Shown piece after piece: positions 1 to 64,000 of a DNA stretch of 64,000 bases (positions are counted from its first letter, which is position 1; each line of letters starts with the position of its first letter). The translations under genes were made by a program, and so were the position numbers. Origin of the DNA: Candidatus Omnitrophota bacterium. GTDB taxonomy: Bacteria; Ratteibacteria; UBA8468; B48-G9; JAFGKM01. The notes beneath the pieces were generated by a model. That model saw nothing but the letters and a program-made list of their open reading frames with translations. It was not told the DNA's origin and did not search any database. The stretch lies in NCBI GenBank assembly GCA_023819375.1, contig JAMWDI010000005.1, forward strand, positions 62,001 to 126,000, given 5' to 3'.

Positions 1-451
1 TTGGCTCTTTTATTCCTGCATTTGAAACATGCCTAATTCTTCCTTCTGTATAAAAGGAAATTCTTTTTAAACCAAATTTTATACCGAAACAGGCTGAAGA
101 AACAAAATTAAAATGGGTTGATTGCTCAACAAAATCTGTTGAAAGATAAATAATACCTGTTCCTACTTTTATATAAGGTTGTATATTACCACTACTAAAT
201 TTATAAAGTGTAAAAAAAGACAATCCAATTTCAAAATTATCGGAAGGGCTCTCAACATAAGATATAAAAGGTTCTATCTGAAAGAAAAAATTTTTACTAC
301 TTCTAATTGGCCTTGAAAAGTCAAACATTAATGTATAAAATTTGTAATTTTTAGGATTTTTTATTTTTCCAAAACCATATCCAAAAAAGAAATCTTCAGT
401 AAATGCATAAATAGCAAAAAGGAAAAAAGAAATAACGATAATTTTTTTCAT
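1..451 (-). CDS. pagL: PagL-like lipid A 3-O-deacylase, partial (C-terminus beyond window)
   Basis: Outer-membrane beta-barrel enzyme that would remove the 3-O acyl chain from lipid A. The reading frame is open from ATG at 451 to the window edge (150 codons). It begins with a Sec signal peptide (MKKIIVISFFLFAIYAF), continues with alternating beta-strand-like sequence, and ends at the family signature RIRHVSNAGIKEP, whose His141 and Ser143 correspond to the catalytic His-x-Ser of PagL. The ATG overlaps the RND gene stop as ATGA, and AAGGAG lies just upstream inside that gene, so it is the last visible gene of the tetR efflux operon. The family call rests mainly on the H-x-SNA motif and barrel character; the missing C-terminus should hold the rest of the active site. 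Confidence 0.75.
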   Translation of the reverse strand, partial: MKKIIVISFFLFAIYAFTEDFFFGYGFGKIKNPKNYKFYTLMFDFSRPIRSSKNFFFQIEPFISYVESPSDNFEIGLSFFTLYKFSSGNIQPYIKVGTGIIYLSTDFVEQSTHFNFVSSACFGIKFGLKRISFYTEGRIRHVSNAGIKEP

Positions 452-3400
452 TTTATCTCCTTTTCAAACTTTTTATTCATAACAAAATAGATTACTGGCA
501 CCAAAAACAGAGTTATAATCCAAGAAGTTAAAAATCCACCAAGAGCGGTTATACCAAAATTTTGCCAAACTTCTCCACCTGTTCCTCTTCCAATTGCAAG
601 TGGAATCATACCAAAAATTGTTGTTAAAGAAGTCATCATAATAGGTCTTAATCTTGTTCGTCCTCCTTCTATTATTGCGTCAATTAAGGATAAATTTCTT
701 TTTCTTAATGTGTTTATATAATCTACAAGGACAATAGCATTGTTAACAACAACACCCATAAGCATTATCATACCCATAAAAGAAACAATTGAAAATATCT
801 GCCCTGTTAGAAGTAAAAACCATATGACACCGATGAAAGTGAAAGGAATAGAGAAAAATATGATAAAAGGAGTTTTAAAAGATTCATAGAGACCAACCAT
901 TACCATATATACAAGGATAATACCAAGAATTAATAGGGTTCTCAAATCAGAAAAACTTTCTTTTTGTTCTTTTACCATTCCTCCTATTTTTATTCTTATA
1001 TCAGATGGAATATCCTGATTTTTAATTTCTTTTTCAATATCCTTTAATACTTCACTCATTGGCCTTTTATAAGTATCACATCCAACCTTTATAATTCTCT
1101 CCCTGTTTTTTCTATCTATTTGAATTGGACCTGTCCCTAATTCAATCTTTGCTATATCTTTTAATTTAATAATACCTCTACTGGTAAAAATAGGAAGGTT
1201 TCCAATGTCTTCTATATTATATCTTTGATTTTCCTTTAATTGCATAAAGATATCAAAATCTTCACCACTTTCTCTATATTTTGTTGGTGTAAGTCCATAA
1301 ATATAACCTCTTACCGTTTGAGAAATTTGACCTGTCGAAATACCAAGTGTTTTTGCCTTTTCTCTATCAACTGTTATATGAAATTCAATTCTTTCTCCCT
1401 TATAAGAAGAATTCACATTAATTGCTCCTGGAATTTTTTCAATTCTTTCTTTTAATATTTCTGCATACTTAATCAATTTTTCAAAATCATTTCCATATAT
1501 TTCAACCTCAATTTCTCTTGCTCCTCCCATAAAAATTGCTTCCATTCCACTTCCAGTTTTAACAGAAAATCTTTCTATTCCAGGAATTTCTTTTACTTTC
1601 CTTCTAACAAATTCTGCTATTTCTTTATCACTTCTCTTCCTCTCTTCTCTCCAGACAAGCATTGCACTTACACTTCCAGCGTAAGAACCTTCCTCTCTCC
1701 CCATTGCAATACCAAATCCTGTTTCAGTTTCTCCAACATTCGCAAACCATTCCTTCATTTCAGGGATCTCTTCTTCATAGATCCTCCCTATCATCTTTGC
1801 AATTTTATCTGTTTCTTCCAGTCTACTTGAAGGATTTAAAACAAAATCTGTTTCTATTCTCCTCATATCTTGCGAAGGGAAAAATTCTGTTCCTATAAGT
1901 TTGAATAGTGAAAGAGAGAATATAAAGACTAGAAAAATAATTGTTAAAAATTTTCTATAATTTTCAATTGTCCATCTTAAGGCATTTGTATAAATATTAT
2001 TTATTTTTTCAAGAAATATTTCTCCAATTTTATAAAATTTTGATTGAGATTTTTCTTCTTTTTTAAGCAATTTTGAAGAAAGCATAGGAATAAGTGTTAA
2101 AGCAACTATTAAAGACATAAATATTGTTACTGTTATAATAAAAGCAAGTTGTCTGAACATTATCCCTATAAAACCTTTTGTAAGAACAAGTGGCAGAAAA
2201 ACAACGATTGTTGTTAATGTTGAAGCAATAATTGCGGTTCCAAGTTCTTCCGCTCCAAAAATGCTTGCCTTTTTTATCTCTTCTCCTTTTTCAAAATGTC
2301 TTACAATATTTTCAAGTATAACTATTGAATTATCCACAACCATCCCAATTACTAATGTCAAACTCATCAAAGAAATTAAATTTATCGTCAATCCACTAAC
2401 ATAAAGGAAAAGAAAACTACATATAATTGAAAAGGGAATAGAAGTAAGAACAATAAAACTCAAATTGAATTTTCTCAAAAATAAGACAGTAATAAAACTA
2501 ACAAGAACTCCTGCAACAAAGGCGGATTTAATAAGATTTCTTATCGTTCTTCTGATAATCTCTGATGTGTCAAAAACAATCTTTACATCTATATCTTTTG
2601 GTATATATTTTTTTATCTCTTCCAATTTATTTTTTATATTATCTGCAACCACAACTGTATTTCTTCCAGATTGTTTTTGAACAATAAGAACTATTGAATT
2701 TTTCCCATTCACATATCCTTTTGATTTTTCTTCTTCAAAATAATCCTCAACTTCGGCAATATCTTTCAGATAAATATTTTTGCCTTCTGAATTCAAAATC
2801 AGAACATTTTTAATTTCTTCTGGATCTTTTATCCTACCTTTCATTCTCAAAAAATAATTTCTTCTACCTGTCTTAATCTCTCCAATAGGAAAATCAACAT
2901 TTTCTTCTTTTAATCTTTGATAGATCAATTCAACAGGTATTCCATAACCTTTTATTTTTTCCCAGTCAAGATAAATCTTAATCTGTCTCTTCAACCCACC
3001 GAAAAACATGACACTTCCAACACCCTCTGCTTTTTGTAATTCATCTACAATTTGTTTGTCTGTAATGTAATATAAATCCTTCCACAAAGTTTCAGACGCA
3101 ACAGAAATAACACAAACTGGCATCATTGAAGTTGAAAATTTAAATATCAAAGGTTCCTCTGCATCGGGTGCGTGTTCATAAATATCTTTTTTGGCAAGAT
3201 CAACCTTTTCTCTAATATCATTTAAAGCAGTATCTATATTTTTTCCCCATTTAAACTTACAACTAACAATTGCAATATTATCTTTTGAAATTGAATTTAA
3301 CTCATCAAGATCTTCAACAGTTATTAAACTATCTTCAAGATATTTTGTAATATCATTTTCAACATCAGTTGCACTTGCTCCTGGATAAGGAACAATAACT

Positions 3401-3537
3401 GTTATAACAGGAGGTTCTATATTTGGTAATAAATCAATTGGTATTTTAGGAATTGTAATTAAGGATATCAAAAAAATTGCCAGGAAAACCATTAAAATTG
3501 TATATGGCCTTTTCACAGAAATTTGTGGTAACGTCAT
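448..3537 (-). CDS. RND-family efflux transporter (HAE1/AcrB type)
   Basis: Inner-membrane proton-driven exporter of about 1029 residues, the usual length for the AcrB family. It has the first transmembrane helix followed by the IPIDLLPNIEPP stretch, two large periplasmic porter regions and two six-helix bundles. The helix-4 motif reads GMVVDNSIVILENI (Asp-Asn rather than AcrB's Asp-Asp), and the matching helix-10 site reads GVVVNNAIVLVDY without the AcrB lysine, as in many HAE1 members outside Proteobacteria. Start ATG 3537 has AAAGGAG upstream, overlapping the adaptor stop. It should work with the adaptor and TolC-like genes upstream under TetR control. Substrate cannot be read from sequence; drugs, lipids or bile-like compounds are possible. 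Confidence 0.93.
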   Translation of the reverse strand: MTLPQISVKRPYTILMVFLAIFLISLITIPKIPIDLLPNIEPPVITVIVPYPGASATDVENDITKYLEDSLITVEDLDELNSISKDNIAIVSCKFKWGKNIDTALNDIREKVDLAKKDIYEHAPDAEEPLIFKFSTSMMPVCVISVASETLWKDLYYITDKQIVDELQKAEGVGSVMFFGGLKRQIKIYLDWEKIKGYGIPVELIYQRLKEENVDFPIGEIKTGRRNYFLRMKGRIKDPEEIKNVLILNSEGKNIYLKDIAEVEDYFEEEKSKGYVNGKNSIVLIVQKQSGRNTVVVADNIKNKLEEIKKYIPKDIDVKIVFDTSEIIRRTIRNLIKSAFVAGVLVSFITVLFLRKFNLSFIVLTSIPFSIICSFLFLYVSGLTINLISLMSLTLVIGMVVDNSIVILENIVRHFEKGEEIKKASIFGAEELGTAIIASTLTTIVVFLPLVLTKGFIGIMFRQLAFIITVTIFMSLIVALTLIPMLSSKLLKKEEKSQSKFYKIGEIFLEKINNIYTNALRWTIENYRKFLTIIFLVFIFSLSLFKLIGTEFFPSQDMRRIETDFVLNPSSRLEETDKIAKMIGRIYEEEIPEMKEWFANVGETETGFGIAMGREEGSYAGSVSAMLVWREERKRSDKEIAEFVRRKVKEIPGIERFSVKTGSGMEAIFMGGAREIEVEIYGNDFEKLIKYAEILKERIEKIPGAINVNSSYKGERIEFHITVDREKAKTLGISTGQISQTVRGYIYGLTPTKYRESGEDFDIFMQLKENQRYNIEDIGNLPIFTSRGIIKLKDIAKIELGTGPIQIDRKNRERIIKVGCDTYKRPMSEVLKDIEKEIKNQDIPSDIRIKIGGMVKEQKESFSDLRTLLILGIILVYMVMVGLYESFKTPFIIFFSIPFTFIGVIWFLLLTGQIFSIVSFMGMIMLMGVVVNNAIVLVDYINTLRKRNLSLIDAIIEGGRTRLRPIMMTSLTTIFGMIPLAIGRGTGGEVWQNFGITALGGFLTSWIITLFLVPVIYFVMNKKFEKEIK

Positions 3538-3540
3538 TTT

Positions 3541-4656
3541 TTACTCCTTTATTATCTTAACTTTTTTCCCTGTATCTAAAATTCCTTGGGATGTAACTAC
3601 CACAATATCATCTTTATTTAAACCTTCTTTAATTTCAGCATAATTTTCTCCAATTTTTCCAACTTTTATATATATTTTTTCAGCAACATCTCCTTTTATT
3701 CTGAAACAGTAATAATTTCCACTTGCAGGCAATTTCATAAGAGCATCTAATGGAATAACTAAACTTCTTCTCTCATCCACAATTATCTTTCCTTTACAAT
3801 ACATTCCAGGTTTTATAAGAAATCCACTATTTTCAATAATAACTTCAACATCAATTGTTCTTGTTTTTTCATTAACAAATGGATAAATTTTTGACACTTT
3901 ACCATAAAAAACTTTTTCAGGATAAGCATCTATACTAATAAGAACATTTTGCCCCTTTTTAATTTTTCCTATTTCTTTTGAAGGCACTGGTAGTTTAACT
4001 TTAACCTTACTTATGTCAATGATTGAAATAATTGGGACTGACCTCATCATTGTACTTTCTGTTATTAATTCCCCTTCATCTATAAACTTCTCTGCAACAA
4101 AACCACTTATTGGAGAATAAATAAATGCTTCATTTAATCTTATCTTTGCAAGTTCAAACTGTTTTTTTAATCCTTCAATCTGATGAGATAGTACTTCATA
4201 TTGAGTTTTAATATCATCAAATTTTTTTTGAGAAATAACTCCTTCTTTAAACAAATTTGCAAATCTTTCATAATCTCTCTTTACATTTTCAAAATTTGTC
4301 AATGCTGCTTTTAACTGATTTTCTATATTTTCATAATCAATTTTTCTCTTTTTATAATCAATTTGGGCAATAAAATCACCCTTTTTTACATAATCTCCTT
4401 CTTTCACATTAAGTTTTTCCACTTGACCACTTATTTCTGAATAAATAACAACTCTCTGATATGGTTCAATTTCACCGAGACAAACGATTTCATCTTTCAA
4501 TAAAACTTCTTTCACTTTTTCAACCTCAACTGGTATTTTTTCTTCCTGTAAATCCAAATTTTCTATTTTATTTCTTTCTTTTATTTCCTGATATATTCTT
4601 AAAGATACCACGATTATTATTAATCCAATTATAATAAAATTAAATTTTTTCTTCAT
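3541..4656 (-). CDS. RND periplasmic adaptor (membrane fusion protein, HlyD/AcrA family)
   Basis: Links the RND pump to the outer-membrane channel. There is an N-terminal membrane anchor (about residues 3-20), a split lipoyl domain (GQVEKLNVKEGDYVKKGDFIAQID near residue 75 and the matching half after the hairpin), an alpha-helical coiled-coil hairpin (about 95-165), then beta-barrel and membrane-proximal domains. An upstream in-frame GTG at 4668 is possible, but ATG 4656 overlaps the TolC stop as ATGA and has GGGAGGG at a normal distance, so I chose it (371 aa). No lipobox is visible, so it is probably anchored by the N-terminal helix. Confidence 0.92.
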   Translation of the reverse strand: MKKKFNFIIIGLIIIVVSLRIYQEIKERNKIENLDLQEEKIPVEVEKVKEVLLKDEIVCLGEIEPYQRVVIYSEISGQVEKLNVKEGDYVKKGDFIAQIDYKKRKIDYENIENQLKAALTNFENVKRDYERFANLFKEGVISQKKFDDIKTQYEVLSHQIEGLKKQFELAKIRLNEAFIYSPISGFVAEKFIDEGELITESTMMRSVPIISIIDISKVKVKLPVPSKEIGKIKKGQNVLISIDAYPEKVFYGKVSKIYPFVNEKTRTIDVEVIIENSGFLIKPGMYCKGKIIVDERRSLVIPLDALMKLPASGNYYCFRIKGDVAEKIYIKVGKIGENYAEIKEGLNKDDIVVVTSQGILDTGKKVKIIKE

Positions 4657-5942
4657 TTTCCCTCCCACTTTAAAATACCACTCACTTTTTCAAGTTCACT
4701 GTAAGCAATCTTATATTCATAAAGAGAATTGTAATAATTATTTCTTGCTTCTATGAGTTGGCTTATACTGTCTAAAACATCTGTTGTAGTCGCTAATCCT
4801 TCATTATAAAGCAATTCCGAAACTCTCAAATTTTCTTCTGAAAGTTCTATTTGTTTTTTAGTTTCTTCAATTTTCTTTTCTGCTGAAATAAAATTTAAGT
4901 AAGCGTTTTTAACCTCCATTTCAATAGAATTCTTCAAAAGTAAAAAATTTTTTTCAATTTCTTCTTTCTCAATTTGAGATCTTTTTATTTTATCCTTTGT
5001 CTGTCCCCAATTCCATATATCTAAAGAAAGCAAAATTCCTGTGTTCCAGTTTGTATCCCATTTCCCAATTGCTCTTTGAGAACCTCTTTCAATGTTATAA
5101 TTCATAAAAAAATAAACCTGTGGGAATAAATTACTTTTTTCCAGTTCAATATTTTTATCATAAATTAAAAGAAGTTTTTCAAAATTTTTAATTTCCTTTC
5201 TTTCTTTCAATGCATTTTCCTTCCACCATTTATAATCCTTTTTGTCTTCTTTAACCTCCAATATGTCTTCAATTTCAAAATCCTCATCAATTGGTCTATT
5301 TAAAATAAAATTCAAATTTGCTTTTGTAAGTTTTAAATAATTTTCACATTCAATTATTTTGCTTTCTACGCTTTTCAATAAAACTTCTGTCTTTAAAATA
5401 TCAAGTTTTGTTACAATCCCTGCCTCAAACATCTTTTTTGCATCTTCTAAATGCTTCTCCAGACTTTCTTTATATTTTTTTGTATTCTCAAGATACTTTT
5501 TTGCTTTTAAAACTTGAAAATAATTTTTTTTCACTTCCACAATCAAATCAACAATTTCTTTTTCATAATCTATTTTTGACCTCTCATAATTCTCTTTTGC
5601 TATTTCATACATTCTTTCAAGTTTCCATCCTGTAAATAAGGGTTGTTTAAAAGTAAAAGTAAAGGTATAAATATTATCTTCAGTGAATTTAAAAGGCATT
5701 CCACCAAGAATTATTTCTTCATTATCTCCTAAGTAAGTATAATTAAAAGATAAAGAAAGGGAAGGAAAAAGATATTTTTTAGTTATTTCTTTTTGATAAA
5801 ATGCTTGCTTTTCTTTATCTTTTGAAATTTTCAACTTTAAATTATTTTCAAGAGCAATTTTAACACAATCCTCCAATTTTAAAATTTCCTGTGAAAAAAT
5901 TGAAAATGAAATTATTAAAGAGATGATTAAAAATTTTTTCAT
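4653..5942 (-). CDS. TolC-family outer membrane efflux protein
   Basis: Outer-membrane channel of a tripartite exporter, 429 aa. A signal peptide (MKKFLIISLIISFSIFSQ) precedes the two repeated OEP halves, each with long amphipathic helices and barrel strands. The TolC-like phrases NRPIDEDFEIED and the LYNEGLATTTDVLDS segment near the end are visible. ATG 5942 follows the tetR stop by 3 nt, with AAGGAG inside the end of tetR. It lies between the regulator and the adaptor in a same-strand operon with 4-nt overlaps, so coordinated expression of the full pump is expected. Confidence 0.92.
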   Translation of the reverse strand: MKKFLIISLIISFSIFSQEILKLEDCVKIALENNLKLKISKDKEKQAFYQKEITKKYLFPSLSLSFNYTYLGDNEEIILGGMPFKFTEDNIYTFTFTFKQPLFTGWKLERMYEIAKENYERSKIDYEKEIVDLIVEVKKNYFQVLKAKKYLENTKKYKESLEKHLEDAKKMFEAGIVTKLDILKTEVLLKSVESKIIECENYLKLTKANLNFILNRPIDEDFEIEDILEVKEDKKDYKWWKENALKERKEIKNFEKLLLIYDKNIELEKSNLFPQVYFFMNYNIERGSQRAIGKWDTNWNTGILLSLDIWNWGQTKDKIKRSQIEKEEIEKNFLLLKNSIEMEVKNAYLNFISAEKKIEETKKQIELSEENLRVSELLYNEGLATTTDVLDSISQLIEARNNYYNSLYEYKIAYSELEKVSGILKWEGK

Positions 5943-5945
5943 CTC

Positions 5946-6521
5946 TTATCTCCTTTTTATTCCCTCTGTAAAAATTTCTAATATGACATCCTTCTTTTCT
6001 CTAAGTGGATATTTTCTTCCATTTATAATCCATCTATGAATATTTCCATGAATAATTCCTATTAAAGAATAAAGAATATCTTCAAATTCAAAATCTTTCA
6101 ATCTGCCATTCTTTATCTGTTCTTCAAAACCTTTTTTAATAAAAAAATCCCATTTTTTAAAAAATCCCTTCCAGAAAGTTTCAAATCTCTGTCCTTTAAT
6201 AAATGGTTTTTCCTGAAGGAGAATTTTAAATAAAGTATAATTTTTCTCAAAATAAATCAAATATATTTCAATCCCTTTTTTCAATCTATCAAAAAAATCA
6301 CTTATTTTTTCAACCTCTTTTCTTATTTCTCTCATAAGATTTTCAAGATTTTTATCAATTATTGAAATAAATAAATCTTCCTTATTTTTAAAATAGAGGT
6401 AAAAAGTCCCCTTTCCTATTTTTGCTTTATTTGCAATCTGTTCAATAGTTGTTTTTGTATAACCTTTTTCACTTATTAATTTTTCTGCAATTTTCAATAT
6501 TAAATTTCTTTTATCTTTCAT
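5946..6521 (-). CDS. TetR/AcrR-family transcriptional repressor
   Basis: 191-aa repressor with a typical N-terminal TetR helix-turn-helix (residues about 5-50: ISEKGYTKTTIEQIANKAKIGKGTFYLYFKNKEDL) and a variable all-helical ligand domain. It is the first gene of the efflux operon. A palindrome of the TetR kind starts one base upstream of its ATG and sits over the predicted transcription start, so autorepression and control of the downstream pump are likely. The predicted leader is only about 18 nt and is almost entirely operator, leaving no room for a normal Shine-Dalgarno site. Ligand unknown. Confidence 0.93.
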   Translation of the reverse strand: MKDKRNLILKIAEKLISEKGYTKTTIEQIANKAKIGKGTFYLYFKNKEDLFISIIDKNLENLMREIRKEVEKISDFFDRLKKGIEIYLIYFEKNYTLFKILLQEKPFIKGQRFETFWKGFFKKWDFFIKKGFEEQIKNGRLKDFEFEDILYSLIGIIHGNIHRWIINGRKYPLREKKDVILEIFTEGIKRR

Positions 6522-6522
6522 T

Positions 6523-6540
6523 TGACTGACCAGTCAGTCA
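6523..6540. promoter_or_regulatory. TetR-type operator palindrome
   Basis: TGACTGACCAGTCAGTCA: two perfect 8-bp arms around a 2-bp centre. It lies immediately in front of tetR, at about the transcription start predicted from the promoter at 6546-6573. Position and symmetry suggest binding of the TetR protein encoded next to it; the assignment is inference. Confidence 0.85.
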
Positions 6541-6545
6541 TCTTT

Positions 6546-6573
6546 ATTATAATTTTATTATAATTTTTGTCAA
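6546..6573 (-). promoter_or_regulatory. Sigma-70 promoter for the tetR efflux operon
   Basis: On the minus strand, TTGACA (6573-6568), a 16-bp spacer and TATAAT (6551-6546). Both hexamers are perfect consensus. The start of transcription should fall near 6539, inside the operator. Confidence 0.85.
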
Positions 6574-6595
6574 TTCTTTTTTAAAGAGGTAAAAT
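6567..6595 (+). promoter_or_regulatory. Promoter for exbD operon, predicted leaderless
   Basis: TTGTCA (6567-6572), 17-bp spacer, TAAAAT (6590-6595). The predicted start site is at or beside the A of the exbD ATG (6602), so the mRNA should have little or no 5' leader. The -35 box is the same DNA as the divergent tetR -35 box, offset by one base. Confidence 0.65.
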
Positions 6596-6601
6596 TTAAT
6601 T

Positions 6602-7018
6602 ATGGTTTTCAGAAGAAATTATGAAATAAAAAAAGGTGAAATGAATTTAACTCCCCTGGTAGATGTTGTCTTACAATTAATTATATTTTTCATGTTAAGT
6701 TCTAGTTTAATAATGCAACCAGGAATAAAAATAAAACTTCCTGCTGCAAAGACAACAGACATAATTAAAGAAAAGGAAATATTCATTGATATTGCTGAAA
6801 ATGGAACTATATTTTTTAATGGGAAAGTTGTAAATTTTGAAGAGTTAGAAGAAAAATTTAAAAATGAAATTAAAACTGAAAAACAGACAAATGTAATTCT
6901 TGTAATAAAAGCAGATAAAAATACAAAACATGGGATAGTTGTTAAGGTTATGGATATAGGTAGAAAATGTGGGATAGAAAGGATAGCAATTGGAACAATC
7001 CCTGAAATTGAAGAATGA
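6602..7018 (+). CDS. exbD: ExbD/TolR-family biopolymer transport protein
   Basis: 138-aa single-pass inner-membrane protein with a short cytoplasmic N-terminus, a transmembrane helix carrying the proton-conducting Asp (LTPLVDVVLQLIIFFM) and a periplasmic domain. Family members work with ExbB/TolQ to transfer proton-motive force to TonB or TolA. The next gene overlaps by ATGA and encodes a TonB-like protein, so a TonB system is likely. Oddly, no ExbB/TolQ gene lies beside it or elsewhere in the window. The predicted promoter places transcription start at the start codon. Confidence 0.92.
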   Translation: MVFRRNYEIKKGEMNLTPLVDVVLQLIIFFMLSSSLIMQPGIKIKLPAAKTTDIIKEKEIFIDIAENGTIFFNGKVVNFEELEEKFKNEIKTEKQTNVILVIKADKNTKHGIVVKVMDIGRKCGIERIAIGTIPEIEE

Positions 7019-7662
7019 AGAGAAAATTATTCTTAAAAGCAATTTTTTTTAGTTTTTTACTACATATCACAGGAATATCTTTGTTTTCAATACTTTTACC
7101 ATTACCTTTAAAAAAAAGAAAAATGTTGGAAGTTTTTTTATATACAAATGAAGGAGTAAAAAAGGAATATCCTAAAAAAACTGTTTTGAAAGAAATAAAG
7201 GAAAATTTAGGAACAGAAAAAGTAGAAAGCAAAAAAGTTATTTTTCCTCTAAATATCTCCACAAGAGATTTAATAGGAGAAAAGGAATATGTGAGTAAAG
7301 TTGATTTTAAAATTGATTTTGAAGAGATAAATTTTAACATAGTCTTACCCGATCTTAGTGAATTTAAAGAAAATTTAGAAGAAGAGTTAATTGAAGGACC
7401 AGCAGGAGAAAGAAAGATAATTTATAAAGAAAAAATAGAATATCCTATATGGGCACAGAAAAAGGGGATGGAAGGAAAGGTCAGAATAAAATTCTGGATA
7501 AATCCAGATGGAAAAATAATTGAAACAGAAATAATTTCTTCTTCGGGATTTCCTGAAATTGATATTTACGCTGAAGGGAAATTTAGAAAATGGATTTTTA
7601 ACACAGTTAAAAGTAATAAAAATGTCTGGGGAATAATAACTTTTAATTTTAAACTGAAATGA
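7015..7662 (+). CDS. TonB-family energy transducer
   Basis: 215 aa: an N-terminal membrane anchor (LKAIFFSFLLHITGISLFSI), a charged, low-complexity periplasmic spacer that is not proline-rich as in E. coli TonB, and a C-terminal TonB domain (about residues 140-215) with the IEYPIWAQKKGMEGKVRIKF start and IETEIISSSGFPEID segment typical of the fold. It overlaps exbD by 4 nt and the next gene by 4 nt. It probably energises outer-membrane transport; no TonB-dependent receptor is in the window to name a substrate. Confidence 0.85.
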   Translation: MKRKLFLKAIFFSFLLHITGISLFSILLPLPLKKRKMLEVFLYTNEGVKKEYPKKTVLKEIKENLGTEKVESKKVIFPLNISTRDLIGEKEYVSKVDFKIDFEEINFNIVLPDLSEFKENLEEELIEGPAGERKIIYKEKIEYPIWAQKKGMEGKVRIKFWINPDGKIIETEIISSSGFPEIDIYAEGKFRKWIFNTVKSNKNVWGIITFNFKLK

Positions 7663-7886
7663 TAAAAATTACTATTGACTTTGGGGCTTTTATTTATTTA
7701 CTTTCAAGTGTCATAATACTTTTTTTGTGGTTTTTTGGGGAAAGAAAAGAAAAATTTAAGAAAAAAGAAGAAGACTTTTTATGGCAATGCCCATTATGTT
7801 TCTTTGAATATATTGATAGTAAAAATAAAGAAATAAGCAGATGCCCTCAATGTAAAACCCTTTTCAAAAAAGGGGAAAAATGGTAA
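7659..7886 (+). CDS. Small membrane protein with C-terminal zinc ribbon
   Basis: 75 aa. One hydrophobic helix near the N-terminus (FGAFIYLLSSVIILFLWFF), a basic stretch, then CPLCFFEY...CPQCKTLF, a CxxC-x14-CxxC zinc ribbon that would face the cytoplasm. The start overlaps the TonB-like stop as ATGA, so it is co-translated with the exbD/TonB pair. I know of no function for this arrangement; a regulatory or assembly role in the TonB unit is only a guess. Confidence 0.7.
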   Translation: MIKITIDFGAFIYLLSSVIILFLWFFGERKEKFKKKEEDFLWQCPLCFFEYIDSKNKEISRCPQCKTLFKKGEKW

Positions 7887-7909
7887 AATAGAAAAAATGA
7901 GGAGGAAAA

Positions 7910-8116
7910 ATGATAACAGAAATAGGTATTGTTGCGGGAGAAATATGGCAGTATCTTGAAAAATATAATGAAACTACATTAACAAAACTAATTGAAGCAA
8001 CAGGTAGGGATAGAGATTTGCTAATTATGGGTCTTGGATGGTTAGCAAGAGAAGGACATATAATACTAACAAAAAAAGAAGGTGACTATAAAATAGTTTT
8101 AAGAAAAAAAGAGTAA
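7910..8116 (+). CDS. Winged-helix protein (DUF2582-like)
   Basis: 68 aa, a single winged helix-turn-helix: WQYLEKYNETTLTKLIEATGRDRDLLIMGLGWLAREGHIIL followed by a beta wing. It resembles the small family annotated as DUF2582, whose role is unknown but presumed nucleic-acid or protein binding. GAGGA lies in front of the ATG. The stop codon ends one base before the tRNA-Gln gene, so the two are probably on one transcript. Confidence 0.75.
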   Translation: MITEIGIVAGEIWQYLEKYNETTLTKLIEATGRDRDLLIMGLGWLAREGHIILTKKEGDYKIVLRKKE

Positions 8117-8117
8117 C

Positions 8118-8189
8118 TGGGGGATCGTCTAACTGGTAGGACACGGGACTCTGGATCCCGGCGTATAGGTTCGAGTCCTATTCCCCCAG
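8118..8189 (+). tRNA. tRNA-Gln (CTG anticodon)
   Basis: Full cloverleaf: acceptor TGGGGGA/TCCCCCA, D arm, anticodon stem CGGGA/TCCCG with loop CTCTGGA (anticodon CTG at loop positions 3-5), T stem ATAGG/CCTAT with loop TTCGAGT, discriminator G. The bases that follow are CAG, so CCA is not encoded and must be added. Only one base separates it from the upstream coding sequence. Confidence 0.93.
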
Positions 8190-8195
8190 CAGAAG

Positions 8196-8224
8196 TTGAC
8201 ATATTTTTTCTTTGATTTTAAAAT
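8196..8224 (+). promoter_or_regulatory. Promoter for ferredoxin-trpEG operon
   Basis: TTGACA (8196-8201), 17-bp spacer, TAAAAT (8219-8224), giving a transcription start near 8231 and a leader of about 22 nt that contains GGAGG. It lies directly after tRNA-Gln. No attenuator or T-box-like structure precedes the trp genes. Confidence 0.7.
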
Positions 8225-8252
8225 TAAAACTTTAAAAAGAGAAGGAGGAAAG

Positions 8253-8438
8253 ATGAAAGTCAGAATTGATGAAGAACTCTGTACAGGATGCGGTCTCTGT
8301 GTAGATATCTGTCCTGAAATTTTTGAAATGGGAGAAACAGTTTCAAAAGTAAAATCTTCAAATGTTCCACCTGAATATGAAGAAAAAGTTAAAGAAGCAG
8401 CAGAAAGTTGTCCAGTAGAAGCAATAATAATTGAATAA
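8253..8438 (+). CDS. 4Fe-4S ferredoxin (single-cluster type)
   Basis: 61 aa with CTGCGLCVDICPEIF and a distal SCPVEAI, the pattern of small monocluster ferredoxins that carry electrons between anaerobic oxidoreductases. An upstream in-frame start at 8196 overlaps the promoter and adds a non-homologous tail; ATG 8253 is preceded by AAGGAGGAAAG, so I chose it. It is the first gene of a tight unit that leads into an L,D-transpeptidase and trpEG. A role as electron donor for the radical SAM protein at the end of the unit is possible but unproved. Confidence 0.9.
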   Translation: MKVRIDEELCTGCGLCVDICPEIFEMGETVSKVKSSNVPPEYEEKVKEAAESCPVEAIIIE

Positions 8439-8447
8439 TTTTATTGC

Positions 8448-10016
8448 ATGAAAAATTGGAAGAGAACTTTTATAATTTTAATTTTTCTTTTTCATTCCCT
8501 TTGTTGTATAAAATGTTTCTCTTTTTTGTTTTCAAAACCAGAAGAAAAAGCCAGAAAATATTTAAAATTATCTTTTGAAGAATACAAAAATGCGATTAAG
8601 ATAAACCCAAACGACACTCAGTTAATAGAAGAATATGAAAGATTGCTTAAATCATATCTCGGAGAAACAGAAGCCAAAGTAGAACTTTTATTAATTTTTA
8701 AAGAAATAAACTTACAACCTAAAATCAATGAATTATTGATAGAGATTGTATTGAATAAAAAAGAAGAAGCACTTAAATATATTGAAAAAAAAATAGAAAA
8801 GAGTAAAAATATTTCCGAAAAAATAAACCTCTATTCAATTGCCACAGAAATTTCACCTCAAAATCCATTATATTGGTTTAACCTTGGAAAACTTTTAATT
8901 GGAATCAACAGAGAAAATGAAGGGATTGAAGCACTTGAAAAAACTTATAAGTTAAATTTCAAAGATGTCTATCTTTTTTATTATCTTGCTTTACATTCAT
9001 TCAATAAGGGAGATTATAATAACGCAAAAACTTATATAAAAGAAGGATTGGAAATTTCAGATGATATCTCATTACATAAAATACTTCTAAAAATATATCT
9101 ATCAGAAGGGAATAAAGAAATGGCTTATAAAGAAAGAGAAAAAATAAAAGAACTTATTGCTTATGAGAAAAAAAGAGTTAAAGCAGAAGAAGAAAAATTG
9201 GTAAGAATACCAAAAGAAAAAATTGAAGGTTTAAATCCTTATTATTTTATTGGTGTTTCAAAAGAAGAGCAGAAATTATACATAGTAAAATTTGACGGTT
9301 ATAAATTTTTACCAATTAAAACTTATAATTGTTCTACAGGACAGGAAAAAGGAGATAAAGAAAAAGAAGGAGACAAGAAAACTCCAGAAGGTTCATATAT
9401 TTTAACAACTAAATTAGAAGATCCCATATTGCCCCCCAAATATGGGATTGCAGCATTTCCTTTAAATTTCCCTAATCCAATTGACAAAAGATTAAATAAA
9501 AGTGGAAATGGAATATGGTTTCATGCAACTCCGATAGAAAGACCTCCATATAATAGTGAAGGATGTATTGTTGTTAACGATAAAGATATGAAAGAAATTA
9601 TGCAATATATTGAGGTTGGAAAAACTTTTATAAATATATCCGCGGATAGATCTTTCCTTAATTTTTCTGATTTCAAAAAAATTAAAGAAACAATAGATAA
9701 CTGGAAAATGGCCTGGGAAAGTAAAAATATCCAGAATTATATAGAATTTTATGATGAAAACTTTTTGTCTGATGGAAAAAATAAAAAACTTTGGAAATCT
9801 CATAAAGAAAGAATAAACCGCAATAAAACATTTATAAAAGTAGAAATAAAAGATTTACAGATAATTCCTTATGGCAAGACAAAATTGGGTTTTTTAGTAA
9901 TTGCTTTTTTCATACAGGAATATTCCTCAAACAATTTTTCCTCAAAAACTAAAAAAATTTTATACTTAGTTAAAAGAAATAATAACTGGAAAATTATTTG
10001 TGAAGAAGTGATTTAA
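8448..10016 (+). CDS. TPR / L,D-transpeptidase (YkuD) envelope protein
   Basis: 522 aa. An N-terminal signal or lipoprotein-like segment (FIILIFLFHSLCCIKCF) is followed by TPR-like helical repeats (about 45-235), a YkuD L,D-transpeptidase domain (about 260-400) and a C-terminal NTF2/DUF4440-like domain (about 415-522). The catalytic motif is H-x..-SEGCIVVN with Cys373. YkuD enzymes form 3-3 peptidoglycan cross-links or attach proteins to the wall. The gene starts 9 nt after the ferredoxin stop and ends 2 nt before trpE, so it shares their transcript, though the functional link is not obvious. The three-part architecture is unusual. Confidence 0.85.
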   Translation: MKNWKRTFIILIFLFHSLCCIKCFSFLFSKPEEKARKYLKLSFEEYKNAIKINPNDTQLIEEYERLLKSYLGETEAKVELLLIFKEINLQPKINELLIEIVLNKKEEALKYIEKKIEKSKNISEKINLYSIATEISPQNPLYWFNLGKLLIGINRENEGIEALEKTYKLNFKDVYLFYYLALHSFNKGDYNNAKTYIKEGLEISDDISLHKILLKIYLSEGNKEMAYKEREKIKELIAYEKKRVKAEEEKLVRIPKEKIEGLNPYYFIGVSKEEQKLYIVKFDGYKFLPIKTYNCSTGQEKGDKEKEGDKKTPEGSYILTTKLEDPILPPKYGIAAFPLNFPNPIDKRLNKSGNGIWFHATPIERPPYNSEGCIVVNDKDMKEIMQYIEVGKTFINISADRSFLNFSDFKKIKETIDNWKMAWESKNIQNYIEFYDENFLSDGKNKKLWKSHKERINRNKTFIKVEIKDLQIIPYGKTKLGFLVIAFFIQEYSSNNFSSKTKKILYLVKRNNNWKIICEEVI

Positions 10017-10018
10017 AA

Positions 10019-11497
10019 ATGGAAATTTATCCTAATTTTGAAGAATTTAAATTTTTTAGTCAAAAAGCAAATATTATACCTCTCTATTTTTCTCTTCTCT
10101 CTGATTTTGAAACGCCAATAACTTCTTTTTTAAAAATAGCAAAAGGAAGTTTTAACTTTTTGTTTGAAAGTGCAGAACAGGAAGAAAAAATTGGAAGATA
10201 TTCATTCATTGGTTCTTATCCTGAAATAATAGTAAAAGGGAAAGAGGAAAAAGTTGAAATTATAAACTATAAAACAGGTGAGAAAAAATTTATAACAAAA
10301 AAATTACCGCTTAAAATTATAGAAGATTATCTTGAAAAATATAAAGTTCCAAATATTAAAAATTTCCCTCCTTTCTTTGGTGGTTTTGTGGGCTTTGTTT
10401 CCTATGATTATGTCAGACAAATAGAAAGATTACCTGAAATAACAAAAGATGAGTTAGCAGTTCCAGATTTTATCCTTTTTTTCCCAAAGAAAATTATAAT
10501 TTTTGATCATTTTAATAGGAAAATTTTTTTGATTACAAACATTTTTATAGAGGACAAAAATGACATCAGGAATAAATATGAAGAAGGCAAAAAATTTCTT
10601 TTGAATTTCATTGAAGAATTTCAAAAACCTTTGAAAATAATTGAGAATAGCAAAAAAGAAGAAAGAGGTTTTTTCAGAAGCAATTCTAAAAAGGATATTT
10701 TTTTGAAAAATGTTGAAAAAGTAAAAAGATATATCTTTGAAGGTGACATAATTCAAGCAGTAATTTCTCAAAGATGGGAAAAGGAACTGGATACAGATAG
10801 TTTTAAAATTTATAGAGCCTTAAGAAGTTTAAATCCTTCACCTTATATGTTTTTTCTTGAACTCGGCGACGTAAAACTAATTGGGTCCTCTCCAGAAATT
10901 CTTGTAAAACTTGAAAATGGAATTGCAAGAGTAAGGCCTATCGCAGGAACAAGAAGAAGAGGAAAAGATGAGAGAGAAGAAAAAAAACTTGAGAAAGAAT
11001 TATTGAATGATGAAAAGGAAAGAGCAGAACATATTATGCTGGTTGATTTAGGAAGGAATGACCTCGGAAGAGTTTGTTATCCTGGAAGTGTCAAAGTTAA
11101 AGAACTTATGAAAATAGAAAAATATTCTCATGTAATGCATATTGTTTCTGATATTGAAGGGAAATTGTTAAAAAATAAAAGTCCAATTGATCTATTTCAT
11201 TCAACATTTCCAGCAGGAACTGTAACAGGAGCACCAAAAGTAAGAGCAATGGAAATTATAGAAGAAATTGAAAATGTTAGAAGAGGTCCCTATGCAGGAG
11301 CAGTAGGATATTTTGGTTTACAGAAAAGTATGGATTTCTGTATAACTATAAGAACATTTATTGTAAAAGGTAAAAAAATATATGTTCAAGCAGGAGCAGG
11401 AATTGTTGCAGATTCTGTTCCTGAAAGAGAGTATGAAGAAACAAAAAATAAAGCAAAAGCACTTATGGAAGCGTATGAATTATCAAAAAGGATATAA
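10019..11497 (+). CDS. trpE: Anthranilate synthase component I (TrpE)
   Basis: Converts chorismate and ammonia to anthranilate, the first step of tryptophan synthesis. 492 aa, full length. The N-terminal regulatory domain has [15 protein letters not shown] and the [15 protein letters not shown] tryptophan-feedback region; the C-terminal chorismate-binding domain has [28 protein letters not shown]-like and [11 protein letters not shown] signatures. trpG follows after 2 nt. The LFES...GRYS element favours TrpE over PabB. No other trp genes are in the window. Confidence 0.93.
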
Positions 11498-11499
11498 AA

Positions 11500-12066
11500 A
11501 TGATTCTAATGATAGATAACTATGATTCTTTTGTTTATAATCTTGTTCAATATTTTGGAGAACTTGGAGAAAAAATAATTGTTTATAGAAATGATGAGAT
11601 AACGATTAAAAAAATAGAAAAGTTAAAATTTGACAGAATAGTTATATCTCCAGGGCCAAAAAGACCAGAAAATGCTGGAATATCTTGTGAAATAATAGAT
11701 AAATTTAAAGGAAAAGTCCCGATTTTAGGAGTATGTCTTGGTCATCAATGCATTGGATATGTTTTTGGGGGGAAAATTACTTATGCCAAAAAACTTATGC
11801 ACGGAAAGACATCTTTGATTTATCATAATGGTAAAACAATTTTCAAAAATGTTGGAAATCCTTTTATAGCAACAAGATATCATTCACTCGTTGTAGAAAG
11901 AGAAACCTTACCCGATTGTCTTGAAATAATTGCTTGGACAGAAGATAATGAAATAATGGGAATAAAACATAAAAATTATAATATTTTTGGTGTTCAATTT
12001 CATCCAGAATCCATACTTACAAAAGAAGGTAAAAAAATATTAAAAAATTTCTTGAATATAAAATGA
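11500..12066 (+). CDS. trpG: Glutamine amidotransferase, anthranilate synthase component II (TrpG/PabA)
   Basis: 188-aa class I amidotransferase that supplies ammonia to TrpE. It shows the N-terminal [16 protein letters not shown] signature, the oxyanion-strand ISPGPKRP, the nucleophile motif [11 protein letters not shown] and the HPES histidine-glutamate. It may also serve PabB for folate, as in many organisms with a single amidotransferase. The start is 2 nt after trpE, and the stop overlaps the next gene as ATGA. Confidence 0.93.
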
Positions 12067-13028
12067 AAATCTCTCCTTATTCAGGTGGTTTGATAATTTC
12101 TTATCAGTGTAATCTTGCTTGTATCCATTGTCTTTATAATTGCAGACCTTCATGGAAGGGATGGGCAAAAATTGAAGATATTGATAAAATTTTGGGTAGA
12201 TTATGTAAAATAAAAAATTTCAATTCACTCCATTTAACTGGTGGTGAACCATTTATGAATCTTCCATTACTAATAGAAAGTATAAAATTATGTAAAAGAT
12301 ATAATTTATCCTTTTTTGTTGAAACAAATTGTTACTGGGCTAAAAATGAAGAGTATGCAGAAAAAATCCTAAGAAAACTTAAAGAAGTTGGTTTGAATTC
12401 AATACTTTTAAGTTATTCCATTTTTTATGCAGATAAAATACCTATTGAAAATTTTGAAATTGCAATGGAGATAAGTTTTAAAATTCTTGGTAGAGAAAAT
12501 GTTTCATTTTATACCTTATCTGGATATCAACTTTTAAAAAATTTGAATTTTAAAGGCAAAATAAATTTTGAAGATTGTCTTAAACTTCTGGGCTATGAGA
12601 AATTTGTAAAATTTCTTCAAAATTATATTGTTCCAAAAGGAAAATGTCTTTATACACTTGAAAATTTTTTTTATAAATTTCCTCCTGAAAAATTCAAAGG
12701 AGCAAACTGCATTTTTGAATTTTTAAATCCCTATCATATCCATATAGACCTTTATGAAAATTATATTCCAAGTTTCTGTGCTGGAATTACTCTTGGGAAT
12801 TTTGAAAAAGTTTTAAATGAAGGAATAAATAGAAATGAAAAAATACTAAATTTCTTAATGACAGATATTTACAGTTTTCTTATTTGGGCAGAAAATGAAT
12901 ATGGATATAAAAGGAAAGAAGGATATATTAACAAATGCCATTTATGTCTTGATATTAGAAAATATTTGATAGATAATGGATTTTATTTTGATTCACTGAA
13001 ACCTATAGAATTTTACCATCAACTTTAA
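12063..13028 (+). CDS. Radical SAM protein of unknown function
   Basis: 321 aa. The radical SAM cluster motif CNLACIHC lies at about residues 16-23, followed by LTGGEPF, the usual SAM-binding GGEP. Two more cysteine patches (CAG near 239 and CHLCLD near 295) could hold an auxiliary cluster. The C-terminus is not a recognisable SPASM domain. The start overlaps the trpG stop as ATGA, which implies translational coupling to anthranilate synthase; whether the product acts in tryptophan-linked chemistry or is just co-expressed is unknown. Substrate cannot be inferred. Confidence 0.8.
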
Positions 13029-13942
13029 AAGATTGAATCTAAATATTTTTCTGCAAAGTATCCTGCAATTATACCTTCACTGCAAGCAGTTATTACCTGA
13101 TATAACTGTTTCTTTATTACATCTCCACAGGCAAAAATTCCAGGAATATTTGTTTCCATTTTTTCATTAACAATTATAAAACCTTCTTCATCTTTTTTTA
13201 TATCAATACTTAAAAAATCTGTATTTGGTTTAAATCCAACAGAAATAAAGATACCTCTAATATTAAGTTCTTCAATTTTATTTTGTTTTAAATCTTCAAC
13301 GACGATTTTTTCCACAGTCTCCTTCCCTTTTATTTCCTTTATTGTTTTTGAAAAAAGTATCTTTATTTTCTCATTTTTCATGACTTCATCTTGAAGATAT
13401 TTTTTTGCTCTAAAATTGTCTCTTCTATGTATTAAATAAACAGTTTTTGCAAATTTTGTTAAATGGATTGCTTCTTCAAGAGCAGAATCACCACCACCAA
13501 CAACAGCAACTTCTTTTTCTTTATAAAAAGGCCCATCACAAATTGCGCAATAGGAAACACCTTTGCCTGTAAATTCTTCCTCCCCTTTAACACCCAATTT
13601 TTTTCTTGATGAACCAGTAGCAATTATTAAAACATCACACTCTAAGATTTCACCATTTTTAATCTTCACTATTTTTTTATTATCTTTCAATTCAATCCCG
13701 TTAACATCACCTTCTTTTATTTTTCCACCAAATTTTAAAAATTGTTCTTCCATATTTTTGGCAAGTTCATATCCTGTTATTCCATTCGGAAATCCAGGAT
13801 AATTTTCAATTTTTTCTGTTAAAAGCATATTTCCACCAACAGCAAATTTTTCAATTATTAAAACAGGAATTTTATCTCTTGCAAGAAATATTCCTGCAGA
13901 AAGGCCAGAAGGGCCAGCACCAATTATTATAGTTTTAAACAT
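13025..13942 (-). CDS. trxB: Thioredoxin reductase
   Basis: 305-aa FAD enzyme that reduces thioredoxin with NADPH. FAD-binding GAGPSGLSAGIFLA at the N-terminus, redox-active CAICDG about residue 131, NAD(P)-binding GGGDSALEEA and the C-terminal FAD motif FACGDV are all present. It converges with the radical SAM gene, the stops overlapping by 4 nt. No Shine-Dalgarno is visible before ATG 13942: the U-tract of the upstream terminator ends only a few bases away. No thioredoxin gene lies nearby. Confidence 0.93.
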   Translation of the reverse strand: MFKTIIIGAGPSGLSAGIFLARDKIPVLIIEKFAVGGNMLLTEKIENYPGFPNGITGYELAKNMEEQFLKFGGKIKEGDVNGIELKDNKKIVKIKNGEILECDVLIIATGSSRKKLGVKGEEEFTGKGVSYCAICDGPFYKEKEVAVVGGGDSALEEAIHLTKFAKTVYLIHRRDNFRAKKYLQDEVMKNEKIKILFSKTIKEIKGKETVEKIVVEDLKQNKIEELNIRGIFISVGFKPNTDFLSIDIKKDEEGFIIVNEKMETNIPGIFACGDVIKKQLYQVITACSEGIIAGYFAEKYLDSIF

Positions 13943-13946
13943 TTTT

Positions 13947-13976
13947 AAAATAAAAAAGGGGGGATACCCCCCCTTT
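13947..13976 (-). terminator. Rho-independent terminator after hsp20
   Basis: Reading the minus strand, AAAGGGGGG pairs with CCCCCCTTT around a 4-nt loop, followed by a U-rich run (TTTATTTT). It lies between the hsp20 stop (13988) and the trxB start (13942), so it should end the hsp20 transcript, or set trxB expression by read-through. Confidence 0.8.
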
Positions 13977-13987
13977 CAATTTAAGAA

Positions 13988-14428
13988 TTATTCAACTTGA
14001 ATTTTAATTTCTTTTTCTTTCTCTTTCTCTGACTTTGGTAGAATTATCTCAAGGATGCCATTTTTATATGTTGCTTTTACTTTTTCTTTATCAACAGCAC
14101 ATGGAAGAGTAAAACTTCTTGAGAAACTACCTGTTCTTATCTCTTTTCTGTAATAATTTTCTCTCTCTATCTTTTTCTCTTCTGCTTTCTTTCCAGATAT
14201 AGTTACAGTATCATCAGTAAGTGTAACAGAGATGTCCTCTTTATTCATTCCAGGGATTTCTGCTTTAATTACAACATTATCTGCATCCTCGTAGATATCT
14301 ACATCAAAGGCACGTGCTCCTTCCCATATATCAAATTCTCTTGAGAAAAATCTATCTATTAATCTATCAAAGTCATCTTTTAATTCAAGCATTTCTTTAA
14401 CCGGATTCCATTTTGCGAGTTTTCCCAT
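13988..14428 (-). CDS. Hsp20 small heat-shock protein
   Basis: 146-aa ATP-independent chaperone that binds unfolding proteins. The alpha-crystallin domain spans about residues 38-138 (VDIYEDADNVVIKAEIPGMNKEDISVTL through YKNGILEIILPK, with the conserved GxL), plus a short C-terminal tail. The Shine-Dalgarno is very strong (AAGGAGGTGAG, 4 nt from ATG 14428), suggesting high expression. No CIRCE element is seen. It lies downstream of the ECF sigma/anti-sigma pair on the same strand, so control by that sigma factor is possible. Confidence 0.93.
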   Translation of the reverse strand: MGKLAKWNPVKEMLELKDDFDRLIDRFFSREFDIWEGARAFDVDIYEDADNVVIKAEIPGMNKEDISVTLTDDTVTISGKKAEEKKIERENYYRKEIRTGSFSRSFTLPCAVDKEKVKATYKNGILEIILPKSEKEKEKEIKIQVE

Positions 14429-14487
14429 ATTCTCACCTCCTTTCTTTTTTTTTCAATTATTTAGATGAAAAAGAAAAAGGGAATGTT

Positions 14488-14721
14488 TCATTTTTTATAT
14501 CTTATTCTTATTTGATAATAAAGAGTTTTCTCAATTCTTTTTGGTACTTTTTTCCTTTTATAAAGTGTTTTTGATAGAAAAATTGTTTTCTCTATTGTAT
14601 TCAATATTGATAAACACCTTCTACAAATTTTCAAATGCTCTTCTACAATTTCTCTTTGAGTTTCTTCTATTTCTTTATCAATATAGTCAGATATAAGTTT
14701 TATTACTTTCTTACAATTCAT
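14488..14721 (-). CDS. Small zinc-finger (ZAS/zf-HC2) anti-sigma factor
   Basis: 77 aa. N-terminal MNCKKVIKLISDYIDKEI and HLKICRRC give the C...HxxxCxxC pattern of zinc anti-sigma domains, which bind and hold ECF sigma factors. Unlike most relatives, there is no transmembrane helix after the domain, only a basic C-terminal tail, so it should be cytosolic, like redox-sensing RsrA-type proteins. The ATG directly follows the sigma stop (TGA-ATG), with AAGGAG upstream, fitting a co-translated pair. Confidence 0.82.
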   Translation of the reverse strand: MNCKKVIKLISDYIDKEIEETQREIVEEHLKICRRCLSILNTIEKTIFLSKTLYKRKKVPKRIEKTLYYQIRIRYKK

Positions 14722-15297
14722 TCAGTTCTCCTTTTTCTTAAAATATTCAGAAAGTTTTTCTCGTAAATATAACCTACTTCTATGAATTCTTGTTTTTGTA
14801 GTCGGTATAGAAAGAGAAAGAATTTCAGAAATTTCTTGAATTGAAAGTCCTTCTATATCATGAAGAATAAAAACTGTTTTATACTTGGGAGGCAATGAGT
14901 TTATTGCTTCGTTTAAAACTTCTTTCAATTCTTCATTTTTATAGTAAAAATAAGGATTACTTGTCCAATCTGAAATATCCATTTTGTAAGTTCCATCTGT
15001 TTTTTCTTTTAATTCATCTATAGAAATTTTTTTATATTTTTCTTTTCTCAATTTCATTAAGGCAAAATTTGTTGCAATTCTATAAAGCCATGTTGAAAAA
15101 GAAGAGCGCCCTTCAAATTTTGGGAGTGATTCATATGCTTTTATATATGTTTCTTGAAGTAAATCCGCTGCATCTTCTTTATTCCCAAGAATTCTTAAAC
15201 CAAGATTATAAATTTTGTCTTTTGTTTGATTAACAAGTTCTTCAAAAGCCTTGGTATCACCATTTTTTGCCCTTTCCACAAGTTCAAGTTCATTCAT
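14722..15297 (-). CDS. ECF-type RNA polymerase sigma factor (RpoE-like)
   Basis: 191 aa. Sigma region 2 (residues about 20-85, DAADLLQETYIKAYESLPKFEGRSSFSTWLYRIATNFALMKLRK) and region 4 (about 128-180, LPPKYKTVFILHDIEGLSIQEISEILSLSIPTTKTRIHRSR) are clear. An upstream in-frame GTG at 15336 exists, but ATG 15297 begins at the conserved ELVERAKNGD segment and has AAAGGA upstream. It pairs with the zinc anti-sigma gene. Targets may include hsp20 and trxB downstream, an inference from position and from the redox link common in RsrA-type pairs. Confidence 0.92.
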   Translation of the reverse strand: MNELELVERAKNGDTKAFEELVNQTKDKIYNLGLRILGNKEDAADLLQETYIKAYESLPKFEGRSSFSTWLYRIATNFALMKLRKEKYKKISIDELKEKTDGTYKMDISDWTSNPYFYYKNEELKEVLNEAINSLPPKYKTVFILHDIEGLSIQEISEILSLSIPTTKTRIHRSRLYLREKLSEYFKKKEN

Positions 15298-15415
15298 CTT
15301 AAAATCCTTTAATTTTAAATTTACCTTAACCACCAAAAAAAATCAAATTATATAAATTTATACCTACTTGACAGAATTAAAATTTTAAAACAAAATATAA
15401 AAAAGGGGGGGTTAT

Positions 15416-16207
15416 ATGAAAAAAAATAAATTTTATAAAATTGGATTTACACTAATAGAATTACTTGTTGTTGTTGCAATAATCGCAATTCTTGCTGCAA
15501 TGTTGCTACCTGCATTAAGTAAAGCAAGAGAAAGGGCAAGAGCATCAACTTGTATGAATAATTTAAAACAACTTGGACTTGCTTTTTTAATGTATGCAGA
15601 AGATTATGATGGCTGGATAATGTGTTTTGCAAACATTTACAATTATGGATTACCTGGAAGAAATGTAAGTGGAACTGCTTATTTGACATGGTGTGATTTT
15701 TTATGGAGATTGGGATATGTAAAAGTAACAAAGAAACCATGGACAACTGAAACAGGTGAACCAACTCCATATAGGGATTATGGGAAAGGGACAGTTTTTG
15801 TATGTCCAAGTGGGAAAATAGATAGATTAGATATAGGTGGAAGAACTTATGGAATGAATAGACCAAGTTTATGGCTTGCTGGAACTCAATATGCAAATAG
15901 ATATTCAACAGCAGCAGGTACTCAATGGCTGAATATTCAAAAACTTAGAATTTCAAGTTATTATATAATCTGTGGTGATTCTGCTTATGTATTTAGTGGT
16001 GGTCCTCAATATCTTGGAATCCAATGGTATCAAATAGATAATAATCAAGCGTCAACAATGATAGGAGCACCAACAGTGAGACATCTTGGATTTGGTAATT
16101 TCTTATTTGCAGATGGACATGTTGAAGCAATGAATGAAACACAATTGAGAGGATATAGAATTCCAGGTGGAGATCCAAATAAATATTTTTCAGTAATTGC
16201 TAAATAA
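15416..16207 (+). CDS. Prepilin-like protein with H-X9-DG motif
   Basis: 263 aa. A type IV prepilin leader ([35 protein letters not shown]: cleavage after Gly, Glu at mature position 5) is followed by a globular domain ending in [15 protein letters not shown], the H-X9-DG processing-associated motif common in Planctomycetes, Lentisphaerae and relatives, where such proteins occur in large families. A run of seven Gs 4 nt before the ATG serves as ribosome-binding site. TTGACA at 15369-15374 may be part of its promoter. Probably exported by a type II secretion-like pseudopilus; role unknown, and no prepilin peptidase is in the window. Confidence 0.9.
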
Positions 16208-16544
16208 AATTTTAAAAAAGAGAAATCTTGGAAAGAAAGTTTTTTTCTTTTAATATTTTTATCATTATGTTTTTATTTAAAAGCAAATTTTATAAATTTT
16301 AGAGAGGGGTTTTTATGTTTAAAAAATGAAAATATTGAAGAAATAAACTATCTTGCAACAAGCACAATTCAGTGTTCACCAAACACTCAAATTAAAAAAA
16401 TTTTTGATTTTAGAGAAATAATTGAAATAACAAATAGCAAAGAATGAAAGGAAATGTGAAATTGAAAAAACGGGAAAGAAAATAAAAATGTTTATTGAAA
16501 AAGATGATGTTGGATGTATTATTGTAAAAAGGGGGGAAAAATGA
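16208..16544 (+). pseudogene. Decayed gene between prepilin and DUF4838 gene
   Basis: This is the only stretch over 300 bases without an intact gene. After the prepilin stop a frame stays open for 79 codons to TGA 16445, with a signal-peptide-like segment (SWKESFFLLIFLSLCFYLKA) but no start codon. A second frame, shifted by one base, continues from about 16443 (RKCEIEKTGKKIKMFIEKDDVGC) and stops at 16542-16544, overlapping the next ATG as ATGA. Joined by one frameshift, they read like the N-terminal leader plus C-terminal beta-sandwich of an exported carbohydrate-active protein, a resemblance judged by eye only. The retained ATGA coupling supports a former operon gene. Confidence 0.5.
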
Positions 16545-18724
16545 ATTTCATTTATTTTTTCTTTCTTCTTTGTATTTTGCCACTTTATCCACAAAATATA
16601 GTTTTAGATAAAAATTCAAGATGTGAAATTGTAATACCAGAAAAACCATCAAAAGCAGAAGAGTATGCCTCAAACATACTTTCAAAGTATTTGAAACTAA
16701 CAGTAAATTGTGAAATCTCTATTAAAAAAGAAGGGGAGAAAGTAGAAGGGATTGCTATTTACATAGGTAAAACAAAAAAAGTAGATGTAAAAGAAAAAAT
16801 TGATGAAGATGGATTTATAATAGATTTTCCAGATAAAAAAAGTATAGTTATTTATGGAGGAAGTGATTGGGGCACAACATTTGGAGTATATGATTTCTGT
16901 GAAAGATATATTGGAATAAGGTGGTTGTTTCCTGGGGAAATAGGAGAATATATACCAAAAAAAGAAAAAATTATAATCCCATTAAAAAAGATAAAAGAAG
17001 AACCTTATTTTATTTCAAGGTTATTGAGTGGAAGAGAACTTTTCTGGATACCTGTTTGGGAAAAAGAAATAAATGATGCTCAAATTTGGTGTAATAGATT
17101 AAGAATGCATGGAAGAATAAATTTTCATCATAATCTTTTAAGATTATTTCCCCCTTCTAAATATTCAAAAACAAATCCTGACTTTTTTCCAATAAGGATT
17201 GGAGAGAGATATTTACCGCCAAATGATAATGCTCATGGATGGCAACCTTGTTTTTCAAATGAAGAAACAATAAAAGAAGCAATAAAAAACATATGTGAAT
17301 ATTTCAATTTAAAACCTTTTGAAAATTCTTATTCTCTCGGTGTTAACGACAGCAGTGGATATTGTGAATGCGAAAAATGTCTTGAAAAAGTGAAAGGTGA
17401 AAATTTTTTAGGTTTAAAAAATTATTCAGAAATTTATTATGAATGGTGTAATAAAGTTGTTGAAGGAGTTCTTAAAAGTTACCCAGATAAATACTTTGGA
17501 CTTCTGGCTTATAGTGAGGTTATAGAACCTCCCGGTTTTAAATTAAATCCTCATATAATTCCTTTTATAACAAATGAAAGATTAAAATGGATTGATGAAG
17601 AAGAAGCAAAAAGGGATAAAGAATTAACAAAAAAATGGAAGAAGTTTTCAAAAAATATTGGTTGGTACGATTATATTTATGGAAAACCCACTGGCCATTA
17701 CATTATTCCGAGGGTATGGTTTTCAAAAATGGCAGAATATTTAAAATTTGCTTATGAAAATAATGTAAAATATTATTATGCAGAAAGTTATCCTGATGTT
17801 TTATGGAGAGAAGGCCCAAAACTCTATATTACTCTTAAACTTTTATGGAATCCTTACATAGATGTAGAAAAAACTCTTGACGAATGGTACAAATGTGCAG
17901 TTGGTGAAAAAAGTGCTCCTTATTTAAAAAAATATTTTGAATTTTGGGAAGAATACTGGACTAAAAGAATAATTAACTCAAATTGGTTCAAATTATATAA
18001 ATCCAATCAATATTTGATGTTTACAATACCAGACTATATTGAAGTTTTAAGAAGAGAAGATCTTGTTTATTGTGAAGATTTACTTAAAAAGATTATTGAA
18101 AATACTGAAACTGAAATTGAAAGAAAAAGAGCAGAATTTTTCTATAAAGGTTTTGAAAAAATTAAAGAAGAAATCACTCCAATTTTCAGATGGTATATCT
18201 TAAAAGAAGATATAAAGAAAAAAGTAAAAAAGGAAAACCTTATATTCAAAAACACATTTGATACAGAAAAAGAAAAATGGAGTTTCTGGCAAAGGGATTA
18301 TAGCAAGGCAACTTCTGGATATGATCTTGAAGAAGGCTATAATAGTAAAGGTTCAATATTTATAAATGCTGAAAATTCAGCAAAGAGTCCATTATGTTTT
18401 GTCAAAATTTATCCTTGTGAAGTTGGGAAAATTTATCATTTTTCAGGTTATTATAAATCAGAAAATCTTGATGAAAAATGCAAAATTAATCTTGGGGTTA
18501 ATTACCTTGATGAAGACAAAAAGATAATAATGGGGTTATCAAAAAGGTCCTCTTGTGGGGAAATAAATAAAAAAGAATGGGCCTATCTTGAAATGTTTTT
18601 TGATGTTCCTCAATATGAAGTTCAACCTAAATATTTACAACTACTTCTTATAGTGGAAGGAACAAATAAAGGTATCGTATGGTTTGACGATATCTCTTTT
18701 TCTGAAATAGAAACAATAGAATAA
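16541..18724 (+). CDS. Exported DUF4838 protein with C-terminal carbohydrate-binding-like domain
   Basis: 727 aa. A signal peptide (MNFIYFFFLLCILPLYPQ) precedes a small alpha/beta domain (about 20-130) like the N-terminal domain of family 67-type glycosidases, a DUF4838 catalytic-like barrel (about 150-450, with GVNDSSGYCECEKC, a typical DUF4838 stretch), and a C-terminal beta-sandwich (about 575-720, similar to CBM4/9 modules). It probably acts on a polysaccharide outside the cytoplasm; substrate unknown. An upstream in-frame ATG at 16514 lies in the decayed gene; ATG 16541 has six Gs 4 nt upstream and begins the signal peptide. Confidence 0.82.
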   Translation: MNFIYFFFLLCILPLYPQNIVLDKNSRCEIVIPEKPSKAEEYASNILSKYLKLTVNCEISIKKEGEKVEGIAIYIGKTKKVDVKEKIDEDGFIIDFPDKKSIVIYGGSDWGTTFGVYDFCERYIGIRWLFPGEIGEYIPKKEKIIIPLKKIKEEPYFISRLLSGRELFWIPVWEKEINDAQIWCNRLRMHGRINFHHNLLRLFPPSKYSKTNPDFFPIRIGERYLPPNDNAHGWQPCFSNEETIKEAIKNICEYFNLKPFENSYSLGVNDSSGYCECEKCLEKVKGENFLGLKNYSEIYYEWCNKVVEGVLKSYPDKYFGLLAYSEVIEPPGFKLNPHIIPFITNERLKWIDEEEAKRDKELTKKWKKFSKNIGWYDYIYGKPTGHYIIPRVWFSKMAEYLKFAYENNVKYYYAESYPDVLWREGPKLYITLKLLWNPYIDVEKTLDEWYKCAVGEKSAPYLKKYFEFWEEYWTKRIINSNWFKLYKSNQYLMFTIPDYIEVLRREDLVYCEDLLKKIIENTETEIERKRAEFFYKGFEKIKEEITPIFRWYILKEDIKKKVKKENLIFKNTFDTEKEKWSFWQRDYSKATSGYDLEEGYNSKGSIFINAENSAKSPLCFVKIYPCEVGKIYHFSGYYKSENLDEKCKINLGVNYLDEDKKIIMGLSKRSSCGEINKKEWAYLEMFFDVPQYEVQPKYLQLLLIVEGTNKGIVWFDDISFSEIETIE

Positions 18725-18788
18725 TGTTAAAAACTAAATTTGAAGAATTTCTACTTTTCTGATATTCTATTATTCCAAAGGAGAAAAA

Positions 18789-19145
18789 ATTAAAACAAGA
18801 AGACAATTGAAGGTTGAAAGTTTATTAAGAAAGGAAATAGAGGAAATTATAAGAAGAGATGTTTCAGATCCAAGAATAATTTTTTTTACAATTACATATG
18901 TTCATGTAACAGGCGATTTAAAAAAAGCAAAAGTAGGAATAAGTTTTATTGGAAATGAAAAAGAAAAAGAAAATGCTTTTAACGGAATATTGAGTGCCAG
19001 GAAATTCATTCAGTATAAACTTGGACAAAGAATATCCTTAAAATTTACACCTGAAATTGATTTTGAACTTGATGAAAGAAGAGAATTCAGAATTGAAGAA
19101 CTTTTAAAGGAAATTAAAGAGGAAAAAGAAAAAAATGAAGATTGA
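18789..19145 (+). CDS. rbfA: Ribosome-binding factor A, apparently starting at ATT
   Basis: 30S maturation factor, 118 aa, with the KH-like RbfA fold (RKEIEEIIRRDVSDPRI, ...VTGDLKKAKVGISF, ...FTPEIDFELDE). The only canonical-type start in frame is TTG 18807, 23 nt from the nearest Shine-Dalgarno and lacking the family's N-terminal arginine-rich helix. ATT 18789 has AAAGGAG (18777-18783) 5 nt upstream and yields (M)KTRRQLKVESLLRKE, which matches the usual RbfA N-terminus. I therefore place the start at ATT, a rare initiator best known from infC. The 3' end overlaps argS by 11 nt. Confidence 0.8.
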   Translation: MKTRRQLKVESLLRKEIEEIIRRDVSDPRIIFFTITYVHVTGDLKKAKVGISFIGNEKEKENAFNGILSARKFIQYKLGQRISLKFTPEIDFELDERREFRIEELLKEIKEEKEKNED

Positions 19146-20751
19146 TGTTAAAGAAAAAATAAAATCTTCTATAGAAGAATTTCTTAAAGAGTATAAAAAG
19201 AATGTTCAATTTGATATTTTGCCAACCGAAAAAGAAGAATTTGGAGATTTTTATTCAAATATTGCTTTAAGATTATCAGATAAAGATAATCCACCAAATT
19301 TGATTGCTGAAAAAATAAAAGAAAAAATAAGTCCACTTCTTTCTGGTATTATAAAAAAAATTGAAATAAAAAATGGTTTTATAAACTTTTTTATTGACGA
19401 AAATATTTACAAGGAACATCTTTTAAAGATTTTAAAGAATGGAAAGGGATACCTTGAAGAAAACATTGGAAATGGTAAAAAAGTTTTAATTGAATTTGTC
19501 AGTGCAAATCCAACAGGGCCGTTAACTATTGCTCATGGAAGACAGGCAGCATATGGAGAGGCATTATCACGAATCTTAAAATTTGCTGGATACAATGTCA
19601 CAAAGGAATATTACATAAATGATGCGGGAAGACAAATGGAATTGCTTGGAGAATCACTGAAAGCAAGATATTATCAATTAAAGGGTATGAATTATGATAT
19701 TCCTGAAGATGGCTATCATGGCGAATATTTAATAGATATTGCAAAAGAAATAAAAGAAATCAGAGATGATAAAAAATTTTTTATTGAATTTGCAAAATCA
19801 AAAATTCTGGAAGGAATTAAAAATGATTTAGAAAAATTTGGGGTTTATTTTGACAACTGGGTAAGTGAAAGTTGGTTTATTGAAAAGGGTAATGTAGAAA
19901 ATATTTTGAATTTTTTGAAAGAAAAGAATTTACTTTATGAAAAAGATGGTAGTTTATGGTTTAAAAGTTCTCTTTTTGGAGATGACAAGGATAGAGTTGT
20001 TGTTAAAAAGGATGGTTTTTATACATATCTTGCAACAGATATTGCATATCATAAATATAAAATTGAGAGAGGTTATGAGATTTTAATAAATATAGTTGGT
20101 CCTGATCATCATGGATATATTCCACGATTGAAATCTGCTGTTAGTTCACTTGGTTTTAATATAGAAAATTTTATCGTTTTAATAGTTCAACTTACAACTA
20201 TTTACAGAGGAAAGGAAAAAATATCAATGTCAACGAGAAAGGGGCAATTTATAACTCTTAGACAACTTATTGATGAAATAGGAGCAGATGCTTCAAAATT
20301 TTTCTTTATTTTTAGGAAAATAGATAGTCACCTTGATTTTGATATTGAAATTGCTAAAAAACAATCAAGTGAAAATCCTGTTTACTATCTTCAGTATGCC
20401 TATGTCAGAATGAAACATTTAATTGAATATGGAAAAGAAAAAGGTTATGATTTAGAAAAAATCAAACCCTCTCTTGATTTGTTAGAAAAAAATGAAGAAT
20501 TGGATCTTATAAAAAAATTATGGAGATTTAATGATGTAATAAAAAGCGTTGTAAATACTTATGGAGTTCATTTACTTTGTGAATATTTACTTGATATTTC
20601 AAAAATTTTTCATTCTTATTATCAAAAATATAGAATAGTTGGAGAAAAGCAAGAATTAACATATGCAAGATTGGCTCTTATAAAATCACTTCTTACTGTT
20701 TTTGAATTATCTCTTTTTTTATTAAATATTTCTCTTCCTGAAAGAATGTAA
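19135..20751 (+). CDS. argS: Arginyl-tRNA synthetase
   Basis: Class I synthetase charging tRNA-Arg, 538 aa. The N-terminal Add1 domain (about 1-100), the HIGH-like signature in FVSANPTGPLTIAHGRQA, the catalytic domain through GPDHHGYIPRLKSA, the KMSKS-equivalent ISMSTRKGQFITL (degenerate, as usual in ArgS) and the DALR anticodon-binding domain (about 425-538) are all visible. The ATG lies inside the end of rbfA, so the two are co-translated. Confidence 0.95.
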   Translation: MKIDVKEKIKSSIEEFLKEYKKNVQFDILPTEKEEFGDFYSNIALRLSDKDNPPNLIAEKIKEKISPLLSGIIKKIEIKNGFINFFIDENIYKEHLLKILKNGKGYLEENIGNGKKVLIEFVSANPTGPLTIAHGRQAAYGEALSRILKFAGYNVTKEYYINDAGRQMELLGESLKARYYQLKGMNYDIPEDGYHGEYLIDIAKEIKEIRDDKKFFIEFAKSKILEGIKNDLEKFGVYFDNWVSESWFIEKGNVENILNFLKEKNLLYEKDGSLWFKSSLFGDDKDRVVVKKDGFYTYLATDIAYHKYKIERGYEILINIVGPDHHGYIPRLKSAVSSLGFNIENFIVLIVQLTTIYRGKEKISMSTRKGQFITLRQLIDEIGADASKFFFIFRKIDSHLDFDIEIAKKQSSENPVYYLQYAYVRMKHLIEYGKEKGYDLEKIKPSLDLLEKNEELDLIKKLWRFNDVIKSVVNTYGVHLLCEYLLDISKIFHSYYQKYRIVGEKQELTYARLALIKSLLTVFELSLFLLNISLPERM

Positions 20752-20757
20752 GCGAAT

Positions 20758-20786
20758 TTGAATAAAAATATTTTTGAGAATATAAT
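20758..20786 (+). promoter_or_regulatory. Promoter for the sugar isomerase gene
   Basis: TTGAAT (20758-20763), 17-bp spacer, TATAAT (20781-20786). A leader of about 17 nt follows, holding a five-G ribosome-binding tract (20800-20804). Confidence 0.65.
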
Positions 20787-20809
20787 TTTTACAAAAAAAG
20801 GGGGTTAGA

Positions 20810-21775
20810 ATGAAACTGGGTGTATTTATAGTTGTTTTTGGAGGGAAAACTTTAGAGGAAGCCCTTGACAAAATTAAAGAACTTGGACTTGATGCAGTTG
20901 AAATAGGAACAGGAAATTACCCAGGAGACGCTTTTTGTAAAGTTGAAGAACTATTAAATGATGAAGGTAAATTAAAAAAATTTAAAAATGAATTTGAAAA
21001 AAGAGGCCTTGAAATTTCTGCTTTATCATGTCATGGAAATCCTCTTCATCCAGATAAGAAAATTGCCGATTCACATAGAGAAATCCAGAGAAAAACAATA
21101 CTTCTTGCAGAAAAACTTGGAATCCCAAGAATTATTACTTTTTCAGGTTGTCCAGGAGATAGTGAAAATGCAAAATATCCCAATTGGGTAACATGTCCTT
21201 GGCCACCAGATTTTTCAGAAATTTTAAAATGGCAGTGGGAAAAAGTTGTTATTCCTTTCTGGAAAGAAGAAGTTGAATTTGCAAGAAAACATAATGTGAA
21301 AGAGATATGTCTTGAAATGCATCCAGGATTTGTTGTTTATAATCCAGAAACACTTTTAAAATTAAGAGATGCTGTTGGAGAAGAAATAGGAGCAAATTTT
21401 GATCCAAGTCATCTCTTCTGGCAAGGTATTGACCCTGTAGCAGCAGTGAGAAAACTTAAAGGAGCAATTTACCATGTCCATGCCAAGGATACAAAGATTA
21501 ATCCTTATACAACAAGTATAAATGGAGTTCTTGATACAAAATCTTATCTTGACGAAGAAAATAGAAGTTGGATATTCAGAACTGTTGGCTATGGACATGG
21601 TTATGAATTCTGGAATGATTTTGTTTCAACATTAAGAATGACTGGCTATGATGGAGTTTTAAGTATTGAACATGAAGATAGTTTAATGAGCGGAGAAGAA
21701 GGTCTTAAGAAGGCAATTGAATTTTTAAAGAGTGTTATAATAAGAGAACCAAAACCAAAGGTATGGTGGACATAA
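20810..21775 (+). CDS. Sugar phosphate isomerase/epimerase (AP-endonuclease-2 TIM barrel)
   Basis: 321 aa with the xylose-isomerase-like TIM barrel fold: MKLGVFIVVFGGKTLEEALDKIKELGLDAVEIG at the start, then metal-ligand regions EICLEMHPGF, NFDPSHLFWQG, YHVHAKDTK and SIEHED. Such enzymes isomerise or epimerise sugars or inositols in a metal-dependent way. No signal peptide, so cytosolic. It probably feeds sugars from glycans such as those handled by the nearby DUF4838 and GH29 genes, but the substrate is not readable. Five Gs precede the ATG. Confidence 0.85.
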   Translation: MKLGVFIVVFGGKTLEEALDKIKELGLDAVEIGTGNYPGDAFCKVEELLNDEGKLKKFKNEFEKRGLEISALSCHGNPLHPDKKIADSHREIQRKTILLAEKLGIPRIITFSGCPGDSENAKYPNWVTCPWPPDFSEILKWQWEKVVIPFWKEEVEFARKHNVKEICLEMHPGFVVYNPETLLKLRDAVGEEIGANFDPSHLFWQGIDPVAAVRKLKGAIYHVHAKDTKINPYTTSINGVLDTKSYLDEENRSWIFRTVGYGHGYEFWNDFVSTLRMTGYDGVLSIEHEDSLMSGEEGLKKAIEFLKSVIIREPKPKVWWT

Positions 21776-22329
21776 AAAAAAATAAAATTGTTAGAGTATT
21801 AATTGGGGGGTCTGGTGGACAAGGAATTTTAACACTGGGAAGGTTGATTGCCACTTCCTGTATTAAAAAAAATTACGATGTTTCTTGTTTACCTACCTAT
21901 AGTGCCGAAATGAGGGGTGGCTATATTTATTGTTTTATAACAATATCAAAGAAAGATGAAATATTTTCTCCATTAAGTGAAAATTGTGATATTGGTGTTT
22001 TTTTAAATGAAATGTCTTATAAATTACTGAAAAGATATATTAAAAAAGATGGTGAATTACTCCTCAATTCTTCTCTTATAAAAAACATTAGAAAAAACGG
22101 AAAAGAATTTGAAATACCAGCAACTGAAATTGCTGAAGAAATAGGAGATATAAGAATTGCAAATATGATAATGGCAGGGTCTCTTGCAAGATTAATAAAT
22201 GAAAGATTTTTTAGTTTTAAAAAAAGTTTATTATTTGCTGGAATTGAAGATATAATAAATGATGAGAAAACAGTAAAATTATGTAAAATTGCAATTGAAA
22301 AGGGTTGGAATTATCTGAATTTGTTTTAA
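21763..22329 (+). CDS. Orphan gamma subunit of a 2-oxoacid:ferredoxin oxidoreductase
   Basis: 188 aa of the PorG/KorC family: GSGGQGILTLGRLIATS at the N-terminus, PTYSAEMRGGYIYCFITIS, and later NMIMAGSLARLI. In complete enzymes this subunit joins alpha and beta subunits that oxidise pyruvate, 2-oxoglutarate, branched 2-oxoacids or indolepyruvate with ferredoxin. No alpha or beta gene lies beside it or anywhere in the window. It overlaps the sugar isomerase gene by 13 nt, so it is translated from that transcript. It may pair with a remote enzyme. Confidence 0.88.
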   Translation: MVDIKKNKIVRVLIGGSGGQGILTLGRLIATSCIKKNYDVSCLPTYSAEMRGGYIYCFITISKKDEIFSPLSENCDIGVFLNEMSYKLLKRYIKKDGELLLNSSLIKNIRKNGKEFEIPATEIAEEIGDIRIANMIMAGSLARLINERFFSFKKSLLFAGIEDIINDEKTVKLCKIAIEKGWNYLNLF

Positions 22330-22330
22330 A

Positions 22331-22360
22331 TTGACATATTTAAAATAAAAAAGGTATAAT
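22331..22360 (+). promoter_or_regulatory. Promoter of the HAMP/FecR-pilin/CHASE2 operon, predicted leaderless
   Basis: TTGACA (22331-22336), 18-bp spacer, TATAAT (22355-22360). Transcription should start within a base or two of ATG 22368, leaving no room for a Shine-Dalgarno site. Confidence 0.75.
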
Positions 22361-22367
22361 TTTGGTA

Positions 22368-22937
22368 ATGGTAAAAAGGAAAGGAAGAAGAATTTTATGG
22401 ATAGATACTGAAATTCAATTAAGATTTGTTATTTTTACAATAATTTCTCTTGCAATTTCTTGCTTTATTGTTAGTAGTTTAACCTTCAACAATATCTGGC
22501 TTGGCATATTTGAAAAATTCTTGAAAATTGAAAATTCAGAAATTCTTTACTCTTCTTCTGTTAAAAAATTTATTTTTTTGAATTTTTTTATAATTATACT
22601 TTTGGCACTTCTTGCAAGTTTAGGAATGATTATTTTATCTCATAAAGTTGCCGGTCCTGCCTATAGAATAAAAAAAATGTTACAGGAACTCCAAGAAGGT
22701 AAATTTCCAGAATTTAAACTCAGAAAAGGAGATACATTGACTTCTCTTGTTGAAGAACTTGAAAAGTTTTCTAAAAAATATAAAGAATTAAATGATATTG
22801 CTATAAAAGTAATTGAGGCATGGAAAAATACAGAAATTAAGGATATAAGTTTAAATATTGCTTTAAAAGAACTTGAAGATAAAATTTTCCATCTATCAAT
22901 AAAGAAAGAGGGGGTGAAAAATGAAGAGAGGATTTAG
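22368..22937 (+). CDS. Two-helix membrane protein with HAMP-like domain
   Basis: 189 aa. Two transmembrane helices (about 18-42 and 68-92) flank a short periplasmic loop, followed by SHKVAGPAYRIKKMLQELQEGKFPEFKLRKGDTLTSLVEELEKF, a HAMP-like signal-relay segment with the Pro-Glu style break, then a coiled coil. No catalytic or methyl-accepting domain follows, so it looks like a stripped-down sensor. TTG 22362 is in frame, but ATG 22368 coincides with the predicted transcription start. It overlaps the FecR-pilin gene by 17 nt. Confidence 0.75.
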   Translation: MVKRKGRRILWIDTEIQLRFVIFTIISLAISCFIVSSLTFNNIWLGIFEKFLKIENSEILYSSSVKKFIFLNFFIIILLALLASLGMIILSHKVAGPAYRIKKMLQELQEGKFPEFKLRKGDTLTSLVEELEKFSKKYKELNDIAIKVIEAWKNTEIKDISLNIALKELEDKIFHLSIKKEGVKNEERI

Positions 22938-23841
22938 TTTATTGGAACTTTTAATACTAACTTTTATAGGAATCAGTATCCTGATTTTAATTGTAGGAAT
23001 AATTTCAAACTCCAGAGAATTTGCAAAAACGATGGGATGTGTAAACAATATGAAAAATATTGTGCAAGCAATTGAAAATTATCAGGTTGACTGGAAAGAA
23101 ACACCGGTAACTCTTACTTCTTTATTACCTATATATATTGAGAATCCAAAAATATTACATTGTCCTAAAGATAAAGAAAGTTTAGAAAGTTATTCAAAAT
23201 TCTACATAGGAAGATTTTTTGCTGAAGAAGATGCAAATAAAGTTTTTCTTATTTGTCCAAGACATTTTGGTGGCAAAAGAGTTGTTTGTGGTTATCTCTC
23301 ATATGCTGTTGATGTAGGTAAAGTCAAACAAATAAAATATAAAAAATCTGATTGGTCTTATGAAATAAATGCAAAACCAGGAGAAATTTATGAAGGGGGC
23401 ATTTTAAAATTTGAAGATGGCACAGTTGTTAATTCAAGTAATGAAATTGGCATTGTCTGTTCATTCATAGGAACAGAAGAAAAAATTTATAATATCATTT
23501 TTATTCCAGAAGGTGTAAACTCTACTGTATCTGTAGAACATCAGGGAAATTCAAGGTTTGAAATTATAACACCTGCAGTTATTGCTGGAGTTGAAGGGAC
23601 AAAATTTAATATTACCAATCAATGGACAAAAAATGATGATGGGATACCTGTTGATATAACAACTATATCTGTGGAAGAAGGAATTGTAACTGTCAAAGAA
23701 AGAAATCAGGGAAGATATGAAAAAGTGAATGAAGGGGAAGAAATAATCGTAGAATCAAGAAGATATGAAAATCCTGTTAAAAATAAAATCCCAAGAAAAC
23801 CGCCAAAAATAAAACCAAATATAATGAAGAAGAAAAAATAA
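22921..23841 (+). CDS. Prepilin-type protein fused to a FecR-like domain
   Basis: 306 aa. A type IV prepilin leader and helix (KRGFSLLELLILTFIGISILILIVGII; cleavage after Gly4, Glu at mature position 5) is followed by a pseudopilin-like middle (about 30-140, with paired cysteines) and a C-terminal FecR-like beta domain (about 160-280: GGILKFEDG..., FEIITPAVIAGVEGTKFNI, TISVEEGIVTVKER). FecR domains are periplasmic signalling or ligand modules. The gene is coupled to the HAMP-like gene before it and lies 5 nt before a CHASE2 enzyme, a common partner of FecR proteins. The fusion itself is unusual; a structural sensor role is inferred. Confidence 0.8.
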   Translation: MKRGFSLLELLILTFIGISILILIVGIISNSREFAKTMGCVNNMKNIVQAIENYQVDWKETPVTLTSLLPIYIENPKILHCPKDKESLESYSKFYIGRFFAEEDANKVFLICPRHFGGKRVVCGYLSYAVDVGKVKQIKYKKSDWSYEINAKPGEIYEGGILKFEDGTVVNSSNEIGIVCSFIGTEEKIYNIIFIPEGVNSTVSVEHQGNSRFEIITPAVIAGVEGTKFNITNQWTKNDDGIPVDITTISVEEGIVTVKERNQGRYEKVNEGEEIIVESRRYENPVKNKIPRKPPKIKPNIMKKKK

Positions 23842-23846
23842 TTTGA

Positions 23847-26069
23847 ATGAAATTTATTTGGAAGTTTTTAATTGCAATTTTTATTTATATCATTTGTCTT
23901 TTCCTTTATAAAAGTAATAAATTTGAAAAACTTGAATTTTTATTATATGATTGGAGATTAAAGAAATCGACTTTAAAGGAAGATTTACCAATTGTTGTAA
24001 TTGGAATTACTGAGGATTTTGAAAGAGAAATAGGAGAAGTTTTTTCAAGAAAGCATTATTCAGAAATATTAAAAATATTAAAAGAGGAAAACCCAGAAAT
24101 TGTTATTTTTGATATATTTTTTCCTGTCTTTACAGGTAATAAAGAAGACATTGAATTTTGTGAGAGTATAAAAGATAATAAAAAAGTTATACTTCCTGTT
24201 TTCTCGCCAATAAAACTTTCAAAAAGAGAAGGAGAAATATATATAGTTCAATCTATAAGAGGGAGTGCCTCTGAATTTGAAAAAAGTGCCTTATCAGTTG
24301 GACATATAAATACTTTTCCAGATAGGGATCAGGTAGTTAGAAAATTTCCTGCATTTATAAAGTATGAAAACAGAATATATCTTCAAATAGGTCTTGAAGC
24401 AAGCAGAATTATAAATAAAAACTCTTTTAATCTTTATATTCCACCCCTTGATAAAGATGGATGTTTCTACGTAAGGTTTATATCACCTGAGATTATGAAA
24501 AATTATTTTATTTCTTTTTCAGATGTTTTAAAAAAGAAATATAAAGATACTTTTTTTGATAAGAAAATAGTAATAATTGGTCAAACAATTGTTGGAGCAA
24601 AAAATGCAGATTTAATTCCTACTCCTCTTGGAACTCAATTTGGTGTTTTTGTTCAAGCAAGTGCAATAGGAACAATTATGTCAAAAAAATATATAAAACA
24701 TGTACCTGTTTTTCTTTATCTTTTTATTTACGCTCTATTTTTAAGTTCAATTTTCTGGCAGTCAAAAATTTTATTGAATACTTCATATACTTTTGGCTTT
24801 TCTGGGTTAATACTTTACTTTTCTTTAATTTTTATGAAAAGATATGGAATATTTTTTGATGTTGTTCCATTTATCTTTTTCTCCATTTTTTATTATTTTT
24901 CCTTTATCATTTATTCTCTTTTCCTTACAATTAAGAAACTTTTCCAAAAAGAAATAATTCTTAATGTTGTTAAAGAAACAGAAAAAGAATTTGCAGAAAT
25001 TTTAAATCCAATAGAAGCATTTAGAAAAGAAGAAATTCTTTTTCTTGGTTTTGGAAGTGATTCCTTGATTGAAAAAACTCCATCTATAGTCCTTAAAACA
25101 ATACTTATCTCTTCAGGAATAGAGGATGGATGTTTTATTTCTGTCTCAAATAAAAGAATTGAATTTTTGGCAAAATGTGGAGAAAAATTTGAAAATTTAA
25201 ATATTGAGGAATTAATTAAAGATATAGAAAGCCCAAAAATTATAAACAGATTTAATGGGCCCTCTGAAATAAAAAACATGGCTATTATTCCTGTTTTGCT
25301 TTTCCCTGATTTTAAAGTATATGGAATCTTTATTAATAAAAAACCAACTGCTTTTTCAAAAACATCAAAATTTACAGTTGAGGATATAAACCTAATTGAA
25401 ACTCTTTCAGTTCAAGGAATAGTTGCAATTCAAAACTCAAAATTAAACCTTATTTTAAGGAATACACAACTTGAAACAATTATAAGGCTTGCAATGGCAA
25501 TTGAATACAGGGATAGAGAAACTGGTGGACATATACAAAGAGTGAGTGATTATGCTTATTTAATAGCAAAAAACCTTGGTTTTAAAGAAAATGAATGCCT
25601 TCTTATAAAAAATGCAATGCCATTACATGACCTTGGAAAAATTGGTATTCCAGATTACATACTTCTAAAACCTGAAAAATTAACAGAGGAAGAAAGGAAA
25701 ATTGTAGAAAAACATCCTATTATTGGAGCAAAAATGCTGGAAGGTTCAAATTCGATTGTTTTAAAAGCCGCTGAAATAATTGCGCTTTATCATCATGAAA
25801 AATATGACGGAACAGGTTATCCTTTAAAACTTTCTGGTAATGAAATACCAATATATGGAAGAATAGCAACTCTCTCAGATGTTTTTGATGCTTTAACCTC
25901 AAAAAGAATATATAAAAAAGAAGTAAGTTTATCAGAAGCATTTGAAATTATAAATGAAGAAAAAGGAAAAACTTTTGATCCAAAATTGGTTGATATATTT
26001 TTAAAATTAAAAGATGAAGTGAAAAAAATAAGTGAAAAATATAAAGAAGAAAAATTATGGGAAATATAA
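23847..26069 (+). CDS. CHASE2-GAF-HD-GYP signalling protein (c-di-GMP phosphodiesterase)
   Basis: 740 aa. Order: N-terminal helix (5-22), periplasmic CHASE2 sensor (about 28-285), three transmembrane helices (about 288-372), a GAF-like domain (about 390-540) and HD-GYP (about 555-735). The HD-GYP residues are complete: H594-D595 in LHDLGKIGIP, H649-H650-E651, and D654-G-T-G-Y-P659. It should hydrolyse c-di-GMP in response to a periplasmic signal. The two genes upstream (HAMP-like, prepilin-FecR) are in the same operon and probably provide the input. It overlaps the next gene by 13 nt. Confidence 0.9.
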   Translation: MKFIWKFLIAIFIYIICLFLYKSNKFEKLEFLLYDWRLKKSTLKEDLPIVVIGITEDFEREIGEVFSRKHYSEILKILKEENPEIVIFDIFFPVFTGNKEDIEFCESIKDNKKVILPVFSPIKLSKREGEIYIVQSIRGSASEFEKSALSVGHINTFPDRDQVVRKFPAFIKYENRIYLQIGLEASRIINKNSFNLYIPPLDKDGCFYVRFISPEIMKNYFISFSDVLKKKYKDTFFDKKIVIIGQTIVGAKNADLIPTPLGTQFGVFVQASAIGTIMSKKYIKHVPVFLYLFIYALFLSSIFWQSKILLNTSYTFGFSGLILYFSLIFMKRYGIFFDVVPFIFFSIFYYFSFIIYSLFLTIKKLFQKEIILNVVKETEKEFAEILNPIEAFRKEEILFLGFGSDSLIEKTPSIVLKTILISSGIEDGCFISVSNKRIEFLAKCGEKFENLNIEELIKDIESPKIINRFNGPSEIKNMAIIPVLLFPDFKVYGIFINKKPTAFSKTSKFTVEDINLIETLSVQGIVAIQNSKLNLILRNTQLETIIRLAMAIEYRDRETGGHIQRVSDYAYLIAKNLGFKENECLLIKNAMPLHDLGKIGIPDYILLKPEKLTEEERKIVEKHPIIGAKMLEGSNSIVLKAAEIIALYHHEKYDGTGYPLKLSGNEIPIYGRIATLSDVFDALTSKRIYKKEVSLSEAFEIINEEKGKTFDPKLVDIFLKLKDEVKKISEKYKEEKLWEI

Positions 26070-26392
26070 AAAAAGATATTAAATTCTATTACTTTAAAAG
26101 TAGTGGCCCTGGGGGCCAAAGAAAAAATAAAAAATTAACAAGTGTAAGAATTGTTCATATTCCAACTGGTATAACTGCAATTGGAACCGAATTTAGGTCT
26201 CAAGCAAAAAATAAAGAAATTGCATTAAAAAGACTTAAAGAAAAATTGAAAAAATTAAATGAAAAGAAAAAAATTAGAATAAAAACAGAAAAGCCTGAAT
26301 GGGTTAAAGAAAAACAGATTGAGGAGAAAAGAAAAAGAAGTGAAAAGAAAAAATTGAGAAAAAAAATAAAAATTGAAGACGTTTCTTATTAA
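26057..26392 (+). CDS. Short GGQ release-factor-like protein (ArfB/RF-1 domain)
   Basis: 111 aa. FYYFKSSGPGGQRKNKKLTSVRIVHIPTG holds the peptidyl-hydrolase GGQ motif of class I release factors, followed by a very basic C-terminal tail. There is no codon-recognition domain, so it resembles ArfB/YaeJ-type proteins that free stalled ribosomes, where a basic tail reads the empty mRNA channel. It could also be one of the short RF-H-like relatives sometimes found near RNA repair genes; rtcB begins about 350 nt downstream. It starts inside the CHASE2 gene. Confidence 0.85.
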   Translation: MGNIKKDIKFYYFKSSGPGGQRKNKKLTSVRIVHIPTGITAIGTEFRSQAKNKEIALKRLKEKLKKLNEKKKIRIKTEKPEWVKEKQIEEKRKRSEKKKLRKKIKIEDVSY

Positions 26393-26400
26393 ATCATTTT

Positions 26401-26613
26401 TTATTCATCCTCTTCATAAAATTCGTCATCCTCATATAAAATATCACTTTCTCCAAGATCATTCATATCTGCAAAACCAATATCAGTAGATTCACATTCA
26501 GGACAACTATCGCTTGTTCCTTCACATTCACAGTATATATAACCACAGATAAAACATTTAAAATAAGGAGAACCACATTCAGGACACATCATCGGATTAT
26601 TCTTTTTTTCCAT
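26401..26613 (-). CDS. Acidic double zinc-ribbon protein
   Basis: 70 aa. Cysteine pairs MCPECGSPYFKCFICGY, then YCECEG and SCPECES, form two compact zinc-ribbon-like knuckles, followed by a strongly acidic tail (DILYEDDEFYEEDE). AAGGAG lies before ATG 26613, and a good promoter (TTGGTA, 16 bp, TATAAT on the minus strand) lies within 60 nt. Function unknown. Basic-partner or nucleic-acid-mimic roles are possible from charge alone. Confidence 0.72.
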   Translation of the reverse strand: MEKKNNPMMCPECGSPYFKCFICGYIYCECEGTSDSCPECESTDIGFADMNDLGESDILYEDDEFYEEDE

Positions 26614-26744
26614 AAAAACTCCTTTTTTAACTAAAATATTATACCCTTTTTTTATATAATACCAAATCTTTTACCCACTTTATTTATTAGTAAAGAATGA
26701 TAATTGTAAGGTATAATTATTATTAGGTCAAAAAGGGAGAGAAA

Positions 26745-28190
26745 ATGGCAGAGGAATTAAAAGTTGAGAAAATTACTGAATATAAATGGATAATACCAAA
26801 AACAGGAGAGATGCGAGTTCCAGGTCTTATTTTTATTTCTGAAAAATTATTGAAAAAAGCAATTGAAGATAGAGCGATTGAGCAGGTAGCAAATGTTGCA
26901 AAGTTACCAGGAATTGTTAAATATAGTTTAGCAATGCCTGATGTTCACTGGGGATATGGAGCCCCAATAGGAGGTGTTGGTGCATTTAATGAAGATTCAG
27001 GCGTAATCATACCTGGATTTGTTGGGTATGATATTAATTGTGGTGTAAGACTTATAAGGACTAATTTAACAAAAAAAGACATAGAAAATAAACTTAAAGA
27101 TTTAGTTGATGGTCTTTTTTATAATATCCCTTCTGGAGTCGGTTCTACAGGGAAATTAAAACTGAAAAAGAAGGACCTTGAAGAATTATGTGTAAAAGGA
27201 GCAAAATGGGCTGTAGAAAATGGATATGGGAAAAAAGAAGATCTTGAAAATATTGAAGAATATGGATGTCTTGAAGGTGCAGATCCGTCTGTAGTAAGTG
27301 AAAGAGCATTTGAAAGAGGCCTTGAACAATCTGGAACCCTTGGCTCTGGAAATCATTTTCTTGAAATTCAAGAAGTTATTCATGTTTACGATGAAAAAAT
27401 TGCTGAAAAATTTGGAATCTTTACAGGACAGATAACAATAATGGTGCATACTGGAAGTAGAGGTTTTGGTTATCAAATATGTGATGATTTTCTTGATATG
27501 TTTGGAAAAGTAGTTCATAAATATGGAATTAAACTTCCTGACAGACAACTTGCATGTGCTCCAAGTAATTCTCCAGAAGGGCAAAAATACTTTAAAGCAA
27601 TGAAGTGTGCAGCAAATTATGCTTTTGCAAATAGACAAGTGATTTATTATTGGATATGCGAAACATTTGAAAAAATTTTGAAATTGCCTTATGAAAAACT
27701 TGGTATTGAAACTGTCTATGATGTTGCACATAATATATGTAAATATGAAACTCATACAGTTAATGGAAATAAAAAGAAATTATATGTCCACAGAAAAGGA
27801 GCAACAAGAGCATTCCCTAAAGGACATCCTGAAATTCCTGAAAAATATAGAGAAGTAGGACAACCTGTCATTATTCCAGGAACTATGGGGACTGCATCTT
27901 ATGTTTTGGTAGGAACAGAAAAAGCAATGGAAGAGACATTTGGTTCCACATGTCATGGAGCAGGTAGAATGATGTCAAGGAGTCAGGCAATTAAAGAAGC
28001 AAAAGGAAGAAGTATATCAAAGGAATTACTTGAAAAAGGGATAATACCAAAAGCAGTAAGTGAAAAAGGCCTTGCAGAAGAAATGCCAAGTGCATATAAA
28101 GATGTTGATGAGGTTATAAAGGTTGTTGAAGGTGCTGAAATCTCAAAAAAAGTTGCTAAAATGATTCCTCTTGCTGTTATTAAAGGGTAA
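26745..28190 (+). CDS. rtcB: RNA ligase RtcB
   Basis: 481 aa GTP- and Mn-dependent ligase that joins RNA 3'-phosphate (or cyclic phosphate) to 5'-OH ends, in tRNA splicing or RNA repair. Family signatures are intact: MPDVHWGYGAPIGGVGAF, GYDINCGVRLIRT, GSGNHFLEI, VHTGSRGFGYQI, and SSTCHGAGRMMSR (here GSTCHGAGRMMSR) with the histidine that is guanylylated. No rtcR or archease gene is next to it. GGGAGAG precedes the ATG. TATAAT at 26712-26717 may be its -10 box. Confidence 0.95.
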   Translation: MAEELKVEKITEYKWIIPKTGEMRVPGLIFISEKLLKKAIEDRAIEQVANVAKLPGIVKYSLAMPDVHWGYGAPIGGVGAFNEDSGVIIPGFVGYDINCGVRLIRTNLTKKDIENKLKDLVDGLFYNIPSGVGSTGKLKLKKKDLEELCVKGAKWAVENGYGKKEDLENIEEYGCLEGADPSVVSERAFERGLEQSGTLGSGNHFLEIQEVIHVYDEKIAEKFGIFTGQITIMVHTGSRGFGYQICDDFLDMFGKVVHKYGIKLPDRQLACAPSNSPEGQKYFKAMKCAANYAFANRQVIYYWICETFEKILKLPYEKLGIETVYDVAHNICKYETHTVNGNKKKLYVHRKGATRAFPKGHPEIPEKYREVGQPVIIPGTMGTASYVLVGTEKAMEETFGSTCHGAGRMMSRSQAIKEAKGRSISKELLEKGIIPKAVSEKGLAEEMPSAYKDVDEVIKVVEGAEISKKVAKMIPLAVIKG

Positions 28191-28246
28191 ACCAAAAATT
28201 TCCTTTTTCTTCCTTCCAATTTTATTTTAAGAAAATTTTTTATCCA

Positions 28247-28334
28247 CGGAGGGGGTGGGATTCGAACCCACGATCCGCTTATCGCGGATACACGCTTTCC
28301 AAGCGTGCGCACTCGTCCACTATGCGACCCCTCC
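28247..28334 (-). tRNA. tRNA-Ser (GGA anticodon)
   Basis: Class II tRNA with a long variable arm. Minus strand: acceptor GGAGGGG/CCCCTCC, anticodon stem CACGC/GCGTG with loop TTGGAAA (anticodon GGA), variable arm ATCCGC/GCGGAT, T loop TTCGAAT, discriminator G. CCA is not encoded (TGG follows). Its first 15 bases are also the last codons and stop of the protein gene upstream. Confidence 0.95.
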
Positions 28335-28544
28335 TTTACTTTTTTCTTCAATTTCTAAATTCTTAAAAAATACTGTTTTAGGAAATTGATAACCTGCTTT
28401 TATTCTTTTAAAAAATAATTTTTTTGCAACTCTGTTTAATTGGTCAAATGTTATTTTACCTTCCTCTAACAGTTTTAATTGCTGTCTTGCTTTTTCTTTT
28501 TTCTTGTGATAAATTTTTCTCAATTCCTCCTTAAGTTTTCCCAT
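28320..28544 (-). CDS. Basic helical protein of unknown function, ending inside tRNA-Ser
   Basis: 74 aa, rich in Lys/Arg/Glu and mostly helical (LKEELRKIYHKKKEKARQQL, then FDQLNRVAKKLFFKRI). I do not recognise the family. It looks real: a strong AAGGAGG lies 6 nt before ATG 28544, and a TTGACG/TATAAT promoter is upstream. The last residues KGGVA and the TAG stop are read from the first 15 nt of tRNA-Ser, so RNase P cleavage at the tRNA 5' end would remove the stop codon from the mRNA. Co-transcription with the tRNA is certain if both use this promoter. Confidence 0.7.
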   Translation of the reverse strand: MGKLKEELRKIYHKKKEKARQQLKLLEEGKITFDQLNRVAKKLFFKRIKAGYQFPKTVFFKNLEIEEKSKGGVA

Positions 28545-28568
28545 TTAATTCCTCCTTCTATATTTCAA

Positions 28569-28596
28569 ATTATATTAATTTTTGTATAATCGTCAA
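28569..28596 (-). promoter_or_regulatory. Promoter for the basic protein and tRNA-Ser
   Basis: On the minus strand, TTGACG (28596-28591), a 16-bp spacer, TATAAT (28574-28569). The predicted start is near 28562, giving a leader of about 18 nt that contains AAGGAGG. Confidence 0.75.
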
Positions 28597-28643
28597 CATT
28601 TAACTTTTAAATTTCTTACTTAAAAAGGTAAAATTTCATTAAA

Positions 28644-29699
28644 ATGAATAATTGTATGATTTGTAAGAAAGAAAAATTGATTTCGAAAAACCTTGGTATT
28701 TGTCTTGATTGCATACGTCAAAAACAAGATGAAGTTTCAAGTTTTGTAAAAAAGATACACAAAGCAGTTAGAGAAAAATTTAATCTTCCCCCATTTCCTC
28801 CTAAGGCATCTTTTGGTATTAGGTGTAATTTCTGTGAAAATAACTGTATTGTTGGTGAAGGGCAAAAGTCCTATTGTGGTTTAAAAGAAAATGTCAATGG
28901 CAAATGGAAAAGTAAAATAAATTCTGAAAAAGCAATTGCTGATTTCTATTATGATCCAATACCAACAAATTGTTGTGCTGAATGGTTTTGCCAAGCAAAT
29001 AAAAATGGATTTGGCAAATACAATCTTGCTGTGTTTTTTTATGGTTGTTCATTTAATTGTCTCTTCTGTCAAAATTACACTCATAAATATATTGAAAAGG
29101 GCCCTGTTTTAACATTGGAAAAATTGATTAATTATGCTGAAAACCATAATGTTTACTGTGTCTGTTTCTTTGGTGGATCTCCTGAACCTCAAATGCCATT
29201 TGTAATTAAGTTTTCAGAAGAAATACTTAAAAGAAGAAAAATTAGAATATGTTTTGAATGGAATGGCTCAGGTAATGAAAATTTTGTAAAAAAAGCAGGA
29301 GAAATTGCTTTAAGAAGCCATGGAATAATAAAATTTGATTTAAAAGCCTTTGACGAAAATCTAAATTTTGTTTTAACAGGTGTATCAAATAAAAGGACTC
29401 TGGAAAATTTCAAATTGATAGCAGAAGAATTCTTACCAAAGGCTGATTATTATTTACTTACAGCAACAACATTACTTGTCCCTGGTTACATAGATGAAAA
29501 GGAGATTGAAAATATATCAAAATTCATTTCTTCTTTAAATCCTAACATTCCCTATTCTCTCCTTGTATTTCATCCAGAATTTTTCTTGAATGATTTGCCC
29601 ATAACTCCAAAAGATTTGGTTTTTAAATGTTTTGAGATTGCAAAAAAATATTTAAGAAATGTTCATATTGGCAATATTCATCTTTTAGATCTCTTTTAG
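28644..29699 (+). CDS. Radical SAM protein, PFL-activase-like
   Basis: 351 aa. The N-terminus carries several cysteine pairs (CMICKKEK...CLDC, CNFCENNC, CGLKEN) that look like zinc or auxiliary cluster sites. The radical SAM motif YGCSFNCLFCQN lies near residue 133, followed by FFGGSPEPQ and a TIM-barrel core. This layout matches radical SAM proteins loosely annotated as pyruvate-formate-lyase-activating-enzyme-like; no glycyl radical partner is adjacent. TAAAAT at 28629-28634 would give a leader of only about 3 nt. Substrate unknown. Confidence 0.8.
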   Translation: MNNCMICKKEKLISKNLGICLDCIRQKQDEVSSFVKKIHKAVREKFNLPPFPPKASFGIRCNFCENNCIVGEGQKSYCGLKENVNGKWKSKINSEKAIADFYYDPIPTNCCAEWFCQANKNGFGKYNLAVFFYGCSFNCLFCQNYTHKYIEKGPVLTLEKLINYAENHNVYCVCFFGGSPEPQMPFVIKFSEEILKRRKIRICFEWNGSGNENFVKKAGEIALRSHGIIKFDLKAFDENLNFVLTGVSNKRTLENFKLIAEEFLPKADYYLLTATTLLVPGYIDEKEIENISKFISSLNPNIPYSLLVFHPEFFLNDLPITPKDLVFKCFEIAKKYLRNVHIGNIHLLDLF

Positions 29700-29754
29700 G
29701 AATTTTACAAAATTTTTAAAATAATTAAAATTTAAAACTATAAAGGGGGTTAAA

Positions 29755-31038
29755 ATGGAAAATATAAGAATTCCTAAAGGTGATTGGGAATGGTTTTACA
29801 AAGCAAGATTTGGACTTTTTATTCACTGGGGATTATATTCACTCCCAGCAAGACATGAATGGGTTAGAAGTTTTGAGGAAATACCTGATGAAATATATGA
29901 TGAAAAATATTTTGGAAGATTTGAACCAGATTTATATGACCCAAGTGAATGGGCAAAATTAGCAAAAAAAGCAGGAATGAAATATGTAGTAATTACAACA
30001 AAACATCATGAAGGATTTTGCCTATTTGATTCAAAATTAACAGATTACAAAGCAACAAATACACCAGCAAAAAGGGATTTAATAAGAGAAACTGTTGATG
30101 TTTTTAGGAAAGAGGGATTTAGAATTGGTTTTTATTATTCATTAATAGACTGGCACCATCCCCATTTTACAATAGATATACATCATCCTTTAAGAAATCA
30201 TCCTGAAAAAGAAAAATTAAATAAACAAAGAGATATGTCAAAATATAGAGAATATTTACACGGACAGATTAAAGAACTTTTAACTGAATATGGAAAAATT
30301 GATTTACTTTTTCTTGATTTTTCCTATCCTGGCCCTGATGGAAAAGGGAAGGATGACTGGGATTCAGAAAATCTTGTAAAATTGATAAGGAAATTACAAC
30401 CACATATTTTAATAAATGACCGACTTGATCTTGAAGATGAATGGGATTTTAAAACACCGGAACAAGTAGTTCCAACCAGTTGGCCAGAGGTTAATGGAAA
30501 GAAAGTTTTATGGGAGTCTTGCCAGACATTTTCAGGTTCTTGGGGATATCACAGAGACGAAGCAACATGGAGAGAACCAGAAGAAATTGTAAAAACATTA
30601 ATTGATTGTGTAAGTAAAGGTGGAAATTTGCTTTTAAATGTAGGGCCAACAGCAAGAGGTGAATTTGATTATAGAGTAAGAGAGCGACTTGAAAAAATAG
30701 GTGAATGGATGTATTATCATTCAGATAGTATCTATAACTGCACACAGGCACCGGAAGAATTCAAAGTCCCAGAGAATTGTAAGTTAACCTATAATCCAGA
30801 GAAAAATCGTCTCTATGTTCATATCTTTTCCTGGCCTTATAAATTCCTCTTTCTTGAAGGAAAAAGTTATAAAGAAAGAGTTCTATATGCTCAACTTCTA
30901 AACGATGATAGTGAAATAAAAATTGGGATGCCAGAATGGTATAAAAAACAAATAGGTGAAAAAGAAGGGATTGTTTTAAATTTGCCACCTTTCAGGCCAA
31001 AAGTTCTTGTTCCAGTGATTGAATTGTTTTTAAAATAA
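29755..31038 (+). CDS. GH29 alpha-L-fucosidase
   Basis: 427 aa retaining glycosidase that removes terminal L-fucose. The family start is visible (WFYKARFGLFIHWGLYSLPARHEW), followed by VITTKHHEGFCLFDS, FRIGFYYSLIDWHHP and DLLFLDFSYPG, where the Asp is the likely nucleophile, then the small C-terminal beta domain. There is no signal peptide, so it would act on imported oligosaccharides in the cytosol. Five Gs form the ribosome-binding tract. The gene 19 nt downstream encodes a DUF6785-type membrane protein that may transport the substrate. Confidence 0.93.
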   Translation: MENIRIPKGDWEWFYKARFGLFIHWGLYSLPARHEWVRSFEEIPDEIYDEKYFGRFEPDLYDPSEWAKLAKKAGMKYVVITTKHHEGFCLFDSKLTDYKATNTPAKRDLIRETVDVFRKEGFRIGFYYSLIDWHHPHFTIDIHHPLRNHPEKEKLNKQRDMSKYREYLHGQIKELLTEYGKIDLLFLDFSYPGPDGKGKDDWDSENLVKLIRKLQPHILINDRLDLEDEWDFKTPEQVVPTSWPEVNGKKVLWESCQTFSGSWGYHRDEATWREPEEIVKTLIDCVSKGGNLLLNVGPTARGEFDYRVRERLEKIGEWMYYHSDSIYNCTQAPEEFKVPENCKLTYNPEKNRLYVHIFSWPYKFLFLEGKSYKERVLYAQLLNDDSEIKIGMPEWYKKQIGEKEGIVLNLPPFRPKVLVPVIELFLK

Positions 31039-31057
31039 TTTTATTATTTTAAAACAT

Positions 31058-32920
31058 ATGAGGGCTTTAATAATAGGATCTATTTTTTGTTTTATAATAG
31101 CAACTGCTGATATCTACAATCTTGTAAAAATTCAAGGTTCATATATGACTATTGATTTTACAACAGGTTTTGCAATATTTTTTATATTTTTTATCACTCT
31201 TTTCAACTATCTTTTTAAAAGACTATTTAAAAAAAGAGGATTGACTTCATCAGAACTTATCATAATTTACATTATGATGATAATTTCATGTTCAATCCCA
31301 ACAATGGGTTTAACTTTATATTTAATTCCATTAATTTCAGGAATTAAATATTATTCAAATCCTCAAAATGAATGGGACAAAATTATTCTTCCCTATATAA
31401 GGAAAAACTTAATTGTAACTGACGAAAATGCAATAAAATGGTTCTATGAAGGATTACCAAAAGGTGAAAGAATACCCTTTGAAGTTTGGCTTAAACCACT
31501 TTCCCTATGGATTCTATTTATTTTAGTTCTTTATTTATCTATGATATTTATAATGACAATTCTTCATAAGGAATGGTCAGAAAATGAAAAACTTAATTAT
31601 CCTATGACAAAAGCACCAATTGAACTTATAAACTCTGAAAAAACAAATATTTATAAAAATGGCCTTTTCTGGTTTGGTTTTTCTATTCCCTTTTTAATTG
31701 GCTTTATAAATGGATTACATTTTTATTTCCCCAATATCCCTCAAATTTTGCTTGTAAAAAATGTCTCAATCTTTAGAAGAACTTTATCTTTAAGTTTTAG
31801 AATAAGTTTTCCAATGGTAGGATTTGCCTATTTTATTAATTCGTCTCTTGCCTTTTCTTTATGGTTTTTCTGTCTTTTAACCACAATAGAACAGGGGTTT
31901 TTTAATATAACTGGTTTTGGTTCTCAAGAATTTTTACCATATAATTCTGACAGACCTTTACTTGGTTGGCAATCCCTTGGCTCTTTAATTATTATTGTTT
32001 TATATGAATTATGGATTTCAAGGAAAAATTTGTTAAAAATAATAAGAATGAAAGAAGAAAATGAAATAATTCCTCCAAAAATTTCTCTTTATGGACTTAT
32101 CATTTGTTTATTATTTATTTACTTCTGGCTTTTATATTCTGGAATTTCTCCTTTCCCTACAATTTTATTCATTTTTTTTGCTTTTTTAATTTACATAGGG
32201 ATAACAAGAGCAATATGTGAAGGTGGGCTTTCTGCAACTAGGGCTCCTGTTATAGCCCCTGTAATTGTAAATTCTTTTTTAGGCTCTAAAAATCTTGGAC
32301 CTTCCAGTTTATCAGGTCTTGGTTTAACCTTTGTTTATTCTTCTGATGTTAGAACATTTGTTATGGCATCCACTGCAAATGGTTTAAAAATTGCAGAGGA
32401 ATTAAAAGGCAGAAAAAGAATAGTTCTTTGGGCAATAATAATTTCAATAATTATTACATTACTTTCTTCAATATGGATAACTATTCTATTATGTTATAAA
32501 TATGGAGGCATAAATGCAAACCAATGGTTTTTTATCAATGGACCACAATATCCATTAAAATATATTGCTGATAAAATTAAAAATCCTAAAGGTCCTGACT
32601 GGTTATATATTGGTTTTACTGGCATAGGGGCTTCTTTTACCATTTTTCTTTTTATTTTAAGAACAAAATTCTTAAATTTTCCATTCCATCCAATTGGTTT
32701 TGCTTTTTCAACAATAATGCTTACAAATAATCTATGGTTTTCTATTTTTATCTCCTGGTTTTTGAAATTCTTTATTTTAAGATATGGCGGTGCAAAAATT
32801 TATGAGAAATTTAAACCCATTTTTATAGGTCTTATAGTTGGACAATTTGTAATAAGCGGTCTTTTCCTCATTGTAGATTTTTTAACTCAAAAAACAGGTA
32901 ATATTCTTTTCTGGATATAA
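31058..32920 (+). CDS. DUF6785/DUF6784-type polytopic membrane protein
   Basis: 620 aa with about 12-14 hydrophobic helices, an LTSSELIIIYIMMIISCSIPTMGL segment near the start and a conserved EGGLSATRAPVIAPVIVNSF loop. It resembles large membrane proteins of Planctomycetes/Lentisphaerae-like bacteria annotated DUF6785/DUF6784, which look distantly like oligopeptide transporters. Lying directly after the fucosidase gene suggests a transport role in glycan use, but substrate and direction are unknown. Confidence 0.7.
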   Translation: MRALIIGSIFCFIIATADIYNLVKIQGSYMTIDFTTGFAIFFIFFITLFNYLFKRLFKKRGLTSSELIIIYIMMIISCSIPTMGLTLYLIPLISGIKYYSNPQNEWDKIILPYIRKNLIVTDENAIKWFYEGLPKGERIPFEVWLKPLSLWILFILVLYLSMIFIMTILHKEWSENEKLNYPMTKAPIELINSEKTNIYKNGLFWFGFSIPFLIGFINGLHFYFPNIPQILLVKNVSIFRRTLSLSFRISFPMVGFAYFINSSLAFSLWFFCLLTTIEQGFFNITGFGSQEFLPYNSDRPLLGWQSLGSLIIIVLYELWISRKNLLKIIRMKEENEIIPPKISLYGLIICLLFIYFWLLYSGISPFPTILFIFFAFLIYIGITRAICEGGLSATRAPVIAPVIVNSFLGSKNLGPSSLSGLGLTFVYSSDVRTFVMASTANGLKIAEELKGRKRIVLWAIIISIIITLLSSIWITILLCYKYGGINANQWFFINGPQYPLKYIADKIKNPKGPDWLYIGFTGIGASFTIFLFILRTKFLNFPFHPIGFAFSTIMLTNNLWFSIFISWFLKFFILRYGGAKIYEKFKPIFIGLIVGQFVISGLFLIVDFLTQKTGNILFWI

Positions 32921-32987
32921 TACTTTTCAGTAAAAAATTTGACTTTTTTAAAAATTCAAAAGAAAATATATATTATAAGAGGAAAAA

Positions 32988-33527
32988 ATGAAAATCTGGA
33001 GCAGAATTGTTGCAGGAATTTATATTTTATGTGGAATTTTTTTTATTTTCTCACTTTTATCATTTTTCTCTAATGAAAATTTATGTTCTCTCTTTGTGGA
33101 TTTTGTTAAAAATAATTCTTATAAAATAGGTATTTTTTCAATAATTATTCTAACAATGGGAATTGTCTGGATAGTAAACTGGTTTGATTATATTTATAGA
33201 ACAAAATCTGTCTCATTTGATAATCCAGCAGGAAAAGTAAAAATATCTCTTAAAGCGATAGAGGACTCAATAACTTCAACAATTTTAAGGCAACTGGAAG
33301 AAAAAATTAAAAAAATTAAAGTTAAAACAATTTTAACTTCAAAAGGACTTGAAACAAAAATTGATTTAAGATTATCTTCAAATTTTAATATTCCTGAACT
33401 CTGTAACACAATTCAGGAATTAACAAGAAACTATCTACAGGATACAATCGGTGTTGAAAGAATATCAAGTATAGAAATTTATGTCTCAAACATAACGGAA
33501 CCATCTGAAAAAGATGAAAAGAAATAA
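32988..33527 (+). CDS. AmaP-like alkaline-shock membrane anchor
   Basis: 179 aa with two N-terminal transmembrane helices (about 5-28 and 43-65) and a C-terminal Asp23/DUF322-like domain (about 75-170, SFDNPAGKVKISLKAIEDSITSTIL ... VERISSIEIYV). In Firmicutes, AmaP anchors Asp23 at the membrane in envelope stress. No Asp23 partner gene lies beside it. GAGG precedes the ATG. Confidence 0.78.
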   Translation: MKIWSRIVAGIYILCGIFFIFSLLSFFSNENLCSLFVDFVKNNSYKIGIFSIIILTMGIVWIVNWFDYIYRTKSVSFDNPAGKVKISLKAIEDSITSTILRQLEEKIKKIKVKTILTSKGLETKIDLRLSSNFNIPELCNTIQELTRNYLQDTIGVERISSIEIYVSNITEPSEKDEKK

Positions 33528-33551
33528 AATTTTGACCCCTCCTTTATTATT

Positions 33552-34598
33552 ATGCAAAAAATTTTAAAAATAATTGATACAAATTTTAATAGAGCAAGAG
33601 AAGGGTTAAGAGTTATAGAAGAAAGTATAAGATTTATTTACAAAAACGAAAAAAATTTGAAAGAAATAAGAGAAATAAGACATATATTCTCTAAAAAAAC
33701 ACTGAAATTTTTCCCTTTTGAGAAACTGAAAAGTTCAAGAGCTGTAGAAGAAGATATTGGGAAAAAATTAGATAAAAGGGAAAAACTCAATCTGGTAAAG
33801 TTAGTAGAAACAAATTTTTTAAGAGTTGAGGAATCTTTAAGGTGTCTTGAAGAATATTCAAAATTAATAAATTCAAATATTTCTTCCTTTTTTCATGACA
33901 TAAGGTTTAAAGTTTATGAGATTGAAAAGAAGATTATAACTTTAATCTCAAGAAAAAGGATAAAAGTGCCTTCTGTTTATGTAATTTTAAATTTAAAGGA
34001 AGAAAATAAAAATTTTTTTAAATTTGCAGAAAATATAATTAAAGGGGAACCCGATATAATTCAATTAAGATATAAAGGTGAAAATACAAAATTCTTTTTA
34101 AAAACTGCAAAGAATTTGAAAAAAATTATTCCTGATGAGATAATTTATATAATTAATGACAGGATTGATATAAGCATTTTATGTGAAAGTGACGGCATCC
34201 ATGTTGGAAAAGATGATATTGACATAGATGATGCAAGAAGGTTGATACCGGAAAAGATTATTGGTGTTTCAAGTAATAATTTAAACGATATAAGGAAAAT
34301 AAAAAATAAAGATATTGATTATATTGCAGTTGGTTCAATTTTTAAATCTCCAACTAAACCAGAAAAGAAAGTTGTTGGGATTGAAATTTTGGAAAAAATT
34401 AAAAAAATTGTCTCTATACCTGTAATAGGTATAGGAGGTATAAATATAGAAAACGCAAAGATGGTTATAGAAAAAGGGGCAGATGGAATAGCAGTTATAA
34501 GTACTGTTGAAAATTCAGAAAATCCAAAGGAAACCATAACAAAGTTGAAGGAGGAGGTATATAAAGGATGGAAAATAAGGAAAAGAAAAACAATTTGA
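33552..34598 (+). CDS. thiE: ThiD2-ThiE fusion: HMP-phosphate kinase/thiamine-phosphate synthase
   Basis: 348 aa in two parts. The N-terminal domain (1-130: IIDTNFNRAREGLRVIEESIRF ... REIRH) is of the ThiD2 family, a monofunctional HMP-phosphate kinase unrelated to ThiD. The C-terminal TIM barrel (about 140-340) is ThiE, joining HMP-PP and thiazole phosphate: QLRYKGENTKF, IINDRIDISILCESDGIHVGKDD, VGSIFKSPTKP and PVIGIGGINIENA. The protein thus covers two successive steps of thiamine synthesis. The 3' end overlaps ftsH by 31 nt. No TPP riboswitch fits in the 24-nt upstream gap. Confidence 0.88.
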   Translation: MQKILKIIDTNFNRAREGLRVIEESIRFIYKNEKNLKEIREIRHIFSKKTLKFFPFEKLKSSRAVEEDIGKKLDKREKLNLVKLVETNFLRVEESLRCLEEYSKLINSNISSFFHDIRFKVYEIEKKIITLISRKRIKVPSVYVILNLKEENKNFFKFAENIIKGEPDIIQLRYKGENTKFFLKTAKNLKKIIPDEIIYIINDRIDISILCESDGIHVGKDDIDIDDARRLIPEKIIGVSSNNLNDIRKIKNKDIDYIAVGSIFKSPTKPEKKVVGIEILEKIKKIVSIPVIGIGGINIENAKMVIEKGADGIAVISTVENSENPKETITKLKEEVYKGWKIRKRKTI

Positions 34599-36415
34599 AT
34601 TTTCTAAAAGGAATTACATGGCTAATAATTGGTCTTATTTTTATTACCTTCCTAACAAAATTTTCCGAATATGAAAGAAAAATTAACTTAATTTACAGTG
34701 ATTTTATAAAAGAAGTAAAAAGAGGAAATATAGAAGGAGTTGTTACAATAAAAAAGGGTATCATATATGGTGAGTTGAAAGATGGAAGAAAATTTTTTAC
34801 TTACGCAGGAGAAGATCCCGAACTTAACAAAATACTTATAGAAAATAATGTTTCTTTTAAATATGAACCAGGAAGTTGGATTGGAGAACTTATACCTTAT
34901 CTTGCCCCTGCTTTAATTTTTTTCTTTCTTTTTTACCTTCTTATAAGACAGGCAAATCTTGAAAGAAACAGAGTTATGTCCTTTGCAAAAAGTTCTCCTG
35001 TTTTTCCCAATCCTAAAAATAAAATAACTTTTCAGGATGTCGCTGGCTGTGAAGAAGCAAAAGAAGAATTGAAAGAAATAATAGAATTTTTAAAAAACCC
35101 CAAAAAATTTCAAAAACTTGGTGGAAAAATTCCAAAAGGTGTTCTTCTCATAGGACCTCCAGGAACAGGCAAAACTCTTCTTGCAAAAGCAGTCGCTGGT
35201 GAAGCAAATGTTCCATTTTTAAGTATGAGTGGCTCTGACTTTGTTGAAATGTTTGTTGGTGTTGGTGCTGCAAGAGTAAGAGATCTTTTTAGGCAGGCAA
35301 AAAAATTTTCACCATGTATTGTTTTTATAGACGAAATTGATGCAGTTGGAAGACAAAGATTTGCAGGACTTGGTGGTGGACATGATGAAAGAGAACAAAC
35401 ATTAAATCAACTTCTCGTAGAAATGGATGGCTTTCAAACAGATGAGGGCATAATTGTTATGGCTGCAACAAATAGGCCTGATGTTTTAGATCCTGCTTTG
35501 ACTAGACCGGGAAGATTTGATAGAACTGTTGTTGTAACTTTGCCAGATGTAAAAGCAAGAGAACAAATATTAAAAGTTCATACAAGAAATAAACCACTTG
35601 ATAGTTCAGTAGATCTTTCTCTTATAGCGAGAGCAACACCTGGGCTTTCAGGTGCAGATTTAGCAAATATAGTCAATGAGGCTGCACTTCTTGCTGCAAG
35701 AAAGGGGAAAGAAAAAATTGATATGAGCGATTTTGAGGAAGCAAAGGATAAGGTTCTAATGGGTGTTGAAAGAAAGAGTTTATATATAAGCGAAGAAGAA
35801 AAAAGAATAATTGCCTATCATGAAGCAGGTCATACACTTGTTCAAAAAAGTTTACCAGAAGTATATCCTGTTCATAAAGTTACAATAATCCCAAGAGGGC
35901 AAGCACTTGGAATAACTCATGTTTTACCCGATAAAGATAGATTCCTTGAGAGCGATACTTATTATAAAAATTCACTTGCCGCACTTCTTGCAGGAAGAGC
36001 AACAGAAGAAATTGTCTTTGGAAAAAAATTTACAGGAAGTGAAAATGATTTAAGAATTGCAACTGAAATTGCGAAGAAAATGGTTTGTGAATGGGGTATG
36101 AGTGAAAACTTAGGGCCTGTAAGTTTTAGACAGCATGAAGCGGTATTTCTTGGTAGAGACCTTGTTCAGCAAAGAGAATTTAGTGAGGAAACATCAAGAG
36201 AAATAGATAGAGAAATAAGAAGGATACTTGAAGAAGCAGAAAATAGAGCAAAAGAAATTATAATGAAAAATAGAGATAAACTTGACATTCTTGCAAATGC
36301 TCTTTTAGAAAAGGAAACATTAACATCTGAAGAAATAGACAAGATTTTAGGAATTAAAAAAGGAGATGAAAATGGATTTGAAAAAGATAGAAAAGGGAAT
36401 GGAACTGATAATTGA
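34568..36415 (+). CDS. ftsH: ATP-dependent zinc metalloprotease FtsH
   Basis: Membrane-anchored AAA+ protease that degrades misfolded and regulatory membrane proteins; 615 aa, normal length. Two transmembrane helices (about 13-30 and 112-130) flank a periplasmic domain. Walker A GPPGTGKT, Walker [12 protein letters not shown], the second region of homology ([20 protein letters not shown]) and the zinc site H418-E-A-G-H422 are intact. GGAGGAGG lies upstream inside thiE. It overlaps folE by 44 nt. Confidence 0.97.
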
Positions 36416-36941
36416 AGGATTAGGAAAAAGTTTGAAAGATGAAAAATTAAAAGATACGCCTAAAAGAGTTGCTAAGATGTATTCTGAAATTTTTAGTGGG
36501 ATTGATATAGATCCTGAAAAAGTTCTTGGCAAAGTTTTTAAAGAAGAATATAATGAACTTGTCTTGGTTAAAGATATAAGTTTCTACTCTATATGTGAAC
36601 ACCATTTTCTTCCCTTTTTTGGGAAAGTTCATGTTGCTTATCTTCCTGATGGCAATAATGTTGTTGGAATAAGTAAAATAGCAAGACTTGTTGATGTTTT
36701 ATCCAAAAGACCCCAATTACAAGAAAGAATGACCAATCAAATTGTGGATATAATAATGAAAGTTTTAACTCCACAAGGAGCAATGGCAGTAATAGAAGCA
36801 GAGCATATGTGCATGATAATGAGAGGAATTAAAAAACCAGGGACAAAAATAGTAACATCTGCAATGAGAGGCATATTTTTAAGAGATTTAAGAACAAGAG
36901 CAGAAGCACTATCTTTGATTTCGCCTTCAATTAAAATTTAA
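36372..36941 (+). CDS. folE: GTP cyclohydrolase I
   Basis: 189 aa enzyme that makes dihydroneopterin triphosphate from GTP, first step of folate (and possibly queuosine-type) synthesis. The zinc and catalytic signatures are complete: FYSICEHHFLPFFGKVHVAY, GISKIARLVDVLSKRPQLQERMT and AEHMCMIMRGIKKPGT. ATG 36366 is directly against GGAG, so ATG 36372, 6 nt from it, is the likely start. The start lies inside ftsH, so expression is coupled. Confidence 0.95.
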   Translation: MDLKKIEKGMELIIEGLGKSLKDEKLKDTPKRVAKMYSEIFSGIDIDPEKVLGKVFKEEYNELVLVKDISFYSICEHHFLPFFGKVHVAYLPDGNNVVGISKIARLVDVLSKRPQLQERMTNQIVDIIMKVLTPQGAMAVIEAEHMCMIMRGIKKPGTKIVTSAMRGIFLRDLRTRAEALSLISPSIKI

Positions 36942-37121
36942 TCATCTTAAAAATGGGGAAAGAAAAAGAATAACCCCAAAAACCATTAAAATGATGCCAA
37001 TAACAGCGATTATATCTCCGATTTCTTCCTTTTCATATGTTAGACGAGGTTTAAAAGTTAAAAAAAGTCCACCAATTAAAAAAATAACCCCTAAAATTAT
37101 TCTTACAAAATTTAAATTCAT
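36942..37121 (-). CDS. 59-aa two-helix membrane protein
   Basis: Too short for most gene callers. ATG 37121 is preceded by AAGGGG, and the frame encodes MNLNFVRIILGVIFLIGGL, a polar turn (LTFKPRLTYEKEEIGD) and a second helix (IIAVIGIILMVFGVILFLS), ending next to the folE stop. It lies 18 nt after mtaB on the same strand, as the last gene of that operon. A hairpin-like double-spanning peptide of unknown role. Confidence 0.7.
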   Translation of the reverse strand: MNLNFVRIILGVIFLIGGLFLTFKPRLTYEKEEIGDIIAVIGIILMVFGVILFLSPFLR

Positions 37122-37139
37122 TTTTCAACCCCTTATTTT

Positions 37140-38315
37140 TTAAAATATTACACCATAGATGAATTTCCCCAAAATTTTCTTCCCTTTGACTTTCAATATT
37201 TGATTTTTAAGATCTTCACTTGAGTCTACAATTACAGGAATATAATTTTCTGAATAACCTTCCCAGTAATTTCCATTTTTTCTTTCAAATAAAACATTCA
37301 AACTTTTATCAATAAAATCTTCTTTAACTTTTCTATTAACCACTTCTGAAATTTTTATAATTTTTTCCACTCTTTCTTTTTTTACTTTTTCATTAACTTT
37401 TTCAGGAAAATTTATTGCAGGGGTCTTTTCTCTTTCAGAATAAGGGAATACATGAACTTTCAAAAATTTTATATTTTCAACTGCAGAAACAGTTTTTTCA
37501 AAATCCTCTTCATTTTCTCCTGGAAATCCAACCATAATATCTGTTGTAAAGGTAACATTTTCTATATTTTCTCTAATCATTTGAATTTTTTCATAATATT
37601 CTTTAAATGAGTATCTTCTTCTCATAAGTTTTAAAATTTTATCTGAACCGCTTTGCAAAGGTATATGAAAGTGAGGACAGAATTTTTCAGTATTTTTAAG
37701 GAAATCAATTAAACTCTTATTAATATGGTGAACTTCAATTGAACTTAATCTAATTCTTTTAACTCCATCAATTCTATTAATTTTTTCAATTAAAGAAATT
37801 AAATTCTCTCCAGTATCCTTTCCATAAGCACCAAGATCAATCCCTGTTAAAACAATTTCCTTATAACCATTTTTCACAAGGCATTCTATTTCATCTAAAA
37901 TCTCATCTTCTTTCCTACTTCTCACCTTCCCTCTAACATAAGGAACAATACAATAACTACAATAATTTTCACATCCGTCTTCTATTTTAACAAATGCTCT
38001 TGTATGTTCTTCAAAAAAACTTATTTTATTTTTAAATTTAAAAAATTCTTCCTTCCTTATTATTTTTACATCCTTCTTTAACTCATCAATACTATTTTTC
38101 TGAATAAGACATCCTGTTAAATAAATCTTTTTCCCTTCTTTCAATAATTTTCTAATAGTTCTTTTTACTTCTTTTTCAACTTTTGCAGTTACACAACAGG
38201 AATTTATAATTACTATTTCATTTGAATTAAATTTTTCATCATTTTCAATATTTTCTTTTATTAATTGGCTTTCATATTGATTAACTTTACAACCAAAGGT
38301 GAGAATTTTGGCCAT
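37140..38315 (-). CDS. mtaB: tRNA t6A37 methylthiotransferase MtaB
   Basis: 391-aa radical SAM enzyme that adds a methylthio group to t6A37 of tRNAs decoding ANN codons. The N-terminal UPF0004 domain starts ILTFGCKVNQYES, the MtaB-specific form, with two further cysteines (NSCCVT, TGCL). The radical SAM motif is CENYCSYCIVPYVRG, and a C-terminal TRAM-like domain follows (about 330-391). It follows the glycosyltransferase gene by 5 nt on the same strand. Confidence 0.92.
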   Translation of the reverse strand: MAKILTFGCKVNQYESQLIKENIENDEKFNSNEIVIINSCCVTAKVEKEVKRTIRKLLKEGKKIYLTGCLIQKNSIDELKKDVKIIRKEEFFKFKNKISFFEEHTRAFVKIEDGCENYCSYCIVPYVRGKVRSRKEDEILDEIECLVKNGYKEIVLTGIDLGAYGKDTGENLISLIEKINRIDGVKRIRLSSIEVHHINKSLIDFLKNTEKFCPHFHIPLQSGSDKILKLMRRRYSFKEYYEKIQMIRENIENVTFTTDIMVGFPGENEEDFEKTVSAVENIKFLKVHVFPYSEREKTPAINFPEKVNEKVKKERVEKIIKISEVVNRKVKEDFIDKSLNVLFERKNGNYWEGYSENYIPVIVDSSEDLKNQILKVKGKKILGKFIYGVIF

Positions 38316-38320
38316 ATTAT

Positions 38321-40570
38321 TTAGATTTCTTCTATTTCAAGACGGGCAAGCAAATAAGCAATTGTTGATTCTGCTCCTTGATTTCTATTTGGCCCATTTT
38401 TTGTGAGTCCATCATAACAACCACCTGTAACTGGATCATACATCATTTCTCCCTTAGTATTTCTTCCTAAAAACCAGTCAAAGACAATTAAAGATAGATT
38501 TTCATATTTCTCTTCCATTGTGAGTTTCTTGGCTTTTTTAAGTGCCTCTATCATACATGTAGCCTCAATTGGTTGCTGATCATAATATGCTCTTTTTCCA
38601 CCTTTTACATACCATCCATTATTACCGATTGGAATAAATCTATTTTCTATAATTGTTAATTTAATCAAAAAATTCAGTGCTTCCATTCCTATTTTAAAAT
38701 AATTCTCATCTTCAATAATTTCATAGGCATAAAGAAGGCCTAAAGGCAATTTTGCATTTTCATAAGTTATTATATTTTCAAACCATTGCCAATTTTCATC
38801 TGATGAAGATAAATAATTTTCAACCATTCTATCTGCAAGTTTCTTAACAATATTTTTGACATCATCATTATTTTCAACTTTTAAATAATAATAAAGACCT
38901 GCAATACAATTTGCCATTCCTCTTAGTGAATTTATTTTTTCAACTTGTGGCAAAGCAAGATCAAATATATGCTTTGCTGCACCTTTTATATTTTCATAAA
39001 CAAAATCACTTGAAAGAAGATATCCTATAGCCCAAATACATCTTCCAAAACAGTCATCTCCTCCATCTGTATCTAAAAAGTTCCTGTCATATCCAAGCAA
39101 ATTATGAAATCTACCATTAGATTTTTGCATATAATAAATAAAACTCAAATATGTATTTATCAAATTTAAACTTTTCTGGTCAATACACATATTATAATGT
39201 TTCGTTACAACAACAAGTGCTCTTGCATTATCATCTGTTGTATAACCTGTTTTCCTATCTGCCATTGAAAATTTTGCATGCTGAATTATTCCTACGTCAT
39301 CTGTCAATGTTTCAAGATGAGTCAATTTTATTGGAAGTAATCTATCTTCAAAATAAACAGAGGCACTTTCCCCTCTACTTGAACTAACTCTTGAAAATAA
39401 AGTTAAATATTCCCAAGCCACTCTCTCCCAAGTCATTTTTTGTCCAAGTTTATATGCTTCTCTTTCAAGTTGCTTTTTTCTTTCAGGATTTTTAAGTAAA
39501 TAAATAACACTTTCACTTATTCCATCTGGGTCTCTGAAATTTACAAGTATTCCCCTTTTTCCATTTTCAAACATATCTTTTGCATAAAGATAAGGAGTTG
39601 AAATACATGCCTTTCCACAACCAATAGCATAGGATAAAGTTCCACTTGTTATTTGTCCAGGATTTAAATAGGGAGTTATGTAAATATCCGTTGCACCAAG
39701 ATAATCAAGCAGTTCTTCAATTGGTAAAAATTTATTGATAAATTTTACATTTTCTGTTAAATTTAATTTTTCACATTCTTTTATTAAAAATTCTCTATAA
39801 CTTTCCCCTTCTTGCCTTATTATATTAGGATGTGTTGCTCCTATGATTAAATAAACAACATTGGGAAATTCTTTTAAAATTTCAGGCAAAGCATAAATAA
39901 CATATTCAAGCCCTTTCCCTCTGCTTATTAAACCAAATGTTGAAAGAACTATCTTGCCCTTTAAATTTAACTTTTCCTTAAAATAATCAGTTGGTCTTAA
40001 ATATGCAAAAGGAACCCCATGGTAAATTAATTCAACTTTTCTCTTGCTTATCCCATAAAATTCTTTGAGCAAATTTTCTGCAATATTTGTCATAACAACA
40101 AGACACATGCTTTTTTCTCCTATTCTTCTTACAATTTCTCTCATTTTTTGTGGAGGATTTGGTAAAACTGTGTGTAATGTTGTTACACTTGGTTTTTTAA
40201 TATTTTCAAGAAACTCAAGAAGATACTCACCATATTCTCCCCCAAAAATTCCAAATTCATGTTGTATACTTACAATTTCAATATCTGAATTATTCACAAA
40301 TTCTGCTGCTTCTTTATAATCTTCTATCCTTTCAATTGTTATAATTTTCACAACCTCATCAGGATAATCATAATTTTCTGAAAAGCCATTCATAGCAATA
40401 ACTCTTGAAGGAATTAAAATATTATAACTATCAATATGTTTCAACAAATCATTGGTAAAAGTTGCAATACCACAAGGTTTTGGAATATAAGTTGAAAGAA
40501 AACAAATTTTAGGTTTATAAATGCTATACTCTGTTGGTTTAAAAAATCTTGTTTTTGTTATAAGTTCCAT
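38321..40570 (-). CDS. GT4 glycosyltransferase fused to an (alpha/alpha) barrel-like domain
   Basis: 749 aa. Residues about 18-400 are a GT4 (GT-B) transferase: SIQHEFGIFGGEYGEYL, TLHTVLPNPP, LSTFGLISRGKGLEYVIYALPE and the donor-site region around ITSGTLSYAIGCGKACIST. The C-terminal half (about 430-749) begins with TDDNARALVVV and consists of repeated helices like the (alpha/alpha)6 barrels of glycan-active enzymes. No signal peptide, so cytosolic. It follows the sugar-nucleotide pyrophosphorylase gene by 2 nt, which may supply its donor. Confidence 0.82.
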   Translation of the reverse strand: MELITKTRFFKPTEYSIYKPKICFLSTYIPKPCGIATFTNDLLKHIDSYNILIPSRVIAMNGFSENYDYPDEVVKIITIERIEDYKEAAEFVNNSDIEIVSIQHEFGIFGGEYGEYLLEFLENIKKPSVTTLHTVLPNPPQKMREIVRRIGEKSMCLVVMTNIAENLLKEFYGISKRKVELIYHGVPFAYLRPTDYFKEKLNLKGKIVLSTFGLISRGKGLEYVIYALPEILKEFPNVVYLIIGATHPNIIRQEGESYREFLIKECEKLNLTENVKFINKFLPIEELLDYLGATDIYITPYLNPGQITSGTLSYAIGCGKACISTPYLYAKDMFENGKRGILVNFRDPDGISESVIYLLKNPERKKQLEREAYKLGQKMTWERVAWEYLTLFSRVSSSRGESASVYFEDRLLPIKLTHLETLTDDVGIIQHAKFSMADRKTGYTTDDNARALVVVTKHYNMCIDQKSLNLINTYLSFIYYMQKSNGRFHNLLGYDRNFLDTDGGDDCFGRCIWAIGYLLSSDFVYENIKGAAKHIFDLALPQVEKINSLRGMANCIAGLYYYLKVENNDDVKNIVKKLADRMVENYLSSSDENWQWFENIITYENAKLPLGLLYAYEIIEDENYFKIGMEALNFLIKLTIIENRFIPIGNNGWYVKGGKRAYYDQQPIEATCMIEALKKAKKLTMEEKYENLSLIVFDWFLGRNTKGEMMYDPVTGGCYDGLTKNGPNRNQGAESTIAYLLARLEIEEI

Positions 40571-40572
40571 TT

Positions 40573-41631
40573 TTACTGAATAATTTTAGAAAATTCACTA
40601 ATATAGGATTTATCTCCAATAGCAGAATTTAAAATTTCACAATTATTTTTAATCAAAACTGAATTTCCAATTACAGAATTTTTAATTAAACAATTATCCT
40701 CAATTATTACATTTTCAAAAATTATAGAATTTTCTAAGAGGCAGTTTTTACCAATATAAGTATTTTTCCCAACAATAACTTTCCCTTTAAAATTTGTATT
40801 TTCATCAATAAAAACATCTTCATCAAGAATCAATTTTTCCTCAACAAAAACATTTTCTTTAATAAAACTATTTAGTTTTTTTTCAATTTTTTCTTCACTT
40901 TTTCTATAGATCAATTCAATTTTCCCATCAATCAAATCAAAATTGGCTTTTTTAAACTTTTCAATTGTCCCTACATCAAGCCAGTAGCCATAATGAACAT
41001 ATCCATACATTTCCCTTCCTTTTTCTAAAAGTAAAGGAAATGTCTCCTTTTCAACAGAAACCTCTATACCTTTTGGAATTTCCTCTAAAACCTCTGGTTG
41101 GAATATATAAACTCCTGCATTTATTGTATCTGTTATTATTTCTTCTGGTTTCGGTTTTTCAATAAATTTCTTTATTCTCATTTCATCATCTGTAACTATT
41201 AACCCATAAGAGGATGGATCATTAACCTTTACCATTCCAATAGTGACATAGGCATTTTTTTCTTTATGGAAATTCATTATTTTTTCAAGATTAAAATTTG
41301 CAAGTATATCACCATTAAAAACAAAAAACGGCTCATTTCCTTTTAAAAATTTTTCTGCATTTTTTATTCCACCTGCGGTTCCAAGAGGTGTTTTTTCATA
41401 AGAAAGATAAAGTTTTAAACCCATTTTTTTACCAATATTCATGATCTTTTTAAATTCTTCTCCTTTATATCCAATCCCAAGAATAACTTCTTTAACTCCA
41501 TAAATTCTTAATAATTCAAGTTGATAAGTAATAAAAGGGATATTCAAAATTGGCAAAAGTGCTTTAGGAGTGGTAATTGTAAAAGGTCTCAATCTCGTTC
41601 CAAAACCCCCTAACAACAAAAGAGCCTTCAT
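40573..41631 (-). CDS. Sugar-1-phosphate nucleotidyltransferase (GDP-mannose pyrophosphorylase-like)
   Basis: 352 aa. The N-terminal Rossmann-like nucleotidyltransferase domain has the LGGFGTRLRPFTITTPKALLPI signature, FNGDIL and KFIEKPKPE; the C-terminal left-handed beta-helix has hexapeptide-like repeats (VIVGKNTYIGKNCLLENSII...). This fits enzymes making GDP-mannose, though ADP- or UDP-sugar relatives look similar. AAGGAG precedes ATG 41631, and a TTGCAG/TATAAT promoter lies upstream. It heads the minus-strand operon with the glycosyltransferase fusion. Confidence 0.88.
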   Translation of the reverse strand: MKALLLLGGFGTRLRPFTITTPKALLPILNIPFITYQLELLRIYGVKEVILGIGYKGEEFKKIMNIGKKMGLKLYLSYEKTPLGTAGGIKNAEKFLKGNEPFFVFNGDILANFNLEKIMNFHKEKNAYVTIGMVKVNDPSSYGLIVTDDEMRIKKFIEKPKPEEIITDTINAGVYIFQPEVLEEIPKGIEVSVEKETFPLLLEKGREMYGYVHYGYWLDVGTIEKFKKANFDLIDGKIELIYRKSEEKIEKKLNSFIKENVFVEEKLILDEDVFIDENTNFKGKVIVGKNTYIGKNCLLENSIIFENVIIEDNCLIKNSVIGNSVLIKNNCEILNSAIGDKSYISEFSKIIQ

Positions 41632-41655
41632 TTTTATCTCCTTTTAAACAATATT

Positions 41656-41684
41656 ATTATACCTTCTAAACTCCTTCACTGCAA
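41656..41684 (-). promoter_or_regulatory. Promoter for the pyrophosphorylase-glycosyltransferase operon
   Basis: On the minus strand, TTGCAG (41684-41679), a 17-bp spacer, TATAAT (41661-41656). The leader of about 18 nt contains AAGGAG. Confidence 0.7.
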
Positions 41685-41754
41685 AATACTTTTTAAGATT
41701 TTTATTTAAATGTTTTTCAGTAAAAAAATTTCAATATGTTATAATTTAAAATTG

Positions 41755-43653
41755 ATGAAAGATAAAAGGATTTATCTTTTAGGTTTTATAAGTTTTTTTG
41801 TTTATTTAAATTCAGTTTTCAATCCTTTTATCTGGGATGATTTTTTCCTCATAGTAAATAACCCTTATATAAAAAGTTTTAAAAATTTCAGATTTTATTT
41901 TACAACAGATTTATTTAGAGGGGGTTCATCAAATTTTTACAGACCATTTCAAACAATTATTTATGCTTTAATTTACAAAATTTTCGGGCTAAACCCAGTT
42001 CCATATCATCTGCTTAATATCTTTTTACATATAGGTTGTTCAATCTTATTTTTCCTTCTACTTAAAGAAATTTATGGAGAAAGAATTGCCTTCCTTTCTT
42101 CATTACTCTGGGCAATACATCCAATAAATACAGAAGCAGTGACATATATCTCAGGAACGGCAGATCCTTTGTTTTTATTTTTTGGCTTAATTTCAATCTT
42201 ATTTTTTATTAGAAAGAAACGATTATTGTCTTACTTGTTTTTTGTTTTTTCACTTCTATCAAAAGAAATGGCTCTTATTATTCCTTTCTGTCTTTTATTT
42301 TATCTGTGGGCTAAAAATGAAAAAATAAAGAAAGACATTATACCACTTTTTTTGATTTCAATTATTTATGGAATTTTAAGATATACAATTTTAAAATTCT
42401 GTGAAACACCTATGGCGCCATTTGAATTTAGATTTTATACATCCTTTAAAAGTTTCATATATTATCTTTATCTTCTAATCTTTCCCAAAGTTTTAAGTAT
42501 GGCTCGTGCCTATCCTTACTTAACTTCTCCAGTAAATTTATGGTTTATTTCAGGTCTATTCTTTTTCTTATTTTCAATCTATCTTCTTTTAAAATTTAAA
42601 AACAAAAAAAATTTAATATTTCCTTATATATTATTCCTTATAAATTTTTTTTCTATTTCAGGTCTTTTTGTATATATAAACGCAACTCTCTCTGAACATT
42701 TCATTTATCCCTGCAGTATTGGCATTTTATTCTATTTCATTTTTTTAATTGAAAAAATGAAAATAAAAAAATTAAAAACAACTCTTTTTATTATTATTTT
42801 TTCTTTATATGGACTAAGAACAATTTTTAGGAATTATGACTGGAAGGATCCAATTAAATTTTATGAAAAAGCAATCAGTCAGGGATTTAAACATAAAAAA
42901 ATATACTATAATCTGGCTGCTACATATTTAAGTATGGGAGATTATAAAAAAGCACTTGAAATTTTTAAAATTGCAGAACCCCTCTACAAAAATAAAAAAG
43001 TTGTCTATCAAGGTATAGCAAATTCCTATTATAAATTAGGAAATTTTAAGGAAGCAGAAAATTATTATAAAAAAGTTCTTGAAATAGAACCCTTTGATCC
43101 AATTGCCCTTACTTCTCTTGCAACAATATATTTTAATAAGAAAATTAAACCTATTGATGAAATTAAAGAAATTTTAAAATTATGTATTCAAAAAAATCCT
43201 GCTTATAGAGAAGCCTATAACTTGCTCGGGAGAATTTTTTATGAAGAAAAAAATTATATTGAAAGTATAAAATATTTTAAGATCTCAATTTCTATAAATC
43301 CTGATGATGATATACCTTATCTATTTTTGGGTTTCTGCTATTTCAATTTGGGAGATAAATTAAAAAGTGAATTTTACTTAAAAAAGGCATACAAACTAAA
43401 TCCAAATAAAATTGAAAATATTTTAAATCTTGCAATTTTCTATAAAAATATAGGATTATTTAAAGAGAGTATAAAATACTATGAAGAAGCAATTAAAAAA
43501 GGAAGGACAGATTTGGATACTTTAAATGATCTTGCTTTATGTTATGCATTACTTGGAGAAAAAGAAAAGGCAAAAACCTTATGGAAGGAAATCTTAAAAA
43601 ATAATCCTGGTTATAAACCAGCAATTTTAAATTTGAAAGCAATTGAAAAATAA
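41755..43653 (+). CDS. Multispanning membrane protein with C-terminal TPRs (TMTC/GT39-like)
   Basis: 632 aa. About ten hydrophobic helices in residues 1-380, with an early FNPFIWDDFFLIVNNPYI loop (acidic pair typical of GT-C glycosyltransferases), then at least seven TPR units (about 395-630; repeats such as NLAATYLSMGDYKKALEIF). This resembles TMTC-type O-mannosyltransferases and bacterial relatives. An upstream in-frame start at 41710 would span the promoter; ATG 41755 lies 9 nt after TATAAT (41740-41745), so the mRNA is likely leaderless. Acceptor unknown. Confidence 0.8.
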   Translation: MKDKRIYLLGFISFFVYLNSVFNPFIWDDFFLIVNNPYIKSFKNFRFYFTTDLFRGGSSNFYRPFQTIIYALIYKIFGLNPVPYHLLNIFLHIGCSILFFLLLKEIYGERIAFLSSLLWAIHPINTEAVTYISGTADPLFLFFGLISILFFIRKKRLLSYLFFVFSLLSKEMALIIPFCLLFYLWAKNEKIKKDIIPLFLISIIYGILRYTILKFCETPMAPFEFRFYTSFKSFIYYLYLLIFPKVLSMARAYPYLTSPVNLWFISGLFFFLFSIYLLLKFKNKKNLIFPYILFLINFFSISGLFVYINATLSEHFIYPCSIGILFYFIFLIEKMKIKKLKTTLFIIIFSLYGLRTIFRNYDWKDPIKFYEKAISQGFKHKKIYYNLAATYLSMGDYKKALEIFKIAEPLYKNKKVVYQGIANSYYKLGNFKEAENYYKKVLEIEPFDPIALTSLATIYFNKKIKPIDEIKEILKLCIQKNPAYREAYNLLGRIFYEEKNYIESIKYFKISISINPDDDIPYLFLGFCYFNLGDKLKSEFYLKKAYKLNPNKIENILNLAIFYKNIGLFKESIKYYEEAIKKGRTDLDTLNDLALCYALLGEKEKAKTLWKEILKNNPGYKPAILNLKAIEK

Positions 43654-43658
43654 AATTT

Positions 43659-45956
43659 TTAAATATTTTCTGTTTTAAAAAGACCTAAAATTGCCTGCCC
43701 AAGAGATATCCCCCCATCATTTGCTGGAACTTTTCTGTGAATTAGAACTTCAAATTTTTCTTTTTCTAAAATATTTGTTAATTTACTAAGTAAGAAGGTA
43801 TTTTGAAAAACTCCTCCAGAAAGAACAACTTTATTTATTTCTCTTTCCTTTCTTAAAATTTTACAAATGTTTTTAACCATATCTACAATTGTTATATGAA
43901 ATCTATAAGAAATTTTTCCAACTTCAGTTTTTCTCTCAATATCTGAAACTATTTCTTTTATTGTTTTTTCAGGATCAATAATGTATACACTATTTTCTTT
44001 TTTTATTTCATAATCATAGGGAATCCTTTCACAATTTTCTATTCTCATTTCAAGTTCAATACCACCCTGGCCCTCATAACTTATTTTATCCTTTAAACAT
44101 AAGATTGAACTGACCGCATCAAAAAGTCGTCCCATACTTGAATTTAAAAGGCAATTTATATTCTTATCAACCATTTTTTTTATAATCTTCCATTTATCTT
44201 TATCTATTTTTTTTACAAAATCAATATCCAAATTTAAAAATTCATCCCCAAATATTACATATAAGTAAACAGCCCCAATTCTCCAGATTTCTTTAATGGA
44301 CACTTCACCACCTGCAAGTGGAAAATATCTTAAATGCCCTACCCTTTCAAAGTTTTTATAATCACAAATTAAAATTTCTCCACCCCAAATATTCCCATCT
44401 ACACCATAACCTGTTCCATCAAAAGCAATACCAATTACTTTTTCATTTTTACAAAAATTATCAGCCATACATGAGGCAATATGGCTATGATGGTGCTGAA
44501 CAGAAATATTTTTTATATTTGAAAAAATTTCTTTTGCAATTTTTGAAGAAAAATAATTTGGATGCATATCACAGACAATTATTTCTGGTTCAAATTTTAA
44601 TATTCTTTTAAAAAGTTCTATTGACTTTTTATAACTTTCAATTGATAAATAATTTTCAAGATCTCCTATGTGCTGACTTAAAAAAACTTTATTTTCCTTA
44701 GCAAAAGCAAATGTATTCTTTAAATCAGAACCTGCCGAAAAAATATTTTTCTTAAAATAATACGGAATTAATACAGGAGATGGAACAAAACCTCTTGATC
44801 TACGGATGAAATAAATTTCTTTATTGAAAACTCTTACCACTGAATCATCACAGTTTACATATATCTTTCTATTGTGTGTCAAAAAGAAATCACATATATT
44901 TTTTAACATTTTAAACGCAACTTCATCTTCATATATAATTGGTTCTTCTGTTAAATTCCCGCTTGTCATAATCAGAATATTAATATTTTTGTTGCATTTA
45001 AAAATAAGATGATGAATAGGAGTATATGGCAAGAAAAAACCAAGATATTTATTATTTGGAGCAATCTCTTCTGGCAAAAAATTACCCTTTTTCCTTAAAA
45101 GAAGAATTGGGGCTTGCCAAGATTTCAAAATTTTCTCTTCTATCTCACTAATATAACAATATTTTTTTATAGTTTCTACATTTCTTGCCATTAAAGCAAA
45201 TGGTTTTTCATACCTTTTTTTTCTTTCCCTTAAAATTTTTATAGTTTTTTCATTTTCAGCATCACAGGCAAGGTGATATCCTCCTATCCCTTTTATCCCG
45301 ATAATCTTGCCTTCCTTCAACAATTCAGATGCTTCTTTAATTGCATCTTTCCCTTCACATATATACTTTCCCTTGTTATCAAATAGTTTTAAGACTGGAC
45401 CACAAATAAAACAACAATTGGGTTGAGCATGAAATCTTCTTGAAAAAGGATCTTCATATTCCTTTTTACATTCTTCACACATTTTAAATTCATTCATGGT
45501 TGTATTTTCTCTATCATAAGGAATATTTTTTATAATTGTGAATCTCGGCCCACAATTTGTGCAGTTTATAAATGGGAAAAAATATCTCCTATCTTTTTTG
45601 TTAAATAATTCCTTAATACAGTCCTTACATGTAGCAATATCAGGAGATATTTCAACTTCTATTTCTCTATCTGGTATACTTTTTATTATTTCAAAATTTT
45701 TATATCCTTTAATATGATCAAGTTTTTCAATTTTTATTTCTTTAATTTCTGCTCTTGGTGGTGGAGAATTTTTAAGTTTTTCTATGAATTTTTCTATATT
45801 TTCAATTTTCCCTTCCACATCTATTAAAACTCCTTTTCCTGTATTACAAACAAAACCATTAATATTTAAATTTTTTGCATACTTATATATTGTTGGCCTA
45901 AAACCTACACCCTGAACTCTTCCTTTTACAAATATTCTGTATCTTAAAATTTTCAT
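43659..45956 (-). CDS. hypF: [NiFe] hydrogenase maturation carbamoyltransferase HypF
   Basis: 765 aa protein that converts carbamoyl phosphate to a carbamoyl-AMP used by HypE to make the cyanide ligands of [NiFe] sites. Domains in order: acylphosphatase (about 1-90, VKGRVQGVGFRP), four CxxC zinc pairs (about 105-185), YrdC-like (about 200-380) and Kae1-like carbamoyltransferase (about 390-760, VQHHHSHIASCMADN). An in-frame start at 46001 lies inside lepB; ATG 45956 begins the conserved domain. No other hyp genes are in the window. It supports the [NiFe] hydrogenase at 59-64 kb. Confidence 0.95.
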   Translation of the reverse strand: MKILRYRIFVKGRVQGVGFRPTIYKYAKNLNINGFVCNTGKGVLIDVEGKIENIEKFIEKLKNSPPPRAEIKEIKIEKLDHIKGYKNFEIIKSIPDREIEVEISPDIATCKDCIKELFNKKDRRYFFPFINCTNCGPRFTIIKNIPYDRENTTMNEFKMCEECKKEYEDPFSRRFHAQPNCCFICGPVLKLFDNKGKYICEGKDAIKEASELLKEGKIIGIKGIGGYHLACDAENEKTIKILRERKKRYEKPFALMARNVETIKKYCYISEIEEKILKSWQAPILLLRKKGNFLPEEIAPNNKYLGFFLPYTPIHHLIFKCNKNINILIMTSGNLTEEPIIYEDEVAFKMLKNICDFFLTHNRKIYVNCDDSVVRVFNKEIYFIRRSRGFVPSPVLIPYYFKKNIFSAGSDLKNTFAFAKENKVFLSQHIGDLENYLSIESYKKSIELFKRILKFEPEIIVCDMHPNYFSSKIAKEIFSNIKNISVQHHHSHIASCMADNFCKNEKVIGIAFDGTGYGVDGNIWGGEILICDYKNFERVGHLRYFPLAGGEVSIKEIWRIGAVYLYVIFGDEFLNLDIDFVKKIDKDKWKIIKKMVDKNINCLLNSSMGRLFDAVSSILCLKDKISYEGQGGIELEMRIENCERIPYDYEIKKENSVYIIDPEKTIKEIVSDIERKTEVGKISYRFHITIVDMVKNICKILRKEREINKVVLSGGVFQNTFLLSKLTNILEKEKFEVLIHRKVPANDGGISLGQAILGLFKTENI

Positions 45957-45961
45957 AAGAT

Positions 45962-46450
45962 TTAAAAGAATTTTAACTTTTTCAGTGGATAATACCGACA
46001 AATTACTTTTCCAATTATAAGTTCACTCTTTACCGGTCCCCAAATACTACTGTCCTCACTTTCATTTCTGTTATCACCTAAAAGAAAATAAGAATTAGGC
46101 GGTATTTCAACTTCATCAAGCGAATAATTCGGTTTTTCTTTAATATATGGCTCTTCTATAGGAACACCATTAATGAAAACATATCCATTTTCAATTTTTA
46201 TCTTTTCCCCTGGTAATCCTACAACCCTTTTCACAAGTATTTCTTTTTTACCGCTTGGAGCATAAAGAACAACTATATCTTTTCTTTTTATTTCCTTCAC
46301 CCTTTCAGAAATTATTTTATCATCTATACTCAGCGTAGGTTCCATTGAAGAAGAAGTTATTTTATAAAATCTTATTTCTTTTACACCAAAAAAGTAACCA
46401 ATAAAGAAAACCAATATCAAAATGATTAAATTTTTGATTAACCTTATCAT
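45962..46450 (-). CDS. lepB: Signal peptidase I
   Basis: 162-aa membrane serine protease that cleaves Sec signal peptides. There is one N-terminal helix, then the catalytic Ser in TSSSMEPTL, the Lys in VKRVVGLPGEKI, and box E GDNRNESEDSSIWGPV. ATG 46453 and ATG 46450 are adjacent; the predicted transcription start favours 46450. hypF begins 5 nt after the stop, with no Shine-Dalgarno, so the two are probably translated from one mRNA. Confidence 0.93.
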   Translation of the reverse strand: MIRLIKNLIILILVFFIGYFFGVKEIRFYKITSSSMEPTLSIDDKIISERVKEIKRKDIVVLYAPSGKKEILVKRVVGLPGEKIKIENGYVFINGVPIEEPYIKEKPNYSLDEVEIPPNSYFLLGDNRNESEDSSIWGPVKSELIIGKVICRYYPLKKLKFF

Positions 46451-46456
46451 CATTTT

Positions 46457-46486
46457 ATTATAAATCTTGACACCTTATATGTTCAA
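46457..46486 (-). promoter_or_regulatory. Promoter for lepB-hypF, predicted leaderless
   Basis: On the minus strand, TTGAAC (46486-46481), an 18-bp spacer, TATAAT (46462-46457). The predicted start is at about 46450, the second of two tandem ATGs. It interlocks with the divergent dnaG promoter. Confidence 0.65.
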
Positions 46487-46496
46487 TAGGTATAAC
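46467..46496 (+). promoter_or_regulatory. Promoter for dnaG-rpoD
   Basis: TTGACA (46467-46472), 18-bp spacer, TATAAC (46491-46496). A leader of about 30 nt follows, containing GGAGGG (46518-46523). Its -35 box lies between the -10 and -35 boxes of the divergent lepB promoter. Confidence 0.7.
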
Positions 46497-46533
46497 TTAC
46501 TTAATTAATTTTGATTGGAGGGTTCTTTCATAA

Positions 46534-48270
46534 ATGGGTTCAGGTAATTTCACTACAAAGATAGAAGAAATCCTTGAAAAAGTTGATATAGTTGAGGTTG
46601 TGTCTGAATATGTAAAATTGAAAAAATGTGGAAAAAGTTACAAATCATTGTGCCCCTTTCATCCAGAAAAAACACCTTCCTTTTTTGTTCACCCTGAGAA
46701 ACAGATATTTCACTGTTTTGGATGCGGAATTGGAGGGAATGTTATAAAATTCCTTATGAATATTGAAAAAATCTCTTTTTATGAGGCATTAAAATTGCTG
46801 GCAAATAAAATTGGGATTGAGATTACTAAGCCAGACGACTTAAAAGAAAGTCCTGAAAGAAAAAGAATATTGAAAACAAATGAATATGTAGCAAATCTTT
46901 ATAATAAATTGCTTTTCTCAAATGTAGGGAAAAGAGCACTTGAATATTTATATAGCAGAAACTTAACAGAAGAAGATATTAATAGATTCTTACTTGGTTT
47001 TGCTCCTTCCAATAATTTCCTTTTAAAACATATTGAAGAAGAGGGTTTAAATAAAGAGGATTTTATTCTTGCTGCGTTAATAAATGAAGAAGGCAATGAA
47101 GATACATTTAAAAATAGGATTATTTTCCCCATTTTTAATATTAAAAATGAAATAATTGGCTTTGGGGGAAGAACAATTGAAGAAGATGTGATGCCTAAAT
47201 ATCTTAATATAAGAGAAAATTTTTTATTTAATAAAAGTGCTGTTTTATATGGTATAAATTGGGCAAAAGAAGGAATAAAAAATAAGGGATTTGTAATCTT
47301 AACAGAAGGATATTTTGATGTTTTAAAAATGTATATAAATGGTTTTATAAATTCTGTTGCACCTATGGGAACAGCGATTACTGACTTACATCTAAATATT
47401 CTTAAAAAATTAACTGAAAGAATATTACTTCTCTTTGATGGAGATGATGCAGGTATAAGAGGTTGCTTAAGAAACCTTGAAAATATATTAAAAAAAGGAT
47501 TTGAAACTAAAATTTGTATGTTACCTTCTGGTTTTGACCCTGATAAATTTCTTGATGAATATGGATCTTCTTCATTACAAAACTTTATGGAAAAAGCCCA
47601 GGATTTTGTTGATTTTTCTATTTCTATTAATTCCCAAATTTATAATCCTGAAAATCCAAAGGAAAAAGCAATCATTGTAAAAGAAACCATAAAACTAATT
47701 TCAAATATTCCTGATGAAATTGAAAAATATGAATATTTAAAGAAACTTTCAAGTAAAATGGATATAAAAATTGAAATTCTTGAAGAAACACTTAAAAAAA
47801 TAGCAGAAGAAAGTTTAATTGAAGAAGAAAAATATTTACCACCTTATGATTTTCAAACAAATGAAGAAAATCTTTTACTTGAAATTGCTTTGGAAGATGA
47901 AAAATATATGGAAAGACTTTTTGAATATAAAGGAAAACTAACAGAAAGGCTTGAAAAAATAATTCAAGCAGGTGAAAATCTAATGAGAAGAGGGTTAAAA
48001 ATAAATCCGTCCTTATTAATAAATGAATGTGAAGATGGAGAAATTTCTAATTTTATATCTTCTGTTGCAATAAAAGAAATTGAAATTTCAGATCACAAAA
48101 AAGAAAAAATTTTTAATGATTGTTTGAAAAAAATTAGAAGGAGAAGACTTTTAGAAGAAATAGAAAATTATAAGAAAAAAATGAACGAAAAAATAGAAAG
48201 AGGAGAAGATTATAAAGAAGAACTTGAAAAGATGCAAAAATTACTTTATCAATTGAAAAAGGAGGGATAA
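46534..48270 (+). CDS. dnaG: DNA primase
   Basis: Makes RNA primers for replication; 578 aa. The N-terminal CHC2 zinc site is C40, H43, C61, C64 (SLCPFHPEKTPSF...IFHCFGCG). The primase core and Toprim domain follow (VILTEGYFDVLKMY, LLLFDGDDAGIRG), then a C-terminal helical domain that would bind the helicase. It forms the classic dnaG-rpoD macromolecular-synthesis unit; rpsU is absent. The stop is 2 nt before rpoD. Confidence 0.96.
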   Translation: MGSGNFTTKIEEILEKVDIVEVVSEYVKLKKCGKSYKSLCPFHPEKTPSFFVHPEKQIFHCFGCGIGGNVIKFLMNIEKISFYEALKLLANKIGIEITKPDDLKESPERKRILKTNEYVANLYNKLLFSNVGKRALEYLYSRNLTEEDINRFLLGFAPSNNFLLKHIEEEGLNKEDFILAALINEEGNEDTFKNRIIFPIFNIKNEIIGFGGRTIEEDVMPKYLNIRENFLFNKSAVLYGINWAKEGIKNKGFVILTEGYFDVLKMYINGFINSVAPMGTAITDLHLNILKKLTERILLLFDGDDAGIRGCLRNLENILKKGFETKICMLPSGFDPDKFLDEYGSSSLQNFMEKAQDFVDFSISINSQIYNPENPKEKAIIVKETIKLISNIPDEIEKYEYLKKLSSKMDIKIEILEETLKKIAEESLIEEEKYLPPYDFQTNEENLLLEIALEDEKYMERLFEYKGKLTERLEKIIQAGENLMRRGLKINPSLLINECEDGEISNFISSVAIKEIEISDHKKEKIFNDCLKKIRRRRLLEEIENYKKKMNEKIERGEDYKEELEKMQKLLYQLKKEG

Positions 48271-48272
48271 AA

Positions 48273-49457
48273 ATGGGGCGAAAAAAGAAGAAAGTAGAAA
48301 ATATAAATATTGAGGAAAAAATTAATGAAATAGTAGAACTTGGTAAAAAGAAAAAATATCTTTCTTGGGATGATATAAATGAAATTTTACCTATGGAATT
48401 AACAGATGAAGAGGATATAAATGAACTTTTTGATGAACTTGAATATTATAATATAGATATACTTGACGAAGAGGAAGAAGATTTCTTTCCAGAAAAAGAG
48501 AAAAAAATAGATGTAGAAGAGGCAAGAAATCCATTAAGAGCATATTTAAAAGGTGTTGGGAACTTTAATCTTTTAACACATGAAGAAGAAATTGAAATAG
48601 CAAAAGGGATAGAAGAAACAAAGAAAAAACTGAATAAATTAAAGAAAATGCCAAATCCACCAAAAAAATTAATAGAAAAATATGAAGCCCAGTTGCAAAA
48701 AATTAGAGAAAAACTTATAAACTCAAATTTAAGACTTGTGATAAATATTGCCAAAAGATATAGTAATCCCAAACTCTCTATACTTGATTTAATACAGGAA
48801 GGAAATATTGGTCTTATGAAAGCAGTTGATAAATTTAAATACAGAACAGGCTTCAAGTTCAGTACATATGCAACGTGGTGGATAAGACAGGCAATAACAA
48901 GAGCAATAGCAGACCATTCTTCAACAATAAGAATTCCTGTCCATATGATAGAAAAAATAAATAAAGTAAAGAAAATTGAAGCAAAATATTCTCAACTTGG
49001 AGTTGAAAATGAACTTTCTGAAGAAGAAATTGCAAAAGAAATGAATCTTCCTGTTGAAAAAGTGAAAAACATAAAAAAGTCAATGAGACCTGAACCAATC
49101 TCAATAGATATGCCAATTGGAGATGAAGAAAGAGCCACAATAGGAGATCTTCTTGAAGATAAAGTTAATCAACAGCCATTATCATATACAAGACAATCTC
49201 TTTTAAGAGAAGAAATTGAAAAAGCCCTTTCTATACTTGATGAAAGAGAAGAACTTATAATAAGATTAAGATTTGGTCTCGATGACGAAGGATATCCAAG
49301 AACATTAGAAGAAGTTGGACAGATTTTCAATCTAACAAGAGAAAGAATAAGACAGATAGAGGCAAAAGCAATTCAAAAGTTGAGAAATTCTCCAAGAGGG
49401 AAAAGATTGAAAATATTTGTGGATGGCATTTTTAATTCAAAGCCCAGTTATAAATGA
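48273..49457 (+). CDS. rpoD: Primary sigma factor RpoD (sigma-70)
   Basis: Housekeeping sigma factor, 394 aa, short in the non-conserved region. Region 1.2 (ARNPLRAYLKGVGNFNLLTHEEEIEIAKGIE), region 2 (NLRLVINIAKRYSNPKLSILDLIQEGNIGLMKAVDKFKYRTGFKFSTYATWWIRQAITRAI), region 3 and region 4 (LEEVGQIFNLTRERIRQIEAKAIQKLR) are complete. Presence of canonical -35/-10 boxes through the window fits this factor. AAGGAGGG precedes the ATG. The stop overlaps the next gene as ATGA. Confidence 0.97.
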   Translation: MGRKKKKVENINIEEKINEIVELGKKKKYLSWDDINEILPMELTDEEDINELFDELEYYNIDILDEEEEDFFPEKEKKIDVEEARNPLRAYLKGVGNFNLLTHEEEIEIAKGIEETKKKLNKLKKMPNPPKKLIEKYEAQLQKIREKLINSNLRLVINIAKRYSNPKLSILDLIQEGNIGLMKAVDKFKYRTGFKFSTYATWWIRQAITRAIADHSSTIRIPVHMIEKINKVKKIEAKYSQLGVENELSEEEIAKEMNLPVEKVKNIKKSMRPEPISIDMPIGDEERATIGDLLEDKVNQQPLSYTRQSLLREEIEKALSILDEREELIIRLRFGLDDEGYPRTLEEVGQIFNLTRERIRQIEAKAIQKLRNSPRGKRLKIFVDGIFNSKPSYK

Positions 49458-50212
49458 ATTATATCAAATTTCTTGGTACAGCAGGCGCAAGATTTGTTAT
49501 GATTTCCCAATTAAGATATTCTGGTGGCATTTTTTTTTCAATAGATGGAATTTTTTTTATTGTTGATCCTGGTCCAGGAACTCTTGTAAGAGCGGTTCAA
49601 TCAAAACCCAAAATAGATTTGACAAAAATAGATGGAATTTTTCTTTCTCATAGACATATTGATCATTCCTGTGAAATAAATCTTATGATAGAAGTAATGA
49701 CTGATGGGGGATTTAAAAAGAAAGGAGTTGTATTTGCACCATCTGATTGTCTTTTTGAAGATCCTGTTATTTTACTTTATTGTAGAAATTTTCCTGAAAA
49801 ACTTGAAATAATTGAAGAGAAAAAGAAATATGAATTTAAAAATCTGGAACTGGGAATCCCAATAAAACATAGGCATGGTGTAGAAACTTATGGATTTAAA
49901 CTAAAAACTAAAGACAAAATAATTTCTTATATACCAGACACTGAATTTTTCCCAGATTTAATAGGTGCTTATAGTGGCAGCCATATTCTGATAATAAATA
50001 CAGTTCTATATGAAAAAAGAGAAAATATACAGCATCTTTGTCTATCTGAAGCAGAGGAAATTATAAGAAATATAAAACCAGAAAAAGCAATACTTACTCA
50101 TTTTGGAATGACTATGTTAAAAAATAAAATATGGGAGAAAAAAGAAGAAATAAGCAAAAGAGTTAATACAGAAGTGATAATAGCAAATGATGGAATGACC
50201 TTTGAATTTTAA
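49454..50212 (+). CDS. MBL-fold metallo-hydrolase
   Basis: 252 aa. Metallo-beta-lactamase fold with the metal motif LSHRHIDHS (HxHxDH), a further histidine in IPIKHRHGVETYG, the aspartate in YIPDTEFF and a C-terminal LTHFGMTML. Substrate not readable; relatives include RNase Z-like and phosphodiesterase-like enzymes. It is coupled to rpoD by ATGA overlap and converges with the URO-D gene, the stops overlapping by 4 nt. Confidence 0.85.
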   Translation: MNYIKFLGTAGARFVMISQLRYSGGIFFSIDGIFFIVDPGPGTLVRAVQSKPKIDLTKIDGIFLSHRHIDHSCEINLMIEVMTDGGFKKKGVVFAPSDCLFEDPVILLYCRNFPEKLEIIEEKKKYEFKNLELGIPIKHRHGVETYGFKLKTKDKIISYIPDTEFFPDLIGAYSGSHILIINTVLYEKRENIQHLCLSEAEEIIRNIKPEKAILTHFGMTMLKNKIWEKKEEISKRVNTEVIIANDGMTFEF

Positions 50213-51339
50213 AGCCACCCTGTTAATTTTGCAAGGTATCTTGAATACTCAATAAAATTTTCAAGTGAAATATCTGGAGGAACAGCATGATCACAGGAAG
50301 GAATATATCCTCCGTCTTTGATTAAAAATGGTATTATTTTGTCCATTTCTTTTTTTAAAATTTCTCCACCTTTTGCGATTTTTCTTTTATCAATACCTCC
50401 AATATATGCCATATTTTTTCCAAATTTTTTTCTAAACTCAATAAGATCATTTCCAGCAGCAATTTCAACTGGTGATGTAACATTTATTCCACTTTCAATC
50501 CATAAAGGTATAATTTCTCCAACATATCCATCAGAATCACATATAATTATTTCACAACCATTATTTTTCAATAAATCTGCCCATTGACTCCATACAGGAA
50601 CTAGAAATTTTCTTATCATATTTGGAGAAATCATGCTTTTTCCTTTATAAGCCATATCTTCACTTATAATTACATAATCAATTTGAATTTTTGATAGAAT
50701 CTTTTTAAGTAATTTGAAAACAAAATCTTTCCAGAAATTTGCCATCTCAAAGACAAGATCCTCATTTTCAGCCATAAAAATACATAAATTTTCAAATCCA
50801 CACCAATCTCTTAACTGCCAAAATGGTCCAGGAATACCAATGCCAAAAACCCAATCTCTGTCTTTAATAATTTCTGCTTTTTTTTCTATTTCAGGGTCAA
50901 TTCTTTCAGGTGTCTCTGGATTAAATCTTTTTTTCATATTATCCCAGTCATCCAAATTTTCCACTGGGAATTTATGCCATTTTCGTGTTACAAAATCTTT
51001 AGCACTTCTTAAATAGGAAAAATCATATTTTTCATCAATTTCAACAATCTCACCTTTTTTTGTCTGAACAATTAAATGCCCTCCCTTTCTTTCAATAATT
51101 TTTTCCTCAAAAGGGGGTATAGGGCCAAAATCATAAATTAAACTTATTTGTGGTTTTTGAGGTTTTTCAATTTTTACACCTATTTTTTCACATATAAAAT
51201 CAAACCAGTCAACATTTTCAGGAAGACCTTCATTTTTCCATCTTTTTAAAGTTGACTCACGAGGATGTCCAGGAGAAAATGGAACTTTATCAACTTCTTT
51301 AAATAAAAGGGTATTTTTATATCTTTCTTTTGGTTCCAT
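50209..51339 (-). CDS. URO-D/methyltransferase-family protein
   Basis: 376 aa of the uroporphyrinogen-decarboxylase superfamily: ERYKNTLLFKEVDKVPFSPGHPRESTLKRWKNEGLP at the start, GPFWQLRDWCGFENL, DYVIISEDMAYKGKSMISPNMIRKFLVPVW, and near the end IGGIDKRKIAKGG and GYIPSCDHAVPPDISLENF, the latter typical of the corrinoid/methyl-transfer and related branch rather than HemE. No other haem genes are nearby. In these anaerobes such genes are common and mostly of unknown substrate. Confidence 0.82.
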   Translation of the reverse strand: MEPKERYKNTLLFKEVDKVPFSPGHPRESTLKRWKNEGLPENVDWFDFICEKIGVKIEKPQKPQISLIYDFGPIPPFEEKIIERKGGHLIVQTKKGEIVEIDEKYDFSYLRSAKDFVTRKWHKFPVENLDDWDNMKKRFNPETPERIDPEIEKKAEIIKDRDWVFGIGIPGPFWQLRDWCGFENLCIFMAENEDLVFEMANFWKDFVFKLLKKILSKIQIDYVIISEDMAYKGKSMISPNMIRKFLVPVWSQWADLLKNNGCEIIICDSDGYVGEIIPLWIESGINVTSPVEIAAGNDLIEFRKKFGKNMAYIGGIDKRKIAKGGEILKKEMDKIIPFLIKDGGYIPSCDHAVPPDISLENFIEYSRYLAKLTGWL

Positions 51340-51388
51340 TTTAATCTTTCTTTAATTTTGTATAAATTGTAAAATAAAAATAAAAAAG

Positions 51389-52528
51389 ATGCAAAAAAAG
51401 ATTGAAGTTTTAGGGTCCTTAGGTATTTTTGAAGTTAGTGATTATATTTATCAAAAAGAAAATTATAACTCATTCATTTATCCTTCAGTTTATAAAAACA
51501 AAATTGTAAAACTTTTCAAAATTTTACTTTCTAATAATTGCAAATTTAACTGTTTATACTGTGCAAACAGAAAAGATAGAGATTGCCCGAGATATAGTTT
51601 TTCACCAGAAGAACTCTCAAAAATTTTCTATAATATGTGGTCAAAAAATATAGTGGATGGATTATTTCTTTCATCAGGTATTGATAAAGATGTAAATGAA
51701 ACTGAAGAAAAAATGATTGAAGTTGCAAAGATATTAAGAAAAAAATACGGATATTACGGTTATATACATCTTAAAATTTTACCTGGAGTTGACGAATTTT
51801 TAATTAAAAAAGCAAGTTTATACTCTGACAGATTATCTCTTAATATGGAAACAATTTCTCCAGAAAAAATAAAAAAAATTTCAAATGAAAAAGACTTCTT
51901 TAAAAATCTTTTAAATACACTTAAAAAACTATCTCAAATAAACTTAGAAAGACCTCTTAAAAATGGGATTTCAACTCAAATAATTGTAGGTTCAATAGAT
52001 GAAATAGACAGGGATATATTGAATTTTGCTTTTTATTTATATAAAAATTATAAAATATCAAGGATGTACTATAGCGGTTTTATCCCTGTTAAAAATACAC
52101 CATTTGAAAATAAAGAACCTTGCAGTTTAAAAAGACAAGTAAGATTATATCAGGCAGATATTTTAATAAGACGTTATAATTTTTTACCATCAGAAATACC
52201 ATTTGATTCCAAGGGAAATTTGTTTTTGAATAAGGATCCAAAACTTATCTGGGCAGGAAAAAATCCTGATTTCTTTCCTATTGAAATAAATAAAGCAGAT
52301 TTTTACAATTTAATAAGAGTTCCAGGTATAGGAATTAAATCAGCAAAAAAAATTATAGAAATAAGGAAAGAAAATAAAATAAATTCACCAGAAATTTTAA
52401 AAAAAATAGGTGTTAGATTAAAGAAAGCAATTCCTTATATTCTAATTAATGGGAAAAAAATTAAAAAAGATGAATTTATTAAAGAAAAAGAAAAAATTTA
52501 TCCTGAAATTTTTGATGAGGTTATTTAA
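51389..52528 (+). CDS. Radical SAM protein with helix-hairpin-helix tail (UDG-linked family)
   Basis: 379 aa. The radical SAM motif CKFNCLYCANR lies near residue 50, followed by LFLSSGI and a TIM-barrel core; the C-terminus has a helix-hairpin-helix (LIRVPGIGIKSAKKIIEIRKE) that may bind DNA. This layout matches the putative DNA modification/repair radical SAM family usually encoded beside a UDG-related protein. That partner is absent here. The predicted -10 (TAAAAT, 51370-51375) gives a leader of about 7 nt. It leads into the polysaccharide cluster by a 6-nt gap. Confidence 0.85.
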   Translation: MQKKIEVLGSLGIFEVSDYIYQKENYNSFIYPSVYKNKIVKLFKILLSNNCKFNCLYCANRKDRDCPRYSFSPEELSKIFYNMWSKNIVDGLFLSSGIDKDVNETEEKMIEVAKILRKKYGYYGYIHLKILPGVDEFLIKKASLYSDRLSLNMETISPEKIKKISNEKDFFKNLLNTLKKLSQINLERPLKNGISTQIIVGSIDEIDRDILNFAFYLYKNYKISRMYYSGFIPVKNTPFENKEPCSLKRQVRLYQADILIRRYNFLPSEIPFDSKGNLFLNKDPKLIWAGKNPDFFPIEINKADFYNLIRVPGIGIKSAKKIIEIRKENKINSPEILKKIGVRLKKAIPYILINGKKIKKDEFIKEKEKIYPEIFDEVI

Positions 52529-52534
52529 AAATTT

Positions 52535-53662
52535 ATGAAAAAGAAAATTGGTATAGACGCTCACGCAATTGGTCTAAAACAAGGAGGAAACGAAACATAC
52601 ATTAAAGAGTTAATCAAAGAATTTACTCAAATTGATAATACTGAATTTGAATTTTTCATTTTTTTAACAGAAGGAATAAATATACCCGATTTTTTAAGAA
52701 ATAAAAAAAATTTTTCAATAATTAAAGTTTCTATCAATCCATTTCTAAGATTTTTTATAAATATTCCTATTTCAACCCATCTTAAAAAACTTAATTTACT
52801 CCATACTCAATATATTCTCCCCTTTTTTACTTACTGTCCTGGCTTAATTACAGTGCATGATGTTTCCTTTCTTAGATATCCTGAACTCTTTCCCAAAAAT
52901 TTATATTTTAAACTTAAACTCTTATTGCCTTATAATTTAAAAAAAGCAAAAAAAATTATTACTGATTCTCAGTTTTCAAAAGAAGAAATTCTTAAATTTT
53001 ACAGAATAGAAGAGAAAAAAATAGAGGTAATATATTGTGGAGTTTCTGAAATTTTCAGGAAAATCTGTAATGACAAAAAAGAAGAAATTTTAAATAAATA
53101 TGGGATAAGATCTTCTTACATTCTTACAGTTTCAAATTTACAACCAAGAAAAAATTTAAAAAGATTAATAAAAGCATATACCTCAATTTTAAAAAAGAAA
53201 AAGGACTTCCCTTATAATCTTGTAATTGTTGGGAAAAAAAGTTGGCTTTTCAGTGAAATCTTTGAAGAAATAAGAAATTCAAATTTTAGCAAAAAAATAA
53301 TTTTAACTGGATATGTTCCAGAGAATGAATTGGTATATCTTTATAATTATGCAGAAATATTTGTCTACCCATCTTTATATGAAGGTTTTGGGTTGCCTGT
53401 TCTTGAAAGTATGGCTTGTGGAACTCCAGTTATAACTTCAAATAGAACCTCTCTTCCTGAAATTGCTGGAGATGCTGCTCTTTTTGTGGATCCTGAAAAT
53501 GAAAACGAAATAGAAAAGGCAATTATAGAGATTATTGAAAACAAAAAATTGAAAGAAGAACTTATAAAGAAAGGCAATGAAAGAATTAAATTATTTAGTT
53601 GGAAAGAAACAGCAAAAAAAACAATAGAAACTTATAAATCAATTTTACAAAATGAAAAATAA
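52535..53662 (+). CDS. GT4 family glycosyltransferase
   Basis: 375 aa GT-B transferase. Donor-binding features are clear: ILTVSNLQPRKNLKRLIKAY, ILTGYVPENELVYLYNYAEIFVYPSLYEGFGLPVLESMACGTPVITSNRTSLPEIAGDAALFVDPEN with the E-x7-E motif (EGFGLPVLE). The N-terminal HAIGLKQGGNETYIKEL resembles mannosyl- or rhamnosyltransferases. It is the first gene of the polysaccharide unit, overlapping the ligase gene by 11 nt. Confidence 0.9.
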   Translation: MKKKIGIDAHAIGLKQGGNETYIKELIKEFTQIDNTEFEFFIFLTEGINIPDFLRNKKNFSIIKVSINPFLRFFINIPISTHLKKLNLLHTQYILPFFTYCPGLITVHDVSFLRYPELFPKNLYFKLKLLLPYNLKKAKKIITDSQFSKEEILKFYRIEEKKIEVIYCGVSEIFRKICNDKKEEILNKYGIRSSYILTVSNLQPRKNLKRLIKAYTSILKKKKDFPYNLVIVGKKSWLFSEIFEEIRNSNFSKKIILTGYVPENELVYLYNYAEIFVYPSLYEGFGLPVLESMACGTPVITSNRTSLPEIAGDAALFVDPENENEIEKAIIEIIENKKLKEELIKKGNERIKLFSWKETAKKTIETYKSILQNEK

Positions 53663-55448
53663 AAAATTACTTTACCTTTTTGTATCAGTCACTCCTTTGA
53701 TAATTTTTCCTCCAATTTTCAATGCTTTTGACCTTCCAAAATTTATATGGATTTTTTTTACCACTTCCATTTTTATACTTTATTTTTTAATTTCAAAAAA
53801 ACAATATCAAATCAAAAGAAAACACTTTTTTGGTCCGCTTGTAATATTTTTAATATGGGGCCTTTTTACAGGAATAAAAGCATTAAATATTTTTGAAACA
53901 TTAAAGACAATATTAGTATTATTTTTGTTTTTAAATTTCTATTTTTTCTCATCTGAAATTTTTGAAAAAGAAGACATTAAAAATTTGCTTCAATTTTTAA
54001 TATTTACTACTATTTTTGTTTCAATTTATGGAGTCTTACAAGTATCTGGAATTGATTTCATAAACTGGGAAATTAAAAGAAGTCCTTTAAGTACACTTGG
54101 GAGAAGAAATTTTGCAGGTGAATATCTTGTTATGATCATTCCTTATGTTTATTTTTTCATAGCAAACTCAAAAAATATAAGAGAGAAGATTTTTTATCTT
54201 TTCTTATTTATCCTCTTTTTACTACATCTAATTTTAACTTTTACAAGAGCAAGTTATCTTGGTTTTTTTGTTTCAACAATTTTATTTTTCTATCCAGTTA
54301 AATTTAAATTTTCTCTTAAAAAAATCATTCCATTATTTGTTTTTTTTATCTTAATTCCCAATCTTTTTTCTTACAATATTTCTGGATTTGAGAAAGGAAC
54401 TATAAAATCAAGGATTTTCATATGGAAAAATACATTAAGAATTATAAAGAAAAATCCCATAATTGGTGTTGGACTTGGAAATTTCAAAACAAATTTTTTA
54501 TTTTACGCAGAAGATAGACCGAAACAGATTGCTCTTATAAAAGAGGTTTTGGAAGACGTCCATAATGATTTTCTTGAAATCCTGGTTGAAACCGGTTTTA
54601 TTGGTTTTTTTATCTTTCTTTTCTTATTATTTCAAATCTTTAAAATTACTTTTCTATTAATAAAAAATTCAAAAGAAAAAACTTTAATTTATGGAATTTT
54701 ATGTTCAACAGTGGCTTTTCTTACAAATTCCCTTGCGTCTTTTCCATTTAAAAAACCATCAACCTTACTTCTTTTTTACTTAAATCTATCTTTTCTTAAC
54801 ATAATTTCAAAAAAAGAATATTACAAATTAAAAATTTCCAGAACTTCTATTTTATTATATTTCCTCTTATTCTTAATTTCTGGCACAATCATTTCATTCA
54901 GAGGATTTTTAGGAAATTATTATTATACAAAAAGTAAAAATGCTGAAAAAATAAATCCTACTTATTCTACAAAAATGGCTTTAATTTCAATTAAATATAA
55001 CCCGTTCAATTACAAAACATATTTTATGGTCGGAAATTTTTATTTAAAAATAGAAAAACTTAATGACGCTCTTTTTTATTTCAAAAAAGCAGAAAAACTT
55101 TTTCCTTATATTGATAGTTTACAAAATAATATTGGGATAACATATTTCAAAATAGGAGATTTCAAAGAAGCCGAAAAACATTTTTTACTTTCCTTAAAAT
55201 TGAATAAATATAGAAGCGAGACATATAATAATATAGGTTCACTGTATATAGAAATGGGGAAACTCAATGAGGCAATTTATTATCTTAAAAAATGTATTGA
55301 GATAGATCCTGAATTTTATTTATCCTATTTTAATCTTGGGATTGCCTACTTAGAAAAAGGTGAGAAATTAAAGGCAAAAGAATATTTTAAGAAAGTAATT
55401 GAATTAAAAAGTGATTTTCAACCAGCAAAAGAATATATAATAAAATGA
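53652..55448 (+). CDS. O-antigen ligase/polymerase (Wzy/WaaL-like) with C-terminal TPRs
   Basis: 598 aa. About eleven transmembrane helices in residues 5-430 with the Wzy_C/O-antigen-ligase core (IWKNTLRIIKKNPIIGVGLGNFK, then EDVHNDFLEILVETGFIGFFIFL), then four or so TPR units (about 445-598). Such proteins polymerise or attach lipid-linked glycans on the periplasmic face; the TPRs are seen in the variant that glycosylates proteins such as pilins (PglL-like). The ATG overlaps the previous gene and the stop overlaps the next (ATGA). Confidence 0.87.
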   Translation: MKNKKLLYLFVSVTPLIIFPPIFNAFDLPKFIWIFFTTSIFILYFLISKKQYQIKRKHFFGPLVIFLIWGLFTGIKALNIFETLKTILVLFLFLNFYFFSSEIFEKEDIKNLLQFLIFTTIFVSIYGVLQVSGIDFINWEIKRSPLSTLGRRNFAGEYLVMIIPYVYFFIANSKNIREKIFYLFLFILFLLHLILTFTRASYLGFFVSTILFFYPVKFKFSLKKIIPLFVFFILIPNLFSYNISGFEKGTIKSRIFIWKNTLRIIKKNPIIGVGLGNFKTNFLFYAEDRPKQIALIKEVLEDVHNDFLEILVETGFIGFFIFLFLLFQIFKITFLLIKNSKEKTLIYGILCSTVAFLTNSLASFPFKKPSTLLLFYLNLSFLNIISKKEYYKLKISRTSILLYFLLFLISGTIISFRGFLGNYYYTKSKNAEKINPTYSTKMALISIKYNPFNYKTYFMVGNFYLKIEKLNDALFYFKKAEKLFPYIDSLQNNIGITYFKIGDFKEAEKHFLLSLKLNKYRSETYNNIGSLYIEMGKLNEAIYYLKKCIEIDPEFYLSYFNLGIAYLEKGEKLKAKEYFKKVIELKSDFQPAKEYIIK

Positions 55449-56545
55449 AAATAATTATAGTTGGGACTAGGGGAATTCCTGCAAGATATGGTGGTTTTGA
55501 AACATGTGCAGAAAAATTGAGTATTGGTCTTGTAAAAAGAGGCCATAAAGTTTTTGTCACCTGTAGAAAATATCTTTATCCTGAAAAATTAAAAGTTTAT
55601 AAAGGAGTTAACCTTGTTTATTTACCTAGTTTGAAAAATAAATTTACAGATACTTTTTCACATACATTTTTTTCAATCCTGTGGGCTATATTTAAAAATC
55701 CAGATATTATTCTTGTATTTAATTCAGCAAATAGTCCATTATGTATATTACCAAGAATACTAGGAAAAAAAATTGTAATAAATGTTGATGGCCTTGAATG
55801 GAAAAGAAGAAAATGGGGATTTTTCGGGAAAATTTATTATAGATTTTGTGAATTTTTTTCCTGTTTAATTGCAAATAGAATAATTGCTGATTCAAAAGAA
55901 ATTAAAAATTATTACAAAAATAAATTTGGTAAAGAACCTATATATATTCCTTATGGTGCTGATTTTGAAATTTTAGAAAATGAAGAAATTATGAAAAAAT
56001 ATGGAATTGAAAAATTTAATTATTTCTTTAATGGTAGCAGGCTTGAACCAGAAAATAATCAGGATTTAATTGTTAAAAGTTTTTTAAAAGTAAATACTCA
56101 AAAAAAATTAATTATTATAGGCAAGGCAAGTTATAAAAGCAAATATGAAAAGAGATTAAAGATGATAAAGGATAAAAGGATAAAATTTATTGAACCCATT
56201 TATTCTCCAGATTACAATGTAATTATGGCAAATTGTTACGCTTATATTCACGGAAATGAAGTTGGGGGAACAAATCCTGCACTTTTAAAAGCAATGGGAA
56301 GTGGAAAATGTATTCTGGCAATTGATGTTCCATTCAATAGAGAAGTTTTAGGAGATTGTGGTTTTTATTTTAAAAAGGATACAAATGACCTTAAAGAAAA
56401 AATTGAATTTTTATTAAGAAATCCTTATATTGTAGAAGAGTTTGGGAAAAAGGCGAGAGAAAGGGCAAAGAAACTTTATAAATGGGAAGATGTAGTAGAA
56501 AGTTATGAAAAATTATTTCTGGAACTGGCATGGGAAAAAAAATAA
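55445..56545 (+). CDS. Rhamnosyltransferase-like GT4 glycosyltransferase (DUF1972 type)
   Basis: 366 aa. The N-terminal IIIVGTRGIPARYGGFETCAEKLSIGL is the hallmark of the DUF1972 branch, which includes rhamnosyltransferases of O-antigen clusters. The GT4 part follows with FFNGSRLEPENNQDLIVKSF and HGNEVGGTNPALLKAMGSGKCILA. It overlaps the ligase stop as ATGA and the next gene by 16 nt. Sugar donor not proven. Confidence 0.88.
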   Translation: MKIIIVGTRGIPARYGGFETCAEKLSIGLVKRGHKVFVTCRKYLYPEKLKVYKGVNLVYLPSLKNKFTDTFSHTFFSILWAIFKNPDIILVFNSANSPLCILPRILGKKIVINVDGLEWKRRKWGFFGKIYYRFCEFFSCLIANRIIADSKEIKNYYKNKFGKEPIYIPYGADFEILENEEIMKKYGIEKFNYFFNGSRLEPENNQDLIVKSFLKVNTQKKLIIIGKASYKSKYEKRLKMIKDKRIKFIEPIYSPDYNVIMANCYAYIHGNEVGGTNPALLKAMGSGKCILAIDVPFNREVLGDCGFYFKKDTNDLKEKIEFLLRNPYIVEEFGKKARERAKKLYKWEDVVESYEKLFLELAWEKK

Positions 56546-57801
56546 TTTTATTTGATGGCCTAATAATTCTTTCAAGTTTTATTGGAGGGTACTATTTTAG
56601 ATTTTTCACTCCTTTCTTCCCATATAAAGGTATTCCTTCTATTTTGCCATATTTAAAAATTACAATTTTTACAATTGGAGGCTGGCTTTTAATTTTTAAC
56701 TCTATTGGATTATATAAAGAAAAAATTTATTTAAATCCTGTTATAGAATTATCTAAAATCATAGAGGGAAGTTTCTGGGCATTTATTTTTCTAATTGCAG
56801 GAACATTTTTTTATAGAGGATTTTCCTATTCAAGATTAGCAATTTGTTTTAGTTGTCTTTTTTCTTTTATTTTCATTTCTGTCATACATCTATTCTTGAT
56901 AAAAAGAATATATTCAAAGAAAAAGAGAAAAATTTTAATTCTTGGCAATGGCAAAGAGGTAGAAATATTAAAAAAGAGAATCAACATAGAGGGGAAAGAA
57001 AAGTATGATTTAATTCATGTTAAAAACAAAGATTTTGAAATTGAAAAATTTTCTCCAGATTTCCTTCTTATAACAAAAGAACTTTCAGAAAAAATTGATA
57101 TAAAAAAATTGACTGAAAGACATAAAATAAAAATATATTATCTGCCTGAAATATCAGAAAAATTTTTTTCTGGAATTTTTGAAGATATATGTGGACTTCC
57201 TTTAATAGTTTCAGGCCCTCCGGCAATAAATAAATTTCCAAATTATTTACTGAAAAATGCTTTTGACCTTATTTTTGGGATTGTCTTCTTTTTTGTTTTT
57301 TGTATTTTGCTCCCTATAATATCAATAATAATAAAGATTGATTCAAAAGGTCCCATATTTTTTAAACAGGAAAGAATAGGAAAGGATGGGAAACTATTTA
57401 AAATTTATAAATTCAGAACAATGAAATATCCATATTCAGATATATCTCCTTTTACTTTAAAGGATGACCCAAGATTAACAAGAATAGGTAAATTTTTGAG
57501 AAAATACAATATTGATGAATTACCACAAATTTTAAATGTTCTCAAAGGAGAAATGTCTCTTATTGGTCCACGTCCAATTTCAAAAGAAGATAAAATATTT
57601 ATAGAATTGCCTGAATTTCAATTAAGACTTTCAGTAAAGCCTGGAATGACTGGATGGGCTCAAATTCATGGCTTACGAGGTGGCCATTACGAACCTGAAG
57701 AAAGGATTAGATATGATATTTATTACATTCACAACTGGAACATTTTTCTTGATTTTGCTATTTTGATTTATTCTTTATTTTCTTTTAAAAATGCATATTA
57801 G
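56530..57801 (+). CDS. Polyprenyl-phosphate sugar phosphotransferase (WbaP/WcaJ family)
   Basis: 423 aa initiator that transfers a sugar-1-phosphate to undecaprenyl phosphate. Four N-terminal helices and a CoA-binding-like cytosolic part are followed by the catalytic bacterial transferase domain (about 235-423): KIDSKGPIFFKQERIGKDG, FKIYKFRTMK, DELPQILNVLKGEMSLIGPRP and KPGMTGWAQIHGLRG. It ends the polysaccharide unit. No flippase, Wza or Wzc gene is in the window, so export is encoded elsewhere. Confidence 0.93.
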   Translation: MGKKIILFDGLIILSSFIGGYYFRFFTPFFPYKGIPSILPYLKITIFTIGGWLLIFNSIGLYKEKIYLNPVIELSKIIEGSFWAFIFLIAGTFFYRGFSYSRLAICFSCLFSFIFISVIHLFLIKRIYSKKKRKILILGNGKEVEILKKRINIEGKEKYDLIHVKNKDFEIEKFSPDFLLITKELSEKIDIKKLTERHKIKIYYLPEISEKFFSGIFEDICGLPLIVSGPPAINKFPNYLLKNAFDLIFGIVFFFVFCILLPIISIIIKIDSKGPIFFKQERIGKDGKLFKIYKFRTMKYPYSDISPFTLKDDPRLTRIGKFLRKYNIDELPQILNVLKGEMSLIGPRPISKEDKIFIELPEFQLRLSVKPGMTGWAQIHGLRGGHYEPEERIRYDIYYIHNWNIFLDFAILIYSLFSFKNAY

Positions 57802-57815
57802 TTTTTTTACATAAA

Positions 57816-59336
57816 CTAAATTTCTTTATCAAGACATCTGTATTGAATCGCTTCTGAAATATGATGTGGCAAAATTTTTTCAGAATTATCTAAATCTGCT
57901 ATTGTCCTTGCTATTTTTCTTATTTTATCATAGGCACGAGCTGAAATTTTTAAATTTTCAATAGCATTTTTAAGTAAACTCTTTGCTTCTTCTGTTAAAA
58001 TACAATATTTTTTAATTTGAGCAGTGTTCATATGAGCATTAAAATATATTCCTTCATTTTTAAATCTCTCTTTTTGAATCTCCCTTGCTCTTTCAACTCT
58101 TTCCCTTATTTTTTCAGATGGCTCCTCTTGAGTTTCTTCCATTAAAATATTTCCAGGTAAACTTGAAACTTCAATATGTATATCTATTCTATCTATAAGT
58201 GGACCAGAAAGTTTTTTTCTATATTTCACTATTTGAGATAAACTACAGTGACATTCTCTGTAATTATCGCCATACCAACCGCACGGGCAGGGATTTGTAG
58301 CAGCAACAAGTAAAAATTTTGATGGAAATTCTACACGACCCTTTGCCCTTGATATATTAACCTTTCCATCTTCAAGGGGTTGTCTTAATGCCTCAAGAAC
58401 ATCTCTATGGAATTCTGCAAGTTCATCAAGAAATAAAACACCATTATGAGCAAGACTTATCTCTCCTGGCTTTGGAATTGCACCTCCACCGATTAAAGCA
58501 ATATCTGAAATTGAATGATGAGGACTTCTGAAAGGCCTCTCAGTAACAACTGGACCTTTTAAAATCCCTGCAACTGAATGAATTTTTGTTATCTCAATAG
58601 ATTCTTCAATCGTTAAAGATGGAAGTATTGTAGGAATTCTTTTCGCTATCATTGTTTTACCACTTCCTGGAGAACCTATCATCAAAATATTGTGACCACC
58701 ACTCACAGCAACTTCTATTGCCCTTTTTACATACCTCTGCCCTTTTACTTCTGAAAAATCAACATCGTATCTATCCTTTCTCTCAAAAATTTTTTCAATT
58801 TCAACTTTTATCGGTTTTATGTCTATTTTGCCATTTAAAAATTCAATACATTCTTTTAAATTTCTAACAGGATAACTATCTACTTCCTTTATAATCCCTG
58901 CTTCATTTGAATTTTCATATGGCAAGACAAATTTTTTTCTACCTTTTTCTTTCAATTTCAATGCCATAGGTAAAATCCCATTCACTTTTCTTATTTCACC
59001 ATTTAAAGCAAGTTCACCAACAAAATAAAATTCATCAATCCTTGATTGCTTAATAATACCAGAAGCAGTAAGAATTCCTATGGCTACCGGCAAATCAAAA
59101 TATGGACCCTCTTTTTTTAAATCTGCGGGTGCCAAATTAACAGTTATTTTACCTGAAGGAAATTCAAAGCCAGAATTTTTAATTGCTGGTTTAATCCTAT
59201 CTTTACTTTCTTTAACTGCTTGATCAGGTAATCCAACTATTGAAATTCCAGGAATTCCTTTTGCTATATCTACTTCAATTTCGACTTCAAAACTTTCAAT
59301 CCCCCATATTGTAAGTGAATTCACCTTGGCAATCAT
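57816..59336 (-). CDS. comM: ComM/YifB-family Mg-chelatase-like AAA+ ATPase
   Basis: 506 aa. The N-terminal ChlI-like domain (GLPDQAVKESKDRIKPAIKNSGFEFPSGKITVNLAPADLKKEGPYFDLPVA) precedes Walker A GSPGSGKTMIAKRIP, Walker B LFLDELAEF, a zinc-like CPCGWYGDNYRECHC and the C-terminal helical domain. In Vibrio, ComM is a helicase for branch migration in natural transformation. No competence genes are nearby. The promoter predicts a leader of about 2 nt. Confidence 0.94.
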   Translation of the reverse strand: MIAKVNSLTIWGIESFEVEIEVDIAKGIPGISIVGLPDQAVKESKDRIKPAIKNSGFEFPSGKITVNLAPADLKKEGPYFDLPVAIGILTASGIIKQSRIDEFYFVGELALNGEIRKVNGILPMALKLKEKGRKKFVLPYENSNEAGIIKEVDSYPVRNLKECIEFLNGKIDIKPIKVEIEKIFERKDRYDVDFSEVKGQRYVKRAIEVAVSGGHNILMIGSPGSGKTMIAKRIPTILPSLTIEESIEITKIHSVAGILKGPVVTERPFRSPHHSISDIALIGGGAIPKPGEISLAHNGVLFLDELAEFHRDVLEALRQPLEDGKVNISRAKGRVEFPSKFLLVAATNPCPCGWYGDNYRECHCSLSQIVKYRKKLSGPLIDRIDIHIEVSSLPGNILMEETQEEPSEKIRERVERAREIQKERFKNEGIYFNAHMNTAQIKKYCILTEEAKSLLKNAIENLKISARAYDKIRKIARTIADLDNSEKILPHHISEAIQYRCLDKEI

Positions 59337-59344
59337 AGATTTTA

Positions 59345-59373
59345 AATATAATTTTTCCTTTTTATTTTGTCAA
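59345..59373 (-). promoter_or_regulatory. Promoter of comM, predicted leaderless
   Basis: On the minus strand, TTGACA (59373-59368), a 17-bp spacer, TATATT (59350-59345). The expected start near 59338 is 2 nt from the ATG at 59336. Confidence 0.75.
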
Positions 59374-59406
59374 ATTTTAAAGGATAATCCAAAAATTTTT
59401 TTAAAC

Positions 59407-59434
59407 TTGACAAAAAAAAATAAAATATTAAAAT
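59407..59434 (+). promoter_or_regulatory. Promoter of the hydrogenase operon
   Basis: TTGACA (59407-59412), 16-bp spacer, TAAAAT (59429-59434). The start should fall near 59441, just before the palindromic operator. No Shine-Dalgarno is seen in the leader of about 28 nt. Confidence 0.7.
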
Positions 59435-59443
59435 TTAATGATA

Positions 59444-59463
59444 TTTGTGAAAATTTTCACAAA
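59444..59463. promoter_or_regulatory. Perfect 20-bp palindrome, Rex-type operator (CRP/FNR-type also possible)
   Basis: TTTGTGAAAATTTTCACAAA is its own reverse complement. It contains TTGTGAA-N4-TTCACAA, the consensus for the NADH-sensing repressor Rex, and also TGTGA-N6-TCACA, the consensus for CRP-like activators. Its place just downstream of the predicted transcription start favours a repressor, and control of an NAD(P)H-linked hydrogenase favours Rex. No rex gene is in the window. Confidence 0.8.
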
Positions 59464-59468
59464 CTATA

Positions 59469-60488
59469 ATGGAAAAATTATATATTGAGTTTAAGGACTG
59501 GCAAAATTTCTTAAGAGGAAAATTAAAAGAAAAAAGAATTTATGCGCCTATAAAAAGTGAAAATGATATTCCATTTTATGAGATTTTAAATGAAAAAAAT
59601 CTTACAGATATAGTTTACGATAAAGCAAGACCTGTAGAGCCATTTAAAATATTTTTATTTCCATTTAAAGAAAAAGTTGTCCCAGAAATAGAGAATTTTC
59701 AGGAATTTGTTGTTTTAGGTGTAAATTCCTGTGACTTAAAAGGTATAGAAATTCTTGATAAAGTTTTTAAAGAAGGAGAATATAAAGATCCAAATTATGA
59801 AAAGAGAAAAGCAAATATTCTTATAATAAGTTTAGATTGTAAAGAACCATATCCAACTTGTTTCTGTTCACTTGTTGGAGTAAATCCATATCCTTCAAAA
59901 GATTTTGATTTAAATTTATCAAAAATTGGAAATGGCTTTATTGTTGAAATCGGAAGTGAAGAAGGACTCAAATTTTTAGATAATGATAGTAGATTTTATA
60001 AAGCAAATGACACACAAATAAAAATTCTTGAAGAAGAAAGGGAAAGAACCATTGAAAAGGTAAAAAAAATAAATGAGAATTTTAAAATAAAAGAACCAGA
60101 AAACCTAAAAGGGATGTTTCATAAAGAATACTGGCAAAAAATAGAAGATATAAAAAATTGTGTTTCCTGTGGGTCTTGTACATTCAACTGTCCAACCTGT
60201 GTTTGTTTTTTACTTGAAGATATTTCTAAAAATGAAATTTTCAAAAAGGTTAAAATATGGGATAGTTGCCAATTTCCGGGATATGCAAGAATGGCTTCTG
60301 GAGCCACACCAAGACCTTCTTTATTTGAAAGGTATGCAAACAGATTATTATGTAAATATTGGTATATGAAAGAAAACTTTAAAATTTTTGGTTGTACTGG
60401 ATGTGGTAGATGTATAAATGGATGTATAGGGAAAATAGATAAAAGAAAAGTTATTGATGAGGTTCTTGTTGAAAAAATGAAGGTTTGA
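59469..60488 (+). CDS. 4Fe-4S electron-transfer subunit, sulfhydrogenase beta (HydB)/AsrA-like
   Basis: 339 aa. An N-terminal domain of the HydB/AsrA type (VVLGVNSCDLKGIEILDKVF, then ISLDCKEPYPTCFC) is followed by two cluster motifs, NCVSCGSCTFNCPTC near residue 237 and FGCTGCGRCINGCIGKID near 313. In sulfhydrogenases and anaerobic sulfite reductases this subunit passes electrons between the flavoprotein and the catalytic subunit. Here it leads a membrane-bound hydrogenase operon instead. The spacing to the flavoprotein gene is 3 nt. Confidence 0.88.
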   Translation: MEKLYIEFKDWQNFLRGKLKEKRIYAPIKSENDIPFYEILNEKNLTDIVYDKARPVEPFKIFLFPFKEKVVPEIENFQEFVVLGVNSCDLKGIEILDKVFKEGEYKDPNYEKRKANILIISLDCKEPYPTCFCSLVGVNPYPSKDFDLNLSKIGNGFIVEIGSEEGLKFLDNDSRFYKANDTQIKILEEERERTIEKVKKINENFKIKEPENLKGMFHKEYWQKIEDIKNCVSCGSCTFNCPTCVCFLLEDISKNEIFKKVKIWDSCQFPGYARMASGATPRPSLFERYANRLLCKYWYMKENFKIFGCTGCGRCINGCIGKIDKRKVIDEVLVEKMKV

Positions 60489-60491
60489 AAA

Positions 60492-61322
60492 ATGGGGAAA
60501 AACATTTATAAACCAATAAAATGTGAAGTTATTGAAAATATAAAAGAATCTCCAACAATAAATACAATTGTTTTAAAACCAGAAGAGGAATTTTCATTTC
60601 TTGCTGGACAATTTGCTTCTCTAAGTGTTCCAGGAGTAGGAGAGGCGCCTTTTACACCATCTTCATCTCCTTTTGATAAAGAAAAATTAGAATTTACAGT
60701 AATGAGAGTTGGGAGAGTAACAGAAAAAATACATCAATTAAAGAAAGGAGATATAGTTGGTGTTAGAGGCCCTTATGGGAAACCTTATCCACTTGAAAAA
60801 TTCAAAGGTAAGGAAGTTTTACTTGTTGGAGGTGGAGTTGGTCTTGCCCCAATAAGGGCTTTATTCCTTGCTCTTGTTGAAACATATAAAGATTATAAAA
60901 GAATTGTTTTTTGTTGTGGTGCAAGAACTCCACAGGATTATATCTATAAAGACAAATTATTTAATGAATGGCAACAATTATGTGAAAAAATACCCCTTTC
61001 TTTTAGGATAACAGTTGATAAAAAAGATGAAAATTGGAAATATATGGAGGGAGTTGTAACTGTTACACTTGATAATCTTGATATGGATGTAAAAAATTCA
61101 GTCTGTGCAGTTTGTGGTCCCCCAATTATGATGAAGTTTACAACCTTAAAATTGCTTGAAATTGGCTTTTTGCCAGAAAATATTTATTTATCAATGGAAA
61201 GAAAAATGTATTGTGGAGTTGGCCATTGTAGACACTGTATGATAGGAGATTTATTTGTATGCAAAGATGGTCCAGTTTTTACTTATGAGGAATTAAAAGA
61301 TAAACCAGAAATATGGGTGTAA
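60492..61322 (+). CDS. FAD/NAD(P)-binding subunit, sulfhydrogenase gamma (HydG)/AsrB-like
   Basis: 276 aa ferredoxin-reductase-type flavoprotein. The FAD domain (FLAGQFASLSVPGVGEAPFTPSS) and the NAD(P) domain (LVGGGVGLAPIRALFLAL) precede a C-terminal [2Fe-2S] motif YCGVGHCRHCMIGDLFVCKDGPVF, as in HydG, AsrB and PyrK. It would oxidise or reduce NAD(P)H and hand electrons to the HydB-like subunit. The next gene starts 1 nt after the stop. Confidence 0.9.
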   Translation: MGKNIYKPIKCEVIENIKESPTINTIVLKPEEEFSFLAGQFASLSVPGVGEAPFTPSSSPFDKEKLEFTVMRVGRVTEKIHQLKKGDIVGVRGPYGKPYPLEKFKGKEVLLVGGGVGLAPIRALFLALVETYKDYKRIVFCCGARTPQDYIYKDKLFNEWQQLCEKIPLSFRITVDKKDENWKYMEGVVTVTLDNLDMDVKNSVCAVCGPPIMMKFTTLKLLEIGFLPENIYLSMERKMYCGVGHCRHCMIGDLFVCKDGPVFTYEELKDKPEIWV

Positions 61323-61323
61323 T

Positions 61324-61815
61324 ATGAAAAAGTTATTTATTGATTTTGATATGTGTTTAAAATGTAGTAATTGTGATGTTAAATGTTCATATTTTTTACA
61401 TCCAAAAAATAATGGAATAACAAGTTTAAGAGAAGAGATTGCGTTTTTATTTGCATGTAGAAGATGTGAAAACCATCCATGTATAAATGTTTGTCCTACA
61501 TCTGCTCTTAAAAGAGAAAATGGGATAAATAAAAGAAGTAGATTTTTATGTATTTCATGTAAAAGTTGTATGCTTGCATGTCCTTTTGGAACAATAATAT
61601 CTGACATAATTCCATATATAACTGGTAAATGTGATTTATGTATTGGAAGATTAAAAGAGGGAGAAATTCCTTTATGTGTTATAACAAGTAAATGCGGAGC
61701 AATAAAATTTATTGAAGAGGAAGAAATTGAAGAAAAAGAAGATTTGTATAAAATAGGGGAAAATTTAATTGTTAAATGTTTCAATTATCTTGAAAAATAT
61801 GGATTAAAAAAATGA
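61324..61815 (+). CDS. Poly-ferredoxin subunit (HydN/HycB-like)
   Basis: 163 aa. Four cysteine clusters: CLKCSNCDVKC, CRRCENHPCINVC, CISCKSCMLACP and CDLC...C, as in four-cluster DmsB/HycB/HydN proteins that wire formate dehydrogenases or hydrogenases. It probably joins the HydBG-like module to the membrane hydrogenase, or accepts electrons from ferredoxin. The stop overlaps the next gene as ATGA. Confidence 0.88.
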   Translation: MKKLFIDFDMCLKCSNCDVKCSYFLHPKNNGITSLREEIAFLFACRRCENHPCINVCPTSALKRENGINKRSRFLCISCKSCMLACPFGTIISDIIPYITGKCDLCIGRLKEGEIPLCVITSKCGAIKFIEEEEIEEKEDLYKIGENLIVKCFNYLEKYGLKK

Positions 61816-62741
61816 GTGTATTATATAGTTTTAGTTATTTTATTTTTTCCTTTGTAGTTTTAAGTATAATTGGACTTTTTGTTTCTTGGATTGATAGAAA
61901 AATCACAGCAAGAATACAATGGAGAGTTGGCCCCCCATGGTATCAAAATTTTGTAGATATTATAAAACTTTCTGGTAAAGAAATCTTAATTTCTGAAAAT
62001 AGCAATAAATTTATGTTTATTTTTTCTCCTATACTTGCAGTTACATCCTCAACAATTTGTGGTTCCATACTTTTTCTTGTTTTGAGAAAAAATTTGGGAT
62101 TTGGTGGAGATTTAATTCTTTTTGTTTATTTATTGACAATACCTTCCCTTTCAATAATCTTAGGAGGTAGTTCTTCCGGAAATGTTCTTGCTTCTGTTGG
62201 TATAAGTAGAGAATTAAAATTACTATTGTCCTACGAATTACCATTTATATGTGGAATTATTATTCCAGCTATTAAAGCAAATTCAACAACGTCTTTGATT
62301 GAAATAGTCAAATTTCAGGAAATAAATGGTAGCAATATTCTTTCTTTATCTGGAGTAATAGGATTTATTGTAATCCTGATATCTTCAATAGGTAAACTCG
62401 GAGTGGTCCCCTTTGATCTTGCAGAAGCGGAAACTGAAATTGCTGGAGGTGCTTTAATTGAATACTCAGGAATTTTATTAGGATTTTATAAATTAGCAAG
62501 AGCAATTTTATTTTTTGTTATCCCATCCTTTATTGTAATTTTATATTTAGGCGGAACACCTTTAAATAATTTTTTGGGGATTTTAATTTTTATAATCAAG
62601 TATTTTATTATTTTGATTTTGATAACTTTAATAAGAAATACAAATCCCAGATTAAGAATTGATCAGGCATTAAAATTTTTCTGGGGATGGCTAACTTTAA
62701 TAGGTATAATGGGTATTTTATTTGTTTTAACAGGGATGTAA
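61812..62741 (+). CDS. Group 4 hydrogenase membrane subunit (EchB/NuoH-like)
   Basis: 309 aa with about eight transmembrane helices. WIDRKITARIQWRVGPPWYQNFVDIIKL near residue 26 and PFDLAEAETEIAGGALIEYSG near 198 are the NuoH/EchB signatures at the membrane-arm junction where quinone reduction or proton pumping is coupled. It is the membrane anchor of the complex. No antiporter-type (NuoL/EchA) subunit is seen before the window ends. Confidence 0.93.
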   Translation: MSVLYSFSYFIFSFVVLSIIGLFVSWIDRKITARIQWRVGPPWYQNFVDIIKLSGKEILISENSNKFMFIFSPILAVTSSTICGSILFLVLRKNLGFGGDLILFVYLLTIPSLSIILGGSSSGNVLASVGISRELKLLLSYELPFICGIIIPAIKANSTTSLIEIVKFQEINGSNILSLSGVIGFIVILISSIGKLGVVPFDLAEAETEIAGGALIEYSGILLGFYKLARAILFFVIPSFIVILYLGGTPLNNFLGILIFIIKYFIILILITLIRNTNPRLRIDQALKFFWGWLTLIGIMGILFVLTGM

Positions 62742-62742
62742 A

Positions 62743-63159
62743 ATGAATTTGAAATTGAAATCTTTAAAGAAAAGTTTATGGGTATATCACGTAAGTGGAG
62801 GTAGTTGCAATAATTGTGACATTGAGATACTTGATTTATTAACTCCAAGATTTGACGTTGAAAGGTTTGGTATTATTCTTGCTGCTTCGCCAAGACATGC
62901 AGATGTTTTATTGTGCACAGGCATTGTAAATAAAAAATGTGTTGAAAGGATTAAAGAGATTTATGAACAAACACCAAAACCATGCGTTGTAGTTGCAGTA
63001 GGAGCCTGTGCCTGTTCAGGTGGAATTTTTAGGGATGGATATCAAATGGCAGGCCCTTTTGATAAAGTTATTCCAGTTCATATTTATATTCCAGGATGTC
63101 CACCAAAACCAGAAGCAATTATAAGTGGTATCGTCAAATTTTTGAAGGAGTTAAAATGA
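62743..63159 (+). CDS. Group 4 [NiFe] hydrogenase small subunit (EchC/NuoB-like)
   Basis: 138 aa. It carries the proximal [4Fe-4S] ligands C22 and C25 (SGGSCNNCDIEIL), C89 (VGACACSGG) and C119 (IPGCPPKPEAI), the NuoB/EchC pattern. It passes electrons from the polyferredoxin to the [NiFe] site. The start is 1 nt after the membrane subunit stop; the stop overlaps the next gene as ATGA. Confidence 0.94.
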   Translation: MNLKLKSLKKSLWVYHVSGGSCNNCDIEILDLLTPRFDVERFGIILAASPRHADVLLCTGIVNKKCVERIKEIYEQTPKPCVVVAVGACACSGGIFRDGYQMAGPFDKVIPVHIYIPGCPPKPEAIISGIVKFLKELK

Positions 63160-63596
63160 TAGATAAGTTAAAGGAAAAGTTAGGAGATAAAATAAAAGAA
63201 ATTAAAGTTCAAAATGAAAGAAGAATATATTTAACAATCGATAGAAAAGATTTAAAAAATATAGTAAATATCATTTTTAATGAAATGGGCGCAAGATATC
63301 AAATTGTAAGTGGAATTGAAAATTTCAACAATTTTGAACTTATATATCATTTTTCATTTGATAAAGAAAACGGAATTATTGTATCATTGAGAACTTTTCT
63401 TGATAAAGAAAAACCAGAAATAGAAAGTTTAGCAGATATAATCCCGGGTATTGTTTGGATTGAAAGAGAAATCTGGGAATTACTTGGAATAAATTTTGTT
63501 GGACATCCAAATCTAAAACATTTTTTATTAAGAGAGGACTGGCCAGAAAAATTCTATCCATTAAGAAAGGGAGAAAGAGAAAATGGCAGAAAATAA
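63156..63596 (+). CDS. Hydrogenase 30-kDa-like subunit (EchD/NuoC-like)
   Basis: 146 aa. The NuoC-type fold with LADIIPGIVWIEREIWELLGINFVGHPNLKHFLLREDWPEKFYPLRK is clear. An upstream in-frame ATG at 63096 lies within the small-subunit gene; ATG 63156 has AAGGAG 8 nt upstream and overlaps the previous stop as ATGA. It overlaps the large-subunit gene by 14 nt. Confidence 0.9.
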   Translation: MIDKLKEKLGDKIKEIKVQNERRIYLTIDRKDLKNIVNIIFNEMGARYQIVSGIENFNNFELIYHFSFDKENGIIVSLRTFLDKEKPEIESLADIIPGIVWIEREIWELLGINFVGHPNLKHFLLREDWPEKFYPLRKGERENGRK

Positions 63597-64000
63597 AAAA
63601 GTTGTTGTTCCAATTGGTCCTTATCATCCATTGCTTGAGGAACCTGAATTTTTTGAACTTTACTGTGATGGAGAAGAAGTTGTTGATGTTGAATGGATTG
63701 CTGGATATAATCATAGGGGAATAGAAAAATTATCTGAGTCAAAACATTGGGACCAAGTAACTTTTCTTGTCGAAAGAATATGTGGCATCTGTTCCACTTC
63801 ACATCCAATTGCCTATTGTAATGCAGTAGAGGATTTACTTGGAATAGAAATACCTGAAAGAGCAAAATATATTAGAAGTATAATTGGAGAACTTGAAAGA
63901 TTACACAGCCACTTACTCTGGGTTGGTCTTGCAGGTCATTTCCTTGGTTATAATACTGTATTTATGTGGGCCTGGAAATATAGAGAGGGTATACTTGATA
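63583..64000 (+). CDS. Group 4 [NiFe] hydrogenase large subunit (EchE/NuoD-like), partial at right edge
   Basis: 139 codons to the window end. GPYHPLLEEPEFFELY at the N-terminus and the L1 motif RICGICSTSH with C67, C70 and H74, the first two being nickel ligands, are visible, followed by ERLHSHLLWVGLAGHFLG. Intact L1 cysteines distinguish it from NuoD, which lacks them, so it should be a true hydrogenase. The second (L2) cysteine pair lies beyond the window and would settle this. The start overlaps the EchD-like gene. Confidence 0.93.
   Translation, partial: MAENKKVVVPIGPYHPLLEEPEFFELYCDGEEVVDVEWIAGYNHRGIEKLSESKHWDQVTFLVERICGICSTSHPIAYCNAVEDLLGIEIPERAKYIRSIIGELERLHSHLLWVGLAGHFLGYNTVFMWAWKYREGILD

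Follow-up and report, generated by a model that had tools for sequence, protein, structure and literature searches.

The end of the 64,000-nt stretch of Candidatus Omnitrophota DNA analysed here (the window) holds the first seven genes (positions 59469–64000) of a 16-gene operon that, judged by its gene content and conserved residues, probably encodes a single membrane-bound [NiFe] hydrogenase complex that is NADH-linked and translocates ions, adjacency alone not being proof of a stable complex. Its physical assembly, its use of NADH over NADPH and its electron path are inferred from what the sequences show: which genes are present, that their cofactor ligands are intact, and that the genes are conserved together and co-vary. 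By analogy, the layout is best read as a formate hydrogenlyase (FHL) in which AsrAB would take the place of the formate dehydrogenase FdhF, with a full Mrp arm added. The first-pass annotation of this DNA had proposed a group 4 [NiFe] hydrogenase joined in one complex to a HydBG/AsrAB-type module. That part of its interpretation is supported, the hydrogenase having intact catalytic ligands and being conserved as a unit with the module, whereas its Ech label, cofactor emphasis, pumping direction and claim of unprecedented composition are revised below.

Operon organization and cofactor ligands

All seven genes, found where the first-pass annotation had placed them, lie on the forward strand with the tight spacing that it had noted (+3 to −14 bases). 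A promoter-like site, TTGACA-16-TAAAAT, lies on the same strand at 59407–59434, 34 bases 5′ of asrA (11/12 matches in a consensus scan, a scan match alone not being functional evidence). The first gene (59469–60488) encodes an AsrA/HydB-like iron–sulfur subunit of 339 aa (NCBIfam ShyB, 1.4e-45; HydB, 1e-40; AsrA, 9.4e-35; 9NEZ chain B, 1.3e-36), whose eight dicluster-type Cys are present in 108–110 of 110 relatives and four N-terminal Cys in 105 of 110. It is followed by an AsrB/HydG-like subunit of 276 aa (60492–61322; 9NEZ chain C, 2.9e-54) with FAD and NAD(H) domains and a DHODB-type [2Fe-2S] domain, the four cluster Cys of which are kept in 113/113 relatives. The third gene (61324–61815) encodes a CooF/HycB-like ferredoxin subunit of 163 aa with four [4Fe-4S] motifs (Fer4_11); eight of its Cys are invariant (113/113), the other eight occur in about half to 70% of relatives, and its best solved matches are the HycB-type subunits of HDCR and FHL.

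The hydrogenase genes come next: a NuoH/HycD/MbhM-like membrane subunit of 309 aa (61812–62741; PF00146, 5.9e-66), a NuoB/HycG-like small subunit of 138 aa with the proximal [4Fe-4S] cluster (62743–63159; PF01058, 3.6e-32; four Cys in 113/113 relatives), a 30-kDa, NuoC-like subunit of 146 aa (63156–63596; PF00329, 3.7e-26) and the [NiFe] large subunit (63583–64000; PF00346, 3.8e-70; PF00374, 6.3e-20), of which 139 of 409 aa lie inside the window. The contig, 200 kb long, carries on beyond the window edge, and extending the analysis rightwards, as the first-pass annotation had suggested, recovered both the L2 motif and antiporter subunits. The large subunit ends at window-equivalent position 64812 with a tail of about 44 residues after L2, and downstream of it come a NuoL/MrpA-like antiporter, MbhD/E, MrpB, C, D, E, F and G and a HycF-like 8Fe ferredoxin, the operon ending at window-equivalent 71193. 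The L1 motif is RICGIC and L2, just outside the window, is DPCYCCTER. Both are kept in 135/135 full-length relatives, so that the loss of L2 cysteines, named earlier as evidence against this reading, was seen neither in this operon nor in any relative. Both CxxC pairs, a NuoB-like small subunit and a NuoH-like membrane subunit, the features of a group 4 [NiFe] hydrogenase, are thus present, and the C-terminal Cys quartet of the HycF-like subunit occurs in about 80 of 83 relatives; in FHL, the corresponding extension of HycF touches HycB (PMC9474812).

Conservation across relatives

The gene order asrA–asrB–cooF–NuoH–small–30kDa–large is common to the class of the window genome and to unrelated phyla, the outcome of the gene-order comparison that had been proposed. 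Among related large subunits with at least 53% identity and upstream DNA present (n = 111), asrB and cooF lie upstream of 110, which answers the earlier concern that asrAB might not be conserved beside the hydrogenase; the single apparent counterexample, L134, was dismissed because a masked stretch or assembly gap falls exactly there. The named hosts, all represented by uncultured MAGs, span about ten bacterial phyla. Among them are Omnitrophota, Cloacimonadota, environmental members of the Bacteroidales and several further uncultured phyla. In Zixibacteria, and at a small number of other loci, a molybdopterin oxidoreductase gene lies between asrB and cooF; the lineage of the window and most relatives lack it.

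Pairwise distances of AsrB correlate with those of the large subunit (rho 0.77) as closely as do those of the small subunit (0.78), the value for NuoH being 0.37. Because AsrB thus co-varies with the large subunit like an obligate small subunit, AsrAB is favoured as an integral part of the enzyme. Also in favour of the main reading, single-family searches of the host genome found HycI-type proteases and no [FeFe] hydrogenase. A search of the relatives for AsrA, AsrB or CooF fused to a hydrogenase subunit, as a sign of direct contact, found none; the only fusions, in some, join the 30-kDa and large subunits. FdhF itself is loosely bound in E. coli FHL (PMC9474812), and AsrAB could therefore, by analogy, be a detachable partner.

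Cofactor, electron path and energetics

In 112/115 AsrB sequences, an Asp occupies the position of Asp239 in cytochrome b5 reductase, the residue that determines NADH use there; this position is Thr in the NADPH-linked Pyrococcus HydG, and the b5 reductase substitution D239T switches that enzyme to NADP (PMC5817062). The pyridine-nucleotide module of the first-pass annotation, given there as NAD(P)H, is therefore retained with NADH as the more likely cofactor, a choice that hinges on one residue. NADH would bind AsrB at the FAD, from which electrons would leave singly via the AsrB [2Fe-2S] cluster and then the AsrA clusters to the CooF/HycB-like subunit, and pass through the HycF-like ferredoxin and the small subunit to the NiFe site for the interconversion of H+ and H2. 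The NuoH-like subunit would link this redox reaction to two antiporter-like subunits and the complete Mrp set.

The enzyme is probably reversible. With NADH at about −280 mV (PMC9304861) and H+/H2 calculated at −296 mV at 10 Pa, NADH unaided cannot make H2 above approximately 10 Pa. It is thus doubtful on thermodynamic grounds that NADH-to-H2 electron flow pumps ions, as had first been proposed; probably, therefore, H2 evolution is powered by an ion gradient or by ferredoxin oxidised alongside NADH, or else NAD+ is reduced at the expense of H2. In fermenting hosts, H2 release would draw on an ion gradient or on ferredoxin that enters at the HycF-like subunit, and where H2 is plentiful NAD+ would be reduced and ions exported. 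Direction is the least secure part of this reading, neither it nor the ion (H+ or Na+) being readable from sequence.

These energetics would also be resolved by a confurcating enzyme, a membrane counterpart of the bifurcating [FeFe] hydrogenases in which NADH (at AsrAB) and reduced ferredoxin (at the HycF-like subunit) are jointly oxidised to give H2. MbhN (6CFW chain N) of the ferredoxin-linked Mbh is a homologue of the HycF-like subunit, single-family searches of the host genome found PFOR and Rnf, and Mbh-Bfu provides a predicted precedent (PMC9304861). However, the HycF surface is covered by HycB in FHL. Further, only a single flavin is evident, and the operon is missing a NuoF/BfuBC-type core. 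We know of no confurcation by HydBG enzymes, and we regard this reading as unlikely.

Less probable still is a plain ferredoxin-driven Mbh/Mrp pump in which AsrAB is merely co-encoded and, off the main path, would use NAD(P)H to recycle ferredoxin. HydDB lists group 4g as putatively ferredoxin-coupled (PMC5037454), and Mbh, the relative with a solved structure, is ferredoxin-linked; yet AsrAB and the CooF-like linker are present in all 110 informative loci, AsrB tracks the large subunit as the small subunit does, and paralogues at approximately 43–48% identity that are without AsrAB also lack both the HycF Cys quartet and a CooF-like gene. That AsrAB, although resembling AsrA and AsrB in sequence, belongs to an anaerobic reductase of sulfite or sulfur and neighbours the hydrogenase by chance is very improbable, as a whole-genome search gave no AsrC match above the cut-off (for which AsrABC sulfite reductase was rejected), the sole AsrA copy in the genome sits in the hydrogenase operon, sulfhydrogenase HydB/ShyB profiles outscore the AsrA profile and AsrAB is kept beside the hydrogenase in many phyla.

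Phylogenetic placement

In the group 4 tree placement that had been called for, the related large subunits form a single clade (support 100* in one tree, 100/99.9 in another), sister to the HycE lineage of formate hydrogenlyase. PfMbhL falls outside this 74-row clade, which, with the AsrAB–CooF input module, sets the enzyme apart from group 4d Mbh. Ech hydrogenases (group 4e) have six subunits, EchA–F, and neither an Mrp nor an NAD(P)H module; the Ech-type label was rejected on gene content (16 genes, complete Mrp, AsrAB) and on the large-subunit tree, itself without a verified Ech reference, and the enzyme is placed instead on the FHL/Mbh side, with the whole Mrp arm. The group 4a core (HycB, HycF with its Cys quartet, HycG, HycE) is present, but FHL proper was rejected for want of an FdhF gene in the operon. 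Group 3b sulfhydrogenase HydBGDA was rejected because the hydrogenase subunits are of group 4, although AsrAB is homologous to HydBG, and respiratory complex I because the NiFe ligands are intact and the operon has no NuoEFG. One clade joining this group and Hyf-like AsrAB loci was rejected (AU p 0.003); AsrAB may be ancestral and lost in the HycE branch. Mrp-linked hydrogenases of Omnitrophota and Cloacimonadota have been named 4g (PMC8542988), and this class is probably part of the unassigned group 4g of HydDB.

For the class as a whole, we put at even chances that this widespread energy-converting hydrogenase is an NADH:H+ oxidoreductase with a complete Mrp arm, an H2-making complex I analogue that acquired AsrAB independently of NuoEFG and in which an ion gradient enables NADH-driven H2 release. 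The disposal of NADH as H2 by fermenting anaerobes is energetically unfavourable and central to syntrophy and sediment carbon flow. If correct, the proposal would give the hosts named above a direct, ion-gradient-assisted route from NADH to H2, supply an electron donor for hydrogenases so far listed without a determined role, and constitute a second, independent complex I design (NADH module, hydrogenase and Mrp antiporter).

Comparison with known systems

A search of openly accessible papers found no purified or assayed member. The composition, first thought to be without a described precedent, resembles that of Saganbacteria RX5A, where asrA, asrB, cooF, Mrp and molybdopterin subunits adjoin a group 4 hydrogenase in a single region, with nearest relatives reported from Zixibacteria and Omnitrophica (Matheus Carnevali et al. 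2019, PMC6349859). That cluster has a molybdopterin oxidoreductase that the window operon lacks, and its interpretation in 2019 as an Mbh-like enzyme drew neither on the NADH argument nor on conservation across the family.

E. coli FHL (group 4a; 7Z0S/7Z0T, PMC9474812), of the sister lineage, shares the HycB-like four-cluster subunit, the HycF-like subunit with its Cys quartet and the HycG, HycE and HycD equivalents, but has FdhF in place of AsrAB and a single HycC in place of a complete Mrp antiporter set. The closest solved relatives of AsrA and AsrB are HydB and HydG of P. furiosus soluble hydrogenase I, a sulfhydrogenase (group 3b; 9NEZ); unlike the enzyme proposed here, it is soluble, of group 3 and NADPH-linked, with Thr instead of the NADH-type Asp. 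Pyrococcus furiosus Mbh (group 4d; 6CFW) has the hydrogenase core and an Mrp-type arm with MbhD/E and MrpB–G homologues, and its electron donor is ferredoxin. To our knowledge, Mbh has no AsrAB or CooF subunit, both of which are present here. Its MbhN is short (139 aa). Mbh-Bfu of Dehalococcoides, predicted in 2022 as an NAD-linked membrane hydrogenase (Schut et al. 2022, PMC9304861), likewise joins an NAD-linked module to an energy-converting [NiFe] hydrogenase, but through an unrelated bifurcating core, BfuABC (HydABC/NuoEF-type), where the operon described here has AsrAB.

A 16-gene hydrogenase operon

The window (C12:62001-126000) belongs to a 1.73-Mb genome in 13 contigs whose nearest named relatives are Candidatus Omnitrophota and Candidatus Ratteibacteria. 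The first-pass annotation had placed seven hydrogenase genes at its right edge (59469-64000), correctly in both position and kind: asrA, asrB, a cooF/hycB-like ferredoxin gene, a nuoH-like gene and the genes for the small, 30-kDa and large subunits, successively spaced by +3, +1, -4, +1, -4 and -14 bases, with a good promoter-like match (to consensus only) immediately 5′ of asrA. Extending the contig rightwards, as then proposed, completed the operon with genes for a NuoL/MrpA-like antiporter, MbhD/E, MrpB, MrpC, MrpD, MrpE, MrpF, MrpG and a HycF-like ferredoxin, and the accompanying check of the L2 motif found both NiFe motifs in the large subunit. This subunit ends in a C-terminal tail of the type that HycI-type proteases cleave off, and the genome encodes two such enzymes. 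A second, stand-alone Mrp antiporter operon on contig C11 (L228, 7037-15001) is adjoined by HypB and HycI protease genes.

Conservation and phylogeny

The proposed joining of AsrAB to the hydrogenase held up across relatives: asrA-asrB-cooF precede every large-subunit orthologue in the class of the window that has enough upstream DNA. Scanning the named genomes gave 565 relatives, from which 80 loci were retained; those with upstream DNA revealed identical gene order in Bacteroidales, Cloacimonadota, Omnitrophota, Ratteibacteria, Desantisbacteria, Aerophobetes, Clostridia, Zixibacteria and Endomicrobia, and truncated loci of the same large-subunit clade were present in Latescibacterota, NPL-UPA2 and Margulisiibacteriota. 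Among 386 genomes sampled across the domain, the large subunit occurred at at least 53% identity in approximately 30 family-level groups. When all sets were pooled, which overlap so that not all loci are independent, asrB and cooF lay upstream of the large subunit at 110 of 111 informative loci; the sole exception has a masked stretch at exactly that place. At L123 (7169-7639) and approximately 11 other Bacteroidales loci, asrB and cooF are separated by what looks, by eye, like the gene of a Crp-type cyclic-nucleotide-binding regulator.

In large-subunit trees including Mbh, HycE and NuoD references, the AsrAB-CooF hydrogenases form a single clade (74 rows, 100; 100/99.9 in the careful tree), and Pyrococcus Mbh branches outside it. 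In one sub-branch (L165, L172, L173, L174, L176), the 30-kDa and large subunits are a single fused frame, like E. coli HycE. The sister group (99/97) unites E. coli HycE with another asrAB-bearing lineage, whose membrane arm is Hyf-like and in which no CooF was detected (L186, L187, L188, L192, L194); at L186, an FdhF-like molybdopterin gene follows. Group 4 paralogues of 43-48% identity (L054-L061), mostly from the order of the window genome, have antiporters but neither AsrAB nor the CooF-like gene; their HycF Cys quartet is likewise missing, and in most cases they carry DPCICCAER as L2.

Indications of a single complex

AsrB and the large subunit have correlated pairwise distances (Spearman 0.77), about as closely as the large subunit and its obligate partner, the small subunit (0.78), with the NuoH-like (0.37) and MrpD-like (0.41) subunits far below. 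Cluster ligands are nearly invariant in AsrA, AsrB and the small and HycF-like subunits. The HycF-like subunit best matches HycF of E. coli formate hydrogenlyase (FHL) and, like it, retains the second Cys quartet, located in FHL on the HycF extension that touches HycB (PMC9474812). The presence of both HycB-like and HycF-like subunits argues that AsrAB would dock at the position taken by FdhF in FHL.

Cofactor and energetics

AsrB aligns with the solved P. furiosus HydG. Its NAD-domain strand ends in TVDKKDENW, paralleled by YTLDRAPEAW in cytochrome b5 reductase, where D239T at the Asp causes a shift towards NADP (PMC5817062), whereas HydG, NADPH-linked according to its NCBIfam name, has TRDPNW. 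Because 112 of 115 AsrB carry the NADH-type Asp, NADH is the cofactor predicted from this one position.

With E′ of -280 mV for NADH and E0′ of -414 mV for H2 (PMC9304861), NADH-to-H2 was calculated to break even at 1 to 10 Pa H2 (-266 and -296 mV). The first-pass annotation had suggested that NAD(P)H oxidation, perhaps with ferredoxin, could be coupled to both H2 evolution and ion pumping; by this calculation nothing is left for pumping, so that an ion gradient or ferredoxin would have to assist, or the hydrogenase would run from H2 to NAD+. The genome encodes Rnf, NuoEF-like modules, PFOR, CODH/ACS and a separate Mvh-type hydrogenase adjoining MetVF and FolD; a [FeFe] hydrogenase was not found in it. 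This gene set is consistent with strict anaerobiosis and the Wood-Ljungdahl pathway, and either direction is conceivable. On contig C9 (L222, 7000-12846), MvhG, MvhA and HycI genes are flanked by folD/cyclodeaminase and MetV/MetF, an arrangement suggesting a methylene-THF reductase linked to H2; on C3 (L225, 3101-10913), CODH/ACS genes are directly adjoined by NuoE, NuoF, NuoG-like and HycB-like genes.

Comparison with known systems

The earlier statement that no well-described enzyme has this composition needs qualification: a similar cluster was noted in one Saganbacteria genome, albeit with an additional molybdopterin subunit (PMC6349859). The same arrangement recurs in Zixibacteria and several other genomes, where asrB and cooF are separated by a molybdopterin-oxidoreductase-like gene that seems too short for a typical formate dehydrogenase (L150, 5701-7626; L052, 4057-5685; and L162, L164, L166, L177, L182, L183 and L185), so the cluster occurs both with and without it. 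HydDB lists the role of group 4g as undetermined and putatively ferredoxin-coupled (PMC5037454), and Mrp-linked enzymes in Omnitrophota and Cloacimonadota have been labelled 4g (PMC8542988). What this analysis adds is the taxonomic breadth, the strict AsrAB-CooF linkage, the co-variation of AsrB with the large subunit, the prediction of NADH as cofactor and the placement of the hydrogenase as FHL-like.
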